Below are positions 1 to 44,813 of a stretch of 44,813 bases of DNA, one piece after another. The stretch is from a virus, in the IMG/VR virus record IMGVR_UViG_3300010413_000061, positions 1-44,813 of that record, one strand, 5' to 3'. Positions within the stretch are counted from its first letter, which is position 1. Each line of letters opens with the position of its first letter. Under the pieces are notes generated by a model. That model searched no databases, was not told where the DNA came from, and worked only from the letters and a program-made list of their open reading frames with translations. The position numbers and the translations under genes are program-made.

Positions 1-271
1 CATGTCCAGGATTGCCATATTTTATCCCTGGATTGCCAACACCTATACCTTCGTAAAAATCGCCGTTAGCTTTCATTGTGTAATCCGTTGGAGAAAGTTG
101 TTGATAATTAAGAGGAAGGAATCCTTCGGATGGCATAATCAATGTAGTCGGATTTGGATACAATGGGCCTTGACACCCACCAGCAAATATATTTGCGCCA
201 TGAGTAAATGGCCCATACACATGGTATGCCATAAACATAGCTGGAAGTTCAGAAAAAACGTTGCTTGCCAT
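1..271 (-). CDS. Tail/baseplate protein, 3' part outside window
   Basis: The frame opens at an ATG 7 bases after the stop of the preceding gene and runs without a stop to the window edge, giving 90 visible residues. The start MASNVFSELPAMF is preceded by AGG six bases upstream, a weak ribosome site. The visible part is rich in Gly, Pro, Asn and Tyr and has no signal peptide or membrane segment. I do not recognise the family. Its place after the tape measure and two tail-tip candidates suggests a baseplate or tail-fibre component, but that is inferred from position only. Confidence 0.6.
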   Translation of the reverse strand, partial: MASNVFSELPAMFMAYHVYGPFTHGANIFAGGCQGPLYPNPTTLIMPSEGFLPLNYQQLSPTDYTMKANGDFYEGIGVGNPGIKYGNPGH

Positions 272-278
272 ATAAGAC

Positions 279-1568
279 CTATCCAATTGGTGGAGCAAAA
301 ACCTGTGGTGATTGTTCTATATACGGAACACCGAAACTGCTTTCTCTTTCCTTGAAGATACTAACTGTTACACGCGTACCTGGACTTAGATATCCAGGAC
401 TCGCTTCTTGCTCTGCGAGATTTCGTACTCGTGGCCATTCAGACACAAACATACCAGGACCAAAACGTGAAAATGTTTGTGGATCAAGATCGACATTGTT
501 CAAACGTCTAATTTGATAAAATGGGCCTCCAACATGAGCGACTATAACCCCTAGCCCACCAGTTGGTTTTTCTATGTCCCATTTCCATCTATCCAACTCA
601 AGAGTACCAAGTGTTTGCAGACCATCTTGGACAGAGCTACGTAAACCTTGTATTTCGAGATCTAGCTGGCTTGGCGCTTTACTGTACACATATGAAGTAG
701 TAATACCATTTGGACTGAGTTGAACGTTTATCTGTTCTGGTCCTTCTCCTGCTCTAACACCAACAGTCGCTCTGCGTGGCCACGATGAATACACGTCATA
801 AAACTGTTGATATATTGATAACAATTCGTTTTTCAACTCTTCGACGCGACTGTTTTGTGCTTCGCTGTTACCAGATTTTGCTTGAAAACTGTTGATGTAT
901 GTGATCTTAGCCCATCCGGGTTCGAGTATATCTTCTATTTGGTCAAAACTTTGAAACGGATCTGCTATGGTTAATAATTCTATCTCAAGAGCTAAAACTT
1001 CAGCCCTGCGATAACCAAGAGATTGAAATATTTGATCATCAGTTGGAACTATCAACTCTGGAGTATTGCTTTTTGGAAGACCAGCCGCTTCTAGTGTCAA
1101 TGTTTCATGGACAGAAGCTTGATTGAGAATTTCACTAACTATTATCTCTAGTGTGCTGCGCGGTTGTTCTCTGATCTCATAACCACTTTTTCGTGAAATG
1201 ATCTCGCCAGCATGGACAAACAATAGTTCATCCACCGTTAATGCTGGTGAGCGACCACTTGTTGCCACAAATCCAGTTGTAATGCCTTCTTTGACTTTTA
1301 GATTGATGATTCCAGTTCCACCAGCGCTAACCAATACTTCGTCCGCTGCAATTATCTGTCCAGACACCTGTAAATCACCAACATAAAAATTGACATCGTT
1401 TCCAAGCAAATTAGATACCCTTGAAAACTGTCTGGGAACTTCTGGATCTGACTGTAAAGCTATACTATACGACCCCTGTCGTGATAAATTTGGGGATTCC
1501 TCTATTGATACATTACACGAAACACTTTTGATGTCACAACCATACAACTGATATCTTTCAATCGCCAT
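279..1568 (-). CDS. Putative tail-tip/baseplate structural protein
   Basis: A 429-residue soluble protein with no signal peptide. The first 130 residues are strand-rich and resemble a beta-domain (SCNVSIEESPNLSRQGSYSI; VGDLQVSGQIIAADEVLV). A helical middle follows around residues 180-275, including a KNELLSIYQQFYDVY helix, then a second beta-rich part. It starts at an ATG with GGTG five bases upstream, two bases after the preceding stop, so it is co-transcribed with its neighbours. The position downstream of the tape measure, in a run of virion proteins, suggests a distal-tail or baseplate role. No enzymatic motif is visible and the exact role is unknown. Confidence 0.6.
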   Translation of the reverse strand: MAIERYQLYGCDIKSVSCNVSIEESPNLSRQGSYSIALQSDPEVPRQFSRVSNLLGNDVNFYVGDLQVSGQIIAADEVLVSAGGTGIINLKVKEGITTGFVATSGRSPALTVDELLFVHAGEIISRKSGYEIREQPRSTLEIIVSEILNQASVHETLTLEAAGLPKSNTPELIVPTDDQIFQSLGYRRAEVLALEIELLTIADPFQSFDQIEDILEPGWAKITYINSFQAKSGNSEAQNSRVEELKNELLSIYQQFYDVYSSWPRRATVGVRAGEGPEQINVQLSPNGITTSYVYSKAPSQLDLEIQGLRSSVQDGLQTLGTLELDRWKWDIEKPTGGLGVIVAHVGGPFYQIRRLNNVDLDPQTFSRFGPGMFVSEWPRVRNLAEQEASPGYLSPGTRVTVSIFKERESSFGVPYIEQSPQVFAPPIG

Positions 1569-1570
1569 AA

Positions 1571-3265
1571 CTACACCAAAATCAAGTAAGTCCGCGTTCT
1601 AGTATATCTACCTGTATTTTCATTAAACGAATCGGTATCTCCATTAAGAAGCCAGCTAGACGCAGTAATAAAGGCGTCCATCGTTGCTATCGTAGATCCA
1701 TTTGATGGTTTAAATTCATTGTTTTCGCTAGTTAATGTAACGGTAATAACTTTTGACGTTTGGGTGTTCATGTCCTGAACTATTGGACCGAGGCTTCGTC
1801 CAGGTATAATGATTTGCGCTGAAACATCTTGTGGAAAATTAGTTTGAACTACTATCTGTGGGTCTGTTATATTTGTGCTAGTCCACGTATACGCAGTGCG
1901 AATAGCACCGGTTGTGTCATTGTAGGATGACGATATAGAGGTTGGAGTAGAAATCATCGTAACTCCACCTGGGAGAGATCCGTTGACTAAAGATAGAGCT
2001 AGAGACAATGCTGCCGAAGTTGATAACATAGATGCCCGCGAGTTACTCAGCCGAGTTGCGCTATCTTCTCCTATGCCAGCTATATCACAAGTAAGTCTTA
2101 AAGTATAGATACCTGTATCTTTTGAAAAGTCTAGATTGGCTTCGCATATCGTCTTTGCGGTTTCATCTTCGTCTACGGTCCACTGAAACGAAAATGTTAC
2201 AGTCCCTGTTTGATGGTTGGTACCAATATTTTTCTGTGAAGGAGATGTGCCTAACGTTAGACTGCCAAAAAATGATCCAAGTTCATTTAATGTCTCGGTT
2301 CTGGCATTAGCATCTGTTGGTACAGCAGCTAACGCGTTATCTATCGCCTGACTCCCTCCTTTAGCTTCACCTTCTTTGATTCCGTAGATGGTACCATTAT
2401 AACTAGCAGTAAACTGATCTGTAAGCAGAGCGCGATTAAAAGAAAATTGTTTCTCTGTATATGTTGTGTCAGAACCTACAACCCAAGATTCAATTACAGA
2501 ATAATCGCCAGTTTTTTCATCAACAGAAACATTTTTTGTAAAAGACCCTCCTATGAATGACGTAGAACCAAGGGCTCCTGATAGAACGACCGGATCTAAT
2601 GAACCAGTAGCATATATATCCACCCATGTTTTTGCATGCTGCCATGCCGGGCCAAGACTAACGCCATTCTCGTCATAACCTATAATCCCTTTTGCCTTAA
2701 CGACATGTTTAGTTGTAAATGATGTACCTTGTGACCCCTCTACTTCTTCGAAAGTCCACGACTCAGAAGCGTCTTGAACAAGAGATGTTTCTAGAACATT
2801 AATGTCTTCTCCACTCGGAGCATTATTGAATCGTATCCAGTCGGTTTCAAGATTAACTACATAATTAGATCTGTCAACCCATTGATTTTCTTGAAATTCA
2901 ATGCCAAGAACACGAGGATTGCATTTTACAACAGGTTGGCCACCAGCAGGTTGCCATTCAAGAGATTGTCCATCAGTTCTGAAGAGATATCGTAGCGCGT
3001 CTTGTTTACGCAGCAAACGATCAAAGTCGGCACCATCTGTCGCATCAACTGGTTCGTCTGGCGGATAGTCACTTAAAATCCAAAACGCATCGTTAATATC
3101 TGTGTAATTACCGCTCGGAGAACCTTTCCACGGCAAAAGTGTTCCGGCCAAAGACATATCATACAAGACACCAACAGTAGATCCGTCGGCTGTTTTCTGG
3201 TACGTCTTGTTGATGGTTATCAATGGTGCCGGTATTATTTTTTTGCCATCATACGAAACAGACAT
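1571..3265 (-). CDS. Putative tail structural protein, beta-rich
   Basis: A 564-residue protein rich in Thr, Ser and Asn, with alternating hydrophobic stretches typical of all-beta virion proteins. A pattern of the type T-G-x-Y-x(0-2)-hydrophobic recurs (KTGDYSVIESW near residue 255, DTGIYTLRLTC, NTGRYTRTRTYLIL at the C-terminus). This suggests two or three related beta-domains. The ATG is preceded by a strong GGGGGA site. The gene lies nine bases after the propeller gene and two before the next tail gene. It could be part of the baseplate hub or tail tip. I see no catalytic motif, and the assignment rests on location and composition. Confidence 0.6.
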   Translation of the reverse strand: MSVSYDGKKIIPAPLITINKTYQKTADGSTVGVLYDMSLAGTLLPWKGSPSGNYTDINDAFWILSDYPPDEPVDATDGADFDRLLRKQDALRYLFRTDGQSLEWQPAGGQPVVKCNPRVLGIEFQENQWVDRSNYVVNLETDWIRFNNAPSGEDINVLETSLVQDASESWTFEEVEGSQGTSFTTKHVVKAKGIIGYDENGVSLGPAWQHAKTWVDIYATGSLDPVVLSGALGSTSFIGGSFTKNVSVDEKTGDYSVIESWVVGSDTTYTEKQFSFNRALLTDQFTASYNGTIYGIKEGEAKGGSQAIDNALAAVPTDANARTETLNELGSFFGSLTLGTSPSQKNIGTNHQTGTVTFSFQWTVDEDETAKTICEANLDFSKDTGIYTLRLTCDIAGIGEDSATRLSNSRASMLSTSAALSLALSLVNGSLPGGVTMISTPTSISSSYNDTTGAIRTAYTWTSTNITDPQIVVQTNFPQDVSAQIIIPGRSLGPIVQDMNTQTSKVITVTLTSENNEFKPSNGSTIATMDAFITASSWLLNGDTDSFNENTGRYTRTRTYLILV

Positions 3266-3274
3266 ATCTTCCCC

Positions 3275-5119
3275 CTAATATCCGTGAACATACAAAATCG
3301 AATTACTATTCATAACTCCGGTTTCTGCAACGATAAAGAGAGTCATAGTTCCAGATGCATATCCGCTTATACCGAACAGAAACATATCAAGATCAGTATT
3401 TATAGGTTGATTGCCTATGGAAACAAGATTTATGTCTCCACTAATAGTAGTTGAATCCGGTGGACTGCCAGACAGAAAAAGATCAAGGCCACCCGAAACT
3501 CCCGAGAAGACTTTGGTGAAAACTGACCATTCGCCACGATCAGCATTCCACCCAGGAGTAACGACCCACCCAGGATATTGTTCTATAAAGAGGCTAAAGC
3601 TACCTGAGTTTGTTGGACCTGATCGTATAAATAGACCAATAGATGATTCTATCGATCCTTCAACTCTTAGAAATACCGGCCAGTATCCACTGACTGGACT
3701 TGTTTCTTCTTCCGTTTTAACGAAAGCTGGGAAATAAGATGCGAACTCTGGAGGATACACTACGTCCAATCCCGAGTTCTGTATAAATAGATTCATTTCC
3801 GCAGCAGGAATTCCAACGCCCGACGTTGTCGTTCCGTATACTTTGAGATCTAGGCTGTCGTTGATTGAATCGCTAAGCCCTTTGAGCATCATGCTCCATG
3901 ATGATATAACGCCAGAGTTGGCTATGTATAGATCCATTCCTCCGCTGATTGGATTTGGTCCAGATATAAACAAATCACCGCTAGTTGAGATAGCATCTCT
4001 TCCACGAGAGTATAGTGTTAGTGATCCACTTTCAGTTAGATGCCCTGTTGTGTGTAAGTCTAGGGTACCACTAATCTGTGTGTAGCCGCGTATAAATAAG
4101 TTCATTGATGAATCAATTGGATCTGCTACCTTCAAAAACAGATCTAGTGAATCACCAAAAGGAACTTGAATAAATAAGTCCATCGATCCGGACGATGGTT
4201 CGTGACCATTGATATAAAAATCTATAGAACCACTTGCTTGATCAAATCCGTGTTCAAAAAGATCGAGTGATCCACCAGCAGGCCCAAGCAAAAATAAATC
4301 GAGACCACCGCTTACAGATGGAATCTGGTCTATGTCTATGTCACGTATTTGTCCGGTTGCGTTAGAATAGATTGTTTCTATTGTAGATCCATCAAGATTG
4401 CATTGGGTTATAGTATCTGTTGATGCATCGTTAGTAAAAATTACTTTATCGTTGACGGTGTCTATAACCAAGCCACGAAGCTGTGTATATCCAGTTGTGA
4501 CAATGCCCGTGACACTGCTTCCGTCTAGCCCAGCCCTAGCAACCCTGTCTGTCGTACCAGTTTGAACCCAAAATATAAAACCACTTGCTTCGTGGATGTC
4601 TATGCTTTGAAGTCCTGCTTGCGAAGAAACAATAGACGATAAACTGCTGCCGTCAAGATTGCATTTTAGTATTTCGTTTGTACCCTGATTGTTAATAAAC
4701 AGCTTGTTATTAGTCTTATCTATTGCAACAGAAATGGGCAGATTGAGACCGTCAGCGCCGGAAGCTATAATGGTAAAATTACCGCCAGCAGCATCTACCC
4801 TGTATACTTCATCAGTTGTATAATCGGCTACATAGACATGTTGATTAGTGCGATCAATAGCCACGCCAAGAGGCTGGCTGACTCCATCTGCGCCGGAAGC
4901 TATAACTTCGACACTAGATCCATCTAGATTGCATCTTTTAACTTCGTTGCTTCCTTGGCTTGTAAAATACAATTTTCCATTTGATGTATCAACAGCTACA
5001 CCGTATGGATTATTCGCGTCTGTGGTTAATTCTGTGACGCTTCCACCAGACAGACCAGATGCTTGAATCCTATCTGGTAGTAAGTCTCCCCAATATAATT
5101 TCCTGTTGTCAGCCGCCAC
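3275..5119 (-). CDS. YWTD propeller plus SGxxDLF-repeat tail protein
   Basis: A 614-residue protein in two halves. Residues 1 to about 265 hold at least five YWTD/LDL-receptor-class-B-like blades, each with a pattern such as KLYWGD or KLYFTS, then VKRCNLDGS and GVAVD. That is the expected size for a six-bladed beta-propeller. From about residue 268 to the end it carries degenerate SGxxDLFxxG repeats, more diverged and less regular than those in the genes at 21-32 kb. The start is a GTG with GGAAG four bases upstream. Lying directly after the tape measure gene, it is probably a tail-tip or fibre protein; propellers of this kind usually bind proteins or glycans. Receptor binding is inferred. 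Confidence 0.7.
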   Translation of the reverse strand: MAADNRKLYWGDLLPDRIQASGLSGGSVTELTTDANNPYGVAVDTSNGKLYFTSQGSNEVKRCNLDGSSVEVIASGADGVSQPLGVAIDRTNQHVYVADYTTDEVYRVDAAGGNFTIIASGADGLNLPISVAIDKTNNKLFINNQGTNEILKCNLDGSSLSSIVSSQAGLQSIDIHEASGFIFWVQTGTTDRVARAGLDGSSVTGIVTTGYTQLRGLVIDTVNDKVIFTNDASTDTITQCNLDGSTIETIYSNATGQIRDIDIDQIPSVSGGLDLFLLGPAGGSLDLFEHGFDQASGSIDFYINGHEPSSGSMDLFIQVPFGDSLDLFLKVADPIDSSMNLFIRGYTQISGTLDLHTTGHLTESGSLTLYSRGRDAISTSGDLFISGPNPISGGMDLYIANSGVISSWSMMLKGLSDSINDSLDLKVYGTTTSGVGIPAAEMNLFIQNSGLDVVYPPEFASYFPAFVKTEEETSPVSGYWPVFLRVEGSIESSIGLFIRSGPTNSGSFSLFIEQYPGWVVTPGWNADRGEWSVFTKVFSGVSGGLDLFLSGSPPDSTTISGDINLVSIGNQPINTDLDMFLFGISGYASGTMTLFIVAETGVMNSNSILYVHGY

Positions 5120-5133
5120 TTTACTTCCTTAGT

Positions 5134-8100
5134 TTATACCAAGCCATCAGCTATGGACCTAGCCGTTTGTGACAATTCTGCGTTTCCAAGTTCATTAGCC
5201 AGTTGTCTCAATGCTACTTGCACTTGTTTTTTAGCAACAACAGTTGCAACTTCTTCAAATTCACCAGCGAGTTCTTCGACACTTCGATCTAATCCTTCAA
5301 CATTTATTTGCAGTGTTTGGATAGCTTCTAGTCTTGCCGTTAATCCTTCTGACAACGCTTGCTGTGTCTTTGCTAGCTCTCCACTTAGCGATTGTAGATT
5401 GCTGTTGTTTGAAGCCAAAGCTTCGGAGTTAGCCGTGGTTGCATTACTAACATCGTCGAGACCTTCGATTTCAACAGACCCCTCAGTGGTTTGTTGCTGT
5501 CTTTCTTGTGGTGACAATTCTGAAATTTTGGATGTTAATGCAGTAATAGCTTCGTTTTGTTGTCTAAGTGCTTGCAGGTTTTCTCTGTTCACGGCAACTG
5601 ATTCGCTAGTAATATTAACTAATTCATCTGAACCGACAGGCGATGTTGTTTCCGGACGAGTATCAATAATCGCTGTTAGTCCTGCAAGCCCATTTGATAG
5701 TCCCTCGGCAGCAAACGCAAGTTCTTGTGTACCTGCACGCAATGCTTCTCCACCAGCAACAATGCTTGAAGCAGTTTCTTGTGTAGCCTGAGACGCTACT
5801 GCTAATTGACTGGCACTTTCCGACACGTCCGTAGCTGATGTTGGAGCGATTCTTCCTGTGTCTGTTGTTTGGATTTGTGGGATAGCTGCCTGAACAGAAG
5901 CAGTCACTGCTTGTGAAATCGATGATTGAAGTTGTGCTTGATCGACAGCCGATGTCTGGTCAGTTGTCGCTGGCCTTTGATCTAATGCGGCACCAAGACT
6001 TTCTATGTCGATAACTTGTTGTTGCGGTATGTTTTGTAGCTCTTGTCTCAGGGATTCTATTTCTGGCCCAAAACGCTCTTCGAAACTTGGAATATTTCTT
6101 TGTTGTGCTGTTTCAACATCTGTCCCGCCTGTTTCTATAGCAGCCCTTATCGCTGCTGCACGTTCCGCACTTGTCTCTGCTTCAGCAGCAGCAGTTCTTG
6201 CAAGATTTGCCGATGCCGACGCAGCAACCTCAGATGCTCTAAATTCTGATCTAGCAGCCAGTTCTTGTCTAGTGCCCTGGTCTATAGCAGCCAATGCTGC
6301 TGGTGGTGTATTTTGTGGAGTAAATTTACCAGTAAGTAGGTCTTCGATGTTCTTTGGAAGATTTTTGATATTTCCAGCAAATTCTCCAGACGCTTTGGCG
6401 GCTTCAAGTTGTTTGTCTATAACCTCTTGTAGTGCTGTCTCGAAAACTTGTGACTCTGGTATTGGCAATAATCCTGATTCGTCTCGCTGGCGAACTATGC
6501 GTGCTTGAGCATCTTCAAAATCTGCAAATAATGACTGTATGTTATCTACACCAAAAGCAGCCCTATTTTGTTCAATAGTGTCTTGTGGTGTTTTTGCTAT
6601 AGATGAAGCTATCTCTCCGGTATTGAGAATACGGACATCTCTTACTCCAGGTTCGCTGACACTAATAATCTGACCTCCAGTGCCAGCGGTAAGACTTTGA
6701 GTCACTTTGTCTGGAGTCAATTGAATTCCAAGAGAAGAGATTAATTGTTGTGTGGCTTTGGCATAAGCGTTGACATTTTCTCCAAATTTATCCACTGCAC
6801 CTTCAAAAGTTATTGGTTGATCTTTAAGATCTGTTGCACGTAATAGTTCGTCTACTTGTACATTTTTCAAACTATCTTGCAATTCCTGTCTTAGAAAAGA
6901 AAGATCGAGACGTAATTGTTCTGCGCCAGGTGCCTGTGTGTCTATGTTTGATATTGCTCTATCAACAGCTTCTAATGACTCTTGGGCTATAAATTTGAAT
7001 CTAAGGAACACTTCATTAGCAGCCTGGAACTCAGCCGCAGCTTCCGGTATATTGGCCGCATTTGTAGCAATCGCTGTTTGTAATTCGCTTGTGGCTTGAG
7101 CGGCTCTTTGAGCAGCAGACGAATACTGTTGGAAAAACTGATCAGATCCAGCTAATGCTAGAGAGATATCTTCCACTTGTCCAATGAGATCTGTGGAACG
7201 AAAATCTATTCTACCGAAATTACCAAGAGAATCAATTTCACCAAGAACTTGATCAAATGCATCAGCTATACCAGCCTCACTTATTCGTCCAGCTAATGTT
7301 TCCAGCCTCAGAGATTCTCTTTCTAGACCAAAGTTGACTGTTTTTAATGCATTTTCTAGAATTGTTTTAACATCTGACGATACCGTATCTCCAATACCGC
7401 CAAGTTGACCAAGCAACGATTTTTCTATTTCGCCGAATACATCTTCTTTTGGAACTATGTTCTTAGCCAATTCAGACGTAACTCTTTGTCCAGCAGCCTG
7501 AAGTCTTGCTGCAACTGACGGTGGAACATCTCCAAGAGAATCTACGAACTTGCTGATAAATTCTTTGACAAAAACAGAGGGATCTGCTTGTGGATCTTCA
7601 AGATTAACAGCCTGCTCAAATTCAGCGCGAGACGCAGAAAATGCCCTGGTGAGTTGTGTGATTGCTTCTCTGAAGAGAACAACGTCTTGTGTTTGTGAAC
7701 TCAGTTCTCCAAATGAATCTCCCAGCAAATTTGTTAATGCTGTAGGATCTTTGAGGAACCCAGTTATTGCTTGATCAGATATGTCGACGCCTAAATCTGG
7801 AGCCTGTAGTGTATCAATTGATCCAGCAAGAGCGTCAAATGCACTTATATTTGCGTCGATACTAGTAACTGTTCTTTTGACAGACTCAGACAATAAATCT
7901 AGTTGTGAAGCAAGTTGTCCTGGTACAGAAATCTTTGCTAATCTAGCAGCAACATTTTCTGCTTGTTCTGCGAGTTTTTGTTGCGCTGCTTTTTGACGTT
8001 CAGCCGAAGCTTGAGACAAAGCTGTTACTCGTGTTGCCTGACCAACATTGGCTATAATTCTATCGGCTATCGCGACAGCAGCTTCTCTTGATGCACCTGG

Positions 8101-10335
8101 AATTTCAGCTAGCGAATCTATGAGCCCCTTCCTGAAATCTGTGCCAAATTCTCTTACTGCACCAGTAAAGATTTCGTCTATTGTTGATCCTGCGTTCTTG
8201 AGTGCTTCATCAATAAATTTAGTGGCATCAATAGTTGGATCAAACAATCCTCTTTGACCGGAAACTAAATCAGATAAACCTTTTCCAGCTTGTGTAAAAA
8301 ATTGTCCTATGCTTTGTTCTCCGGTATCTGTATCTCTGAATCTATCTGCTGCTTCACGAATCTTGTCGAGTATACTTGTGCCAAGAGACTGTATCTCCTG
8401 CTCTATTCCATCGTCAATATTGATTTCTATGGCTCGAATTTGGCTTGCTGCTTGATCGACCTTTTGTTTAATCGCGTCTGTACCAATTTGTCCAGCAGTG
8501 TATATGCCAGCAGCTAATAGACCACCTATACCAAGAAGAGCACCACTGAGACTGCTAAAGAGACCCTTGCCTATAGCTGAAACACTTTTTCCTGATATCA
8601 ATGATGCCCCAATTGATAACGCCGCAACAGTTTTGGCAAATTCAGCGGCAAGTTCGGCAGATGAGTTGCCTGCTTCTTTTGCGCTATTTGCAAAAGAATC
8701 AAGCGCAGGTATCGCTAAGCCAAGAGCGGCAATTTGTCCAAGTTGAGATTTAGCCAAAGCTACAAATCCAGAAGCAACTCTTGATGCAGCCCCAGCAGAA
8801 GCAGCGCCTACGCCGGTTTGATTTACGGGACCAACAAAACCTGCTGGCTTTAAGTTTTGTGCATTAAAGTTTGCAAAACCTGCCAGTCTAAGACCGGCGA
8901 GTTTTGTTGATGCTGTAGCAAGTGCTGTTATCGCAACTGTTACAGCTTTGATTCCAACTGCTGCTAATGTTATTTCTGTCAGTATCGGTATAACAGGAGA
9001 GATAGCGGTTATAAAGGCTGCTGCACCAGTAGCAGCTTGTGTAAATCCTTGAATCAATGGAATAAAAACTGGTTCAGCTAATGTCTGAAACAATTCAATA
9101 AATTTAGCACCAACAATGTCTAGTTGAGCACGTAGCGTAGTCAATCCTTCTTCAGCTATACGATTGAATTCACCATCAGCACTTCCTGCAACACCAAGTG
9201 CTTCGTCCAATTTGTCGACACTATCTGTTAATGCCAAGAAACGGCTAACTTGTCGTCTACCAGCAACTCGTGTTGCAATTTCTACCTTTTCTTGAGTCGT
9301 ACTTACTTCTTCTAGTGCTTGTGAAATTTGTCTAATGGCTGGAATAGCGCCAACAAAATCGCCTGTCGGAGATATTAGCTCTATTCCACGACCCCTCAAG
9401 AATTCTAAAATCTTAGGATCAGCTAATCTTGACGACAAAGTCTTGAAAAATGTTCCAACGGTAGTTGCGCTTTCACGAGTTTCTTGTCGAACAATTGCTA
9501 GAGCAGCAGCAAATTCACGGAATGTTCCACCGACAGCAGCAAATGCGGCTCCACCACGAGAAAAACCTTGGAACAAATCTTCTGCTGTTGCTGCGTATTT
9601 ATTTCCGACCTTGGTCAAAACGTCAAAAACTTCTACAACACCAAGAGATTCTTGTTCGAACTGGTTTTGTACGGCAAGCAATCCTTCAACAGCAGATTCA
9701 ATAGATCCAAAAGTTGGAGTCAGCGGTACTTTAGACAACGCCTCTATTGCTTCTGTTAATTTAGCACCACGTATACCAGCTTGCGCTAATGTTTTGGTTG
9801 TATTTGCTATTTCTACAGCCGACGTACCAGTGGCCACGGAAAGATCTATGAATTGTTGTTTTAGTCCAGCAATTTCTTCCGCCGATTGACCCGTAATCTG
9901 TCTAACCCTAGTAACAGATTCGTCGAACTCTATAACTGATTGTGTAGCTTCTCTAAAACCTGCTATGGCCGCAAACGGTATCGCCGTAGCGGTAACGAAA
10001 GCCGCATATCTTTTGCCAGCCAAACCTATTTGTTGGGCGAAATTGTTGGCGCTAGCTGCACCTTGCTTTGTAGCAGCGCTAGCTTGTCTTGTTGTCTGAG
10101 CAAGTGTGTTGTTTGATTTCGATACTTTTTCGTTGGCAGAAGCAACTTGATTCATTGCCTTAGCCTGGGCGGCGGCTGCTGCAACTGCTTGAGCACTAGC
10201 GGCTTTAACACCACCACCAGCACCACCAGCAGCAACAGGTATATTGCCAGTAACAGCAGTTATTTGCTGTTTAACTTGCTCTAGGCCAATGACATCTTTG
10301 ATAGCAAGATTGACATCGAGAAGAAAAGCCGCCAT
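5134..10335 (-). CDS. Tail tape measure protein
   Basis: The second-largest gene of the window, 1733 residues. After a Gly/Ala-rich N-terminus it shows the TP901-type tape-measure core around residues 125-420, with motifs EFDESVTRVRQITG and LSVATGTSAVEIANTTKTLA. Hydrophobic stretches follow near residues 445-490 and 600-630 (LLGIGGLLAAGIYTAGQI). The rest is a long, Ala/Gln-rich, largely helical tail ending in low-complexity coiled coils. Tape measures set tail length inside the assembling tube and are ejected with DNA. At roughly 1.5 angstrom per residue the tail would be about 260 nm long (inference). The ATG has AAGGTGG at a good distance. It follows the three tail-assembly genes. Confidence 0.93.
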   Translation of the reverse strand: MAAFLLDVNLAIKDVIGLEQVKQQITAVTGNIPVAAGGAGGGVKAASAQAVAAAAAQAKAMNQVASANEKVSKSNNTLAQTTRQASAATKQGAASANNFAQQIGLAGKRYAAFVTATAIPFAAIAGFREATQSVIEFDESVTRVRQITGQSAEEIAGLKQQFIDLSVATGTSAVEIANTTKTLAQAGIRGAKLTEAIEALSKVPLTPTFGSIESAVEGLLAVQNQFEQESLGVVEVFDVLTKVGNKYAATAEDLFQGFSRGGAAFAAVGGTFREFAAALAIVRQETRESATTVGTFFKTLSSRLADPKILEFLRGRGIELISPTGDFVGAIPAIRQISQALEEVSTTQEKVEIATRVAGRRQVSRFLALTDSVDKLDEALGVAGSADGEFNRIAEEGLTTLRAQLDIVGAKFIELFQTLAEPVFIPLIQGFTQAATGAAAFITAISPVIPILTEITLAAVGIKAVTVAITALATASTKLAGLRLAGFANFNAQNLKPAGFVGPVNQTGVGAASAGAASRVASGFVALAKSQLGQIAALGLAIPALDSFANSAKEAGNSSAELAAEFAKTVAALSIGASLISGKSVSAIGKGLFSSLSGALLGIGGLLAAGIYTAGQIGTDAIKQKVDQAASQIRAIEINIDDGIEQEIQSLGTSILDKIREAADRFRDTDTGEQSIGQFFTQAGKGLSDLVSGQRGLFDPTIDATKFIDEALKNAGSTIDEIFTGAVREFGTDFRKGLIDSLAEIPGASREAAVAIADRIIANVGQATRVTALSQASAERQKAAQQKLAEQAENVAARLAKISVPGQLASQLDLLSESVKRTVTSIDANISAFDALAGSIDTLQAPDLGVDISDQAITGFLKDPTALTNLLGDSFGELSSQTQDVVLFREAITQLTRAFSASRAEFEQAVNLEDPQADPSVFVKEFISKFVDSLGDVPPSVAARLQAAGQRVTSELAKNIVPKEDVFGEIEKSLLGQLGGIGDTVSSDVKTILENALKTVNFGLERESLRLETLAGRISEAGIADAFDQVLGEIDSLGNFGRIDFRSTDLIGQVEDISLALAGSDQFFQQYSSAAQRAAQATSELQTAIATNAANIPEAAAEFQAANEVFLRFKFIAQESLEAVDRAISNIDTQAPGAEQLRLDLSFLRQELQDSLKNVQVDELLRATDLKDQPITFEGAVDKFGENVNAYAKATQQLISSLGIQLTPDKVTQSLTAGTGGQIISVSEPGVRDVRILNTGEIASSIAKTPQDTIEQNRAAFGVDNIQSLFADFEDAQARIVRQRDESGLLPIPESQVFETALQEVIDKQLEAAKASGEFAGNIKNLPKNIEDLLTGKFTPQNTPPAALAAIDQGTRQELAARSEFRASEVAASASANLARTAAAEAETSAERAAAIRAAIETGGTDVETAQQRNIPSFEERFGPEIESLRQELQNIPQQQVIDIESLGAALDQRPATTDQTSAVDQAQLQSSISQAVTASVQAAIPQIQTTDTGRIAPTSATDVSESASQLAVASQATQETASSIVAGGEALRAGTQELAFAAEGLSNGLAGLTAIIDTRPETTSPVGSDELVNITSESVAVNRENLQALRQQNEAITALTSKISELSPQERQQQTTEGSVEIEGLDDVSNATTANSEALASNNSNLQSLSGELAKTQQALSEGLTARLEAIQTLQINVEGLDRSVEELAGEFEEVATVVAKKQVQVALRQLANELGNAELSQTARSIADGLV

Positions 10336-10348
10336 TCACTACACCACC

Positions 10349-11230
10349 TTACGAAGCTTTTGCTGTTGCTTTCTTTTTCTTGTTGCTTTTGGATTTCTTG
10401 GGTTTATTGGTGGTGATCGGTTTGCCTTCATCATCCAAAAATGGTTTTGGATCTTCCACGACAAAACTTCCGTCATCATTAACAAGAATACCGTTTTTAT
10501 CAACTCTTCGTCCTTCTTGATCTATGAAGTTTCCATTTTCGTCTATTAACTTGCCTTCAAGATCAACAAATTTTCCTTCTTGATTCGTCAATCTCCCTGA
10601 CTTGTCCATAAACCCATGATTGATCAACCATTTATTTTCATACAACGATTCGGTAATATCACTATCTAAGCCATAGACCATTTTAGCTAATTGTTTGGAT
10701 GTGTCTATTGCAGCAGTGCTGTCTCCACGATCCATGTAGTCATCGTAGTCTACAAAAAACGGTTTCCCATCCTCTTCCCACACAACACATTTAACCATGA
10801 GGAAACCGTACCTGTAGATATCCGCGACCGACTCGACAGTAACAGAGTCTAGCTGCTGTTTCTTGTTATAAAGATTCATCATCTTTTGTCGTAGTTTTGA
10901 CATCTCTAGTGCAAGTTGACGCGCCTGGGAAAGTTTTATACCACCTTTTTGCAACGCCAATTCTATTGCGCGAATCCTGATTCCATATTGCTGCATATTG
11001 GATACATCAGCCTGACTCCATAGACCTGTCTTTTCCATGTATTCGTCAAGTTCTGATCTAAGCAAAAGTCTCTCTTTGTTTTCAGCGCCTTGTCGAATCA
11101 AACTCGATACCTTCAAATTGTAGTGCATATTGGCTTCTTGCATAATCTTGTGTCCAGGTCGTATAACCGCAAGTTTAATCTTGTTACCATGATCATCGAG
11201 CGTATTGACGATTTCTCGTTTACTTAACAT
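10349..11230 (-). CDS. Tail-assembly-region protein with acidic 8-residue repeats
   Basis: About 293 residues from the chosen ATG (MLSKREIVNTL), whose GGAGGGG ribosome site lies inside the end of the upstream gene; an earlier ATG at 11248 would place that site inside the coding region. The N-terminal two thirds are helical, with a TGLWSQAD motif and a following long helix. The C-terminus (about residues 205-265) holds tandem eight-residue units of the type EGKLIDENGNFID, then a Lys-rich tail. It sits immediately before the tape measure gene, where tail-assembly chaperones are normally found. A chaperone or tape-measure partner role is inferred from position. Confidence 0.65.
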   Translation of the reverse strand: MLSKREIVNTLDDHGNKIKLAVIRPGHKIMQEANMHYNLKVSSLIRQGAENKERLLLRSELDEYMEKTGLWSQADVSNMQQYGIRIRAIELALQKGGIKLSQARQLALEMSKLRQKMMNLYNKKQQLDSVTVESVADIYRYGFLMVKCVVWEEDGKPFFVDYDDYMDRGDSTAAIDTSKQLAKMVYGLDSDITESLYENKWLINHGFMDKSGRLTNQEGKFVDLEGKLIDENGNFIDQEGRRVDKNGILVNDDGSFVVEDPKPFLDDEGKPITTNKPKKSKSNKKKKATAKAS

Positions 11231-11588
11231 TTCCTTTTTCCCCTCCAAAAATAGTCCTGTATCCTACAAACTGGATGCTATGCAAATCCAACTCGGCATC
11301 CAAGGCACGAATCTGTGCATTGCCACGATTCAAAATATTTGTTCGTACCTGTTCCCATTTGTCTCTGCGCGCTTTTTGAATATCGGTTAGTTGTTCTTCT
11401 GGTAATCCATGTCCCCATTCATCGCCAAAAGCCAACTCAAATTCAGATATTGCACCGATAAACGATGTTTGAAGTTTTCTCGTTATAATCTTTTTCAGTC
11501 TACCGACAGATTCTGCTCTCATACGATCCCTAGACTGTTCTTGCTGTATTTTTTGTAGCCTATGAAGTTTATTAATCGCGTCTTCCAT
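11220..11588 (-). CDS. Small tail-assembly-region protein
   Basis: A 122-residue, charged, mostly helical protein. It resembles a small protein I associate with the chaperone/tape-measure region of large phages; the pattern is KKIITRKLQTSFIGA, then QKARRDKWEQVRTNIL, then ALDAELDLHS. It starts four bases after the upstream stop and overlaps the next gene by eleven bases, so the three tail-assembly genes are probably translationally coupled. No enzyme motif is present. The ribosome site is only GAAG. The function is unknown; a part in tail-tube/tape-measure assembly is inferred from order. Confidence 0.65.
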   Translation of the reverse strand: MEDAINKLHRLQKIQQEQSRDRMRAESVGRLKKIITRKLQTSFIGAISEFELAFGDEWGHGLPEEQLTDIQKARRDKWEQVRTNILNRGNAQIRALDAELDLHSIQFVGYRTIFGGEKGNVK

Positions 11589-11592
11589 TTTT

Positions 11593-12681
11593 TCACTTCT
11601 TCAAAACATGTTTCCTCAGTTGACCAACCGCAATTTCCCTCATCTCTTGTTGGCTGTCTGGCATATGTTGTTCTTTAATAGACTTATGTTGATCTATGAG
11701 TTTTTGTTTTGATTTGATTGATTGTCTTGTTGTTGGATCATTCATGGCATAAACACGTTCTGCTCCCTCTTGATCTGCAACGATAAAACATTCTTGTCTT
11801 CCGCCCTTCCTCTTAGAAGTACTAATGTGGTCGTCCGAAGAACTCTTTTTGGATCTTTCCTCTATTTTTTCGCCCTGTCTGATAAACCATGAATCTAGAA
11901 GATCGTCATCTTCAACAACAAGACTCTGTGGGCGATCATATGATTCATAGACGTTGTCATATACGCAAGACCAACTGACTAGCTCTCTTTGGTTATCAGT
12001 AAGTTGTGCCATTGGTTTACCAAAAAGATCTCCAGTCTTTTGTGATGCAACCCATATCGATCTCCAATAGTTCGATCTAGCGATATACCTAATAGTCTGA
12101 ATATTTATGTGGCTCGTCCTAAAAAACACGTTGCATAAATTATTGATAAGTCGAATATTATCGTAATTTTCAAATATGTCGTCTGAGGCCCAAAATCTAT
12201 CTCCGGTTTCTAGTGTCGTTATTCTTCCGATCAAAAATCTTTGACTAGCAGTAAGAGCATGATTCTCTGCTGTATGCTCCAGCAATTCCTGCCGTTTAAT
12301 GATTCTCTGTATCAGTACTGATTCGGCACGACGCAAAAGGGTTCTAGCTTTTTCCAGTTTTGACACCACAAAGAGTAAATCAAGTAAACCTCTTTTTATT
12401 TTGCGAATGTCGTCTCTGATGCCAGCTATTTCTTGTTCTTGTTTCTCTGACCACCGACCAAGTTTGATAAAATGATCAATAGCCTCTTTTTCGTCTGGCA
12501 TTCCAGAAGAACGAGCCTCACGGAACGCTTGCGCATAAATACGAGCCGATTTTGCTTTTTCTTGTTTGGTGGGATTACGAAGGACAAGAGTGATCGACTG
12601 ACCTTCAGAAAGGCGCTCTCGAACCTCTATTTCATCACTAGAGATGATGTCTACCAATCGCTCTATTTCCGACTGGTTCAT
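11593..12681 (-). CDS. Putative tail-assembly chaperone-like protein
   Basis: A 362-residue protein, first of the tail-assembly operon. The helical N-terminal half contains an IYAQAFREA helix, a GRWSEKQEQEI motif and a long KIKRGLL coiled coil. This layout matches a family I recall from structural operons of large phages (IYxEAYxxA, then G-x-W-S-x-x-x-E). The C-terminal third is polar and probably disordered. The ATG has GAGG four bases upstream. A GTGTATAAA late-promoter-like element lies 64 bases upstream, directly after a terminator, so this gene opens a new transcription unit that includes the tape measure. I found no slippery site for a frameshift product. Confidence 0.65.
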   Translation of the reverse strand: MNQSEIERLVDIISSDEIEVRERLSEGQSITLVLRNPTKQEKAKSARIYAQAFREARSSGMPDEKEAIDHFIKLGRWSEKQEQEIAGIRDDIRKIKRGLLDLLFVVSKLEKARTLLRRAESVLIQRIIKRQELLEHTAENHALTASQRFLIGRITTLETGDRFWASDDIFENYDNIRLINNLCNVFFRTSHINIQTIRYIARSNYWRSIWVASQKTGDLFGKPMAQLTDNQRELVSWSCVYDNVYESYDRPQSLVVEDDDLLDSWFIRQGEKIEERSKKSSSDDHISTSKRKGGRQECFIVADQEGAERVYAMNDPTTRQSIKSKQKLIDQHKSIKEQHMPDSQQEMREIAVGQLRKHVLKK

Positions 12682-12744
12682 TATTCCTCGCGTCCCAGAC
12701 CAAATTTACAGTGGTACTGACTATCCCCTTGCTATCCTCATGAG

Positions 12745-12753
12745 TTTATACAC
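12745..12753 (-). promoter_or_regulatory. Late-promoter-like GTGTATAAA before tail-assembly operon
   Basis: GTGTATAAA lies eight bases beyond the T-tract of the preceding terminator and 64 bases before the first tail-assembly ATG. It is one of five intergenic copies of this 9-mer in the window, all on the coding strand, each ahead of a structural module. The TATAAA core recalls the T4 late promoter (TATAAATA). Promoter function is inferred. Confidence 0.55.
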
Positions 12754-12760
12754 AATTTAC

Positions 12761-12793
12761 AAAAAAAGCCGAGTAGCCTAAAGGCTACCCGGC
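12761..12793 (-). terminator. Intrinsic terminator closing the non-structural island
   Basis: On the minus strand an 11-bp GC-rich stem (GCCGGGTAGCC / GGCTACTCGGC, one G-T pair) with a TTTA loop is followed by seven Ts. It ends the island of small genes and insulates it from the tail-assembly operon. Confidence 0.9.
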
Positions 12794-12822
12794 ATGCTAT
12801 ATTGCTATATTTTAACAGTTGG

Positions 12823-12939
12823 CTAAATAATTCTATCTAGATACTGAAAAGCATATACGTTCCACCATGCATCAAATAATGCGTGGTGCTTACCAGCAAC
12901 TAGTCCAGCAGTTTCTACATCCACGGAAATAATTTTCAT
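12823..12939 (-). CDS. 38-residue remnant of a DEDDh 3'-5' exonuclease
   Basis: This short frame starts at an ATG in an ATGA overlap with the preceding stop and has GGAG seven bases upstream. It starts MKIISVDVETAGL, the Exo I motif of DnaQ/oligoribonuclease-type exonucleases (D7, E9). It then jumps to KHHALFDAWWNVYAFQYL, which matches the Exo III motif HxAxxDA (H18, D23). The Exo II region, normally about 100-150 residues between them, is absent, and the two ends are joined in frame. It cannot be an active exonuclease by itself. It looks like an internal-deletion remnant that kept its translation signals; a peptide with a new role is possible. The terminator follows closely. Confidence 0.6.
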   Translation of the reverse strand: MKIISVDVETAGLVAGKHHALFDAWWNVYAFQYLDRII

Positions 12940-13202
12940 TTACATTCTCCATATCGCACAAAACCAATGAGTTCGCCTGTCTCGTCGTCTATCTTCATGG
13001 CTATCAAATCTTGATTGCAGACAGATAGTATGCCGTTGATGACACCTATAGCCCGCAAACGTTTGTCTGACGAAACCTGAATATGTTTGGAGTCAGCAAG
13101 TTCGTCGCTAACGCTGACACTATAATTAAAAAATCGCTGTATTGCCTGATTGTCAAGATCTAGACAGTCAGTCAAAAACGACAAAACATCGTTTGTTATC
13201 AT
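12936..13202 (-). CDS. Small conserved-looking phage protein
   Basis: 88 residues from the ATG that overlaps the upstream stop (ATGA) and has GGAG eight bases upstream; a longer frame exists but lacks such signals. The sequence is a compact mixed helix/strand protein: MITNDVLSFLTDCLDL, a helix with NQAIQRFFNY, then an ADSKHIQV strand and a DDETGELIGFVRYG hairpin. I do not recognise a function. It is coupled on both sides, to the zinc-ribbon peptide upstream and the exonuclease remnant downstream. Confidence 0.65.
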   Translation of the reverse strand: MITNDVLSFLTDCLDLDNQAIQRFFNYSVSVSDELADSKHIQVSSDKRLRAIGVINGILSVCNQDLIAMKIDDETGELIGFVRYGECK

Positions 13203-13375
13203 CTGCAATTCTCCTTTTTTAGTCTTTTTTGTCGTGCGCGATGTCCACAATATGGACATTTTTGACCAGGATGTACCAAACACGCATCACAGTACCAACA
13301 CCAAAATGTACCAGACTTGCTACGTCGAGACATACTCCTGTTTGTGTCCCAATCTTTTCTTGTCTTCTTGCCCAT
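13199..13375 (-). CDS. 58-residue zinc-ribbon peptide
   Basis: This frame starts at an ATG three bases after the DUF4326 stop and ends in a TGA that overlaps the next ATG (ATGA). The basic N-terminus (MGKKTRKDW) is followed by CWYCDAC around residues 26-32 and CPYCGH at 40-45. That gives two CxxC knuckles about ten residues apart, a typical zinc ribbon, and then a Lys/Arg-rich end. A second in-frame ATG at residue 15 has an AGGAG placed too close to use well. Binding to nucleic acid is likely given the basic flanks, but is inferred. Confidence 0.7.
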   Translation of the reverse strand: MGKKTRKDWDTNRSMSRRSKSGTFWCWYCDACLVHPGQKCPYCGHRARQKRLKKENCR

Positions 13376-13378
13376 GTA

Positions 13379-13684
13379 TTATACCAAACCATTTAGATAT
13401 TCGGCGATAATATCGCCGTGACAATCTTTTGGTTTACAAAAACATCCTAGACGTTTACCGCGCAATGCCAGAACTCTATCCATAAATTCAGAATCTTTTT
13501 TCAATCTATCATAGAAATAGTCTTTGAATAATGCGATGGCTCTTGATCTTCCTCCGTCTCGATATGAATTGAATGGATTGCCAAAATACCCATCTTGGCC
13601 ATGACCAGCACGACCAATGTATATATCGTAATAACTTCGACGAATATTTACTACGGTTGTTTGGGTATTATTTATTGTTGTCAT
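13379..13684 (-). CDS. DUF4326-family protein
   Basis: 101 residues with the hallmarks of the DUF4326 family: VVNIRRSYYDIYIGR at the N-terminus, a GYFGNPF motif in the first half, then the C-terminal LGCFCKPKDCHGDIIAEYL with its CxC and CHGD residues. The family is common in phages and plasmids and its biochemical role is unknown; the conserved Cys/His set suggests a metal or nucleotide site. The ATG lies inside the end of the upstream gene (17-base overlap) and lacks a clear ribosome site, so it is probably coupled to upstream translation. Confidence 0.85.
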   Translation of the reverse strand: MTTINNTQTTVVNIRRSYYDIYIGRAGHGQDGYFGNPFNSYRDGGRSRAIALFKDYFYDRLKKDSEFMDRVLALRGKRLGCFCKPKDCHGDIIAEYLNGLV

Positions 13685-13871
13685 TTTTGTGTTTAAAAAA
13701 CTCGACTTGTCGCAAACGCTCTTGTGCTTCTTGTTTGGTTGGATAACACCCTAGATTCTTACCTGTCTTGCTAAAAACACACCACCTGTTGCCCTGTTTT
13801 CGTACAACAGCGCTTGTTTTTTCTAGTGCGTCTTCAAGTATTTCGTTAAACTGGTCTCTGATACTACCCAT
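13668..13871 (-). CDS. Small conserved phage protein
   Basis: 67 residues. The second half carries a pattern I have seen in many phage and bacterial small proteins: RWCVFSKTGKNLGCYP, then TKQEAQERLRQVEFFKH, a short beta hairpin and a helix. The ATG overlaps the upstream stop (TAATG) and has GGGAGG nearby. Function is unknown. Strong coupling to both neighbours makes it part of the small-gene operon. Confidence 0.75.
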   Translation of the reverse strand: MGSIRDQFNEILEDALEKTSAVVRKQGNRWCVFSKTGKNLGCYPTKQEAQERLRQVEFFKHKNDNNK

Positions 13872-14068
13872 TATCCATACCTCCCACCTTGCCTAGAAAT
13901 ATGTGGCGGTTTTTTAATTGGCGGAAAACGCTCCTTGATTGCCTTGGCTGGTTGTCTTAACCACTGATCTTCTCTTTCAGGGGTCCATGGATTTGGATCT
14001 GAAATAGAAGATAGAATCTCTTCGTCGACTTGTTTCGGTTTCTTCAACTTTTGTTTCTTGTCTGACAT
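13871..14068 (-). CDS. Small basic hypothetical protein
   Basis: 65 residues, rich in Lys and Pro, with a WTPEREDQWLRQPAKAI motif in the middle and an IKKPPHISRQGGRYG end. No domain is recognised. It begins just downstream of the tRNA-like element and is coupled by TAATG to the next gene. It is probably disordered at both ends. Confidence 0.55.
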   Translation of the reverse strand: MSDKKQKLKKPKQVDEEILSSISDPNPWTPEREDQWLRQPAKAIKERFPPIKKPPHISRQGGRYG

Positions 14069-14085
14069 GCGCTATACATCCAAAT

Positions 14086-14203
14086 GGCGACGGGCGGATT
14101 TGAACCGCCCATCACACGACTAAGCCCTAAAGCACTGCGAAAGACGCGTTCTGTTTCGTCGTGTGCTACCACTGCAACTCCCCAACAAAGTTGCTCGTCG
14201 CCA
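14086..14203 (-). ncRNA. tRNA-like element without a normal anticodon arm
   Basis: On the minus strand this 118-nt element has a perfect 7-bp acceptor stem (GGCGACG / CGTCGCC) with discriminator A. It also has a canonical T arm (GGCGG-TTCAAAT-CCGCC). A plausible D arm follows the acceptor: AG, then CAAC/GTTG closing an 11-nt loop with GGGG and a final A. Between D and T arms, where about 20-25 nt are expected, there are about 75 nt. They contain a long pairing (CACACGAC / GTCGTGTG) around a 37-nt loop. No anticodon can be assigned. It could be a tRNA with a small intron, a degraded tRNA, or a tmRNA-like mimic. No CCA is encoded. It fills the 14069-14207 gap. Confidence 0.45.
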
Positions 14204-14207
14204 CGTT

Positions 14208-14507
14208 TTATTGATCGCCGAAGCTTGCTATATTACTACGATTTACAATGACTGTTGGACCCGTGACATTTTCTATCCCGATAAGAGGATATCCGTCTTC
14301 GAGGCACATATTCAGACATATTGTGATACTACCAATAGTCAGACATGTACCTTTTTGTCTTACGAAAAGTTCAAACGCAGATCGTTCGTGTAATTCTACT
14401 TGACCACCAATCGCAAAGGGACCAATCGTAGCTTTTGTCCTAGAAGCACATCCAGAAAAAACAACCAACGACAGACACAAAGCTAATGCAACTAGGAACT
14501 TTTTCAT
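14208..14507 (-). CDS. Phage-encoded lipoprotein
   Basis: 99 residues from the ATG with AAGGAAGG just upstream. The first 20 residues form a classic lipoprotein signal: MKK, a hydrophobic core, then VFSGC with the lipidated Cys at 20. The mature part is about 80 residues, beta-rich, with two Cys pairs (GTCLTIGSITICLNMCLE). It would be exported and anchored in a membrane, most likely the outer membrane of a Gram-negative host. Phage lipoproteins of this size include superinfection-exclusion proteins and outer-membrane spanins. No lysis gene is nearby, so exclusion or surface modification seems more likely, but this is inference. Confidence 0.75.
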   Translation of the reverse strand: MKKFLVALALCLSLVVFSGCASRTKATIGPFAIGGQVELHERSAFELFVRQKGTCLTIGSITICLNMCLEDGYPLIGIENVTGPTVIVNRSNIASFGDQ

Positions 14508-14521
14508 GTCCCTTCCTTTCT

Positions 14522-14806
14522 CTACAAACAAACATCTCCATTTGACCTAATTTTTGTATCTTCATATGGAGCGACTACCCGTCTTTGGAACTCTGCTTTG
14601 GCAGATTCTATAGCACCAATGATTGTGTTTATTCGAGCGTAATTAAGAGTATCGCTATTTGCATCGCACAACATTCTGGCTAGACGGAAAATAGTGTAGT
14701 TGAGGCGTCCACATAAAACGTCGTTTGAGCAATTATCAAATTCTGCGCTAAGGTGGGCCAAATATTTGTCTATGTTGGGACGATCATTCTGTTTGATGTA
14801 TGGCAT
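14522..14806 (-). CDS. Conserved phage protein (DUF6899-like)
   Basis: 94 residues. It shows the pattern of a widespread phage family that I recall as DUF6899: an N-terminal MPYIKQNDR, a central LNYTIFRLAR, then INTIIGAIESAKAEFQRR and the end APYEDTKIRSNGDV. All those blocks are present and in the expected order, and the length is normal. The function is unknown. The ATG has an AAGGAGAG site. It lies between a hypothetical gene and the lipoprotein gene in the same operon. Confidence 0.75.
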   Translation of the reverse strand: MPYIKQNDRPNIDKYLAHLSAEFDNCSNDVLCGRLNYTIFRLARMLCDANSDTLNYARINTIIGAIESAKAEFQRRVVAPYEDTKIRSNGDVCL

Positions 14807-14819
14807 TTTTTTCTCTCCT

Positions 14820-15053
14820 TCATGGTGTCGTTTTTGGCGAATCTTGGTCTTCGTTTCCTGTTCTTGGTACTATTGGTGTTGATTGAGAAGATGTTTTGGT
14901 TGTTATTGACGGTACAGCATCGTCAATGGTCTCAAGTCGTTCGATCAACTTCGTTAGAACATCAAATAGTTCGCTGAACGCAACCTTGTAATGCTTGCGC
15001 TCAGAAGTTATTCGTACCTGATTAAGCTTTGTCTTAATGTCACTCAGATTCAT
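14820..15053 (-). CDS. Small helical hypothetical protein
   Basis: 77 residues: two amphipathic helices (MNLSDIKTKLNQVRI and AFSELFDVLTKLIERLETI), then a polar Ser/Thr/Pro-rich tail. No family is recognised. The ATG overlaps the end of the cysteine-rich gene by 14 bases and has GGGAG in a normal position. Confidence 0.55.
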   Translation of the reverse strand: MNLSDIKTKLNQVRITSERKHYKVAFSELFDVLTKLIERLETIDDAVPSITTKTSSQSTPIVPRTGNEDQDSPKTTP

Positions 15054-15261
15054 CTTTCTTCTCCCTAAATACGTCTTCTAGCATCTTGTCTCTTTTTTGT
15101 CGCATTTCTTGTTCGCTCAAACCTATTCCCGTACAACTTTGTATGTGTCGTTTAAAGCAGTCTAGTATTATGCGATGATAGCACCTTGGACATCTTCGAC
15201 AACATGCCTCCGGATGTCGTGGCGACTCTGGGTTTTTGTGGCAGGGACACACACATTTCAC
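15040..15261 (-). CDS. Cysteine-rich zinc-binding peptide
   Basis: 73 residues starting at a GTG, with GGAGG eleven bases upstream. The first 45 residues hold ten cysteines and several histidines: MKCVCPCH, then CCRRCPRCYHRIILDC and HIQSC. This fits one or two treble-clef or zinc-finger sites. A charged helix follows (SEQEMRQKRDKMLEDVF). It is the first gene after the terminator at 15297-15324. Zinc binding is clear from the pattern; the partner is unknown. Confidence 0.65.
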   Translation of the reverse strand: MKCVCPCHKNPESPRHPEACCRRCPRCYHRIILDCFKRHIQSCTGIGLSEQEMRQKRDKMLEDVFREKKDESE

Positions 15262-15296
15262 TACTCGTTATACCTCCTGACGAGCAGTCTACTAAC

Positions 15297-15324
15297 GAAA
15301 AATTGGGGCCATTAATATGGCCCC
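15297..15324 (-). terminator. Intrinsic terminator downstream of the SLOG gene
   Basis: A perfect 8-bp stem GGGGCCAT/ATGGCCCC with an ATTA loop is followed by AATTTTT on the minus strand. It lies about 30 bases after the SLOG stop, inside the non-structural island, and may attenuate the downstream small genes. Confidence 0.8.
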
Positions 15325-15354
15325 GTGCGCATGAACGGCGTAACCTACACCTGC

Positions 15355-15741
15355 TCATTGGTTTATACACTTTCTTGGCTTGGTTTTGCTTGACCAGTAA
15401 ACATATACCGGTTTTTGTGCTTTTGTCGCTAGCCAGACCGTGTTTTTTGTTCCCCTGGAAATGCCGTCCCAAAATGCTATAACAATATCGCATTCCTCAA
15501 CTATCTGTTCGTTGCGTATAGGCCCAGCACTTTTTCCGTGAGTTGCCCAATCTGGTAAAAATTCTTTTATTGGAATTTTAAATTCTTCAGCATATTGCTT
15601 TGCTAGACTGTCGGCTCCTTTGGCTCCACCGCTTACAATACTGTAGCTATTCGGTATTCCTTTTGTGTGTTTATACAGTATTGCTTTTAAGAAATTGTAG
15701 TCGTCAAATGTTCGTGATCCAACAATAGCAATTTTTGTCAT
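15355..15741 (-). CDS. SLOG-superfamily (YspA/DUF2493-like) protein
   Basis: 128 residues from the ATG that follows GGAG by six bases; an upstream ATG adds four residues. It is a small Rossmann-like protein with the SLOG signature: VGSRTF at 7-12, SGGAKGAD at 37-44, RNEQ at 76-79 and CDIVIAFWDG at 84-93. This matches the YspA/DUF2493 branch. SLOG domains bind nucleotides or nucleotide-derived ligands and include sensors in phage and anti-phage systems. It lies in the non-structural island. Its last codons contain a copy of GTGTATAAA. Ligand and role here are unknown. Confidence 0.88.
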   Translation of the reverse strand: MTKIAIVGSRTFDDYNFLKAILYKHTKGIPNSYSIVSGGAKGADSLAKQYAEEFKIPIKEFLPDWATHGKSAGPIRNEQIVEECDIVIAFWDGISRGTKNTVWLATKAQKPVYVYWSSKTKPRKCINQ

Positions 15742-15743
15742 CG

Positions 15744-16151
15744 TTAACTCCAAAGGCGTCTGCGTATATTGATTATCTCAATCAGTTTTTCATTCAATGT
15801 AGCTTCTAGTGATTTTGCATACGAAAGTCTTCTTCTCATACACTCAGTGAGTGACTCGTTTGGTTTTCGTTCCAGTTCATCATTGGTGTCAGCAGTCAGA
15901 TACGTATTTGTCCACCAATCAAGAAGTTCTTGCATCTTTTGTCCAACTTCCGGTTCATGCTCCCATTGTGCAAGACCATCTTCTTTTTCGACATAGTCTT
16001 TCAGAATTTGAAACATAGAGTGAGCCAACAGTTCATCTCTATCGACCCATGTCGGTGGTAGTGTTTTAACTGTAACTCTATTATACTTGTGCCACAACTT
16101 GCATTTTAATCTATACCACCAATCATGAATAGACGCCAAATTAAAATCCAT
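15744..16151 (-). CDS. Conserved phage protein of unknown function
   Basis: 135 residues. The N-terminus has IHDWWYRLKCKLWHKYNR, then LPPTWVDRDELLAHSMFQIL and a C-terminal pair of helices. I recall this Trp-rich arrangement from small proteins of many large phages, where it has no known function. There is no signal peptide. The start is well supported by GGAG, and the stop lies two bases before the SLOG ATG, so the two genes are expressed together. Confidence 0.72.
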   Translation of the reverse strand: MDFNLASIHDWWYRLKCKLWHKYNRVTVKTLPPTWVDRDELLAHSMFQILKDYVEKEDGLAQWEHEPEVGQKMQELLDWWTNTYLTADTNDELERKPNESLTECMRRRLSYAKSLEATLNEKLIEIINIRRRLWS

Positions 16152-16166
16152 CTCATTTCTCCTATA

Positions 16167-16400
16167 CTACCACCCTGGTTTAGCCTTGATCTGTCTAGCA
16201 ATCGCTATAACATTATCTGCCGCGATAGATCTTTGCGCTTTACTGACTCCAAATCCAGCTTGTAAACCACCATGGTTTATTGGAATAGATGGAATCATTG
16301 CGTCTCTAAGTAATTCAACGGCACTATACAACTGATCTAGAAGTTCTTTGTTAACAACTTCCTCGTTCGATTTGTATATAGGTGCTTTAGGCTTTGCCAT
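16167..16400 (-). CDS. Small hypothetical protein
   Basis: 77 residues from the ATG with GGAGA eight bases upstream (MAKPKAPIYKSNEE); it overlaps the end of the ATPase gene by 14 bases. It has a central amphipathic helix (KELLDQLYSAVELLRDAMI) and a Gly-rich turn. No family is recognised. Coupling to the ATPase suggests a possible partner, but nothing in the sequence proves it. Confidence 0.55.
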   Translation of the reverse strand: MAKPKAPIYKSNEEVVNKELLDQLYSAVELLRDAMIPSIPINHGGLQAGFGVSKAQRSIAADNVIAIARQIKAKPGW

Positions 16401-17607
16401 CGACAATTTCTCCGTCTTCAATAATCACCTGACATTCTTCGCCCTTCGAAACACGTTCTATCCATACTTGAGCATCAGCCTTTTGGGCCATATCGGCAAT
16501 CATTTTTAAGTTACCAGAATCAAGCATCGAGCCTTCCCTGATAAGCAATACCTTTAGTTTTGGATTCATAGCTAATCCCATAGCAACAGAAATCTTCAAC
16601 TTCTGTGCCGTTGAGCATTGATCGAACGGAATTCCGTCAAAGACAACTTCGTCGCTATCCATACCAAGTTTTTTGATTGGAAACTTAGCGTCTGCCAATT
16701 TCTTTTGTTTTGTCTCCTTGATGTCATCTAATTTGCCGCTTAATTCTTCTGACTGTTTGCGTAGTTTTTTGAGTCTGTCGCCAAGATCTTGTCGATTTTT
16801 ATTGGCTCGTACTTTCTTGTTAGTATCTTCGGCATGCTGAATCTGCTCTTCCAGCTTCTGAACATCTTGTAGTTTACTTGTTTTAAGCTGCGTCTCAAGA
16901 GACTGAATTTCCTTGGACAAAACCTTCGCACATGATTGCAACTCAGCTATTTTAGCCATAGTCGTCGCAAGACGTTCTTGGGTCTGCTCCATCGTGCTTT
17001 GTAAGCTGTTGATTTGATTATTGTGTGTAATCGCCTTGGATAACTCTGATGATAGCCGAGAAACAGAGACTTCTTCGGCAGGAACATTATCATGTTTTTC
17101 TGTGGCATCAAACTGTGCTCTTAAATCTTTCCCTTGTCGATTCACGTTAGCGCGTTCTTCAAACACCTTTTTGTATTGAGCGTCCAAATCAGAAAAGTCC
17201 AAACCAACGACTTTCTTGAGAGTTTCAATACGACGTTTTGCGTCGAGACGTGAAAACTCAAGTGGATCAAACGTAAGATTTCCAATAAGCTGATCTAACA
17301 TCGCCTGTGGACTAGCAAATGTTGCACCATCCTTATTTTTAACGACTACACGAGTACCTTTTTCAGTAAATGTACGTGTTACTTCGATTTCACCAAGATC
17401 AACAACAATTCTGGCTTTTTTTTGTCCATTACGAATTGGTTTACTTGGAATGTTTGCCTGACCACCAAGTGCATACTCTATAGAATCTAGAACAGATGTT
17501 TTACCCTGTTCATTATCTCCACCAATAACAATAGTAGAACCGTCTGGTTCAATTCTGACTGCTTTGAGATGTTTTACGTTCTCGGCTTCAAGAGCTACTA
17601 TCTTCAT
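16387..17607 (-). CDS. SMC/RecN/SbcC-like ABC ATPase
   Basis: A 406-residue head-and-coil ATPase. The N-terminal lobe has Walker A GDNEQGKT (30-37). A coiled coil of about 130 residues (roughly 170-300) is followed by the C-terminal lobe, with a signature-like CSTAQKLKISVAMGLA and KVLLIREGSMLD where Walker B and D-loop are expected. The aspartate of Walker B appears as Arg, with Glu after it, so the active site is unusual. Such proteins act in DNA repair or end processing, often with an Mre11/SbcD nuclease; none is seen in this window. It is the first gene of the non-structural island, preceded by its own sigma70-like promoter and the tail-tube terminator. Confidence 0.82.
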   Translation of the reverse strand: MKIVALEAENVKHLKAVRIEPDGSTIVIGGDNEQGKTSVLDSIEYALGGQANIPSKPIRNGQKKARIVVDLGEIEVTRTFTEKGTRVVVKNKDGATFASPQAMLDQLIGNLTFDPLEFSRLDAKRRIETLKKVVGLDFSDLDAQYKKVFEERANVNRQGKDLRAQFDATEKHDNVPAEEVSVSRLSSELSKAITHNNQINSLQSTMEQTQERLATTMAKIAELQSCAKVLSKEIQSLETQLKTSKLQDVQKLEEQIQHAEDTNKKVRANKNRQDLGDRLKKLRKQSEELSGKLDDIKETKQKKLADAKFPIKKLGMDSDEVVFDGIPFDQCSTAQKLKISVAMGLAMNPKLKVLLIREGSMLDSGNLKMIADMAQKADAQVWIERVSKGEECQVIIEDGEIVDGKA

Positions 17608-17656
17608 CGTATTTCTCCAGATATTTGCGCGATCCCAATCTACAAATCGACTACAT

Positions 17657-17685
17657 ATAATACGCCTGAGAAGACAAGATATCTA
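17657..17685 (-). promoter_or_regulatory. Sigma70-like promoter of the non-structural island
   Basis: On the minus strand TAGATA (4 of 6 to the -35 consensus), a 17-base spacer and TATTAT (5 of 6 to the -10) lie between the tail-tube terminator and the ATPase start. The late-type GTGTATAAA motif is absent from this gap. Assignment is by eye and moderate. Confidence 0.4.
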
Positions 17686-17696
17686 CAAAAATCCAT

Positions 17697-17726
17697 AAAA
17701 AAAACGGGCGACCAGAAGTCGCCCGT
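17697..17726 (-). terminator. Intrinsic terminator after the tail tube gene
   Basis: A perfect 9-bp stem ACGGGCGAC/GTCGCCCGT with a five-base loop is followed by a run of Ts on the minus strand. It closes the virion unit and separates it from the non-structural island. Confidence 0.95.
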
Positions 17727-17762
17727 CAACCGGAAATGCTTATCCGGGGAGTATCTTGTTTG

Positions 17763-18788
17763 TTATAGGCCAGCGGGATCTTTACTGTGTGTCACTGTAA
17801 GATTGTTAAAGTTGCTGTAGTTATAGGTCACTGTCGCGTTACCGCCACCAGCATCACCACCGCCATAAGTAATCGACGCAAGCTTATTTTTAGATCCAAG
17901 ACTGAGTCTCGTTGTGTCGTTCATTAGAATATCTATTGTCTGATTTGTGAGGTTTGTTTGTTCTGCCTTGGCGTCAATTACGTCACCTTCTGAGGTTGTG
18001 GTTTCTATTGCACAAGTTACCTCTGTCGGGAACGATACAAAACGGTGATACGGGCCTCTACGACCAAGTTCGAACAGTTCGTCCCGACCAAGATCGACCG
18101 ATATTGTAACGGTCTGGATGTGAGCAGGAAACGCTCCGCTGACTTCTACGTTGTTTCCAGAAGCATCAATGCCTGGGATCTCTGTTGGCCAAAGACTAAC
18201 AGATCCAGCGGCACCAGACCCCATAATAACATCTTCTCGTTGCTGTACACCACTAGGAGCAGAACTCGTGCCGTCAAATCCTACTGGCGAAAACCACGTT
18301 GCGGCAGCAAACCATTCTTTGTCGTTACCTACTAATGTAACATCTTCTGTCGAGCTACCTTCGACATTCAGGGTATATGTTAGAGACGAAACATACAGTC
18401 CCGAAAGACCAACGGTTTGAACAGGAACGCCACTTGCATTATCTTGAGAGTCTGAATAAATATTTAGAGCACCATATGCCCGCTCATTAGACCGTCCAAC
18501 AAGAGTTGCCGACGTTGCCTGTTGCGTGGCCATGTGATACAGTAGTGGAGCGCCATCAAGAACCTTTTGCGCGGTCAATTCGATATCGGGAATACCCTCG
18601 ATATTCTCGTATAGTTCAAGCTGACCTAGTTCAAATATCTGTTCCAAGTTAAAAGTAGTGTTCAAACCAACAGACTGCACACCACTGGCAGTCAAGAACC
18701 CAGATGGATCGCCCACCCCATCAACGACATCGTGTGGGGCTAAGCCAAGAGCCTGGATCGCGTAGAATACACGATTATTCGTAGCCAT
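17763..18788 (-). CDS. Major tail tube protein candidate
   Basis: 341 residues, beta-rich and acidic. The N-terminal part holds FELGQLELYENIEGIPDIEL, and a related block FELGRRGPYHRFVSFPTEV recurs near residue 235, so the protein looks like two related tube-type domains. It also has a Gly/Asn-rich C-terminus. The position between neck/completion genes and the tail-assembly operon is that of the tail tube. The gene has its own GTGTATAAA element 40 bases upstream, a GGGGAG ribosome site and a strong terminator downstream, as expected for a highly expressed virion protein. Family identity is from pattern and order. Confidence 0.75.
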   Translation of the reverse strand: MATNNRVFYAIQALGLAPHDVVDGVGDPSGFLTASGVQSVGLNTTFNLEQIFELGQLELYENIEGIPDIELTAQKVLDGAPLLYHMATQQATSATLVGRSNERAYGALNIYSDSQDNASGVPVQTVGLSGLYVSSLTYTLNVEGSSTEDVTLVGNDKEWFAAATWFSPVGFDGTSSAPSGVQQREDVIMGSGAAGSVSLWPTEIPGIDASGNNVEVSGAFPAHIQTVTISVDLGRDELFELGRRGPYHRFVSFPTEVTCAIETTTSEGDVIDAKAEQTNLTNQTIDILMNDTTRLSLGSKNKLASITYGGGDAGGGNATVTYNYSNFNNLTVTHSKDPAGL

Positions 18789-18827
18789 AAGGTTACACTC
18801 CCCTTTCTAAATCTATCCAACCACTTT

Positions 18828-18836
18828 TTTATACAC
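18828..18836 (-). promoter_or_regulatory. Late-promoter-like GTGTATAAA before tail tube gene
   Basis: The 9-mer, here GGTGTATAAAAAAG, lies in the 56-base gap between the upstream gene and the tail tube, 40 bases before the ATG. See the copies at 12745, 34094, 37187 and 40176. Confidence 0.55.
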
Positions 18837-18844
18837 CACAGGAA

Positions 18845-19780
18845 TTAAATTCCACCAAAATCTATCTCAACAGTCCAGGTAACTCTCGCTCTAAAAAGCT
18901 TAGAATTAACCGAATTGATCGCTCTAGCTTTAGAATCCTGAATACGAATTTTTTGACCAGGAAAAGCAGATGCCATATTGGGCCAATTTGTTATGCCGGT
19001 AACAACATCTCCGTATTCATCAAACGGCCAAGTGATTTGATTCAAATCTGCCATCACAAATGATGTCCTACTTTGAAAATCAAGCCAATCTTTTAACAGA
19101 TTTCTGTCTCCTGGATTGCCAGCGAAAATATGTAAATTGATTATTCTTGTTTTTATTTGACCGCCGCCAAGCTGCAAACCACGTTGCCACCCGTCAACTT
19201 CTTCAATGAAAATAGCTGGCAACCATGCCTGATGTTCCCGTGTCGGAGTGCCAGACGGAGTAAGGTCTTGCTCGAATTCCTCTAGCGCATCTAGCATTAT
19301 TTCTTTAAATTCGGGATTGTCCGCAAACGAGACATATACTTGTCTGGTTGAAAATTCTGCCTCAATAGTATCGTTTTGTGGTTTGTCGAAAATAATACGA
19401 CCATTCTGGTAATCAACATGATGCCCGAATGTTCCACCTGATGCTCCAATCTGCGAATAAAATGTACCACCAACATAAACACCGGAAACTCTGAATGGCT
19501 GAATTTCTCCAGACGGAACGGTGATGCCGCTTTCCCACACCCATTCGCGTCCTGCGCCCTCCCAGACACGACCGTCTTCGTATCTTGGATCTGGTACAGA
19601 ATGTAATTCAGCTTCTGTATCATCATAATAACTGTCTTCGCCGCGCTGAACAATACCAAACGCGCCGTTATTCAACATTGCCCAATCGATCCACCATTTG
19701 ATGTTATATAGAAGCTGGTCGGTAAGTTCATAACCTCCGAACCCACCAGTGTTGATTCCCTTAAACTTTAAAGCACACAT
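18845..19780 (-). CDS. Putative tail-completion/neck protein
   Basis: 311 residues, soluble and rich in aromatics. Notable blocks are LLYNIKWWIDWAMLNNGAFG near the start, GHHVDYQNGRIIFD at about 140 and RARVTWTVEIDFGG at the end. The ATG follows a GGGGGA site. It lies between a neck candidate and the tail tube, where tail terminator or completion proteins are encoded. It is too small for a sheath. The role is inferred from gene order; no enzyme motif is seen. Confidence 0.6.
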   Translation of the reverse strand: MCALKFKGINTGGFGGYELTDQLLYNIKWWIDWAMLNNGAFGIVQRGEDSYYDDTEAELHSVPDPRYEDGRVWEGAGREWVWESGITVPSGEIQPFRVSGVYVGGTFYSQIGASGGTFGHHVDYQNGRIIFDKPQNDTIEAEFSTRQVYVSFADNPEFKEIMLDALEEFEQDLTPSGTPTREHQAWLPAIFIEEVDGWQRGLQLGGGQIKTRIINLHIFAGNPGDRNLLKDWLDFQSRTSFVMADLNQITWPFDEYGDVVTGITNWPNMASAFPGQKIRIQDSKARAINSVNSKLFRARVTWTVEIDFGGI

Positions 19781-19788
19781 TTTTCCCC

Positions 19789-20484
19789 CTAAACATTTGC
19801 CATCACGATTTTTGCTGCTTGTTGTGCTATATTTGGTTGGCGTATAGCAAATTCTATGAAATTAGCCCCTGCACCACCACGAACAATTGCCGGAAGCACA
19901 TATCCGCCGCCGCCACCAAGCTTTTCTAGATCTACCATTATTGCTCTGCCACTTCTAGACACCTTCTCTATACGTGCATCTATTCCAGACCCGCCTTCAC
20001 CCAAAAACACTATCTCGTAAGCTGCTTGCCCGATATCTATTGTTGGATCAATAAGTAGCCACTGCATTACTGGAATGGTTATGTTTGATGGACTGGAAAC
20101 ATAACTGGCTCCAGGAACACTAAAAAACTCGGCATAATCAGTGGACACAGCATTTATCTTGACTATCCCACCAGTATTTGATGGTTGAGTTATAAGAGTA
20201 ACAGACTTACGTATAATGTCGGACATAGCATCGACCATCTGATTTGCTGTTGTATCAGACATACCAAGGTGCGCTGGAAGATCATCTCCACCTCCACCGC
20301 CACGTAGTGCCTTAGCGACTTCTGTCGATTCAAAAGAATAAACCAATAGATCTCCCAATTTTTGTATTATCTTTGACGCATTAAATGCTATTCTTGCAAA
20401 CCATTCTTTGGTTGCTCCATCAACAACGCCTTTGCGAAGCTGTGTATCGAAATTTGCTCTTGGTTGTAATGAAAAGCCAGCCAT
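19789..20484 (-). CDS. Putative neck/head-tail joining protein
   Basis: 231 residues. A helical N-terminal third (EWFARIAFNASKIIQKLGDL) is followed by glycine runs (GGGGGDD near residue 65), a helix and a beta-rich C-terminal part with SRSGRAIMVDLEKLGGGGGYV. The ATG has AGGTG five bases upstream. Size and place, just after the zinc-domain gene and before the tail-completion and tube genes, suggest a head-tail joining or tail-terminator protein. I cannot match it to a named family. Confidence 0.55.
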   Translation of the reverse strand: MAGFSLQPRANFDTQLRKGVVDGATKEWFARIAFNASKIIQKLGDLLVYSFESTEVAKALRGGGGGDDLPAHLGMSDTTANQMVDAMSDIIRKSVTLITQPSNTGGIVKINAVSTDYAEFFSVPGASYVSSPSNITIPVMQWLLIDPTIDIGQAAYEIVFLGEGGSGIDARIEKVSRSGRAIMVDLEKLGGGGGYVLPAIVRGGAGANFIEFAIRQPNIAQQAAKIVMANV

Positions 20485-20492
20485 GCCAACAC

Positions 20493-21086
20493 CTATCTGT
20501 CAATCAATTCCCAAAATGAAATACAATATCTGCTTTCCCGTAATCCTATCATTATCGGCGCTTTTATCATTCTTACTTTCAGAGATAACGTACCTTGTAT
20601 GTCATAGTTTGCTATAGCTGTTTTGGCGCGTACAAGATCGTCGAATTCAGTAAGGGATGTTTTGAACTTAACTATACTGTGATAGTCGCTAAGTGAAATT
20701 CCGTAATCTTTTGCATCTCGTGGATTCCATCGTATCAAACATTTTATACACTTTTCGGATGAAGTTTGCTCAAATCCAATTCCATTGCACCACGGACATT
20801 TTCTGCCACGACTAAATGGTCGTGGACCACCAGCACGATAGATTCCCGTCGACCTATTTCTTATTGAATCAAAAGTACAGTTGCGACAAGATGTCCTTAT
20901 TGGATCAAATTGAAGAAGAACATTTTTACCAAGTTGATTAATTAGAGAGTCTATTCTTGACTGGTAGATATCGATAATGTCGTCCCCTATTTGTATTGCG
21001 ACACTTGGATCTAACACTGGACACGATCCCGGATCTTTGGGCTCAAGACCTGCTACAAATAATGTCATGTTATTGTCTACAGCCAT
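20493..21086 (-). CDS. Stand-alone four-cysteine zinc domain, neck region
   Basis: 197 residues. Conserved blocks are IYQSRIDSLINQLGK (41-54), LLQFDPIRTSCRNC with C67/C70, the RSTGIYRAGGPRPF turn, then GRKCPWCNGIGF with C97/C100. A C-terminal half ends in RESRYCISFWELI. The two CxxC pairs form a likely zinc ribbon. The same domain forms the C-terminus of the two genes immediately upstream. Residues 7-16 here, MTLFVAGLEP, still resemble one last DLFVNGIEP repeat, so this copy and the long ones share a common origin. A structural neck or head-tail role is inferred from position. Confidence 0.65.
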   Translation of the reverse strand: MAVDNNMTLFVAGLEPKDPGSCPVLDPSVAIQIGDDIIDIYQSRIDSLINQLGKNVLLQFDPIRTSCRNCTFDSIRNRSTGIYRAGGPRPFSRGRKCPWCNGIGFEQTSSEKCIKCLIRWNPRDAKDYGISLSDYHSIVKFKTSLTEFDDLVRAKTAIANYDIQGTLSLKVRMIKAPIMIGLRESRYCISFWELIDR

Positions 21087-23453
21087 CTATATCAACTCCC
21101 AAAAACTAATACAGTACCTACTTTGTCTTAGTCCTACCGGAATCGGATTTCTAATTAGTCTAACTCTTGCGATAGTCGTGCCAATTTCTTGATAGTCAAC
21201 TATTGCTGTTCTTGCACGCACAATATCGTCTGCTTCTGTCGAGAAAGTCTTAATTCGTACAACTGACTTATAGTTCTCTAGCGAGATTCCGTATTTTTCA
21301 GAATCACGAGGATTCCATTTTATAAGCGCTTCTATACATCTGGTCGCCTGTGTTTCTTCGAACCCCTTGCCTTTGCACCATGGGCACTGCCTACTTCTTG
21401 TGAACGGACGTGGTCCACCTGTCTTATAAATTCCAGTAGACCTGTTTCTTATTGGGTCGAAGATACAGTTCGAACATGGTTGTCTAACTGGATCAAATTC
21501 TAGCAAAACGCTTTTTCCAAGCTGATTAATGAGGGCATCTATTCTTGTCTGATATATATTGACAACTTCGTTTGTTATCTGCAAAGACGCAGATGCATCA
21601 AGTGCTGGACAAGCTAGTGCTGGAAGTGGTTCTATTCCGTTAACAAAGAGATCTAGTATTCCACTGGTTTGGCCACTAACAACTATAATTCCAGAACCAT
21701 CTACGAAAAGCGGTAAGTTATTTGTTGATTGAGCAGCACCACCAGTCAAGATAAGATCTATTGTTCCACTACTTGTATCCATTCCATGTTCTGTCAGGTT
21801 CACAATTCCACTCGACACGTCTGCTCCTTCAACAAACATGTCTGTGGAACCACTTACTGACTCATAACTATTTATAACGAGATCTATTGTATTAGAAGAG
21901 TATTCGTGACTCATTATTGTTAGATCTAATACACCTGAAGAGTTTTGTATATTCGACAATCCGTCAACAAACAGATCGGTACTTCCACTAAGTGGTTGAT
22001 AACCGAAAGATACAAGATCTATAGTACCGCTCGGTTTTCCCGTTATATGAAGAGACATTGAACGACTAAGGAGATTGATACTTGATATGAACAAGGTAAT
22101 ATCATTAGTCGTTGTTGCTATTCCAGATATCGCAAGGTCAATCGAACCAGAACTACTTGTGTGTCCAGCTATTGATACATCTAGTGTACCGCTAACCGTT
22201 TCGTTCCCAACGATCGTAAGATCAAGAGTGCCACTATTGCTTGTTATACCGTTAATATATAAATCTGAGTTTCCGCTTGCTACACCGTAACCGCTTTCAA
22301 ACAAATCTATTGAGCCAGAAGGTTTTCCTGTAATAATCAGATCCATATTCTGATTGATGGTGTTTGAACTTCCAACAAACAATGAAAGATTGCCGCTAGA
22401 AACGTCTTTGCCTAATGTGTGTAGATCTAAATTGTTGTCGGATATGTTTAGGCTGCTAATAAATAACGGTATTGTTCCACTAGGTTTTCCTGTAATAGAC
22501 AGATCAAAACTACCGCTTGTACTGTCATATCCAGCGGATACTAGATCTATAGAACCACTAAGGATGTTGTGTCCGAGCGCCGTGAGATTGAGCGTTCCAC
22601 TAGTGTTTTGATTCCCCTCTGTAAATAAATCTATTGAACCACTGATGATTTGTTTGCCTAGCGTGTATAGATCTGTGGTACCACTTAAGCTAAAATGTCC
22701 AGCGATTGATAAGTTGACAGTACCAGAAGGAACAGTGATGTTTTCAATATACAGATTGATGTTTCCACTTTCTAATCCGTAACCAATTGTAGACAAATCG
22801 ATAGACCCACTTGCCGTTTCATACCCATCTATGATAATGTCCAGATTACCAGATGTCGTTTGATATCCTTCGACATATAAGTCTCCGGATGTTGAAATTG
22901 GTATACCAGCAACTAGTCCATTTGTAAATAATGTTGTTGTACCAGATGTGGCTGTCCAAGACTGGTCTTCTGTTATATTCGTAATAATCTCGTTTGCTGT
23001 TGTTCCAACACCAATGGTTGCGCTTTGATCCATATTGGAATCACAGGTAAACTCGATTTCTACTGCCAATCTATTGTCTACATCTTCTTCTGTACGAGTC
23101 CATGATGGTGCAACAGGACTGAAAGACGTTGTAGCGACCAATGAATCCTGGGCGGTATAAGTACCTGTCTGTAAGACGGTACCAGCACTATCCAACCTTA
23201 CGCACCTTGCACGAGCCAGTATTTTGTTGTTACCTACATCAATCTCTACCTCGACAGTCCATGTGCCGCCACTTTCCCATAGCTCGCTATTAGGAGTACC
23301 ACTTGGTGTTATAAAACCACCGGTAGTGACTTGTGCTGCTGTCAATGCAATTGTTATGCCTGTATCCGTACCTGTTCCGCTTGACAGAACCTTATTGAAT
23401 TCTGCAAATGGCGATAAATCGGAGTTAGTTGTCTTCTGAATGTATGTTGGCAC
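21087..23453 (-). CDS. DLF-repeat protein ending in the neck zinc domain
   Basis: 788 residues in three parts. An N-domain of about 165 residues (SDLSPFAEFNK, then GGTWTVEVEID, RCVRLDSAG, EEDVDNRLAVEIEF) is shared with the next two genes upstream. Residues about 180-605 are tandem 14-residue SGxxDLxxxGxx repeats, more diverged than in the neighbour. The last 185 residues are the CxxC/CxxC zinc domain ending SRYCISFWELI. It starts at a GTG abutting the previous stop, and the GGGAG ribosome site lies inside the codons of the previous gene's FWELI end. It is probably a collar or neck fibre anchored by the zinc domain (inference). Confidence 0.68.
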   Translation of the reverse strand: MPTYIQKTTNSDLSPFAEFNKVLSSGTGTDTGITIALTAAQVTTGGFITPSGTPNSELWESGGTWTVEVEIDVGNNKILARARCVRLDSAGTVLQTGTYTAQDSLVATTSFSPVAPSWTRTEEDVDNRLAVEIEFTCDSNMDQSATIGVGTTANEIITNITEDQSWTATSGTTTLFTNGLVAGIPISTSGDLYVEGYQTTSGNLDIIIDGYETASGSIDLSTIGYGLESGNINLYIENITVPSGTVNLSIAGHFSLSGTTDLYTLGKQIISGSIDLFTEGNQNTSGTLNLTALGHNILSGSIDLVSAGYDSTSGSFDLSITGKPSGTIPLFISSLNISDNNLDLHTLGKDVSSGNLSLFVGSSNTINQNMDLIITGKPSGSIDLFESGYGVASGNSDLYINGITSNSGTLDLTIVGNETVSGTLDVSIAGHTSSSGSIDLAISGIATTTNDITLFISSINLLSRSMSLHITGKPSGTIDLVSFGYQPLSGSTDLFVDGLSNIQNSSGVLDLTIMSHEYSSNTIDLVINSYESVSGSTDMFVEGADVSSGIVNLTEHGMDTSSGTIDLILTGGAAQSTNNLPLFVDGSGIIVVSGQTSGILDLFVNGIEPLPALACPALDASASLQITNEVVNIYQTRIDALINQLGKSVLLEFDPVRQPCSNCIFDPIRNRSTGIYKTGGPRPFTRSRQCPWCKGKGFEETQATRCIEALIKWNPRDSEKYGISLENYKSVVRIKTFSTEADDIVRARTAIVDYQEIGTTIARVRLIRNPIPVGLRQSRYCISFWELI
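21630..22905 (-). repeat. 14-residue (42-bp) SGxxDLF repeat array
   Basis: In-frame tandem units of the consensus SGSIDLFxxGxx inside the 788-residue gene. Synonymous variation is high, so copies are old. At least one LFISSLN cassette also occurs here, near 22450. Confidence 0.85.
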
Positions 23454-26400
23454 TTATATCAACTCCCAAAAACTGACACAATATCTGTCTTCCCGTAAGC
23501 CAACAGGCACTGGCCCACGAATAAGTCTGCATGTTAATCTCAAAACAACAGATTGTTCGTCGTCAATAATAGCAAACTTAGCTCTTGATATCTCGTCTGC
23601 GTAAATAAGCAATGTTTTTACTCTGACAATACCATTGTGATCAGATACTGAAATTCCATAGTCTTTCATTTCGCGCGGTTGCCATTTGATTAATCCCTTT
23701 ATACATTTCTGTCTTTGGGTTTCTTCAAATCCTCTTCCTTTACACCATGGACATTGTCTACCCCTTCTAAATGGTCTTGGGCCACCAGATTTGTAGATAC
23801 CGGCAGATCTTTGTCGAATAGAATCAAATACACAGTTGGGACACTCTGTTCTTGTTGGATCAAACTCAAGTATTATGTCTTTTCCAAGTTGGTTAATCAA
23901 CGCGTCAATTCTTGATTGATAAATATCTATTATGGTGCTATCTATTTGTAGCGGTAGAGTTGGATCTAGGATCGGACACGAGACAGGTGGTTTTGGCTCA
24001 ATACCATTGACAAATAGATCTATGTCGTTGTTGATTCCAACAATGCCGTCGGTGAATAATGTTATTGAACCACTTTCCGGGAATATACCAGACCCCTCGA
24101 CAAATAGCGTCATTTCACCACTGACATCTATTGAGACACCAGAGATGAAAATATCCATGCTTCCGCTACTTGTTTCGTGACCACCTATGTTAAGATCAAT
24201 CGATCCAGACACATCACTGTGTCCGTTTATAAACAGATCCAGATCACCAGAAGCAGACCTATTTCCTATTGTTAGCAGATCTACTGTTCCGCTAGACGTA
24301 TCTAATCCGAGAACCGTAAGATCCGTTGTACCAGATGCAGTTTCATGTCCTGTTGTTGTCAAGTCGATAGAGCCACTTGCTGTGTCGTAGCCATGACTGA
24401 ACAGATCAATGGAGCCTGACGCGGTATCTTGTCCGTTTATAAATAAGTCTATCGATCCAGATGAAAGAACTGAACCGCCAACATACAGATCTGTATTTCC
24501 GCTAGATGTTTGATAACCACGAACGAACAAATCTATATTACCGCTGGAAGTATCATATCCTTTGGCAACAAGATCTATATTTCCACTTGCAAGTTCGTGG
24601 CCCTGTTCAAAGAGATCTATTGTTCCGGACGGCTTACCAGCCACAAACAATGAAAGATTCTCACTAACGATATTAAGACTGCTGATAAACAGTGGGATTG
24701 TTCCACTAGGTTTACCAGCAATTACTAGACTAATATCTCCAGAGGCATTGTTTTGTCCAGCAATAGATAGATCTATATTCCCGCTTGCTGTGTCTTGTCC
24801 GCTTATAAACAGATCGACCGTTCCACTAGCTTGCTGTCGACCTTCTATAAAAAGATCTAATGAACCACTGGCATTCTGATGTCCGTGAATAAATAGATCA
24901 ACAGAACCACTGGCTGTATTATGTCCGTTAACGAATAAATCAACTGTTCCGCTCGCAGTATCGTGTCCGTTAACAAATAGATCGATGTTTCCAGAAGGCA
25001 ACCCGGCAATAAATAGGTCAACAAAACCACTTGCTGATTCATGTCCGTGTTCAAATAGGTCTATTGATCCAGACGGTTTACCTGCTATGAACAAATTGAG
25101 ATTGTTACTGGCGAGATTTAAACTGCTTATGAACAGAGGTATAGTGCCACTTGGTTTGCCAGCTATAAACAGGCTTATGTCGCCACTTGATGGTTGGTGT
25201 CCTGCTACAAATAGGTCTACTGATCCGCTAGCTGTTTCTTTGCCGGAAACAAATAGGTTTAATGTGTTGCTATATGATACATGGCCGTTAACAAACAGGT
25301 CTATCGAACCACTGGCAATTTCATGCCCAGCGGTGAACAGATCTATATTGCCGGATGGTAGACCAGCAATAAACAGGTCTATGTTACCGCTTGATGTTTC
25401 GTGTCCTTGCTCAAATAAATCTATTGATCCAGACGGCTTGCCTGCTATAAAGAGATTCAAGTTTTGGCTAGCTACATTCAGACTGCTAATGAATAGAGGA
25501 ATAGTACCGCTTGGCTTACCGGCTATGAATAGTGTGATATCCCCACTGGCGGTATTGTGTCCGTTTACATATAGGTCAACAGAACCGCTTGCTGTATCCT
25601 GACCGCCAACAAATAGGTCTATATTGCCACTCGCCGTATCATGGCCATTCACATATAGATCTACGCTTCCGCTTGCGGAACCTTGGCCAGACACGAAAAG
25701 ATCTATGAGGCCGCTTGCTGTATCTTTGCCGGAAATAGATAGATCGAGAGATCCGCTGGCCGTATCTTGTCCACCAACAAAAAGATCGATTGATCCACTA
25801 GCTGAATCGTGCCCATTGATGTAAAGATCTAGACTTCCGCTTGCAGTGTCTTGTCCAGCAATAAACAGGTCTAATGTGCCACTCGCAGTATCGTGGCCTT
25901 GAACATATAGATCTATACTGCCAGAAACCAAGACTTCAGCAAGACCAGCAATAAATAGATCAACTTTGTCAAGCGTGTCATCAAGATCGATTCCTGCTGG
26001 TCCCTGAAGTGGCGCGCGGCGTATATCGACTATACCAGACGAACCAATAGCCAATTTGCTTACTTCACCCTCTATGTTGTTAGTGAAATAAGCGTTCTGG
26101 ACAAGTGCGTCCAAAACCAAATACAGAGGATCATTTATGCCAGACGCCAACGTTTCAATACTAGACCCATCTAGATTAGATCTCTGTATTGTGTTTAATG
26201 TTGTGTCTGTCCAGTATAGCTTGTTATTGAATTTGTCAACTTTAAGTCCGTAAGGAGTATTCAATCCGCTAGTAATTATTGTGTGATTCGATCCATCGAG
26301 ATCAGAACGTTCTATTGTTCCACTAGCACTATCTGTCCAATACAGATATCCAGACGATTCAAATATGTCTATTCCACGAGGCTGACCTATACCATCAGAA

Positions 26401-28403
26401 CTGTCTAAAAGCGTTGTAAAGTTAGATCCGTCTGTGTTGACTCTGTTTATTTGGCTAGTACCAGTATCAGCAAAATATAGATATCCGCTTGTGGCATCGA
26501 TTGTGAGTCCGCGAATCCCTGAGATACCGGTATTAAGAACTACCTGTGGATCACTGCCATCGAAATTACAAGACTTGATATCCTGGGCTATTACGTCTCC
26601 CCAGTAAACTCTCCTGTTGATTTTGTCTAATATGAGACCCTCTGGATAAACAATGTCTCCTAATGAACCAGACACAAATAAATCAATAGATCCAGATTCA
26701 GATGGTGGTGCGACGCCGCTAATGTAAAGGCTTATATTTCCGCTTGATGGTTCAGCTAGTGTTACTCCGGACACAAATAGATCTATTGTACCGCTTACAA
26801 AATCATTGCCTGTTACGGATAAGTCGATTGTTCCACTAGCTGATTCGTGTCCATGTTCAAAAAGATTGATGCTTCCGCTTGTTATTTCATATCCAGCAAC
26901 AAAGATATCGAGTGTTCCACTGGATTGTTCAAATGCGCTTAAATATAGATCTGTATTTCCGCTTGCTGTATTAGATCCCGCGACAAACAGACTTGTGTTA
27001 CCACTAGCGTTTGTGTATCCTTCTATGAACAGATCTATGTTGTTGCTCGACAAATTTAGACTACTGATAAATAATGGAATAGTCCCACTGGGTTTTCCGG
27101 CTATAAATAAACCTATGTCACCACTTACTGTTTGTTTTCCGTCGACAAATAGATTGATTGTTCCGCTAGACAAGGAGTGACCAACTGATAGCAGATCTAC
27201 ACTACCGCTTGATTGATTACTTCCAAGCACAAACAAGTCTAGCGTTCCACTGGACTGTTCGTTGCCAGCAACAAACAAGCTTAGTGACCCACTAATAGAA
27301 TCGTATCCAGTGGTATATAAATTTAGTGTTCCGCTAGCTACGTCTTTGCCGTTTGCGTATAAGTCTATATTTCCACTGCTTGTCGTATGTCCATCAACAA
27401 ACAATGTCGCATTACCGCTGATAGCCGTAGCACCAGCAGAACCATTAATGAATAGATCTATGGAGCCGCTAGCAGTTCCTGCTCCATTAATTGACAGGTC
27501 CAAAGATCCGCTTGCGGTATTACTACTTAATGTAAACAGGGTTACAGAGCCTGATGCTTGTGGAGCCACGCCACTTACATAAAGATCCAGAACGCCGCTT
27601 TGTTGTTCGTGACCGTGAATAAATGAATCTATCGATCCACTTGCTGTATCATAACCACTTAAGTATAAATTTATGTTTCCACTTGATGTCTGATGTCCAG
27701 TAGTCGATAAGTCTATTGACCCACTAGAACTATCATAACCATGGGAATATAGATCTATTGAACCACTAGCTACATCGTATCCGGAAGTAAATAGATCAAG
27801 TGAACCACTAGCATTTGCCGAACTAGAAACAAACAGATCTAATGAACCACTGGCTGTTGTATATCCATTGACAAAAAGATCTATATTTCCAGACGCAGAA
27901 GATGAACTGCTAACATTTTCCGTTATATTAGCTGTTGTTTTATCTATAACGGTACCCGTGGCAAGTTCAGCAGTTTGGCTCATACTGCTTCCGTTTGCCC
28001 ACTCTATTTCTATCGCAAGTCTATTGCCAGCATCTTCTTCTGATCTTGTCCAGGATGGAACAGAAGGAGTAAAGGTCATAGATGAACTTAATCCTTGTGG
28101 AGATGTATAAGTTCCTACCTGTAAAACATTTCCAGCACTGTCTAGTCTGACGCACCTTACTCGTGCGTCAATCTGCATATTTGCAGTATCAAAGTTTAAG
28201 TCAACGGTCCATGTTCCAGTATTTTCCCAGAAATCACTATTTGGGAAACCGCTTGGGGTTATGAATCCACCTGTTACAACTTGACTACCAGTAAGTGAAA
28301 TTGTTATAAATGTATCCGTACCGGTATTGCCTTTGAAAACCTTGTTGAACAAGGAAAACGGCGTTGCATCCGAATTGGTTTCTTGATAAACGTAGATCGC
28401 CAT
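23454..28403 (-). CDS. Giant DLF-repeat/propeller protein with neck zinc domain
   Basis: 1649 residues. The shared N-domain is at about 1-165. A first block of 14-residue SASGSIDLFVNGHDT repeats runs to about 580, then a YWTD-type beta-propeller at about 585-805 (RRVYWGD, GYLYFAD, GYLYWTD, KLYWTD blades), then a second long repeat block to about 1465. The end is the zinc domain (CPNC, CPWC) closing in RYCVSFWELI. Longer cassettes with PSGTIPLFISSLN recur several times. There is no signal peptide. The repeats probably form a rigid beta-rich stalk with the propeller as a binding head, and the C-terminus anchors it at the neck; this is inference. The ribosome site is weak (GGGTAG). Confidence 0.72.
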   Translation of the reverse strand: MAIYVYQETNSDATPFSLFNKVFKGNTGTDTFITISLTGSQVVTGGFITPSGFPNSDFWENTGTWTVDLNFDTANMQIDARVRCVRLDSAGNVLQVGTYTSPQGLSSSMTFTPSVPSWTRSEEDAGNRLAIEIEWANGSSMSQTAELATGTVIDKTTANITENVSSSSSASGNIDLFVNGYTTASGSLDLFVSSSANASGSLDLFTSGYDVASGSIDLYSHGYDSSSGSIDLSTTGHQTSSGNINLYLSGYDTASGSIDSFIHGHEQQSGVLDLYVSGVAPQASGSVTLFTLSSNTASGSLDLSINGAGTASGSIDLFINGSAGATAISGNATLFVDGHTTSSGNIDLYANGKDVASGTLNLYTTGYDSISGSLSLFVAGNEQSSGTLDLFVLGSNQSSGSVDLLSVGHSLSSGTINLFVDGKQTVSGDIGLFIAGKPSGTIPLFISSLNLSSNNIDLFIEGYTNASGNTSLFVAGSNTASGNTDLYLSAFEQSSGTLDIFVAGYEITSGSINLFEHGHESASGTIDLSVTGNDFVSGTIDLFVSGVTLAEPSSGNISLYISGVAPPSESGSIDLFVSGSLGDIVYPEGLILDKINRRVYWGDVIAQDIKSCNFDGSDPQVVLNTGISGIRGLTIDATSGYLYFADTGTSQINRVNTDGSNFTTLLDSSDGIGQPRGIDIFESSGYLYWTDSASGTIERSDLDGSNHTIITSGLNTPYGLKVDKFNNKLYWTDTTLNTIQRSNLDGSSIETLASGINDPLYLVLDALVQNAYFTNNIEGEVSKLAIGSSGIVDIRRAPLQGPAGIDLDDTLDKVDLFIAGLAEVLVSGSIDLYVQGHDTASGTLDLFIAGQDTASGSLDLYINGHDSASGSIDLFVGGQDTASGSLDLSISGKDTASGLIDLFVSGQGSASGSVDLYVNGHDTASGNIDLFVGGQDTASGSVDLYVNGHNTASGDITLFIAGKPSGTIPLFISSLNVASQNLNLFIAGKPSGSIDLFEQGHETSSGNIDLFIAGLPSGNIDLFTAGHEIASGSIDLFVNGHVSYSNTLNLFVSGKETASGSVDLFVAGHQPSSGDISLFIAGKPSGTIPLFISSLNLASNNLNLFIAGKPSGSIDLFEHGHESASGFVDLFIAGLPSGNIDLFVNGHDTASGTVDLFVNGHNTASGSVDLFIHGHQNASGSLDLFIEGRQQASGTVDLFISGQDTASGNIDLSIAGQNNASGDISLVIAGKPSGTIPLFISSLNIVSENLSLFVAGKPSGTIDLFEQGHELASGNIDLVAKGYDTSSGNIDLFVRGYQTSSGNTDLYVGGSVLSSGSIDLFINGQDTASGSIDLFSHGYDTASGSIDLTTTGHETASGTTDLTVLGLDTSSGTVDLLTIGNRSASGDLDLFINGHSDVSGSIDLNIGGHETSSGSMDIFISGVSIDVSGEMTLFVEGSGIFPESGSITLFTDGIVGINNDIDLFVNGIEPKPPVSCPILDPTLPLQIDSTIIDIYQSRIDALINQLGKDIILEFDPTRTECPNCVFDSIRQRSAGIYKSGGPRPFRRGRQCPWCKGRGFEETQRQKCIKGLIKWQPREMKDYGISVSDHNGIVRVKTLLIYADEISRAKFAIIDDEQSVVLRLTCRLIRGPVPVGLREDRYCVSFWELI
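24000..25965 (-). repeat. 42-bp SASGSIDLF repeat block, propeller-distal
   Basis: Uninterrupted in-frame tandem array, consensus HDTASGSIDLFVNG, the most regular array of the window. It contains at least three longer cassettes with the LFISSLN unit (near 24700, 25130 and 25490), indicating segmental duplication. Confidence 0.88.
26660..27900 (-). repeat. 42-bp SASGSIDLF repeat block, N-domain side
   Basis: Same unit as the block after the propeller, with one LFISSLN cassette near 27065. The YWTD propeller at about 25990-26650 interrupts the two arrays. Confidence 0.88.
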
Positions 28404-28408
28404 TTAAG

Positions 28409-31400
28409 CTACCCGTACAGTTCCTGTAAATTCGATCCATCAATGTTCATGATAAATATCTTACCAAGTATTGATTCTGCAAAATACAGCTTGTTTGACG
28501 CTGTTGATTCATGCCCGTGAACAAAAAGATTCACAACACCAGATTCAAGTCCGTTACCATCAACGAACAGATCTATTGTTCCAGATGGTAATCCATTAAT
28601 AAACAGATCTATATTGCCGCTAGACGGTTCATGTCCCTGTTCGAATAGATAGATGGTGCCAGATGGTTTTCCAGCAATAAAAAGATTGATGTTATTACTT
28701 GAAAGATTTAGGCTACTGATGAATAATGGAATTGTTCCACTTGGCTTACCAATTATTGTCAGCGTTATGTCACCGCTAATACTCTGGTGTCCAGCGCCAT
28801 AAAGATCTATTGATCCGCTTGATGTATCAAAGCCGCCAACAAAGAGATCTAATGAACCACTAGATATGTTGTTTCCGTTGATAAACAAATCAACAGAACC
28901 ACTGGCAACATCATACCCCTGTTCAAAAAGAGATAGTGTGCCGCTAGCATTATTTAGCCCACCAACAAATAAGTCGACGCTACCACTAGACGTGTCATAG
29001 CCGCCAACAAATAGATCTGTGGAACCGCTGATACTGTTGTGTCCAGCAACAAACAGGTCAAGAGAACCGCTAGATGGTACGTCCCCGTCTATAAACAGAT
29101 CAATGGAACCGCTAGAAGTGTCATGCCCGCGTACTGATAGGTCTATTGTTCCGCTAGCTGATTCGTGACCTTGTTCAAATAGGTCTATGTTACCACTGAC
29201 GGTTATATGTCCGTCTGCGAAAAGATTCAACGTATTACTAGATGAATCTTGGCTACTAACAAATAACGTTAAAGATCCACTTGCAGAGTCTGACCCAAAA
29301 GCATATAAATCTACAATGCCACTTTCGATGTTTTTGCCAGCAACAAAAAGATCGAGAGAGCCACTTGCAACATCGTATCCATGTTCAAAAAGATCTATTT
29401 GACCAGAAGGCTTACCGGTGATTACTAGATCTATTGATCCACTAGACTGTTGATGTCCGTCTGTGAATAAATCTAAAGTTCCGCTAGCTTGATCATAACC
29501 AGACGTAAACAGGTCTAATGCGCCACTCGCTGATCTATGACCACCAACTGTGAAATCCAAGGTTCCGCTTGAGTCTTGATGCCCAGCGACAAACAATGGG
29601 AATGCAGTTGTATCAATTATAAATCCATCCAACAAAGATGAATTCTTTTGTGGATGGAAAAACATAAACGTTTCTATGTTAGATCCGTCCATGTTCGAAC
29701 GAAGTATCAAATTGTCTGTTAGGTCATTCCAATAGATCTTTCGTGCGACAGTATCGAGTTCCATTCTGTTGGGCAAAGTTGTATCAGTTGACGATATTAT
29801 TGTCTCTATGTTGCTTCCATTTAAATCCGATCTATATATTTGTTTCGTTGTTTGATCAATCCAGTACATCTTTGAGTCTACTGGATCTATTGCTATCGCT
29901 GTGGTGTTTCCATTTAATCCAGAGGACGATGGTATTATGGTTGTTGTGTTTCCACCGGAAAGATTGCAACGACGAATCAAATCGCTTTGTACATCTGAGT
30001 AGTAAAGTCTGTCATTAACTTCATCAACAGCTATCGCACCGGGACGAGGCAAACCGCTTACTATCACAGTTCTGTTTGTTCCATCTAGGTCCGATCTCTC
30101 AATCAAACCATTGATGAATGCATCTGCCCAGAACAGAAAACCGCTTGCATTATGTATTCCAATGTATTTCGGAAAAGTAAAACTACCAGACACTAAAACT
30201 GTTTTATTTTCTCCATCTTTGTCTGTGGTAAATATATTGTCTGTTGCTCCAAAAGCATCAACGATAAATAGATCTTGATCTGGAGACGATATGTCTATGT
30301 CGAGGAAATCTACTCCGCTTCCGTCAAGAATAAAGTTGTATCCATTGCCGTCAGTAAATGTTCGTCTAACTTCTCTTCCATATTCTGTCGTAAAATAGAT
30401 TGCCCCATAGTTTTTGATTGAATCATGACCAACGACAAACAATGTCGTTGTTCCAGACGAATCTATGTGACCGTCAACAAACAGATCTATACTACCAGAA
30501 GACGTATTGTGCGCGTTGACATACAAATCCAAAGATCCACTTGCAGGACTGTATCCTTCTATGAATAGATCTATGTTCCCAGACGAAATAGTGGAGCCTT
30601 CGACACCTTCTGTAAACAAAGTAATGTTTCCAGATTCCTGTAGGTGTCCATGGGCGAATAAGTCTAGGGATCTAAGCGGATCAACAGTTATGCCAAATGG
30701 ATCAAAATCCGTTGCATTTGTATATATTGTCTCAAGGCCGGTTCCATCTGTATTTCCGCGAGCAACTTTTTGGTCGCCTATTTGATCGTCGTCTGTCCAA
30801 TAAATTTTCTTATCAGCAGTATCGACATGTATTCCAAATGCATCGCGGACATTTCCAACAAAAATATTTTCTGAATTGCTAACGCCATCCAGATCCGTTT
30901 TTGTTATGTACAGGATTGTTTGTCTAAACAATTTTCGTTCTATTGGGTCTATAGCTATAGAATATGTGTCTGAGAATAGACCTGTAGCAACAATCTCTGT
31001 CGAAACAAATTCGTAATCCGTTTTTGATATCACGCCGCTACTACGATCTAGCCAATATATTTCTTCGGCAAGTGAATCAAAAGCAAGTGATTCGACATCA
31101 TCGTACACTCCAGAATACATGACTTCTGGATTAGTCCCGTCAACGTTACATCGAAGAACTCTTTTTGCGCCTCCCGTTGAACCATCTGACCAATATATTT
31201 TTCCAAGGGACGGTATGTATATAAGTGCATCATCTACGTCGCCGGAAACAACAACGTTAGAAACTACACCGTCGTCTAGGTCAACTTTTCTTATTATGTT
31301 GGAGGCGCTATCTGCAAAATAAAGATAGCCATTATTGATATCAACCGCCATACTATGAACGGAACTACGAGAACCACCTGAAATAAATCGTTCTGGGGTA

Positions 31401-32023
31401 TGAAATCCAAGCTGGTCAATCTCTATTGACCAAATTTGATCTTCAATATTGTCAGACCAATAGACTCTCCGCGTATTGGTACTTCTGTGACCATGAATAA
31501 ATAAGTCTATATCACCGCTTCGTCGGTTTTGGGCAATGTTTGTGTCAACTCTATCGTCATTATCACTTAACCCTATAGTGAGAGTCTGCTGCATAAATTC
31601 ATCGTTGTTTGAGAATTCGAATTCAACAGCAAGTCTATTGTCTACGTCTTCTTCTGCGTTATTCCATGACGGATTGACTACCGTATACGTTTTTGTCCCA
31701 GCAGTAAGTATTTTTTGTGTATTCCAGTTTCCAGTTTGTAGAACTGTTCCTGAAGAACTGACTCGTACAGCGCGACACTTTCCCCTAAGAGCAAAGTTTC
31801 CGGCACTAACGTTTAGAACTACTGTCCATGTACCACCATCTTCCCACATATCACTATTTGGAACACCTGATTCTGTTATCCATCCATGATATACAGAATC
31901 AAGCGCATTTACAATAATATTTGCACTATCGTTAGTGGTTGCATCCTTTAAGTCCCTGTTAACATCGGTGAATGGACTTAGATCAGAAGTATCCTTGTGT
32001 AACGAACCGGAAACGGATGCCAC
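28409..32023 (-). CDS. Giant double-propeller DLF-repeat virion protein
   Basis: 1204 residues, starting at a GTG with GAGG eight bases upstream. After the shared N-domain (to about 170) come one DLF unit and a first YWTD propeller (about 180-450, with blades such as RRVYWSD and GYLYFAD). A short DLF block, a second propeller (about 535-795, blades with GFLFWAD, RLYYSD) and a long DLF block of about 360 residues follow. It ends abruptly with one orphan blade motif, KLYFAES then NIDGSNLQELYG. Unlike its two downstream paralogues it lacks the zinc domain, as if the 3' part had been lost. It is likely a virion appendage; receptor or glycan binding is inferred. Confidence 0.72.
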   Translation of the reverse strand: MASVSGSLHKDTSDLSPFTDVNRDLKDATTNDSANIIVNALDSVYHGWITESGVPNSDMWEDGGTWTVVLNVSAGNFALRGKCRAVRVSSSGTVLQTGNWNTQKILTAGTKTYTVVNPSWNNAEEDVDNRLAVEFEFSNNDEFMQQTLTIGLSDNDDRVDTNIAQNRRSGDIDLFIHGHRSTNTRRVYWSDNIEDQIWSIEIDQLGFHTPERFISGGSRSSVHSMAVDINNGYLYFADSASNIIRKVDLDDGVVSNVVVSGDVDDALIYIPSLGKIYWSDGSTGGAKRVLRCNVDGTNPEVMYSGVYDDVESLAFDSLAEEIYWLDRSSGVISKTDYEFVSTEIVATGLFSDTYSIAIDPIERKLFRQTILYITKTDLDGVSNSENIFVGNVRDAFGIHVDTADKKIYWTDDDQIGDQKVARGNTDGTGLETIYTNATDFDPFGITVDPLRSLDLFAHGHLQESGNITLFTEGVEGSTISSGNIDLFIEGYSPASGSLDLYVNAHNTSSGSIDLFVDGHIDSSGTTTLFVVGHDSIKNYGAIYFTTEYGREVRRTFTDGNGYNFILDGSGVDFLDIDISSPDQDLFIVDAFGATDNIFTTDKDGENKTVLVSGSFTFPKYIGIHNASGFLFWADAFINGLIERSDLDGTNRTVIVSGLPRPGAIAVDEVNDRLYYSDVQSDLIRRCNLSGGNTTTIIPSSSGLNGNTTAIAIDPVDSKMYWIDQTTKQIYRSDLNGSNIETIISSTDTTLPNRMELDTVARKIYWNDLTDNLILRSNMDGSNIETFMFFHPQKNSSLLDGFIIDTTAFPLFVAGHQDSSGTLDFTVGGHRSASGALDLFTSGYDQASGTLDLFTDGHQQSSGSIDLVITGKPSGQIDLFEHGYDVASGSLDLFVAGKNIESGIVDLYAFGSDSASGSLTLFVSSQDSSSNTLNLFADGHITVSGNIDLFEQGHESASGTIDLSVRGHDTSSGSIDLFIDGDVPSSGSLDLFVAGHNSISGSTDLFVGGYDTSSGSVDLFVGGLNNASGTLSLFEQGYDVASGSVDLFINGNNISSGSLDLFVGGFDTSSGSIDLYGAGHQSISGDITLTIIGKPSGTIPLFISSLNLSSNNINLFIAGKPSGTIYLFEQGHEPSSGNIDLFINGLPSGTIDLFVDGNGLESGVVNLFVHGHESTASNKLYFAESILGKIFIMNIDGSNLQELYG
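28510..29600 (-). repeat. 42-bp SGxxDLF repeat block
   Basis: In-frame 14-residue units of the double-propeller gene, including an LFISSLN cassette near 28710. A shorter block of the same unit lies at about 30420-30670 between the two propellers. Confidence 0.85.
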
Positions 32024-32041
32024 GGATATTACCTCTACTTA

Positions 32042-32341
32042 TTACGCTGGAGGAAATACTGTGTCGTGTACCCGTGTCCAAACATCGTCTGGCGTCCATC
32101 GGCCAAACTTGCATGATCGTGGGTTGATACCAAGTTCGATATGTCTTGCTAGATCATACGAGTTAAAACTGATAATAGTGTTGTTTCTCATAATGTAATA
32201 GTCTTGTCCCATGTGTACATTTCTAGTTAAATCTGGATTGTGTTCAACAACAAACAATACACCGTACAAAGGTGCGTTTTCCCATGTCATATCTAGATCT
32301 GACACAACAGTTTCGTCGTCATAAAAGATTTGCCACAACAT
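32042..32341 (-). CDS. Small conserved-looking virion-region protein
   Basis: 99 residues from the ATG in a TAATG overlap with the mini-gene upstream and with a GGGGGA site; a longer frame exists but lacks such a site. The pattern LWQIFYDDETVVSD, NAPLYGVLFVVE, GQDYYIMRNNTII is that of a small beta-rich protein seen in structural operons of other phages, where the role is unknown. It sits between the connector candidate and the giant repeat genes. Confidence 0.65.
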   Translation of the reverse strand: MLWQIFYDDETVVSDLDMTWENAPLYGVLFVVEHNPDLTRNVHMGQDYYIMRNNTIISFNSYDLARHIELGINPRSCKFGRWTPDDVWTRVHDTVFPPA

Positions 32342-32433
32342 TATATTCCCCCTGCGCATAAAATTGCCACGCCAACACGAACGCGCCGACATGGCAAAAC
32401 TACAAAACCAATTTTACCTAAAGAACGGGACAC
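32341..32433 (-). CDS. Possible 30-residue peptide
   Basis: A GTG with GAGG eight bases upstream opens a 30-codon frame (SLGKIGFVVLPCRRV, then RVGVAILCAGGI). Its TAA overlaps the next ATG (TAATG). Ribosome site and coupling are better than chance, but the frame is short and has no recognised homologue. It would fill most of the 111-base gap between the two flanking genes. Confidence 0.35.
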   Translation of the reverse strand: MSRSLGKIGFVVLPCRRVRVGVAILCAGGI

Positions 32434-32452
32434 ATAAATCACCTCAAACCGT

Positions 32453-33010
32453 TTAGTATCGGTTACTGCGATTGTATCCCAGAGACAGAGCTATACTATC
32501 AAAAAATAGTCCAACGTCACTAATTAGCGAACTAGTGTCTGGTGCTCGTGCTGGACTCATAACAGCACCACCAACAGATCCTGCTGACCGACCATCTGAT
32601 TTACCAGACTGTATGTCCCATTTTAGTTTTTCATATGACGCACAGGGACCAAGCGTTATAATATCTCTATATCCCCTGAAACCAACGCTTGTATCGACCA
32701 TACTGTCTCCGTCTCGAACTCTAATTCCTTGACTAACAGCTTGTCTGAAATCTCCTTGTGTTAAAATACACGCAGATTTCAAAGTAACCAATGATTGGAA
32801 CATAAGATCTTGCTCTGTAACTGGATCAGGACTAATTGTTACGCCACTAACGTCTATTACATAATTGTAGTCCAATTCCACGTCTGTCTCTACAAGAATT
32901 CCAGCGGTCACAATTACTTGTTGAATATAAGCATCAGTATGTTTCTGTGGAGTATTAAGGTCGTTCACTAAAACTCTTGTCATTAAAACTAGATCATATT
33001 CCCATGCCAT
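32453..33010 (-). CDS. Head-tail connector candidate
   Basis: 185 residues from the ATG preceded by AAGGGGTGA. A helical start, LMTRVLVNDLNTPQKHTDAY, leads to IQQVIVTAGILVETD and ISPDPVTEQDLMFQSLVTLKSA, then YEKLKWDIQSG and a Ser/Gly-rich end. The arrangement, helices with an acidic loop ahead of ISPDP, resembles connector-type proteins of marine tailed phages. In the gene order it follows the capsid genes, as a gp6-like head-tail adaptor would. The assignment is by pattern and position and not certain. Confidence 0.6.
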   Translation of the reverse strand: MAWEYDLVLMTRVLVNDLNTPQKHTDAYIQQVIVTAGILVETDVELDYNYVIDVSGVTISPDPVTEQDLMFQSLVTLKSACILTQGDFRQAVSQGIRVRDGDSMVDTSVGFRGYRDIITLGPCASYEKLKWDIQSGKSDGRSAGSVGGAVMSPARAPDTSSLISDVGLFFDSIALSLGYNRSNRY

Positions 33011-33022
33011 GACGATCACCCC

Positions 33023-33379
33023 TTATGGCTGTTGAACAATGTATGAGTTTGGATTACGCAAGCTTGGCATTTGACCGTCTTGGCCTTCGACAGTATAAAG
33101 AACAATGTTTCCTTCTGGAGCACTCGTTCCGCTAACGGGAACCATCCTCCAGTGAAACGGTTCTCTAACACTAGCAAGGGACGCCAATCCGCTGACTGGC
33201 CAACCATAAGCATCTGTACTGCCCATTTGGTTACAGCCGCTAGACGCCAAAGAGACTGCATTTCCATTCCGATCCCAAAGTTCTATAGAAACAGCGCCTG
33301 TTGCGTCGGGAAGTTCTCCCATCACAACATCTGGTGAACTTGGAAAATAAGGAATCTCAACTATACCACTAGCCGACAT
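33023..33379 (-). CDS. Small beta-sandwich-like virion protein
   Basis: 118 residues from the second of two adjacent ATGs, which has AAGGAGG six bases upstream. It has the pattern AVSIELWDRNGNAVSL, SSGCNQMGSTDAYGWPVSGL, then a basic-aromatic strand FHWRMVP. This resembles an immunoglobulin-like or carboxypeptidase-regulatory-type beta domain. It is clearly related in pattern to the gene just upstream (hydrophobic-D-x-G turn, a Cys, then W). It could be a capsid or neck decoration protein; function is unproven. Confidence 0.6.
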   Translation of the reverse strand: MSASGIVEIPYFPSSPDVVMGELPDATGAVSIELWDRNGNAVSLASSGCNQMGSTDAYGWPVSGLASLASVREPFHWRMVPVSGTSAPEGNIVLYTVEGQDGQMPSLRNPNSYIVQQP

Positions 33380-33659
33380 CATTGCCCTCCTTCGGAACAA
33401 TAAAATCTCCCTCAAAAACCTCTCCGTTATCAGCAATCATGTTATATGTGATAGGCCCACAAATTCCTGTCGGTAGATTTATGGTCGACCACGACCACCT
33501 ACCAGTATCTAGTATCTGACGACAATTTCGATCTTCTATCGATATTTCCATTCCGTCAGAATCGAACAATACAATCCCAACACTTTGTGCGTCACGCAGC
33601 AATCCTATTAAACAAGGCGATAGATCTTGGTTCATAATAAAGTCTCGTATGTTATTCAT
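33369..33659 (-). CDS. Small beta-sandwich-like virion protein, paralogue
   Basis: 96 residues. The central VGIVLFDSDGMEISI, RNCRQILDTGRWSWSTINL and the end EVFEGDFIVP follow the same plan as the next gene downstream, which suggests an old tandem duplication. The ATG lies inside the end of the HTH gene and has GGGAG nine bases upstream. No enzymatic motif is seen. A small head or neck decoration role is inferred. Confidence 0.6.
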   Translation of the reverse strand: MNNIRDFIMNQDLSPCLIGLLRDAQSVGIVLFDSDGMEISIEDRNCRQILDTGRWSWSTINLPTGICGPITYNMIADNGEVFEGDFIVPKEGNDVG

Positions 33660-34074
33660 CGATCAAGTCTCCCAAAATTCTACCAGTCGCTAGTTTGATG
33701 AATAGAAGATCCGTCTCTATCTCCTGGTTTTCAAAATAGTCATGAAACTCTTGATCAGAATAATGGATAGCAGACGCAAGTTTTTTTGATCTAAGTGGAA
33801 AATTTCGTGCGTTTAATCGTTTAATGATTGTTGTTGGATGAACACCTAGCAGTTTTCCCATTTGTGAACATGAAAGACCCATGTTGTATAGACCAACAAA
33901 AACGAAATCCGGGAAAACCTGATTGGCTTCTGACCTATTTCTCGTCTCGATTCCAGAATTTTTGAGTATATGGTATATCGTCGTTTCACTTCTACCATCC
34001 ATCTCTGAAATCTCTGCGCAACTATGGCGACCATGTATATACAATGTATTGATTTTGTCGACAGACAGAGCCAT
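33652..34074 (-). CDS. Double helix-turn-helix protein
   Basis: 140 residues from the ATG with AAAGG seven bases upstream; a longer frame would start inside the terminator. Two HTH-like segments are visible: CAEISEMDGRSETTIYHIL at about 19-37 and CSQMGKLLGVHPTTIIKRL at about 68-86. They are followed by a helical C-terminus. This is the DNA-binding plan of homeodomain-like or resolvase-type HTH proteins, without a catalytic domain. It is the first gene after the capsid terminator, with a GTGTATAAA element 20 bases upstream. A regulator of late genes, or a relic of a homing-type insertion, are both possible. Confidence 0.7.
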   Translation of the reverse strand: MALSVDKINTLYIHGRHSCAEISEMDGRSETTIYHILKNSGIETRNRSEANQVFPDFVFVGLYNMGLSCSQMGKLLGVHPTTIIKRLNARNFPLRSKKLASAIHYSDQEFHDYFENQEIETDLLFIKLATGRILGDLIDE

Positions 34075-34093
34075 AAAAAGACCTTTCATAAGC

Positions 34094-34102
34094 TTTATAC
34101 AC
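34094..34102 (-). promoter_or_regulatory. Late-promoter-like GTGTATAAA after capsid terminator
   Basis: The 9-mer, here TTGGTGTATAAAGC, lies five bases beyond the T-tract of the capsid terminator and 20 bases before the HTH ATG. This terminator-promoter pairing is repeated at 12745-12793. Confidence 0.55.
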
Positions 34103-34106
34103 CAAT

Positions 34107-34137
34107 AAAAAAAGAGCGGGAGACACAAATCTCCCGC
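34107..34137 (-). terminator. Intrinsic terminator after major capsid gene
   Basis: An 8-bp stem GCGGGAGA/TCTCCCGC with a six-base loop is followed by TCTTTTTTT on the minus strand. It closes the capsid unit. Confidence 0.95.
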
Positions 34138-34160
34138 CCTTAAATTGATTGAATGCTGTC

Positions 34161-35213
34161 CTAGAAGCTGCCGAGAATTACCCGACGACCATCCAAAACA
34201 CCGAATCCATGTTCCTGCCAGCCGTAGAAACCCTGTCGGCGTCTACGGTGAAGTGTCTCGTCTTCGAAGATCGACAGTCGTTCCTTGACAGGCATAACGA
34301 ACGAGTCGTTTTCCTGTAGGTCAAGGCCGACAACGATTTCCTCGTCCGAAGCACCCATTGACAAACTTAGTGAGTCAAAGAAATCCTGGAATTCCTGTCC
34401 CACGCCTAGTTCTGTCAACTGATGGAATCTGACCCCATAGAAGCCTGATAGTGGAGCAGTCGGATCAGTATTGCCCTGTGGATCTGTCGCTAGGAAAATG
34501 GCCCGCAATGTTGCCTCGTCAATACCATCGTTTGCCGCGTCCCAATCACGCATATCCTCGAAAGCCTCTGGACTCAAAAACAGGTCTGTAAGCTGACCAC
34601 GAGACTGTGTGGCACTGTTACCGCCCGCAAGACGAGTCATTGTGGTCTTCATGAGACTAACAAGACGCTTCGTAAACTGACCAGCGCTTGCATTGGCATC
34701 GAAGACCATTGGAGCACCACCAGCATAGTCGGTTCGACCAGCACCAGCAGCTATAATCGCTTGCCATCCATCCGTATTCATCTTACGGACAAAGCCAGCC
34801 TCAAGAACCTCCATGGCGCGTGCCACAATGTTCCATCGAGCCTGACGAGCATATTTGATTGGCCAGTCGATTGCGTTGGCTATATCATAGGTTCCAACCG
34901 TTACGGTGTCCCCGACGACTGCTCGTGTCGGAATAGCACCTTCTGACGGAACAACGTAGGCGATATAATTGTCAACGTTGTCGCCAGTGAAAAAGTCGAT
35001 TGGATACTCAGCCGTAGCACTTGGATCGAGGACTTCGGGGGAGAAAATACCCGCGAGAATATCTCCATTCAAAAGTGCGGATCGTAGTGGAATCTGAAGT
35101 GCTTGCGCAAGAGCGCGCATGGCATCTCGTGCCACTGAAATATCAGTCGATGCAGTTCTTTTCAGAAGATCGATCTGATCCTGTGTTGGTTCTACAATCT
35201 TTCTATTCTTCAT
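34161..35213 (-). CDS. Major capsid protein
   Basis: 350 residues, acidic and soluble. A helical N-arm ([20 protein letters not shown]) leads to [16 protein letters not shown], and the body has the alternating pattern of HK97-fold capsid proteins, including [20 protein letters not shown] and an E-loop-like region. The C-terminus holds [19 protein letters not shown]-type strands ending in the [15 protein letters not shown] segment. It follows the protease/scaffold and decoration genes, has a strong terminator directly downstream, and is the expected size. Codon use is more GC-rich than its neighbours, consistent with high expression. The fold assignment is by pattern and order. Confidence 0.85.
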
Positions 35214-35227
35214 CCTCTTTCACCCCC

Positions 35228-35698
35228 TTAAATGTCAATAAAGACCTTAGCAAAACCGTCTGCATCCACCGTGGTCTCAAAGCGACCAATAGCTGGAGCC
35301 GCAGTTGCCTGAGTCGTACTAATCAGACCACTTGCTCCTAGGTATGCAGTACCTCCAACGGCTGGCGTACCAGTAATCTGGTCCGTAACCAGCCAACCCT
35401 TCCGCACCAGTGTCACCTTTTCGCCTGGGCGAACCTCTAGACTATCGAAGTTCTTGTAGTCCCTGGTTGTGCTGAGCGGAGGATTGACATCCTGCAACAG
35501 CACACCCTTCGGAACAGCACCAGAAGGATCGACCGCATACGAAACCACGTTTCCGCTGGCATCCATAGCTACGCCGGAACCAGACGAAACAACACTCGCA
35601 ACACCGCCCTTTTCTTTGGTGTTTTGTGTGCCATCGTTGATCCAATAGTTTGCAATATCGACAAATTCATTGTAACCGCGATCTGGCTTTAGAGCCAT
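35228..35698 (-). CDS. Capsid decoration/stabilising protein candidate
   Basis: 156 residues, Gly/Ser/Thr/Val-rich and beta-structured. It has MALKPDRGYNEF, then VAMDASGNVVSYAVDP, GVLLQDVNPPLS, and a C-terminal beta domain with VTLVRKGWLVTDQI and AYLGASGLIST. Such a protein directly before the major capsid gene is typical of a head decoration or vertex-stabilising protein. The ATG lies two bases after the scaffold stop. No enzymatic motif is seen. The role is inferred from position and composition. Confidence 0.7.
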   Translation of the reverse strand: MALKPDRGYNEFVDIANYWINDGTQNTKEKGGVASVVSSGSGVAMDASGNVVSYAVDPSGAVPKGVLLQDVNPPLSTTRDYKNFDSLEVRPGEKVTLVRKGWLVTDQITGTPAVGGTAYLGASGLISTTQATAAPAIGRFETTVDADGFAKVFIDI

Positions 35699-35700
35699 GC

Positions 35701-36345
35701 TTACTCACCTCCCTCAGTTTCTGTATGTCTACCACGAGTCAAGACATGAGCTAGCGCACGAGCAGTCTCTTTTTCAGAGTCTTCTGCATCAGCGTTACCG
35801 GTAATCTCAACTTCCTCTTCAACCTCAACGTCATCCAGAACCTTAGTAGCTTCTGAAGTTTCCTTGTTGTCGTTATCGTTATCTTCCGACTGATTTGTTT
35901 CCTGTGCAGCACTATTTCCCGCATATTTTAGAACAATCTCGAAGGTCTCGGGAGACATTTCTGCCAATTCAGCCAATGCACTTTCCTCGTCCTTGATCTC
36001 TTTTAGTTCCGCAAGCTTAGCCATTCTCTCTTTGGCCATAGCAAGCTTGTTGATTGCTTCAAGTTCTGCCTTTGCCTTGTTGGCTTCAGCAACTGTCTCG
36101 TCAAGCTTCTTCTGAAGCCCGACCTTCTCGTCCTGAACAGCCTTGATTGTCTCCTTGGTTCCATCCAATTCTTTGGTTAGTTCGTCGATCTTTGCTTGGG
36201 CGGCACTGATCTTAGTCTCAAAATCCTGTGCCACTAGATCGTCCAACTTCTGCTTTACCTCGTTATGTTCGGCCTGAACTTTTTCCAAAGCAGCCTTGGC
36301 TTCATCTCTTTCAGCAATAATTGCTTCAATTTCCTTTTGATCCAT
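35701..36345 (-). CDS. Nested in-frame scaffold protein
   Basis: Inside the protease gene, Met275 is preceded by AAGGGAGGTG with ten bases between GGAGG and the ATG. It is among the best Shine-Dalgarno sites of the window and is placed at the border between the globular protease part and the coiled coil. Translation from it would give a 214-residue scaffold (MDQKEIEAIIAERDEAKAA onward). That is the arrangement of lambda C/Nu3, where the scaffold is also a nested 3' in-frame product. The product is a long Glu/Lys/Ala coiled coil with an acidic disordered tail and a basic C-terminus, as scaffolds have. Confidence 0.65.
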   Translation of the reverse strand: MDQKEIEAIIAERDEAKAALEKVQAEHNEVKQKLDDLVAQDFETKISAAQAKIDELTKELDGTKETIKAVQDEKVGLQKKLDETVAEANKAKAELEAINKLAMAKERMAKLAELKEIKDEESALAELAEMSPETFEIVLKYAGNSAAQETNQSEDNDNDNKETSEATKVLDDVEVEEEVEITGNADAEDSEKETARALAHVLTRGRHTETEGGE

Positions 36346-37167
36346 GCTGTTTACACCTCCCTTCGAGATATCTGTCAACGAAACATCGTTCTCAAACACA
36401 TTAGAGGCAGCAACTTTTGAAGCAGCCACCTTTATAACAGACTCAGGATTGGCTGGTTCAGATACAAAACCTTGACCACCAAAAACCAAATCCTTCAACA
36501 CTCTACCAACTCTATACCCATTATATTCACCAGAACCGCGATAAATTCTCAAATGTTTTGTCAAAAAAGCAGTCGATTCATCGCGTTCGACTATCTTGGT
36601 TTCTCCTGTTTCTGGGTCTAGAAAACCATAAGCAAAATCTGGGAACAAACACTCCATAGAAACAAACATGTCTCCGCTTTTTGCTTTTTCAAGAATATCT
36701 TTGACAAGTGTTTCTCTTTCCATCAACGCCTTGTATAATACACCTGCTACTTCGATGTCAAAATCTTTTGGTATTTCGTCGCCTTCACCAAGAACTATTT
36801 CATGACCAAATTTATCAACTGCTTGGCTTTTTACTATGTGACCTAGAATAATATTGCCATCATGCATATAGTTCATTGGTTTGTGTATAGCTGTGCTTCT
36901 GGCTTTCCATAATTCGGAAGGGGTAAATATGTCGTCATTCAGATTCCATCCAGCGCTAGCAAGTATCGAAACTATAAGTGCTAGATCGGGTTGGTCCTGA
37001 CCGATCAAATCTTCAACGGTCGATACATTTGCCGACATAGACTTGAGAGACGCTATCATTTTATCGAAATTAGATAGAGATGCATGCTTGATATGTGCGA
37101 CAACACGAGTGGTGCCACAAATATTGTCGGCCAAACCATCTTTTCTCTCAGCGTCGTAAATACGCAC
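35701..37167 (-). CDS. Prohead protease fused to scaffold
   Basis: 488 residues, starting at a GTG with GGAGG six bases upstream. Residues 1 to about 260 form a protease-type domain with HKPMNYMHDGNIILGHIV (about 94-112) and FVSMECLFPDFAYGF (about 170), which fits the His and Ser regions of phage head-maturation proteases. Residues about 275-400 are a continuous coiled coil and the end is acidic with a basic tip. This is the layout of a protease-scaffold fusion. It follows a GTGTATAAA element 20 bases upstream and precedes decoration and capsid genes. The catalytic assignment is by motif only. Confidence 0.78.
   Translation of the reverse strand: MRIYDAERKDGLADNICGTTRVVAHIKHASLSNFDKMIASLKSMSANVSTVEDLIGQDQPDLALIVSILASAGWNLNDDIFTPSELWKARSTAIHKPMNYMHDGNIILGHIVKSQAVDKFGHEIVLGEGDEIPKDFDIEVAGVLYKALMERETLVKDILEKAKSGDMFVSMECLFPDFAYGFLDPETGETKIVERDESTAFLTKHLRIYRGSGEYNGYRVGRVLKDLVFGGQGFVSEPANPESVIKVAASKVAASNVFENDVSLTDISKGGVNSMDQKEIEAIIAERDEAKAALEKVQAEHNEVKQKLDDLVAQDFETKISAAQAKIDELTKELDGTKETIKAVQDEKVGLQKKLDETVAEANKAKAELEAINKLAMAKERMAKLAELKEIKDEESALAELAEMSPETFEIVLKYAGNSAAQETNQSEDNDNDNKETSEATKVLDDVEVEEEVEITGNADAEDSEKETARALAHVLTRGRHTETEGGE
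36354..36361 (-). promoter_or_regulatory. Strong internal Shine-Dalgarno inside protease gene
   Basis: GGGAGGTG on the minus strand, with GGAGG ten bases before the in-frame ATG of the nested scaffold. It also encodes a GGV segment of the protease reading frame. Confidence 0.7.
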
Positions 37168-37186
37168 TTAAACCCTCCGTTAATGA

Positions 37187-37195
37187 TTTATACAC
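37187..37195 (-). promoter_or_regulatory. Late-promoter-like GTGTATAAA before protease gene
   Basis: Here TTTTTGTGTATAAATC, the copy closest to the T4 late box TATAAATA. It lies 20 bases before the GTG start in a 68-base, very AT-rich gap. Confidence 0.55.
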
Positions 37196-37231
37196 AAAAA
37201 ATATTTGAAAAGTAGTAATTTAAGACTTTTC
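37195..37231 (-). terminator. Weak AT-rich terminator candidate
   Basis: Minus-strand stem GAAAAGT/ACTTTTC with an 11-base loop is followed by AAATATTTTTT and then the GTGTATAAA box. The stem is AT-rich, so termination would be weak at best. It repeats the hairpin-then-box pattern seen at 34.1 and 12.75 kb. Confidence 0.3.
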
Positions 37232-37235
37232 ATAA

Positions 37236-37571
37236 CTACTTATTCCGTCTTGATTGTATAAATTTCTCAATTGATGCCTGAACTTCTAAATTTACTGAAT
37301 TTTGACCATCTTGTGTAACTGTTCTTGACGCCATTCCTGCCTCGTTAGCCAAAGCCGAATCATCTTCTGGGTCTGGCAAGAAAAACTCGCGTCTTTCAGA
37401 AAGACCGTTTTCATTCTGTGTTTCGACGAGATAACTAAGGCCCAATTGTGGATCGCCATCCATGTCGATCCATTTATTAACACGAAAAGCCATTGCTGGA
37501 ACAATAACTCCATCAATAGTCATAACACTTTGTCTCGTTTTTGTGTCAATAGACACATTAACCATAGCCAT
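37236..37571 (-). CDS. Small head-region hypothetical protein
   Basis: 111 residues from the ATG with GGAGG eight bases upstream (MAMVNVSIDTKTRQ); an earlier ATG lies within the upstream gene. It is a compact beta-rich protein (DGVIVPAMAFRVNKWID, LGLSYLVETQNENGL) with a helical C-terminal segment ending QASIEKFIQSRRNK. No family is recognised. Its place between portal and protease suggests a minor head component or chaperone; this is inference. Confidence 0.6.
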   Translation of the reverse strand: MAMVNVSIDTKTRQSVMTIDGVIVPAMAFRVNKWIDMDGDPQLGLSYLVETQNENGLSERREFFLPDPEDDSALANEAGMASRTVTQDGQNSVNLEVQASIEKFIQSRRNK

Positions 37572-37575
37572 AATC

Positions 37576-37959
37576 TTATCCTCCAAGCATTTTTTGAATT
37601 TCGAACAAATCACCGGAACAAGCTTCTGATTTATGTGTTTTTAGCAAAGCCCTTGCGTGTGCCTCCAAATGTTTCTTTGCCCGACTCCTAAATCCAGAAG
37701 CCGATTCTTTTGATGGTTTTACCTGATTAACCCTTGCTAAAGCATTGCGAAGATGTGGTATATCAACAGATCCGTTTTCTGTGGAACTCTTTGCATTTTT
37801 GCTGTGGTGTGGTAAATGTCTAAATTTTTGAAGCGTTTTTCCATTTTCGTCTTTTTCAGCACCGTGTTCAACTACAAACGAAGCATCTGGGAAGCTTCTG
37901 TCGCCAAATAGTGCTTGGCCAACATGATCTAAGGCTTCCAAAAAATCTTTCTTTTTCAT
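37576..37959 (-). CDS. Small phage head-region protein (DUF6582-like)
   Basis: 127 residues. The pattern RHLPHHSKNAK, then VDIPHLRNALARVNQVK and a following FRSRAKKHLEAHARAL helix matches a short domain I recall next to portal and prohead-protease genes (DUF6582-type: LPH, HLRNALARxNQ). The ATG overlaps the portal stop (ATGA). The function is unknown, probably structural or assembly-related. Confidence 0.68.
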   Translation of the reverse strand: MKKKDFLEALDHVGQALFGDRSFPDASFVVEHGAEKDENGKTLQKFRHLPHHSKNAKSSTENGSVDIPHLRNALARVNQVKPSKESASGFRSRAKKHLEAHARALLKTHKSEACSGDLFEIQKMLGG

Positions 37960-40133
37960 TTTTCACACCTAAGAACAGCCCACGTTGATGCAGCAAGAGA
38001 CCTTCTTTGTCTGGCGTTTGGTTGTCGTCCCAAAATTTCTGCGTGACGCACAAGCATATCGTTGAAGCTTTCATTGAAAATACCGACTATCTTGTCATAT
38101 TCAGATGAAGTTCTTTTGTAGATCAATTCCTGCGTCACTTTATCTTCCTGGTTAATAGCAGCGAGAATCGCAAATTTCATACCCTCTAATTCGTTCGTCT
38201 GGCCCTTTGTTAGAGCCCTCATGTTTTTCGCTTTGTGCTTTTCTAGATATAGAGGGTCTACTATTTTATCTATGTTCGACAATATTTCGTCTGCCATTAC
38301 TTTATACACTGACAGTGTTCTTTCTGTACGTCTGTCGCGAGGACCAGTTTCTCGTCTATTAGACGGTCGTCCAGGCTCGTTGTCTCCTACATCTCGTGAT
38401 TGATCGCCATTAGGGTTGTCGCCCCCGCCTCTGTCTAAAGATCCCTGTTTTAATTTTTGAAGCTCTACCTGAAATTGATGTTGTAGTTCTAGCTGTGTAA
38501 CTGATCTGTAGTACGGGTTTGTCTTTTCTAGAATCTTTGGATCTTTATCTCGTATCTTCTGTTCTTCTCTGATGCGCTGTAGTTCTGTCGCAAAATTTAA
38601 CCCAAAAATCTCATGGATAGCCTGATCCGAGACAATACCGCGATCAACCAGTTGTATCATCAGTTGTTTTTCAGCGGCTTCGTCTCGCAAAGACATTGTT
38701 TCAAAACTTATTGTTGGGACAGTTTTGAAACCCATAGCTTCTGCAACAAGAGCAAATTCGTTGTTCAACCACCGAATACAGCGAGATCTGACATATTCCA
38801 GTCTTTCGATCAGTGTTTTTAGCTGCACAAAAGCGGTTTCTGCGTTACGAGTAGCTAGATCGACACCACCAACAAGTGCTTCTGGGATGCCTAGCCCCTT
38901 CATGATGTCTCGGTTGACAGCCTTGTACTTTTCGTCTCCCAAAATTTTGTCTAGTGGTGGATATTCAACGACCATGTCGATCATCGAATCCCAAACTATG
39001 TCTTTTTGCCCACCACCAACGTTATACTGTAAAATATTTAATAGTCTATTAACTGCTGCTGGACTTGGAAGAATTTTTTCCTTGTGGTCCCCAAGTTTCC
39101 ATATTCTTGTGACGTTGATTACTCCGTCAAGTGCGGCTAGATCGGCAAGTTTCATTTTTTCTTTAAGCATTACGTCTTCTAAAATGCCGTATAAGAAAGG
39201 GGTACCCCAATCTTCCCAGTCGTCTTTTTTGTAATAGTCTACATATGTCTTTTCTGGATTGAGAGCTACCAGTTGATTAGCCCCAGTTCTGTTGTTTTGA
39301 GCAGCAACAACTATTTCTCGTGGCAGCTTTGCTATCCATTTTTTCTCGGCATTAGTTTTGGGGCTGCGTATAGCTTCTAGGATACATGAATCAATTTTGA
39401 TAGCTAGATCGTTTGCATTAAAGAACTTCCCCAGTGTTCCACCTATTTTTTCAAGTATAACTGGAGATATAAATGTATATCTCCATGGAATCTCACGTTT
39501 TTTGGTTTCCCTTCGTCGTTTTTTTACTACTTCCGGTTCTTCTGGAACTACGGCTTCTTCTAAAGACGTTAGACCAAGAACATTTATACACGAAGCCTCT
39601 GCTTGCAACATATCCTGCGCGGCTTTAGACATCTCTTTGGTCATAGATGGTGGCAAAATAGCGTTAAGCCGTCTAACAACCACATTACCGTCTCTGAGCA
39701 TAAGCTTCATGAAATCATGAGCACGACTAGCCAAATCTGTACGTTTTGCCCACGATCTATAAAATCGTTCATGTGATTTTATTGGGTGTTTGATTTCCAA
39801 CCCCTCTGCCGAAAAGTCAGACATGAGATCTACGATATTGCGAATCATTCCAACTTTTTTATACATAGCTTGGCATGTTGCTATAATGGCGGAATGACCT
39901 GTTGGAAGTTTTTGCTCTGGTCGTTCTTTGAGATAATCAGCTTTATTGTATCCAGATCTGGTACTAACTCTGTCTGCCACGGCGCGTTCCGCGTTGGTAA
40001 ATTTAGAAGGGTATTTTTGTTCACCAACGACAATTATGTCGTCTGGAAGAGTATGTTTGTGTAAATTAACGTTGTCTTCGCCAAAAGAAGTGTAGAGAGC
40101 CTCATTATTGGGTTCCTGGGGTTTTTTTGCCAT
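37956..40133 (-). CDS. Portal protein
   Basis: About 725 residues from the ATG (MAKKPQEP); a TTG nine bases upstream is less likely. The core around residues 340-480 has the portal features RIWKLGDHKEKILPSP, GGQKDIVWDSMIDMVVEYPP and DIMKGLGIPEALVGG, then a helix leading to the wing/stem (TAFVQLKTLIERLEYVRSR). The C-terminal third is polar with a Gly/Asp/Asn-rich linker (GGGDNPNGDQS) and a helical end. The portal forms the dodecameric ring at the packaging vertex. It follows the large terminase directly and is followed by head genes in the usual order. The GTGTATAAA element lies 43 bases upstream. Confidence 0.85.
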   Translation of the reverse strand: MAKKPQEPNNEALYTSFGEDNVNLHKHTLPDDIIVVGEQKYPSKFTNAERAVADRVSTRSGYNKADYLKERPEQKLPTGHSAIIATCQAMYKKVGMIRNIVDLMSDFSAEGLEIKHPIKSHERFYRSWAKRTDLASRAHDFMKLMLRDGNVVVRRLNAILPPSMTKEMSKAAQDMLQAEASCINVLGLTSLEEAVVPEEPEVVKKRRRETKKREIPWRYTFISPVILEKIGGTLGKFFNANDLAIKIDSCILEAIRSPKTNAEKKWIAKLPREIVVAAQNNRTGANQLVALNPEKTYVDYYKKDDWEDWGTPFLYGILEDVMLKEKMKLADLAALDGVINVTRIWKLGDHKEKILPSPAAVNRLLNILQYNVGGGQKDIVWDSMIDMVVEYPPLDKILGDEKYKAVNRDIMKGLGIPEALVGGVDLATRNAETAFVQLKTLIERLEYVRSRCIRWLNNEFALVAEAMGFKTVPTISFETMSLRDEAAEKQLMIQLVDRGIVSDQAIHEIFGLNFATELQRIREEQKIRDKDPKILEKTNPYYRSVTQLELQHQFQVELQKLKQGSLDRGGGDNPNGDQSRDVGDNEPGRPSNRRETGPRDRRTERTLSVYKVMADEILSNIDKIVDPLYLEKHKAKNMRALTKGQTNELEGMKFAILAAINQEDKVTQELIYKRTSSEYDKIVGIFNESFNDMLVRHAEILGRQPNARQRRSLAASTWAVLRCEK

Positions 40134-40175
40134 AGCGATCAATCCAATTGCAGTTCAACAACAGTCCAACAACTG

Positions 40176-40184
40176 TTTATACAC
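40176..40184 (-). promoter_or_regulatory. Late-promoter-like GTGTATAAA before portal gene
   Basis: Here GCGGTGTATAAACAG, in the gap between terminase stop and portal start. It is the first intergenic copy in transcription order, placed to drive the head genes apart from the terminase block. Confidence 0.55.
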
Positions 40185-40186
40185 CG

Positions 40187-42280
40187 CTAGAATCGATCAC
40201 CCTGTTGTGTAGCCCCATAATTTGTTGGATTTGGCCCTTTGTTTTGTAGAATTGCCGCTCCAGGGCCTCTATACATCTTGTCGGTTGGGTTTACATTTTT
40301 TACCTGATTGATATTGCCAGCAACGTCTTCGTAGTCGATTTCGGTACTGTATGAGACTTCATTGTCGTAAATATATTTGTGTGCAAGAAGAAGGCTTGTG
40401 TAGCGGTCTTTGCGCAGCCTTCCTTTTCTCGAACGCCCCTCTACGGCCCCAGGCATAACAACGGTAGGGGTATCAAACCGTTCTTTTCCAGTAGCCGTTT
40501 CTGTCATCTGAATAGTACAAAGTTCGTTTTTCATTTCTTCTATATTGGCTACGTTGTCTTCGTAGGTATCGAATGTTTTTTCAAGAGCCTTTTCTGCAAT
40601 TAGAGCAGCTTGCATTTTAACAGTGTCGAACGCTGGAAACAAAAGCCTTCGTGTCTCCATACTTTTATGCAGACAAACGTTAGCCTGGGCATTAAATTCC
40701 GTGCTTTGTTGGACTAAGTGAAGAATGTGTGGTCCGTCTGATTCTCCGTCTGTTTCCTTAGGATCTTCTGGGTCTATGACTTCATATATTGGAAAATCGT
40801 TCTTGCTTTGATCCAACAGCTTTTTGTTACGCAACATTTCTGATAATGGATATCCACCACCCTGGCTGTCCATTTCAATGCGTTCTGGCTTAAATAGCTT
40901 ACAGATATCTCTGATCTTAGAACAACAATAGGCATAATAATCGTCTTCTGTAACAAGTCCCATAGACTTTCGTTTTTTGAAAGAACTTTTGTTGACAGAC
41001 CAGCAGTATACAACTCGATAATGATTCATAAACACTTCGATAATCGTAATAGCTAAATTGTCACGTTCTGCTGCCGGGTCTATACCCATTACATACTTGT
41101 TCTTTTTTATCCCCTGCATCAGAGGGGTAAACACTACATCTCCATCAGAAGTTGATATAGGTCTTCCTGGAGCACACGTACACGATTCTATCAAACTCCT
41201 AGGAAAGAATCCATCGGAATCTTTTACAAAAACAGCACCATACTCCATTAGATATATGTTCTTTGGAAGCATAGCTTTTGCGTGAGCTAATTGTTTTGAA
41301 TCCAGTAGACCTTCCTGGACATGTGTGTGCGGTATTCGTATGATTGCATAATCCTTAGTGTCAAAGTCACTTGGAATCATATTTGGACCACCAAAGATTT
41401 CAGATACTTCTTCTGGATCTCCCTTGCTACGTATTATTCGTTTCCACATATTGAAGCGTTTTGCAAAATGATTAAACTCATAGTAAGCTGTTCCCGAATA
41501 GACAATCTGGTTGCCCTTCACTTTTTGAGAAGCTATATTCTTGAGCATATTTGTTGGAATGCCAACTTTTTGTAGTTTTCTCTGAACCGCTTTATGTCGT
41601 GCTTCTTCTACGGGAGTCTTGGTTGTAGCCGCAAAACCTCTAACAACAATGTCAAATATGTCTTCTGGTATAGATGCAAATTCGTCTGCGATGACAACAT
41701 TTGCTCTGAAACCCCTAATCTTTGTTCCATCGCCGAGAGGCAGAGCATATATAATACTTGCACCAATATTAAAGTAACACAGGTCGACGTTTTGTCGAGG
41801 ACCGGATTTTTTACCTCCACCTAAAATACTTCTGAGAATTGGCGAATTATTCCATATGTGTTCAACGTAATTAAATACAAGCTTGGCCTGTCTTAAGCCA
41901 GCACCTACTATTACTATCTTAGATCCCTGATCCAGCAGTGCTCTCAAAACAGCATAGACAGCGAGCATATAACTCTTGCTACCACCACGAGACGCTATCA
42001 ACATTGGGAAGGTTGTTTTCCACAATGTCTTGATGGTAGCCATTTGGAATGGAAACAGATCGACGTTCAACAACATCTTTGCTGTCCAGCCAATGTAATC
42101 AACATCAAGCATTTTGGAAACAACAAAACGATCTAGCGTTTGATTGCTATGTCTTACGTCGCTAAATATATGTCTGTCGATTTTCGGCAGTCTGTCTCTG
42201 TGTGGAAATAGATATCCAAGATCTTGTTCTTCTTTGTCGAATATGTGGTCAATATTGGTACCAGGAGCAAAATCAACCAC
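40187..42280 (-). CDS. terL: Terminase large subunit
   Basis: 697 residues from a GTG with an AGGTGG-type site just upstream, overlapping the nuclease gene by eight bases; a TTG 33 bases earlier is possible. The N-terminal ATPase has FPFQ, Walker A ASRGGSKSY and Walker B VVIADEFASI. The C-terminal part holds the RNase-H-like nuclease motifs YVMGIDPAAERDNLAITI and RIEMDSQGGGYPLSEML. A long helical linker joins them. The enzyme cuts concatemers and pumps DNA through the portal, whose gene follows. Length and motif order are typical for large terminases of tailed phages. Confidence 0.93.
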   Translation of the reverse strand: MVDFAPGTNIDHIFDKEEQDLGYLFPHRDRLPKIDRHIFSDVRHSNQTLDRFVVSKMLDVDYIGWTAKMLLNVDLFPFQMATIKTLWKTTFPMLIASRGGSKSYMLAVYAVLRALLDQGSKIVIVGAGLRQAKLVFNYVEHIWNNSPILRSILGGGKKSGPRQNVDLCYFNIGASIIYALPLGDGTKIRGFRANVVIADEFASIPEDIFDIVVRGFAATTKTPVEEARHKAVQRKLQKVGIPTNMLKNIASQKVKGNQIVYSGTAYYEFNHFAKRFNMWKRIIRSKGDPEEVSEIFGGPNMIPSDFDTKDYAIIRIPHTHVQEGLLDSKQLAHAKAMLPKNIYLMEYGAVFVKDSDGFFPRSLIESCTCAPGRPISTSDGDVVFTPLMQGIKKNKYVMGIDPAAERDNLAITIIEVFMNHYRVVYCWSVNKSSFKKRKSMGLVTEDDYYAYCCSKIRDICKLFKPERIEMDSQGGGYPLSEMLRNKKLLDQSKNDFPIYEVIDPEDPKETDGESDGPHILHLVQQSTEFNAQANVCLHKSMETRRLLFPAFDTVKMQAALIAEKALEKTFDTYEDNVANIEEMKNELCTIQMTETATGKERFDTPTVVMPGAVEGRSRKGRLRKDRYTSLLLAHKYIYDNEVSYSTEIDYEDVAGNINQVKNVNPTDKMYRGPGAAILQNKGPNPTNYGATQQGDRF

Positions 42281-42779
42281 TTTGCACCCACCTATCCCTT
42301 TCGAATCTAACAACTTCTTCGAATATTAGTCGCGCCATATACTTACCACAATCTCCAGCGGGAAGAATTTTGACACCATATTTGACACTAATAGACATGA
42401 GCCATTTGAACAAAGCCTTTCCTGGAACACCCTTGGTATATTGAGGTGGAGACAAACCAAGATGGTCACTTGTTATAGACGACTCGATGATTACATATGA
42501 ATGTCTGATAGAAGACATTCTCTCCATCTCATTTTCAAATCTCTGTCGGTCAGAATAGTTCGCCCAAAGTTCTACAAAACCATCTTTTCGTTCAAGACTT
42601 AAAATGTCTTCGTATCCACTAAGGCTGTAATCTCCGGTATCTAGTTTCTCGATAATGGTTCCGTCGCAATGCGGGGGATACTTTCTTTCTGGTGGATGTT
42701 TATCAAATGTCCATCCATGGCCATCTTTCTCTCTGGTGTCGCGAATAACAGTGTATCTCGGCATACAAAGCCTTGGCAT
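42273..42779 (-). CDS. ERCC4/XPF-type nuclease domain protein
   Basis: 168 residues from the ATG in a TAATG overlap; a second in-frame ATG 15 bases later also has a good site (AAGG). The catalytic pattern of ERCC4 nucleases is complete: RDTREKDG at 13-20, GDYSL at 49-53 and the ERK triad at 63-65. A helical second half follows (GKALFKWLMSISVKYGVKIL). Such nucleases cut branched DNA or flaps. Next to the terminase gene it may resolve branched replicative DNA before packaging, as other phage nucleases do; this role is inferred. There is no HhH domain or helicase domain. Confidence 0.88.
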   Translation of the reverse strand: MPRLCMPRYTVIRDTREKDGHGWTFDKHPPERKYPPHCDGTIIEKLDTGDYSLSGYEDILSLERKDGFVELWANYSDRQRFENEMERMSSIRHSYVIIESSITSDHLGLSPPQYTKGVPGKALFKWLMSISVKYGVKILPAGDCGKYMARLIFEEVVRFERDRWVQSG

Positions 42780-42976
42780 TATTCACCCCTACATTCATTA
42801 CCGTCTATCTTGTCTGCCTCAAGCATTTCAGACAGACAGCACTTCTTGTGTTTCTTGCCACTTCCACAAAAACACGGCCAATTTCTCTGCCATTTAACTC
42901 TCTTTCGTTTAATCGGTGGAAGTTTCAAGATAGGCTCTGTTCGCGCCAATTGTTCAACACTTGGTCGCTGGTTCAT
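42779..42976 (-). CDS. SEC-C zinc-motif peptide
   Basis: 65 residues. After a basic N-terminus it carries a full SEC-C zinc motif, WPCFCGSGKKHKKCC (C35, C37, C46, C47), the metal site at the end of SecA and of many small bacterial proteins. The start lies inside the end of the glycosyltransferase gene and the stop overlaps the nuclease ATG (TAATG). Small SEC-C peptides can bind other proteins or the ribosome. Being coupled to a nuclease and a glycosyltransferase, it may be a partner of either; this cannot be read from the sequence. Confidence 0.85.
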   Translation of the reverse strand: MNQRPSVEQLARTEPILKLPPIKRKRVKWQRNWPCFCGSGKKHKKCCLSEMLEADKIDGNECRGE

Positions 42977-44051
42977 ACTGTTCTCCTGCTTTAGCTGCTT
43001 TCAATTTCGGTTCAAGACTCCAAATATGTAGATTAGCTAATCTTTTACCATCAATATCACATTTTTCTGCGCATTCATTCATATACAATCCACTAAAAAT
43101 GGAGTGTAGTCGATTGAAATACGTGTGATTATACGCTGCATTGGTAACTGATTGAACTATTCTATCAAAACGCTTATTCGTATTAGACATCAGATCTTCT
43201 AGTAATGAAATGAATTTTGCTGGTGTATCAGCAACAAAAACGTTATTGTCAAAAACGCTAGACGCCAAAGGCATGTCGGTTATTTGCAACCCACCACACA
43301 ACTGGATAGCAAACGATCTTTCGTTCAAATATGCTTGTGTTTCAATTTGTTTGGTAGAATGGAAATTGGGGGATACAATTGAGTTTCCATAATAATCACT
43401 TTTTTCTTGTTCGGAAATAAATGCTTTCCTACCGTTGATATAGAAATCGGACCACGAATCATCACCAATGATGTCATACGGTATGCCAACAAATTCAAGT
43501 CTATGTATAATTGGCATAATGTGACTTTTCATTCTGTCTCGTTTGTTTTTGAAACTACCAATAAATGACAACGGGAACGTGTTGGAAAAATGCCTTGGTT
43601 GTGGCACAAATAGGTTTCCGGCATATGGTGTATGACACATGCTTTTACCTGTGCTAACCCAATCAGACAAATATTCGTCCCATAGAGACGGTTCTATGAC
43701 GGTCTTCAATAATACGTGATTCAATTTTTCGACAACCTCTATGTCAAATTGGTCTGCCTGTTCGTATGGTCCATCTATGTATAGCCCAGATTTCTTGCAT
43801 GGTAAAACGTCAACAATGACTTTGATATGTTGTTCGTTGATTTTTTCGATTGGAAGCTGTTTGAGCCCATACTTGCATGTCGTAAAAATAATATCAACGT
43901 CAAACTTATCTATGACATCTTTAGTTTGAAGTTTTGTTTTGGGAGTATATACCAAGACATCAAATCCCATAGATTTTAATGCAGATCTATATCCTACCGC
44001 AACCATTCTTGATTCGTTATCGTCTTTACACATGTATAGTATCGATCTCAC
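42954..44051 (-). CDS. CgeB-like glycosyltransferase
   Basis: 365 residues with the two-domain plan of GT-B enzymes. The N-terminal part has RSILYMCKDDNESRMVAVGY and DVDIIFTTCKYG. The middle has PLSFIGSFKNKRDRMKS, and the C-terminal part has an NERSFAIQLCGGLQITDMP segment followed by a DNNVFVADTPAKFISLLEDL helix, the NERxFE-x-CGG-TD pattern of the YkvP/CgeB family. It could glycosylate a virion protein or DNA. Its place in the packaging block is unusual. It overlaps both neighbours, so it is expressed with them. Donor and acceptor are unknown. Confidence 0.82.
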   Translation of the reverse strand: MRSILYMCKDDNESRMVAVGYRSALKSMGFDVLVYTPKTKLQTKDVIDKFDVDIIFTTCKYGLKQLPIEKINEQHIKVIVDVLPCKKSGLYIDGPYEQADQFDIEVVEKLNHVLLKTVIEPSLWDEYLSDWVSTGKSMCHTPYAGNLFVPQPRHFSNTFPLSFIGSFKNKRDRMKSHIMPIIHRLEFVGIPYDIIGDDSWSDFYINGRKAFISEQEKSDYYGNSIVSPNFHSTKQIETQAYLNERSFAIQLCGGLQITDMPLASSVFDNNVFVADTPAKFISLLEDLMSNTNKRFDRIVQSVTNAAYNHTYFNRLHSIFSGLYMNECAEKCDIDGKRLANLHIWSLEPKLKAAKAGEQYEPATKC

Positions 44052-44813
44052 TAATCTTCCTCCCGTTGAACACTATCAAAATCAGTAATGATAGTATCAG
44101 TTTCACCGTCTGGGAACTCAATAGGATTCCTGAATTCATCAATCGTCTCTTCTGACGCCATTTTTGTCCACTCCGCATATCTTCCTTGTCTGTCACGCTC
44201 TGCCTGTGAATGTTGAAGCATCGCAACTAGATTGACAAAAGTGTCTTTGCCGCCTGCCAATTGTTCTAAACGATCTTTTCTGGTAGCATTAAGCTTCTTT
44301 TCCATCTTGTCTTTTTCTGAACAGAGTTTATCGTATCGGTTGTTGATTTTTTCTAACTCTTCTCTTTTAGCTGAAAGTAGATTGATTTGTGAAACAATTT
44401 CTTTCTTGGCATCGGCATCCATATCTGAAGTAATTTTATTGTTATTCAACCATACGCTTAAAGCCTGAATCTCTTCTTGTATCGTCTTCATCTTTGTCAT
44501 TTGTCGTGTAACAAGAATTCTGTGCTTCAGAAAATCGTCGATTTGGAGAAATTCGCTAATTACAATATCTTCAAACTGACAACACAACCTACCGTATTCT
44601 TCTAGGTAAATAACAATCTCTTCTTCAGTCAGTTGTTTTTTCAACACTCTGTGTAAATAGCTGTTCTTAAAATCTTCTCGAAACCAAGACGCCTTTTCAT
44701 CGTCTGGCATCCCTGGTGGTGGAAGAGACAACGGTTCTCGTTCTGAATCCTGTTCGTTATTTGCTGAACCCTTTTTGACACCCGTAAAACGAACGCGCGC
44801 ACGCCGTATTGAT
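44051..44813 (-). CDS. Coiled-coil protein, small-terminase candidate, 5' end outside
   Basis: The frame stays open to the window edge. Reading past the TTG at 44731 adds at least 27 residues (RARVRFTGVKKGSANNEQ and onward), so the real start lies outside. The visible part is helical and charged, with a coiled coil around the middle (REELEKINNRYDKLCSEKDK), then ATRKDRLEQLAGGKDTFVNL and an acidic end. There is no enzyme motif. It overlaps the glycosyltransferase ATG by one base. Its place upstream of the large terminase makes a small-terminase role possible, but this is unproven. Confidence 0.6.
   Translation of the reverse strand, partial: SIRRARVRFTGVKKGSANNEQDSEREPLSLPPPGMPDDEKASWFREDFKNSYLHRVLKKQLTEEEIVIYLEEYGRLCCQFEDIVISEFLQIDDFLKHRILVTRQMTKMKTIQEEIQALSVWLNNNKITSDMDADAKKEIVSQINLLSAKREELEKINNRYDKLCSEKDKMEKKLNATRKDRLEQLAGGKDTFVNLVAMLQHSQAERDRQGRYAEWTKMASEETIDEFRNPIEFPDGETDTIITDFDSVQREED

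Follow-up and report, generated by a model that had tools for sequence, protein, structure and literature searches.

A 38-codon phage reading frame that is likely the remnant of a DEDDh exonuclease gene after a recent in-frame deletion

The DNA analysed here, referred to as the window, constitutes an entire virus record (44,813 bases) that carries terminase, portal, capsid, tail and tape-measure-like genes, and it is probably a fragment of about 45 kb from a larger tailed-phage genome of 120-180 kb. A leftward operon in this window has as its final gene an open reading frame of 38 codons, with the product MKIISVDVETAGLVAGKHHALFDAWWNVYAFQYLDRII. The preliminary description had identified this product as a 38-residue fusion of the Exo I and Exo III motifs of a DEDDh exonuclease, with an intact frame, a good ribosome site and ATGA coupling to the gene before it. 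All of these features can be read directly from the DNA. The fusion lies on the minus strand exactly at positions 12939 to 12823, it begins with an ATG that is preceded by a GGAG ribosome site 7 nt upstream, and this start codon overlaps the stop codon of a neighboring 86-residue gene within the tetranucleotide ATGA. The features needed to interpret the locus are listed below.

12939..12823, minus strand: 38-codon frame, a putative internally deleted DEDDh (Rv2179c-like/DnaQ-like) exonuclease gene, assigned from the open reading frame and profile matches
12886..12939, minus strand: N-terminal part, comprising the start codon and the Exo I block IISVDVETAGLVAGKH with D7 and E9 kept (N-half profile E=2.2e-5, model positions 5-22 of 210)
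12826..12894, minus strand: C-terminal part, comprising the Exo III block HxAxxD with H18 and D23 kept and the last helix to the natural end (C-half profile E=8e-12, model positions 179-201 of 210)
12880..12894, minus strand: predicted deletion junction around the KH/H codons AAG CAC CAC, placed where the two profile matches meet, with about 150-167 residues fewer than in relatives
13196..12936, minus strand: 86-residue gene upstream of the stub, whose TGA overlaps the stub ATG (translational coupling)
12793-12768, minus strand: strong intrinsic terminator of 11 pairs, just past the stub, which closes the operon
16387..17607, minus strand: RecF/SMC-like AAA ATPase gene, which shares a displaced slot with the stub
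16167..16400, minus strand: 77-residue gene that follows the ATPase gene; in the related record G003, its homologue and the 3' end of the full-length exonuclease gene overlap

Two other regions of the window deserve separate mention. Positions 21087-32023 encode three adjacent and very large proteins with many copies of a short repeat resembling SGSIDLFVxGHDTA, and some of these proteins include YWTD-type-like stretches. A 429-residue protein encoded at 279-1568 matches proteins of about 810 residues in relatives, but over its last 96 residues only, and its shorter N-terminal part is without a match.

Both halves of the 38-residue product are homologous to a single exonuclease family, as judged by sequence profiles. 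A family profile built from ten full-length relatives and run over all six frames of the window matches the stub frame alone (E=1.2e-9), and the next matches have E values of at least 0.19. The preliminary description had also proposed that the middle of the enzyme is missing between Exo I and Exo III, and a profile of this middle portion, sought across all six frames as a split gene or a moved piece, indeed finds no match anywhere in the window (best E=0.21). When used alone, the stub retrieves nothing relevant from Pfam and does not reach the Rv2179c-like family, and its match in PHROG is to 'RNase H' with E=0.013 over residues 14-36. A chance resemblance to the motifs is ruled out by the profile E values, and an intron or intein is likewise ruled out by a middle that is absent, not interrupted.

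The stub retains four of the five catalytic residues of the family. Exo I is represented by D7 and E9 in the sequence VDVE, and Exo III-epsilon by H18-H-A20-L-F-D23, which conforms to HxAxxD. The missing fifth residue is the aspartate of Exo II, whose motif (GxNxGxFD in the relatives' family) is absent from the window, and four of the five strands of the RNase H-like core are gone as well. Mapping onto the model of a full-length relative, G005, indicates that only strand 9-16 and helix 190-209 are retained. Because the Exo II aspartate and most of the core are lost, nuclease activity is not expected of the modeled stub.

Full-length forms of the gene are present in 12 related records, each as one open frame of 188-218 residues, and none of these is shortened. 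The relatives that carry it are phages of 119-180 kb. Homologues of the stub are thus longer proteins, and both of its ends align within one frame in each of two cases: a 204-residue frame in G003 and a 220-residue frame in G005 match its start and its end separately, at sites about 500 bases apart. More generally, single frames in relatives hold both pieces about 150-167 residues apart, and a 299-residue frame in G007 was also matched by the stub. A search of viral contigs with a DNA pattern for HHALxDAWxN yielded ten loci, all of which are full-length or cut solely by the end of the locus. The wider phage group was recovered with the 362-residue neighbor as bait, which gave seven related records (five of them of 160-181 kb), and also with the tail gene at 17763. 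No match was found by direct DNA search of the stub region against phage records, and the 86-residue protein, the tape measure and the terminase gave no confirmed relatives when used as baits in viral contigs. One relative of this group (L143, CP070695.1:37977-59083) resides in a contig titled Candidatus Heimdallarchaeota archaeon bin6 chromosome, where the tail gene is 67% identical and the ATPase gene is at 80495; this could be a real provirus or a mix-up of binning or assembly.

The full-length relatives match the Rv2179c-like 3'-5' exoribonuclease domain of Pfam (PF16473, E=3.1e-7) and the DNA polymerase exonuclease subunit family of PHROGs (phrog_192, a phage DnaQ-like family). The stub shares with these families the D-x-E of Exo I and the HxAxxD of Exo III, but it has 38 residues rather than about 190-220 and is without Exo II and the fold core. 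A profile search of solved structures with a full-length relative returned a 3'-5' exonuclease (PDB 7t2s), PolC, oligoribonuclease, RNase T and DNA polymerase III epsilon. The AlphaFold model of the G005 protein (pLDDT 75.8, pTM 0.79) matches the folds of Cap18 and RNase T. RNase T and Cap18, the latter being the E. coli UPEC-117 3'-5' exonuclease of structure 7t2s, match the full-length relative best both in fold and in sequence, although identity is at most 20% over the fold alignment and the window has only the end pieces.

The sequence at the join suggests how the middle portion may have been lost. In relatives, the codons on the Exo I side (mostly [GDN]KHxxL) and those on the Exo III side (xHHAL) can be aligned in register so that their H and L codons coincide, and the two His codons are separated by 151-167 residues. 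Within these two regions of the relatives' DNA, shared runs of identical bases reach 6-7 in length. The junction in the window reads GKHHAL, which is the expected remainder of a deletion between the [GDN]KHxxL and xHHAL sites. From comparison with relatives whose proteins are no more than about 50% identical, we infer that the ancestral gene product was a stand-alone DEDDh 3'-5' exonuclease of about 190-220 residues, belonging to the Rv2179c-like/DnaQ-like group, with its gene carried by a large tailed phage. The short imperfect repeat copies 'GKHxxL' and 'xHHAL' may then have been the end points of one in-frame deletion of about 450-500 bp, wherein replication slippage or illegitimate joining would have removed everything between the end blocks. 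The start codon, ribosome site, coupling, natural stop and terminator would all have been outside the deletion, and therefore would have been left untouched. With a 38-residue product lacking Exo II and most of the fold, the locus would now be a pseudogene that has not yet eroded. Our view is that the 38-codon frame is most likely the dead leftover of an exonuclease gene that was recently inactivated by one such in-frame deletion.

The preservation of the remaining residues bears on the age of this putative event. The kept parts include nine positions that are invariant in the full-length alignment, and the stub has the family residue at every one of them; four of these are catalytic. In simulated neutral drift, the probability of keeping all nine is 0.11 at 0.10 substitutions per site and 0.037 at 0.15 substitutions per site. 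Because the survival of all nine is improbable after longer neutral drift, the data fit a deletion that is recent, at about 0.15 substitutions per site or less, and they can be explained without selection. The preliminary description had argued that random decay would not usually keep both motifs and all signals, and concluded that the frame is either recently deleted or retained. This argument is weak, since a single internal deletion spares the ends and keeps the motifs and signals automatically; their presence therefore speaks for a young event and not for a product in use.

The genomic setting of the stub is unlike that of its full-length counterparts. In seven relatives, the exonuclease gene is located 1.1-1.9 kb upstream of the RecF/SMC-like ATPase gene, and in full-size relatives it precedes the terminase gene and is about 50 kb from the 362-residue gene. 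(The large terminase of G003, encoded at L029, G003:26961-30293, is itself a frame of 1123 residues in which two matching parts are separated by about 415 additional residues, resembling an intein or another in-frame insertion.) In the window, by comparison, the ATPase gene, the 77-residue gene and the stub all reside in the interval bounded by the tail gene at 17763 and by the 362-residue gene, whereas the same slot in relatives holds only a small-gene cassette. A homologue of the 86-residue gene is followed in G005 by an unrelated gene. The full-length gene that the preliminary description proposed to seek in the same slot of relatives does exist in them, but beside the ATPase gene some 50 kb away. 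This comparison of gene order makes it appear that the exonuclease/ATPase cluster moved within the genome, and the middle of the exonuclease may have been lost before, during or after that move. None of the other related loci that were examined shows this apparent relocation of the ATPase and 77-residue genes (window 16167-17607) to the tail-gene region.

These arrangements also raise the possibility that the stub is what remains of a second or relocated copy of the gene, and that a full-length exonuclease is encoded elsewhere in the same genome, which is compatible with the deletion described above. The relatives' gene is upstream of the terminase and outside the span of the window, which represents about 45 kb of a probable 120-180 kb. 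However, the ATPase and 77-residue neighbors accompany the stub in its region, suggesting a move rather than a copy, and the relatives' records hold the exonuclease gene in a single copy. We consider a second copy rather unlikely.

An assembly artefact or a minority variant is unlikely, but presents a real residual risk. In this case, the viral population would have the full-length gene, and the assembler would have joined its ends or taken a rare deleted variant. The window is a single record, and no other record among 2.9 million viral contigs has the same fusion with the same spacing. Yet the join is clean and in frame, and the junction repeat amounts to a few bases in relatives, a length that k-mer assemblers would not normally collapse. 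Moreover, most other genes of the window that have good matches can be aligned with their counterparts in relatives over nearly the full length, and so truncation is not a general property of this record.

We regard as very improbable the proposal that the stub is a retained mini-protein that is translated and under selection, whose role could be that of a binding peptide or of a dominant-negative partner for a DEDDh exonuclease that dimerizes or for another protein. A more specific version, in which a working micro-protein made from the coupled start acts through a single helix and the retained metal-ligand residues, perhaps by binding or poisoning another exonuclease, is fractionally less probable still. 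The open frame, GGAG, ATGA coupling, natural stop and terminator are all intact, the nine invariant residues are kept as noted above, and AlphaFold models the stub alone as one long helix (pLDDT 83, pTM 0.36). Nevertheless, a young neutral deletion predicts an identical picture, and the helix model derives from one sequence and is unlike the parent fold, of which Exo II and four core strands are lost. Furthermore, the junction does not recur in the viral contigs, and no phage record matches the stub query over 80% of its length. The preliminary description had left the choice between a very recent deletion and a retained mini-protein; the evidence favors the deletion, and nothing supports the mini-protein. 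Recent loss is the best reading of the locus, and a functional micro-protein is the less likely one.

Loss of this gene would be in keeping with its distribution. The exonuclease was not found in the large relatives G002, G006, G018, G022 and G023 (the first four are among those of 160-181 kb, and the records may be incomplete), and no exonuclease remnants were detected in 73 loci around the tail gene with a profile that was later checked on positive loci. Because it is absent from several other relatives, the gene looks accessory or dispensable in this phage group. The exonuclease and the neighboring ATPase gene may form a cluster that is mobile within the genomes of these phages.

In-frame internal-deletion gene remnants occur in phage genomes, and the stub resembles them in that its ends and signals are kept and the affected gene is accessory; its middle, too, may have been lost at a short repeat. 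It is no different in kind from these remnants, but is unusual for its shortness and for retaining four of five catalytic residues. A literature search for a precedent of such an Exo I-Exo III exonuclease stub found nothing relevant. Should the stub prove to be both translated and conserved, it would offer a rare case in which a deletion within an enzyme gene gave rise to a new micro-protein. As it is best read, the locus would be an ordinary snapshot of gene loss, wherein an accessory phage exonuclease is captured soon after an in-frame deletion, and it cautions that intact motifs and perfect expression signals are no guarantee that a short frame encodes a functional small protein.
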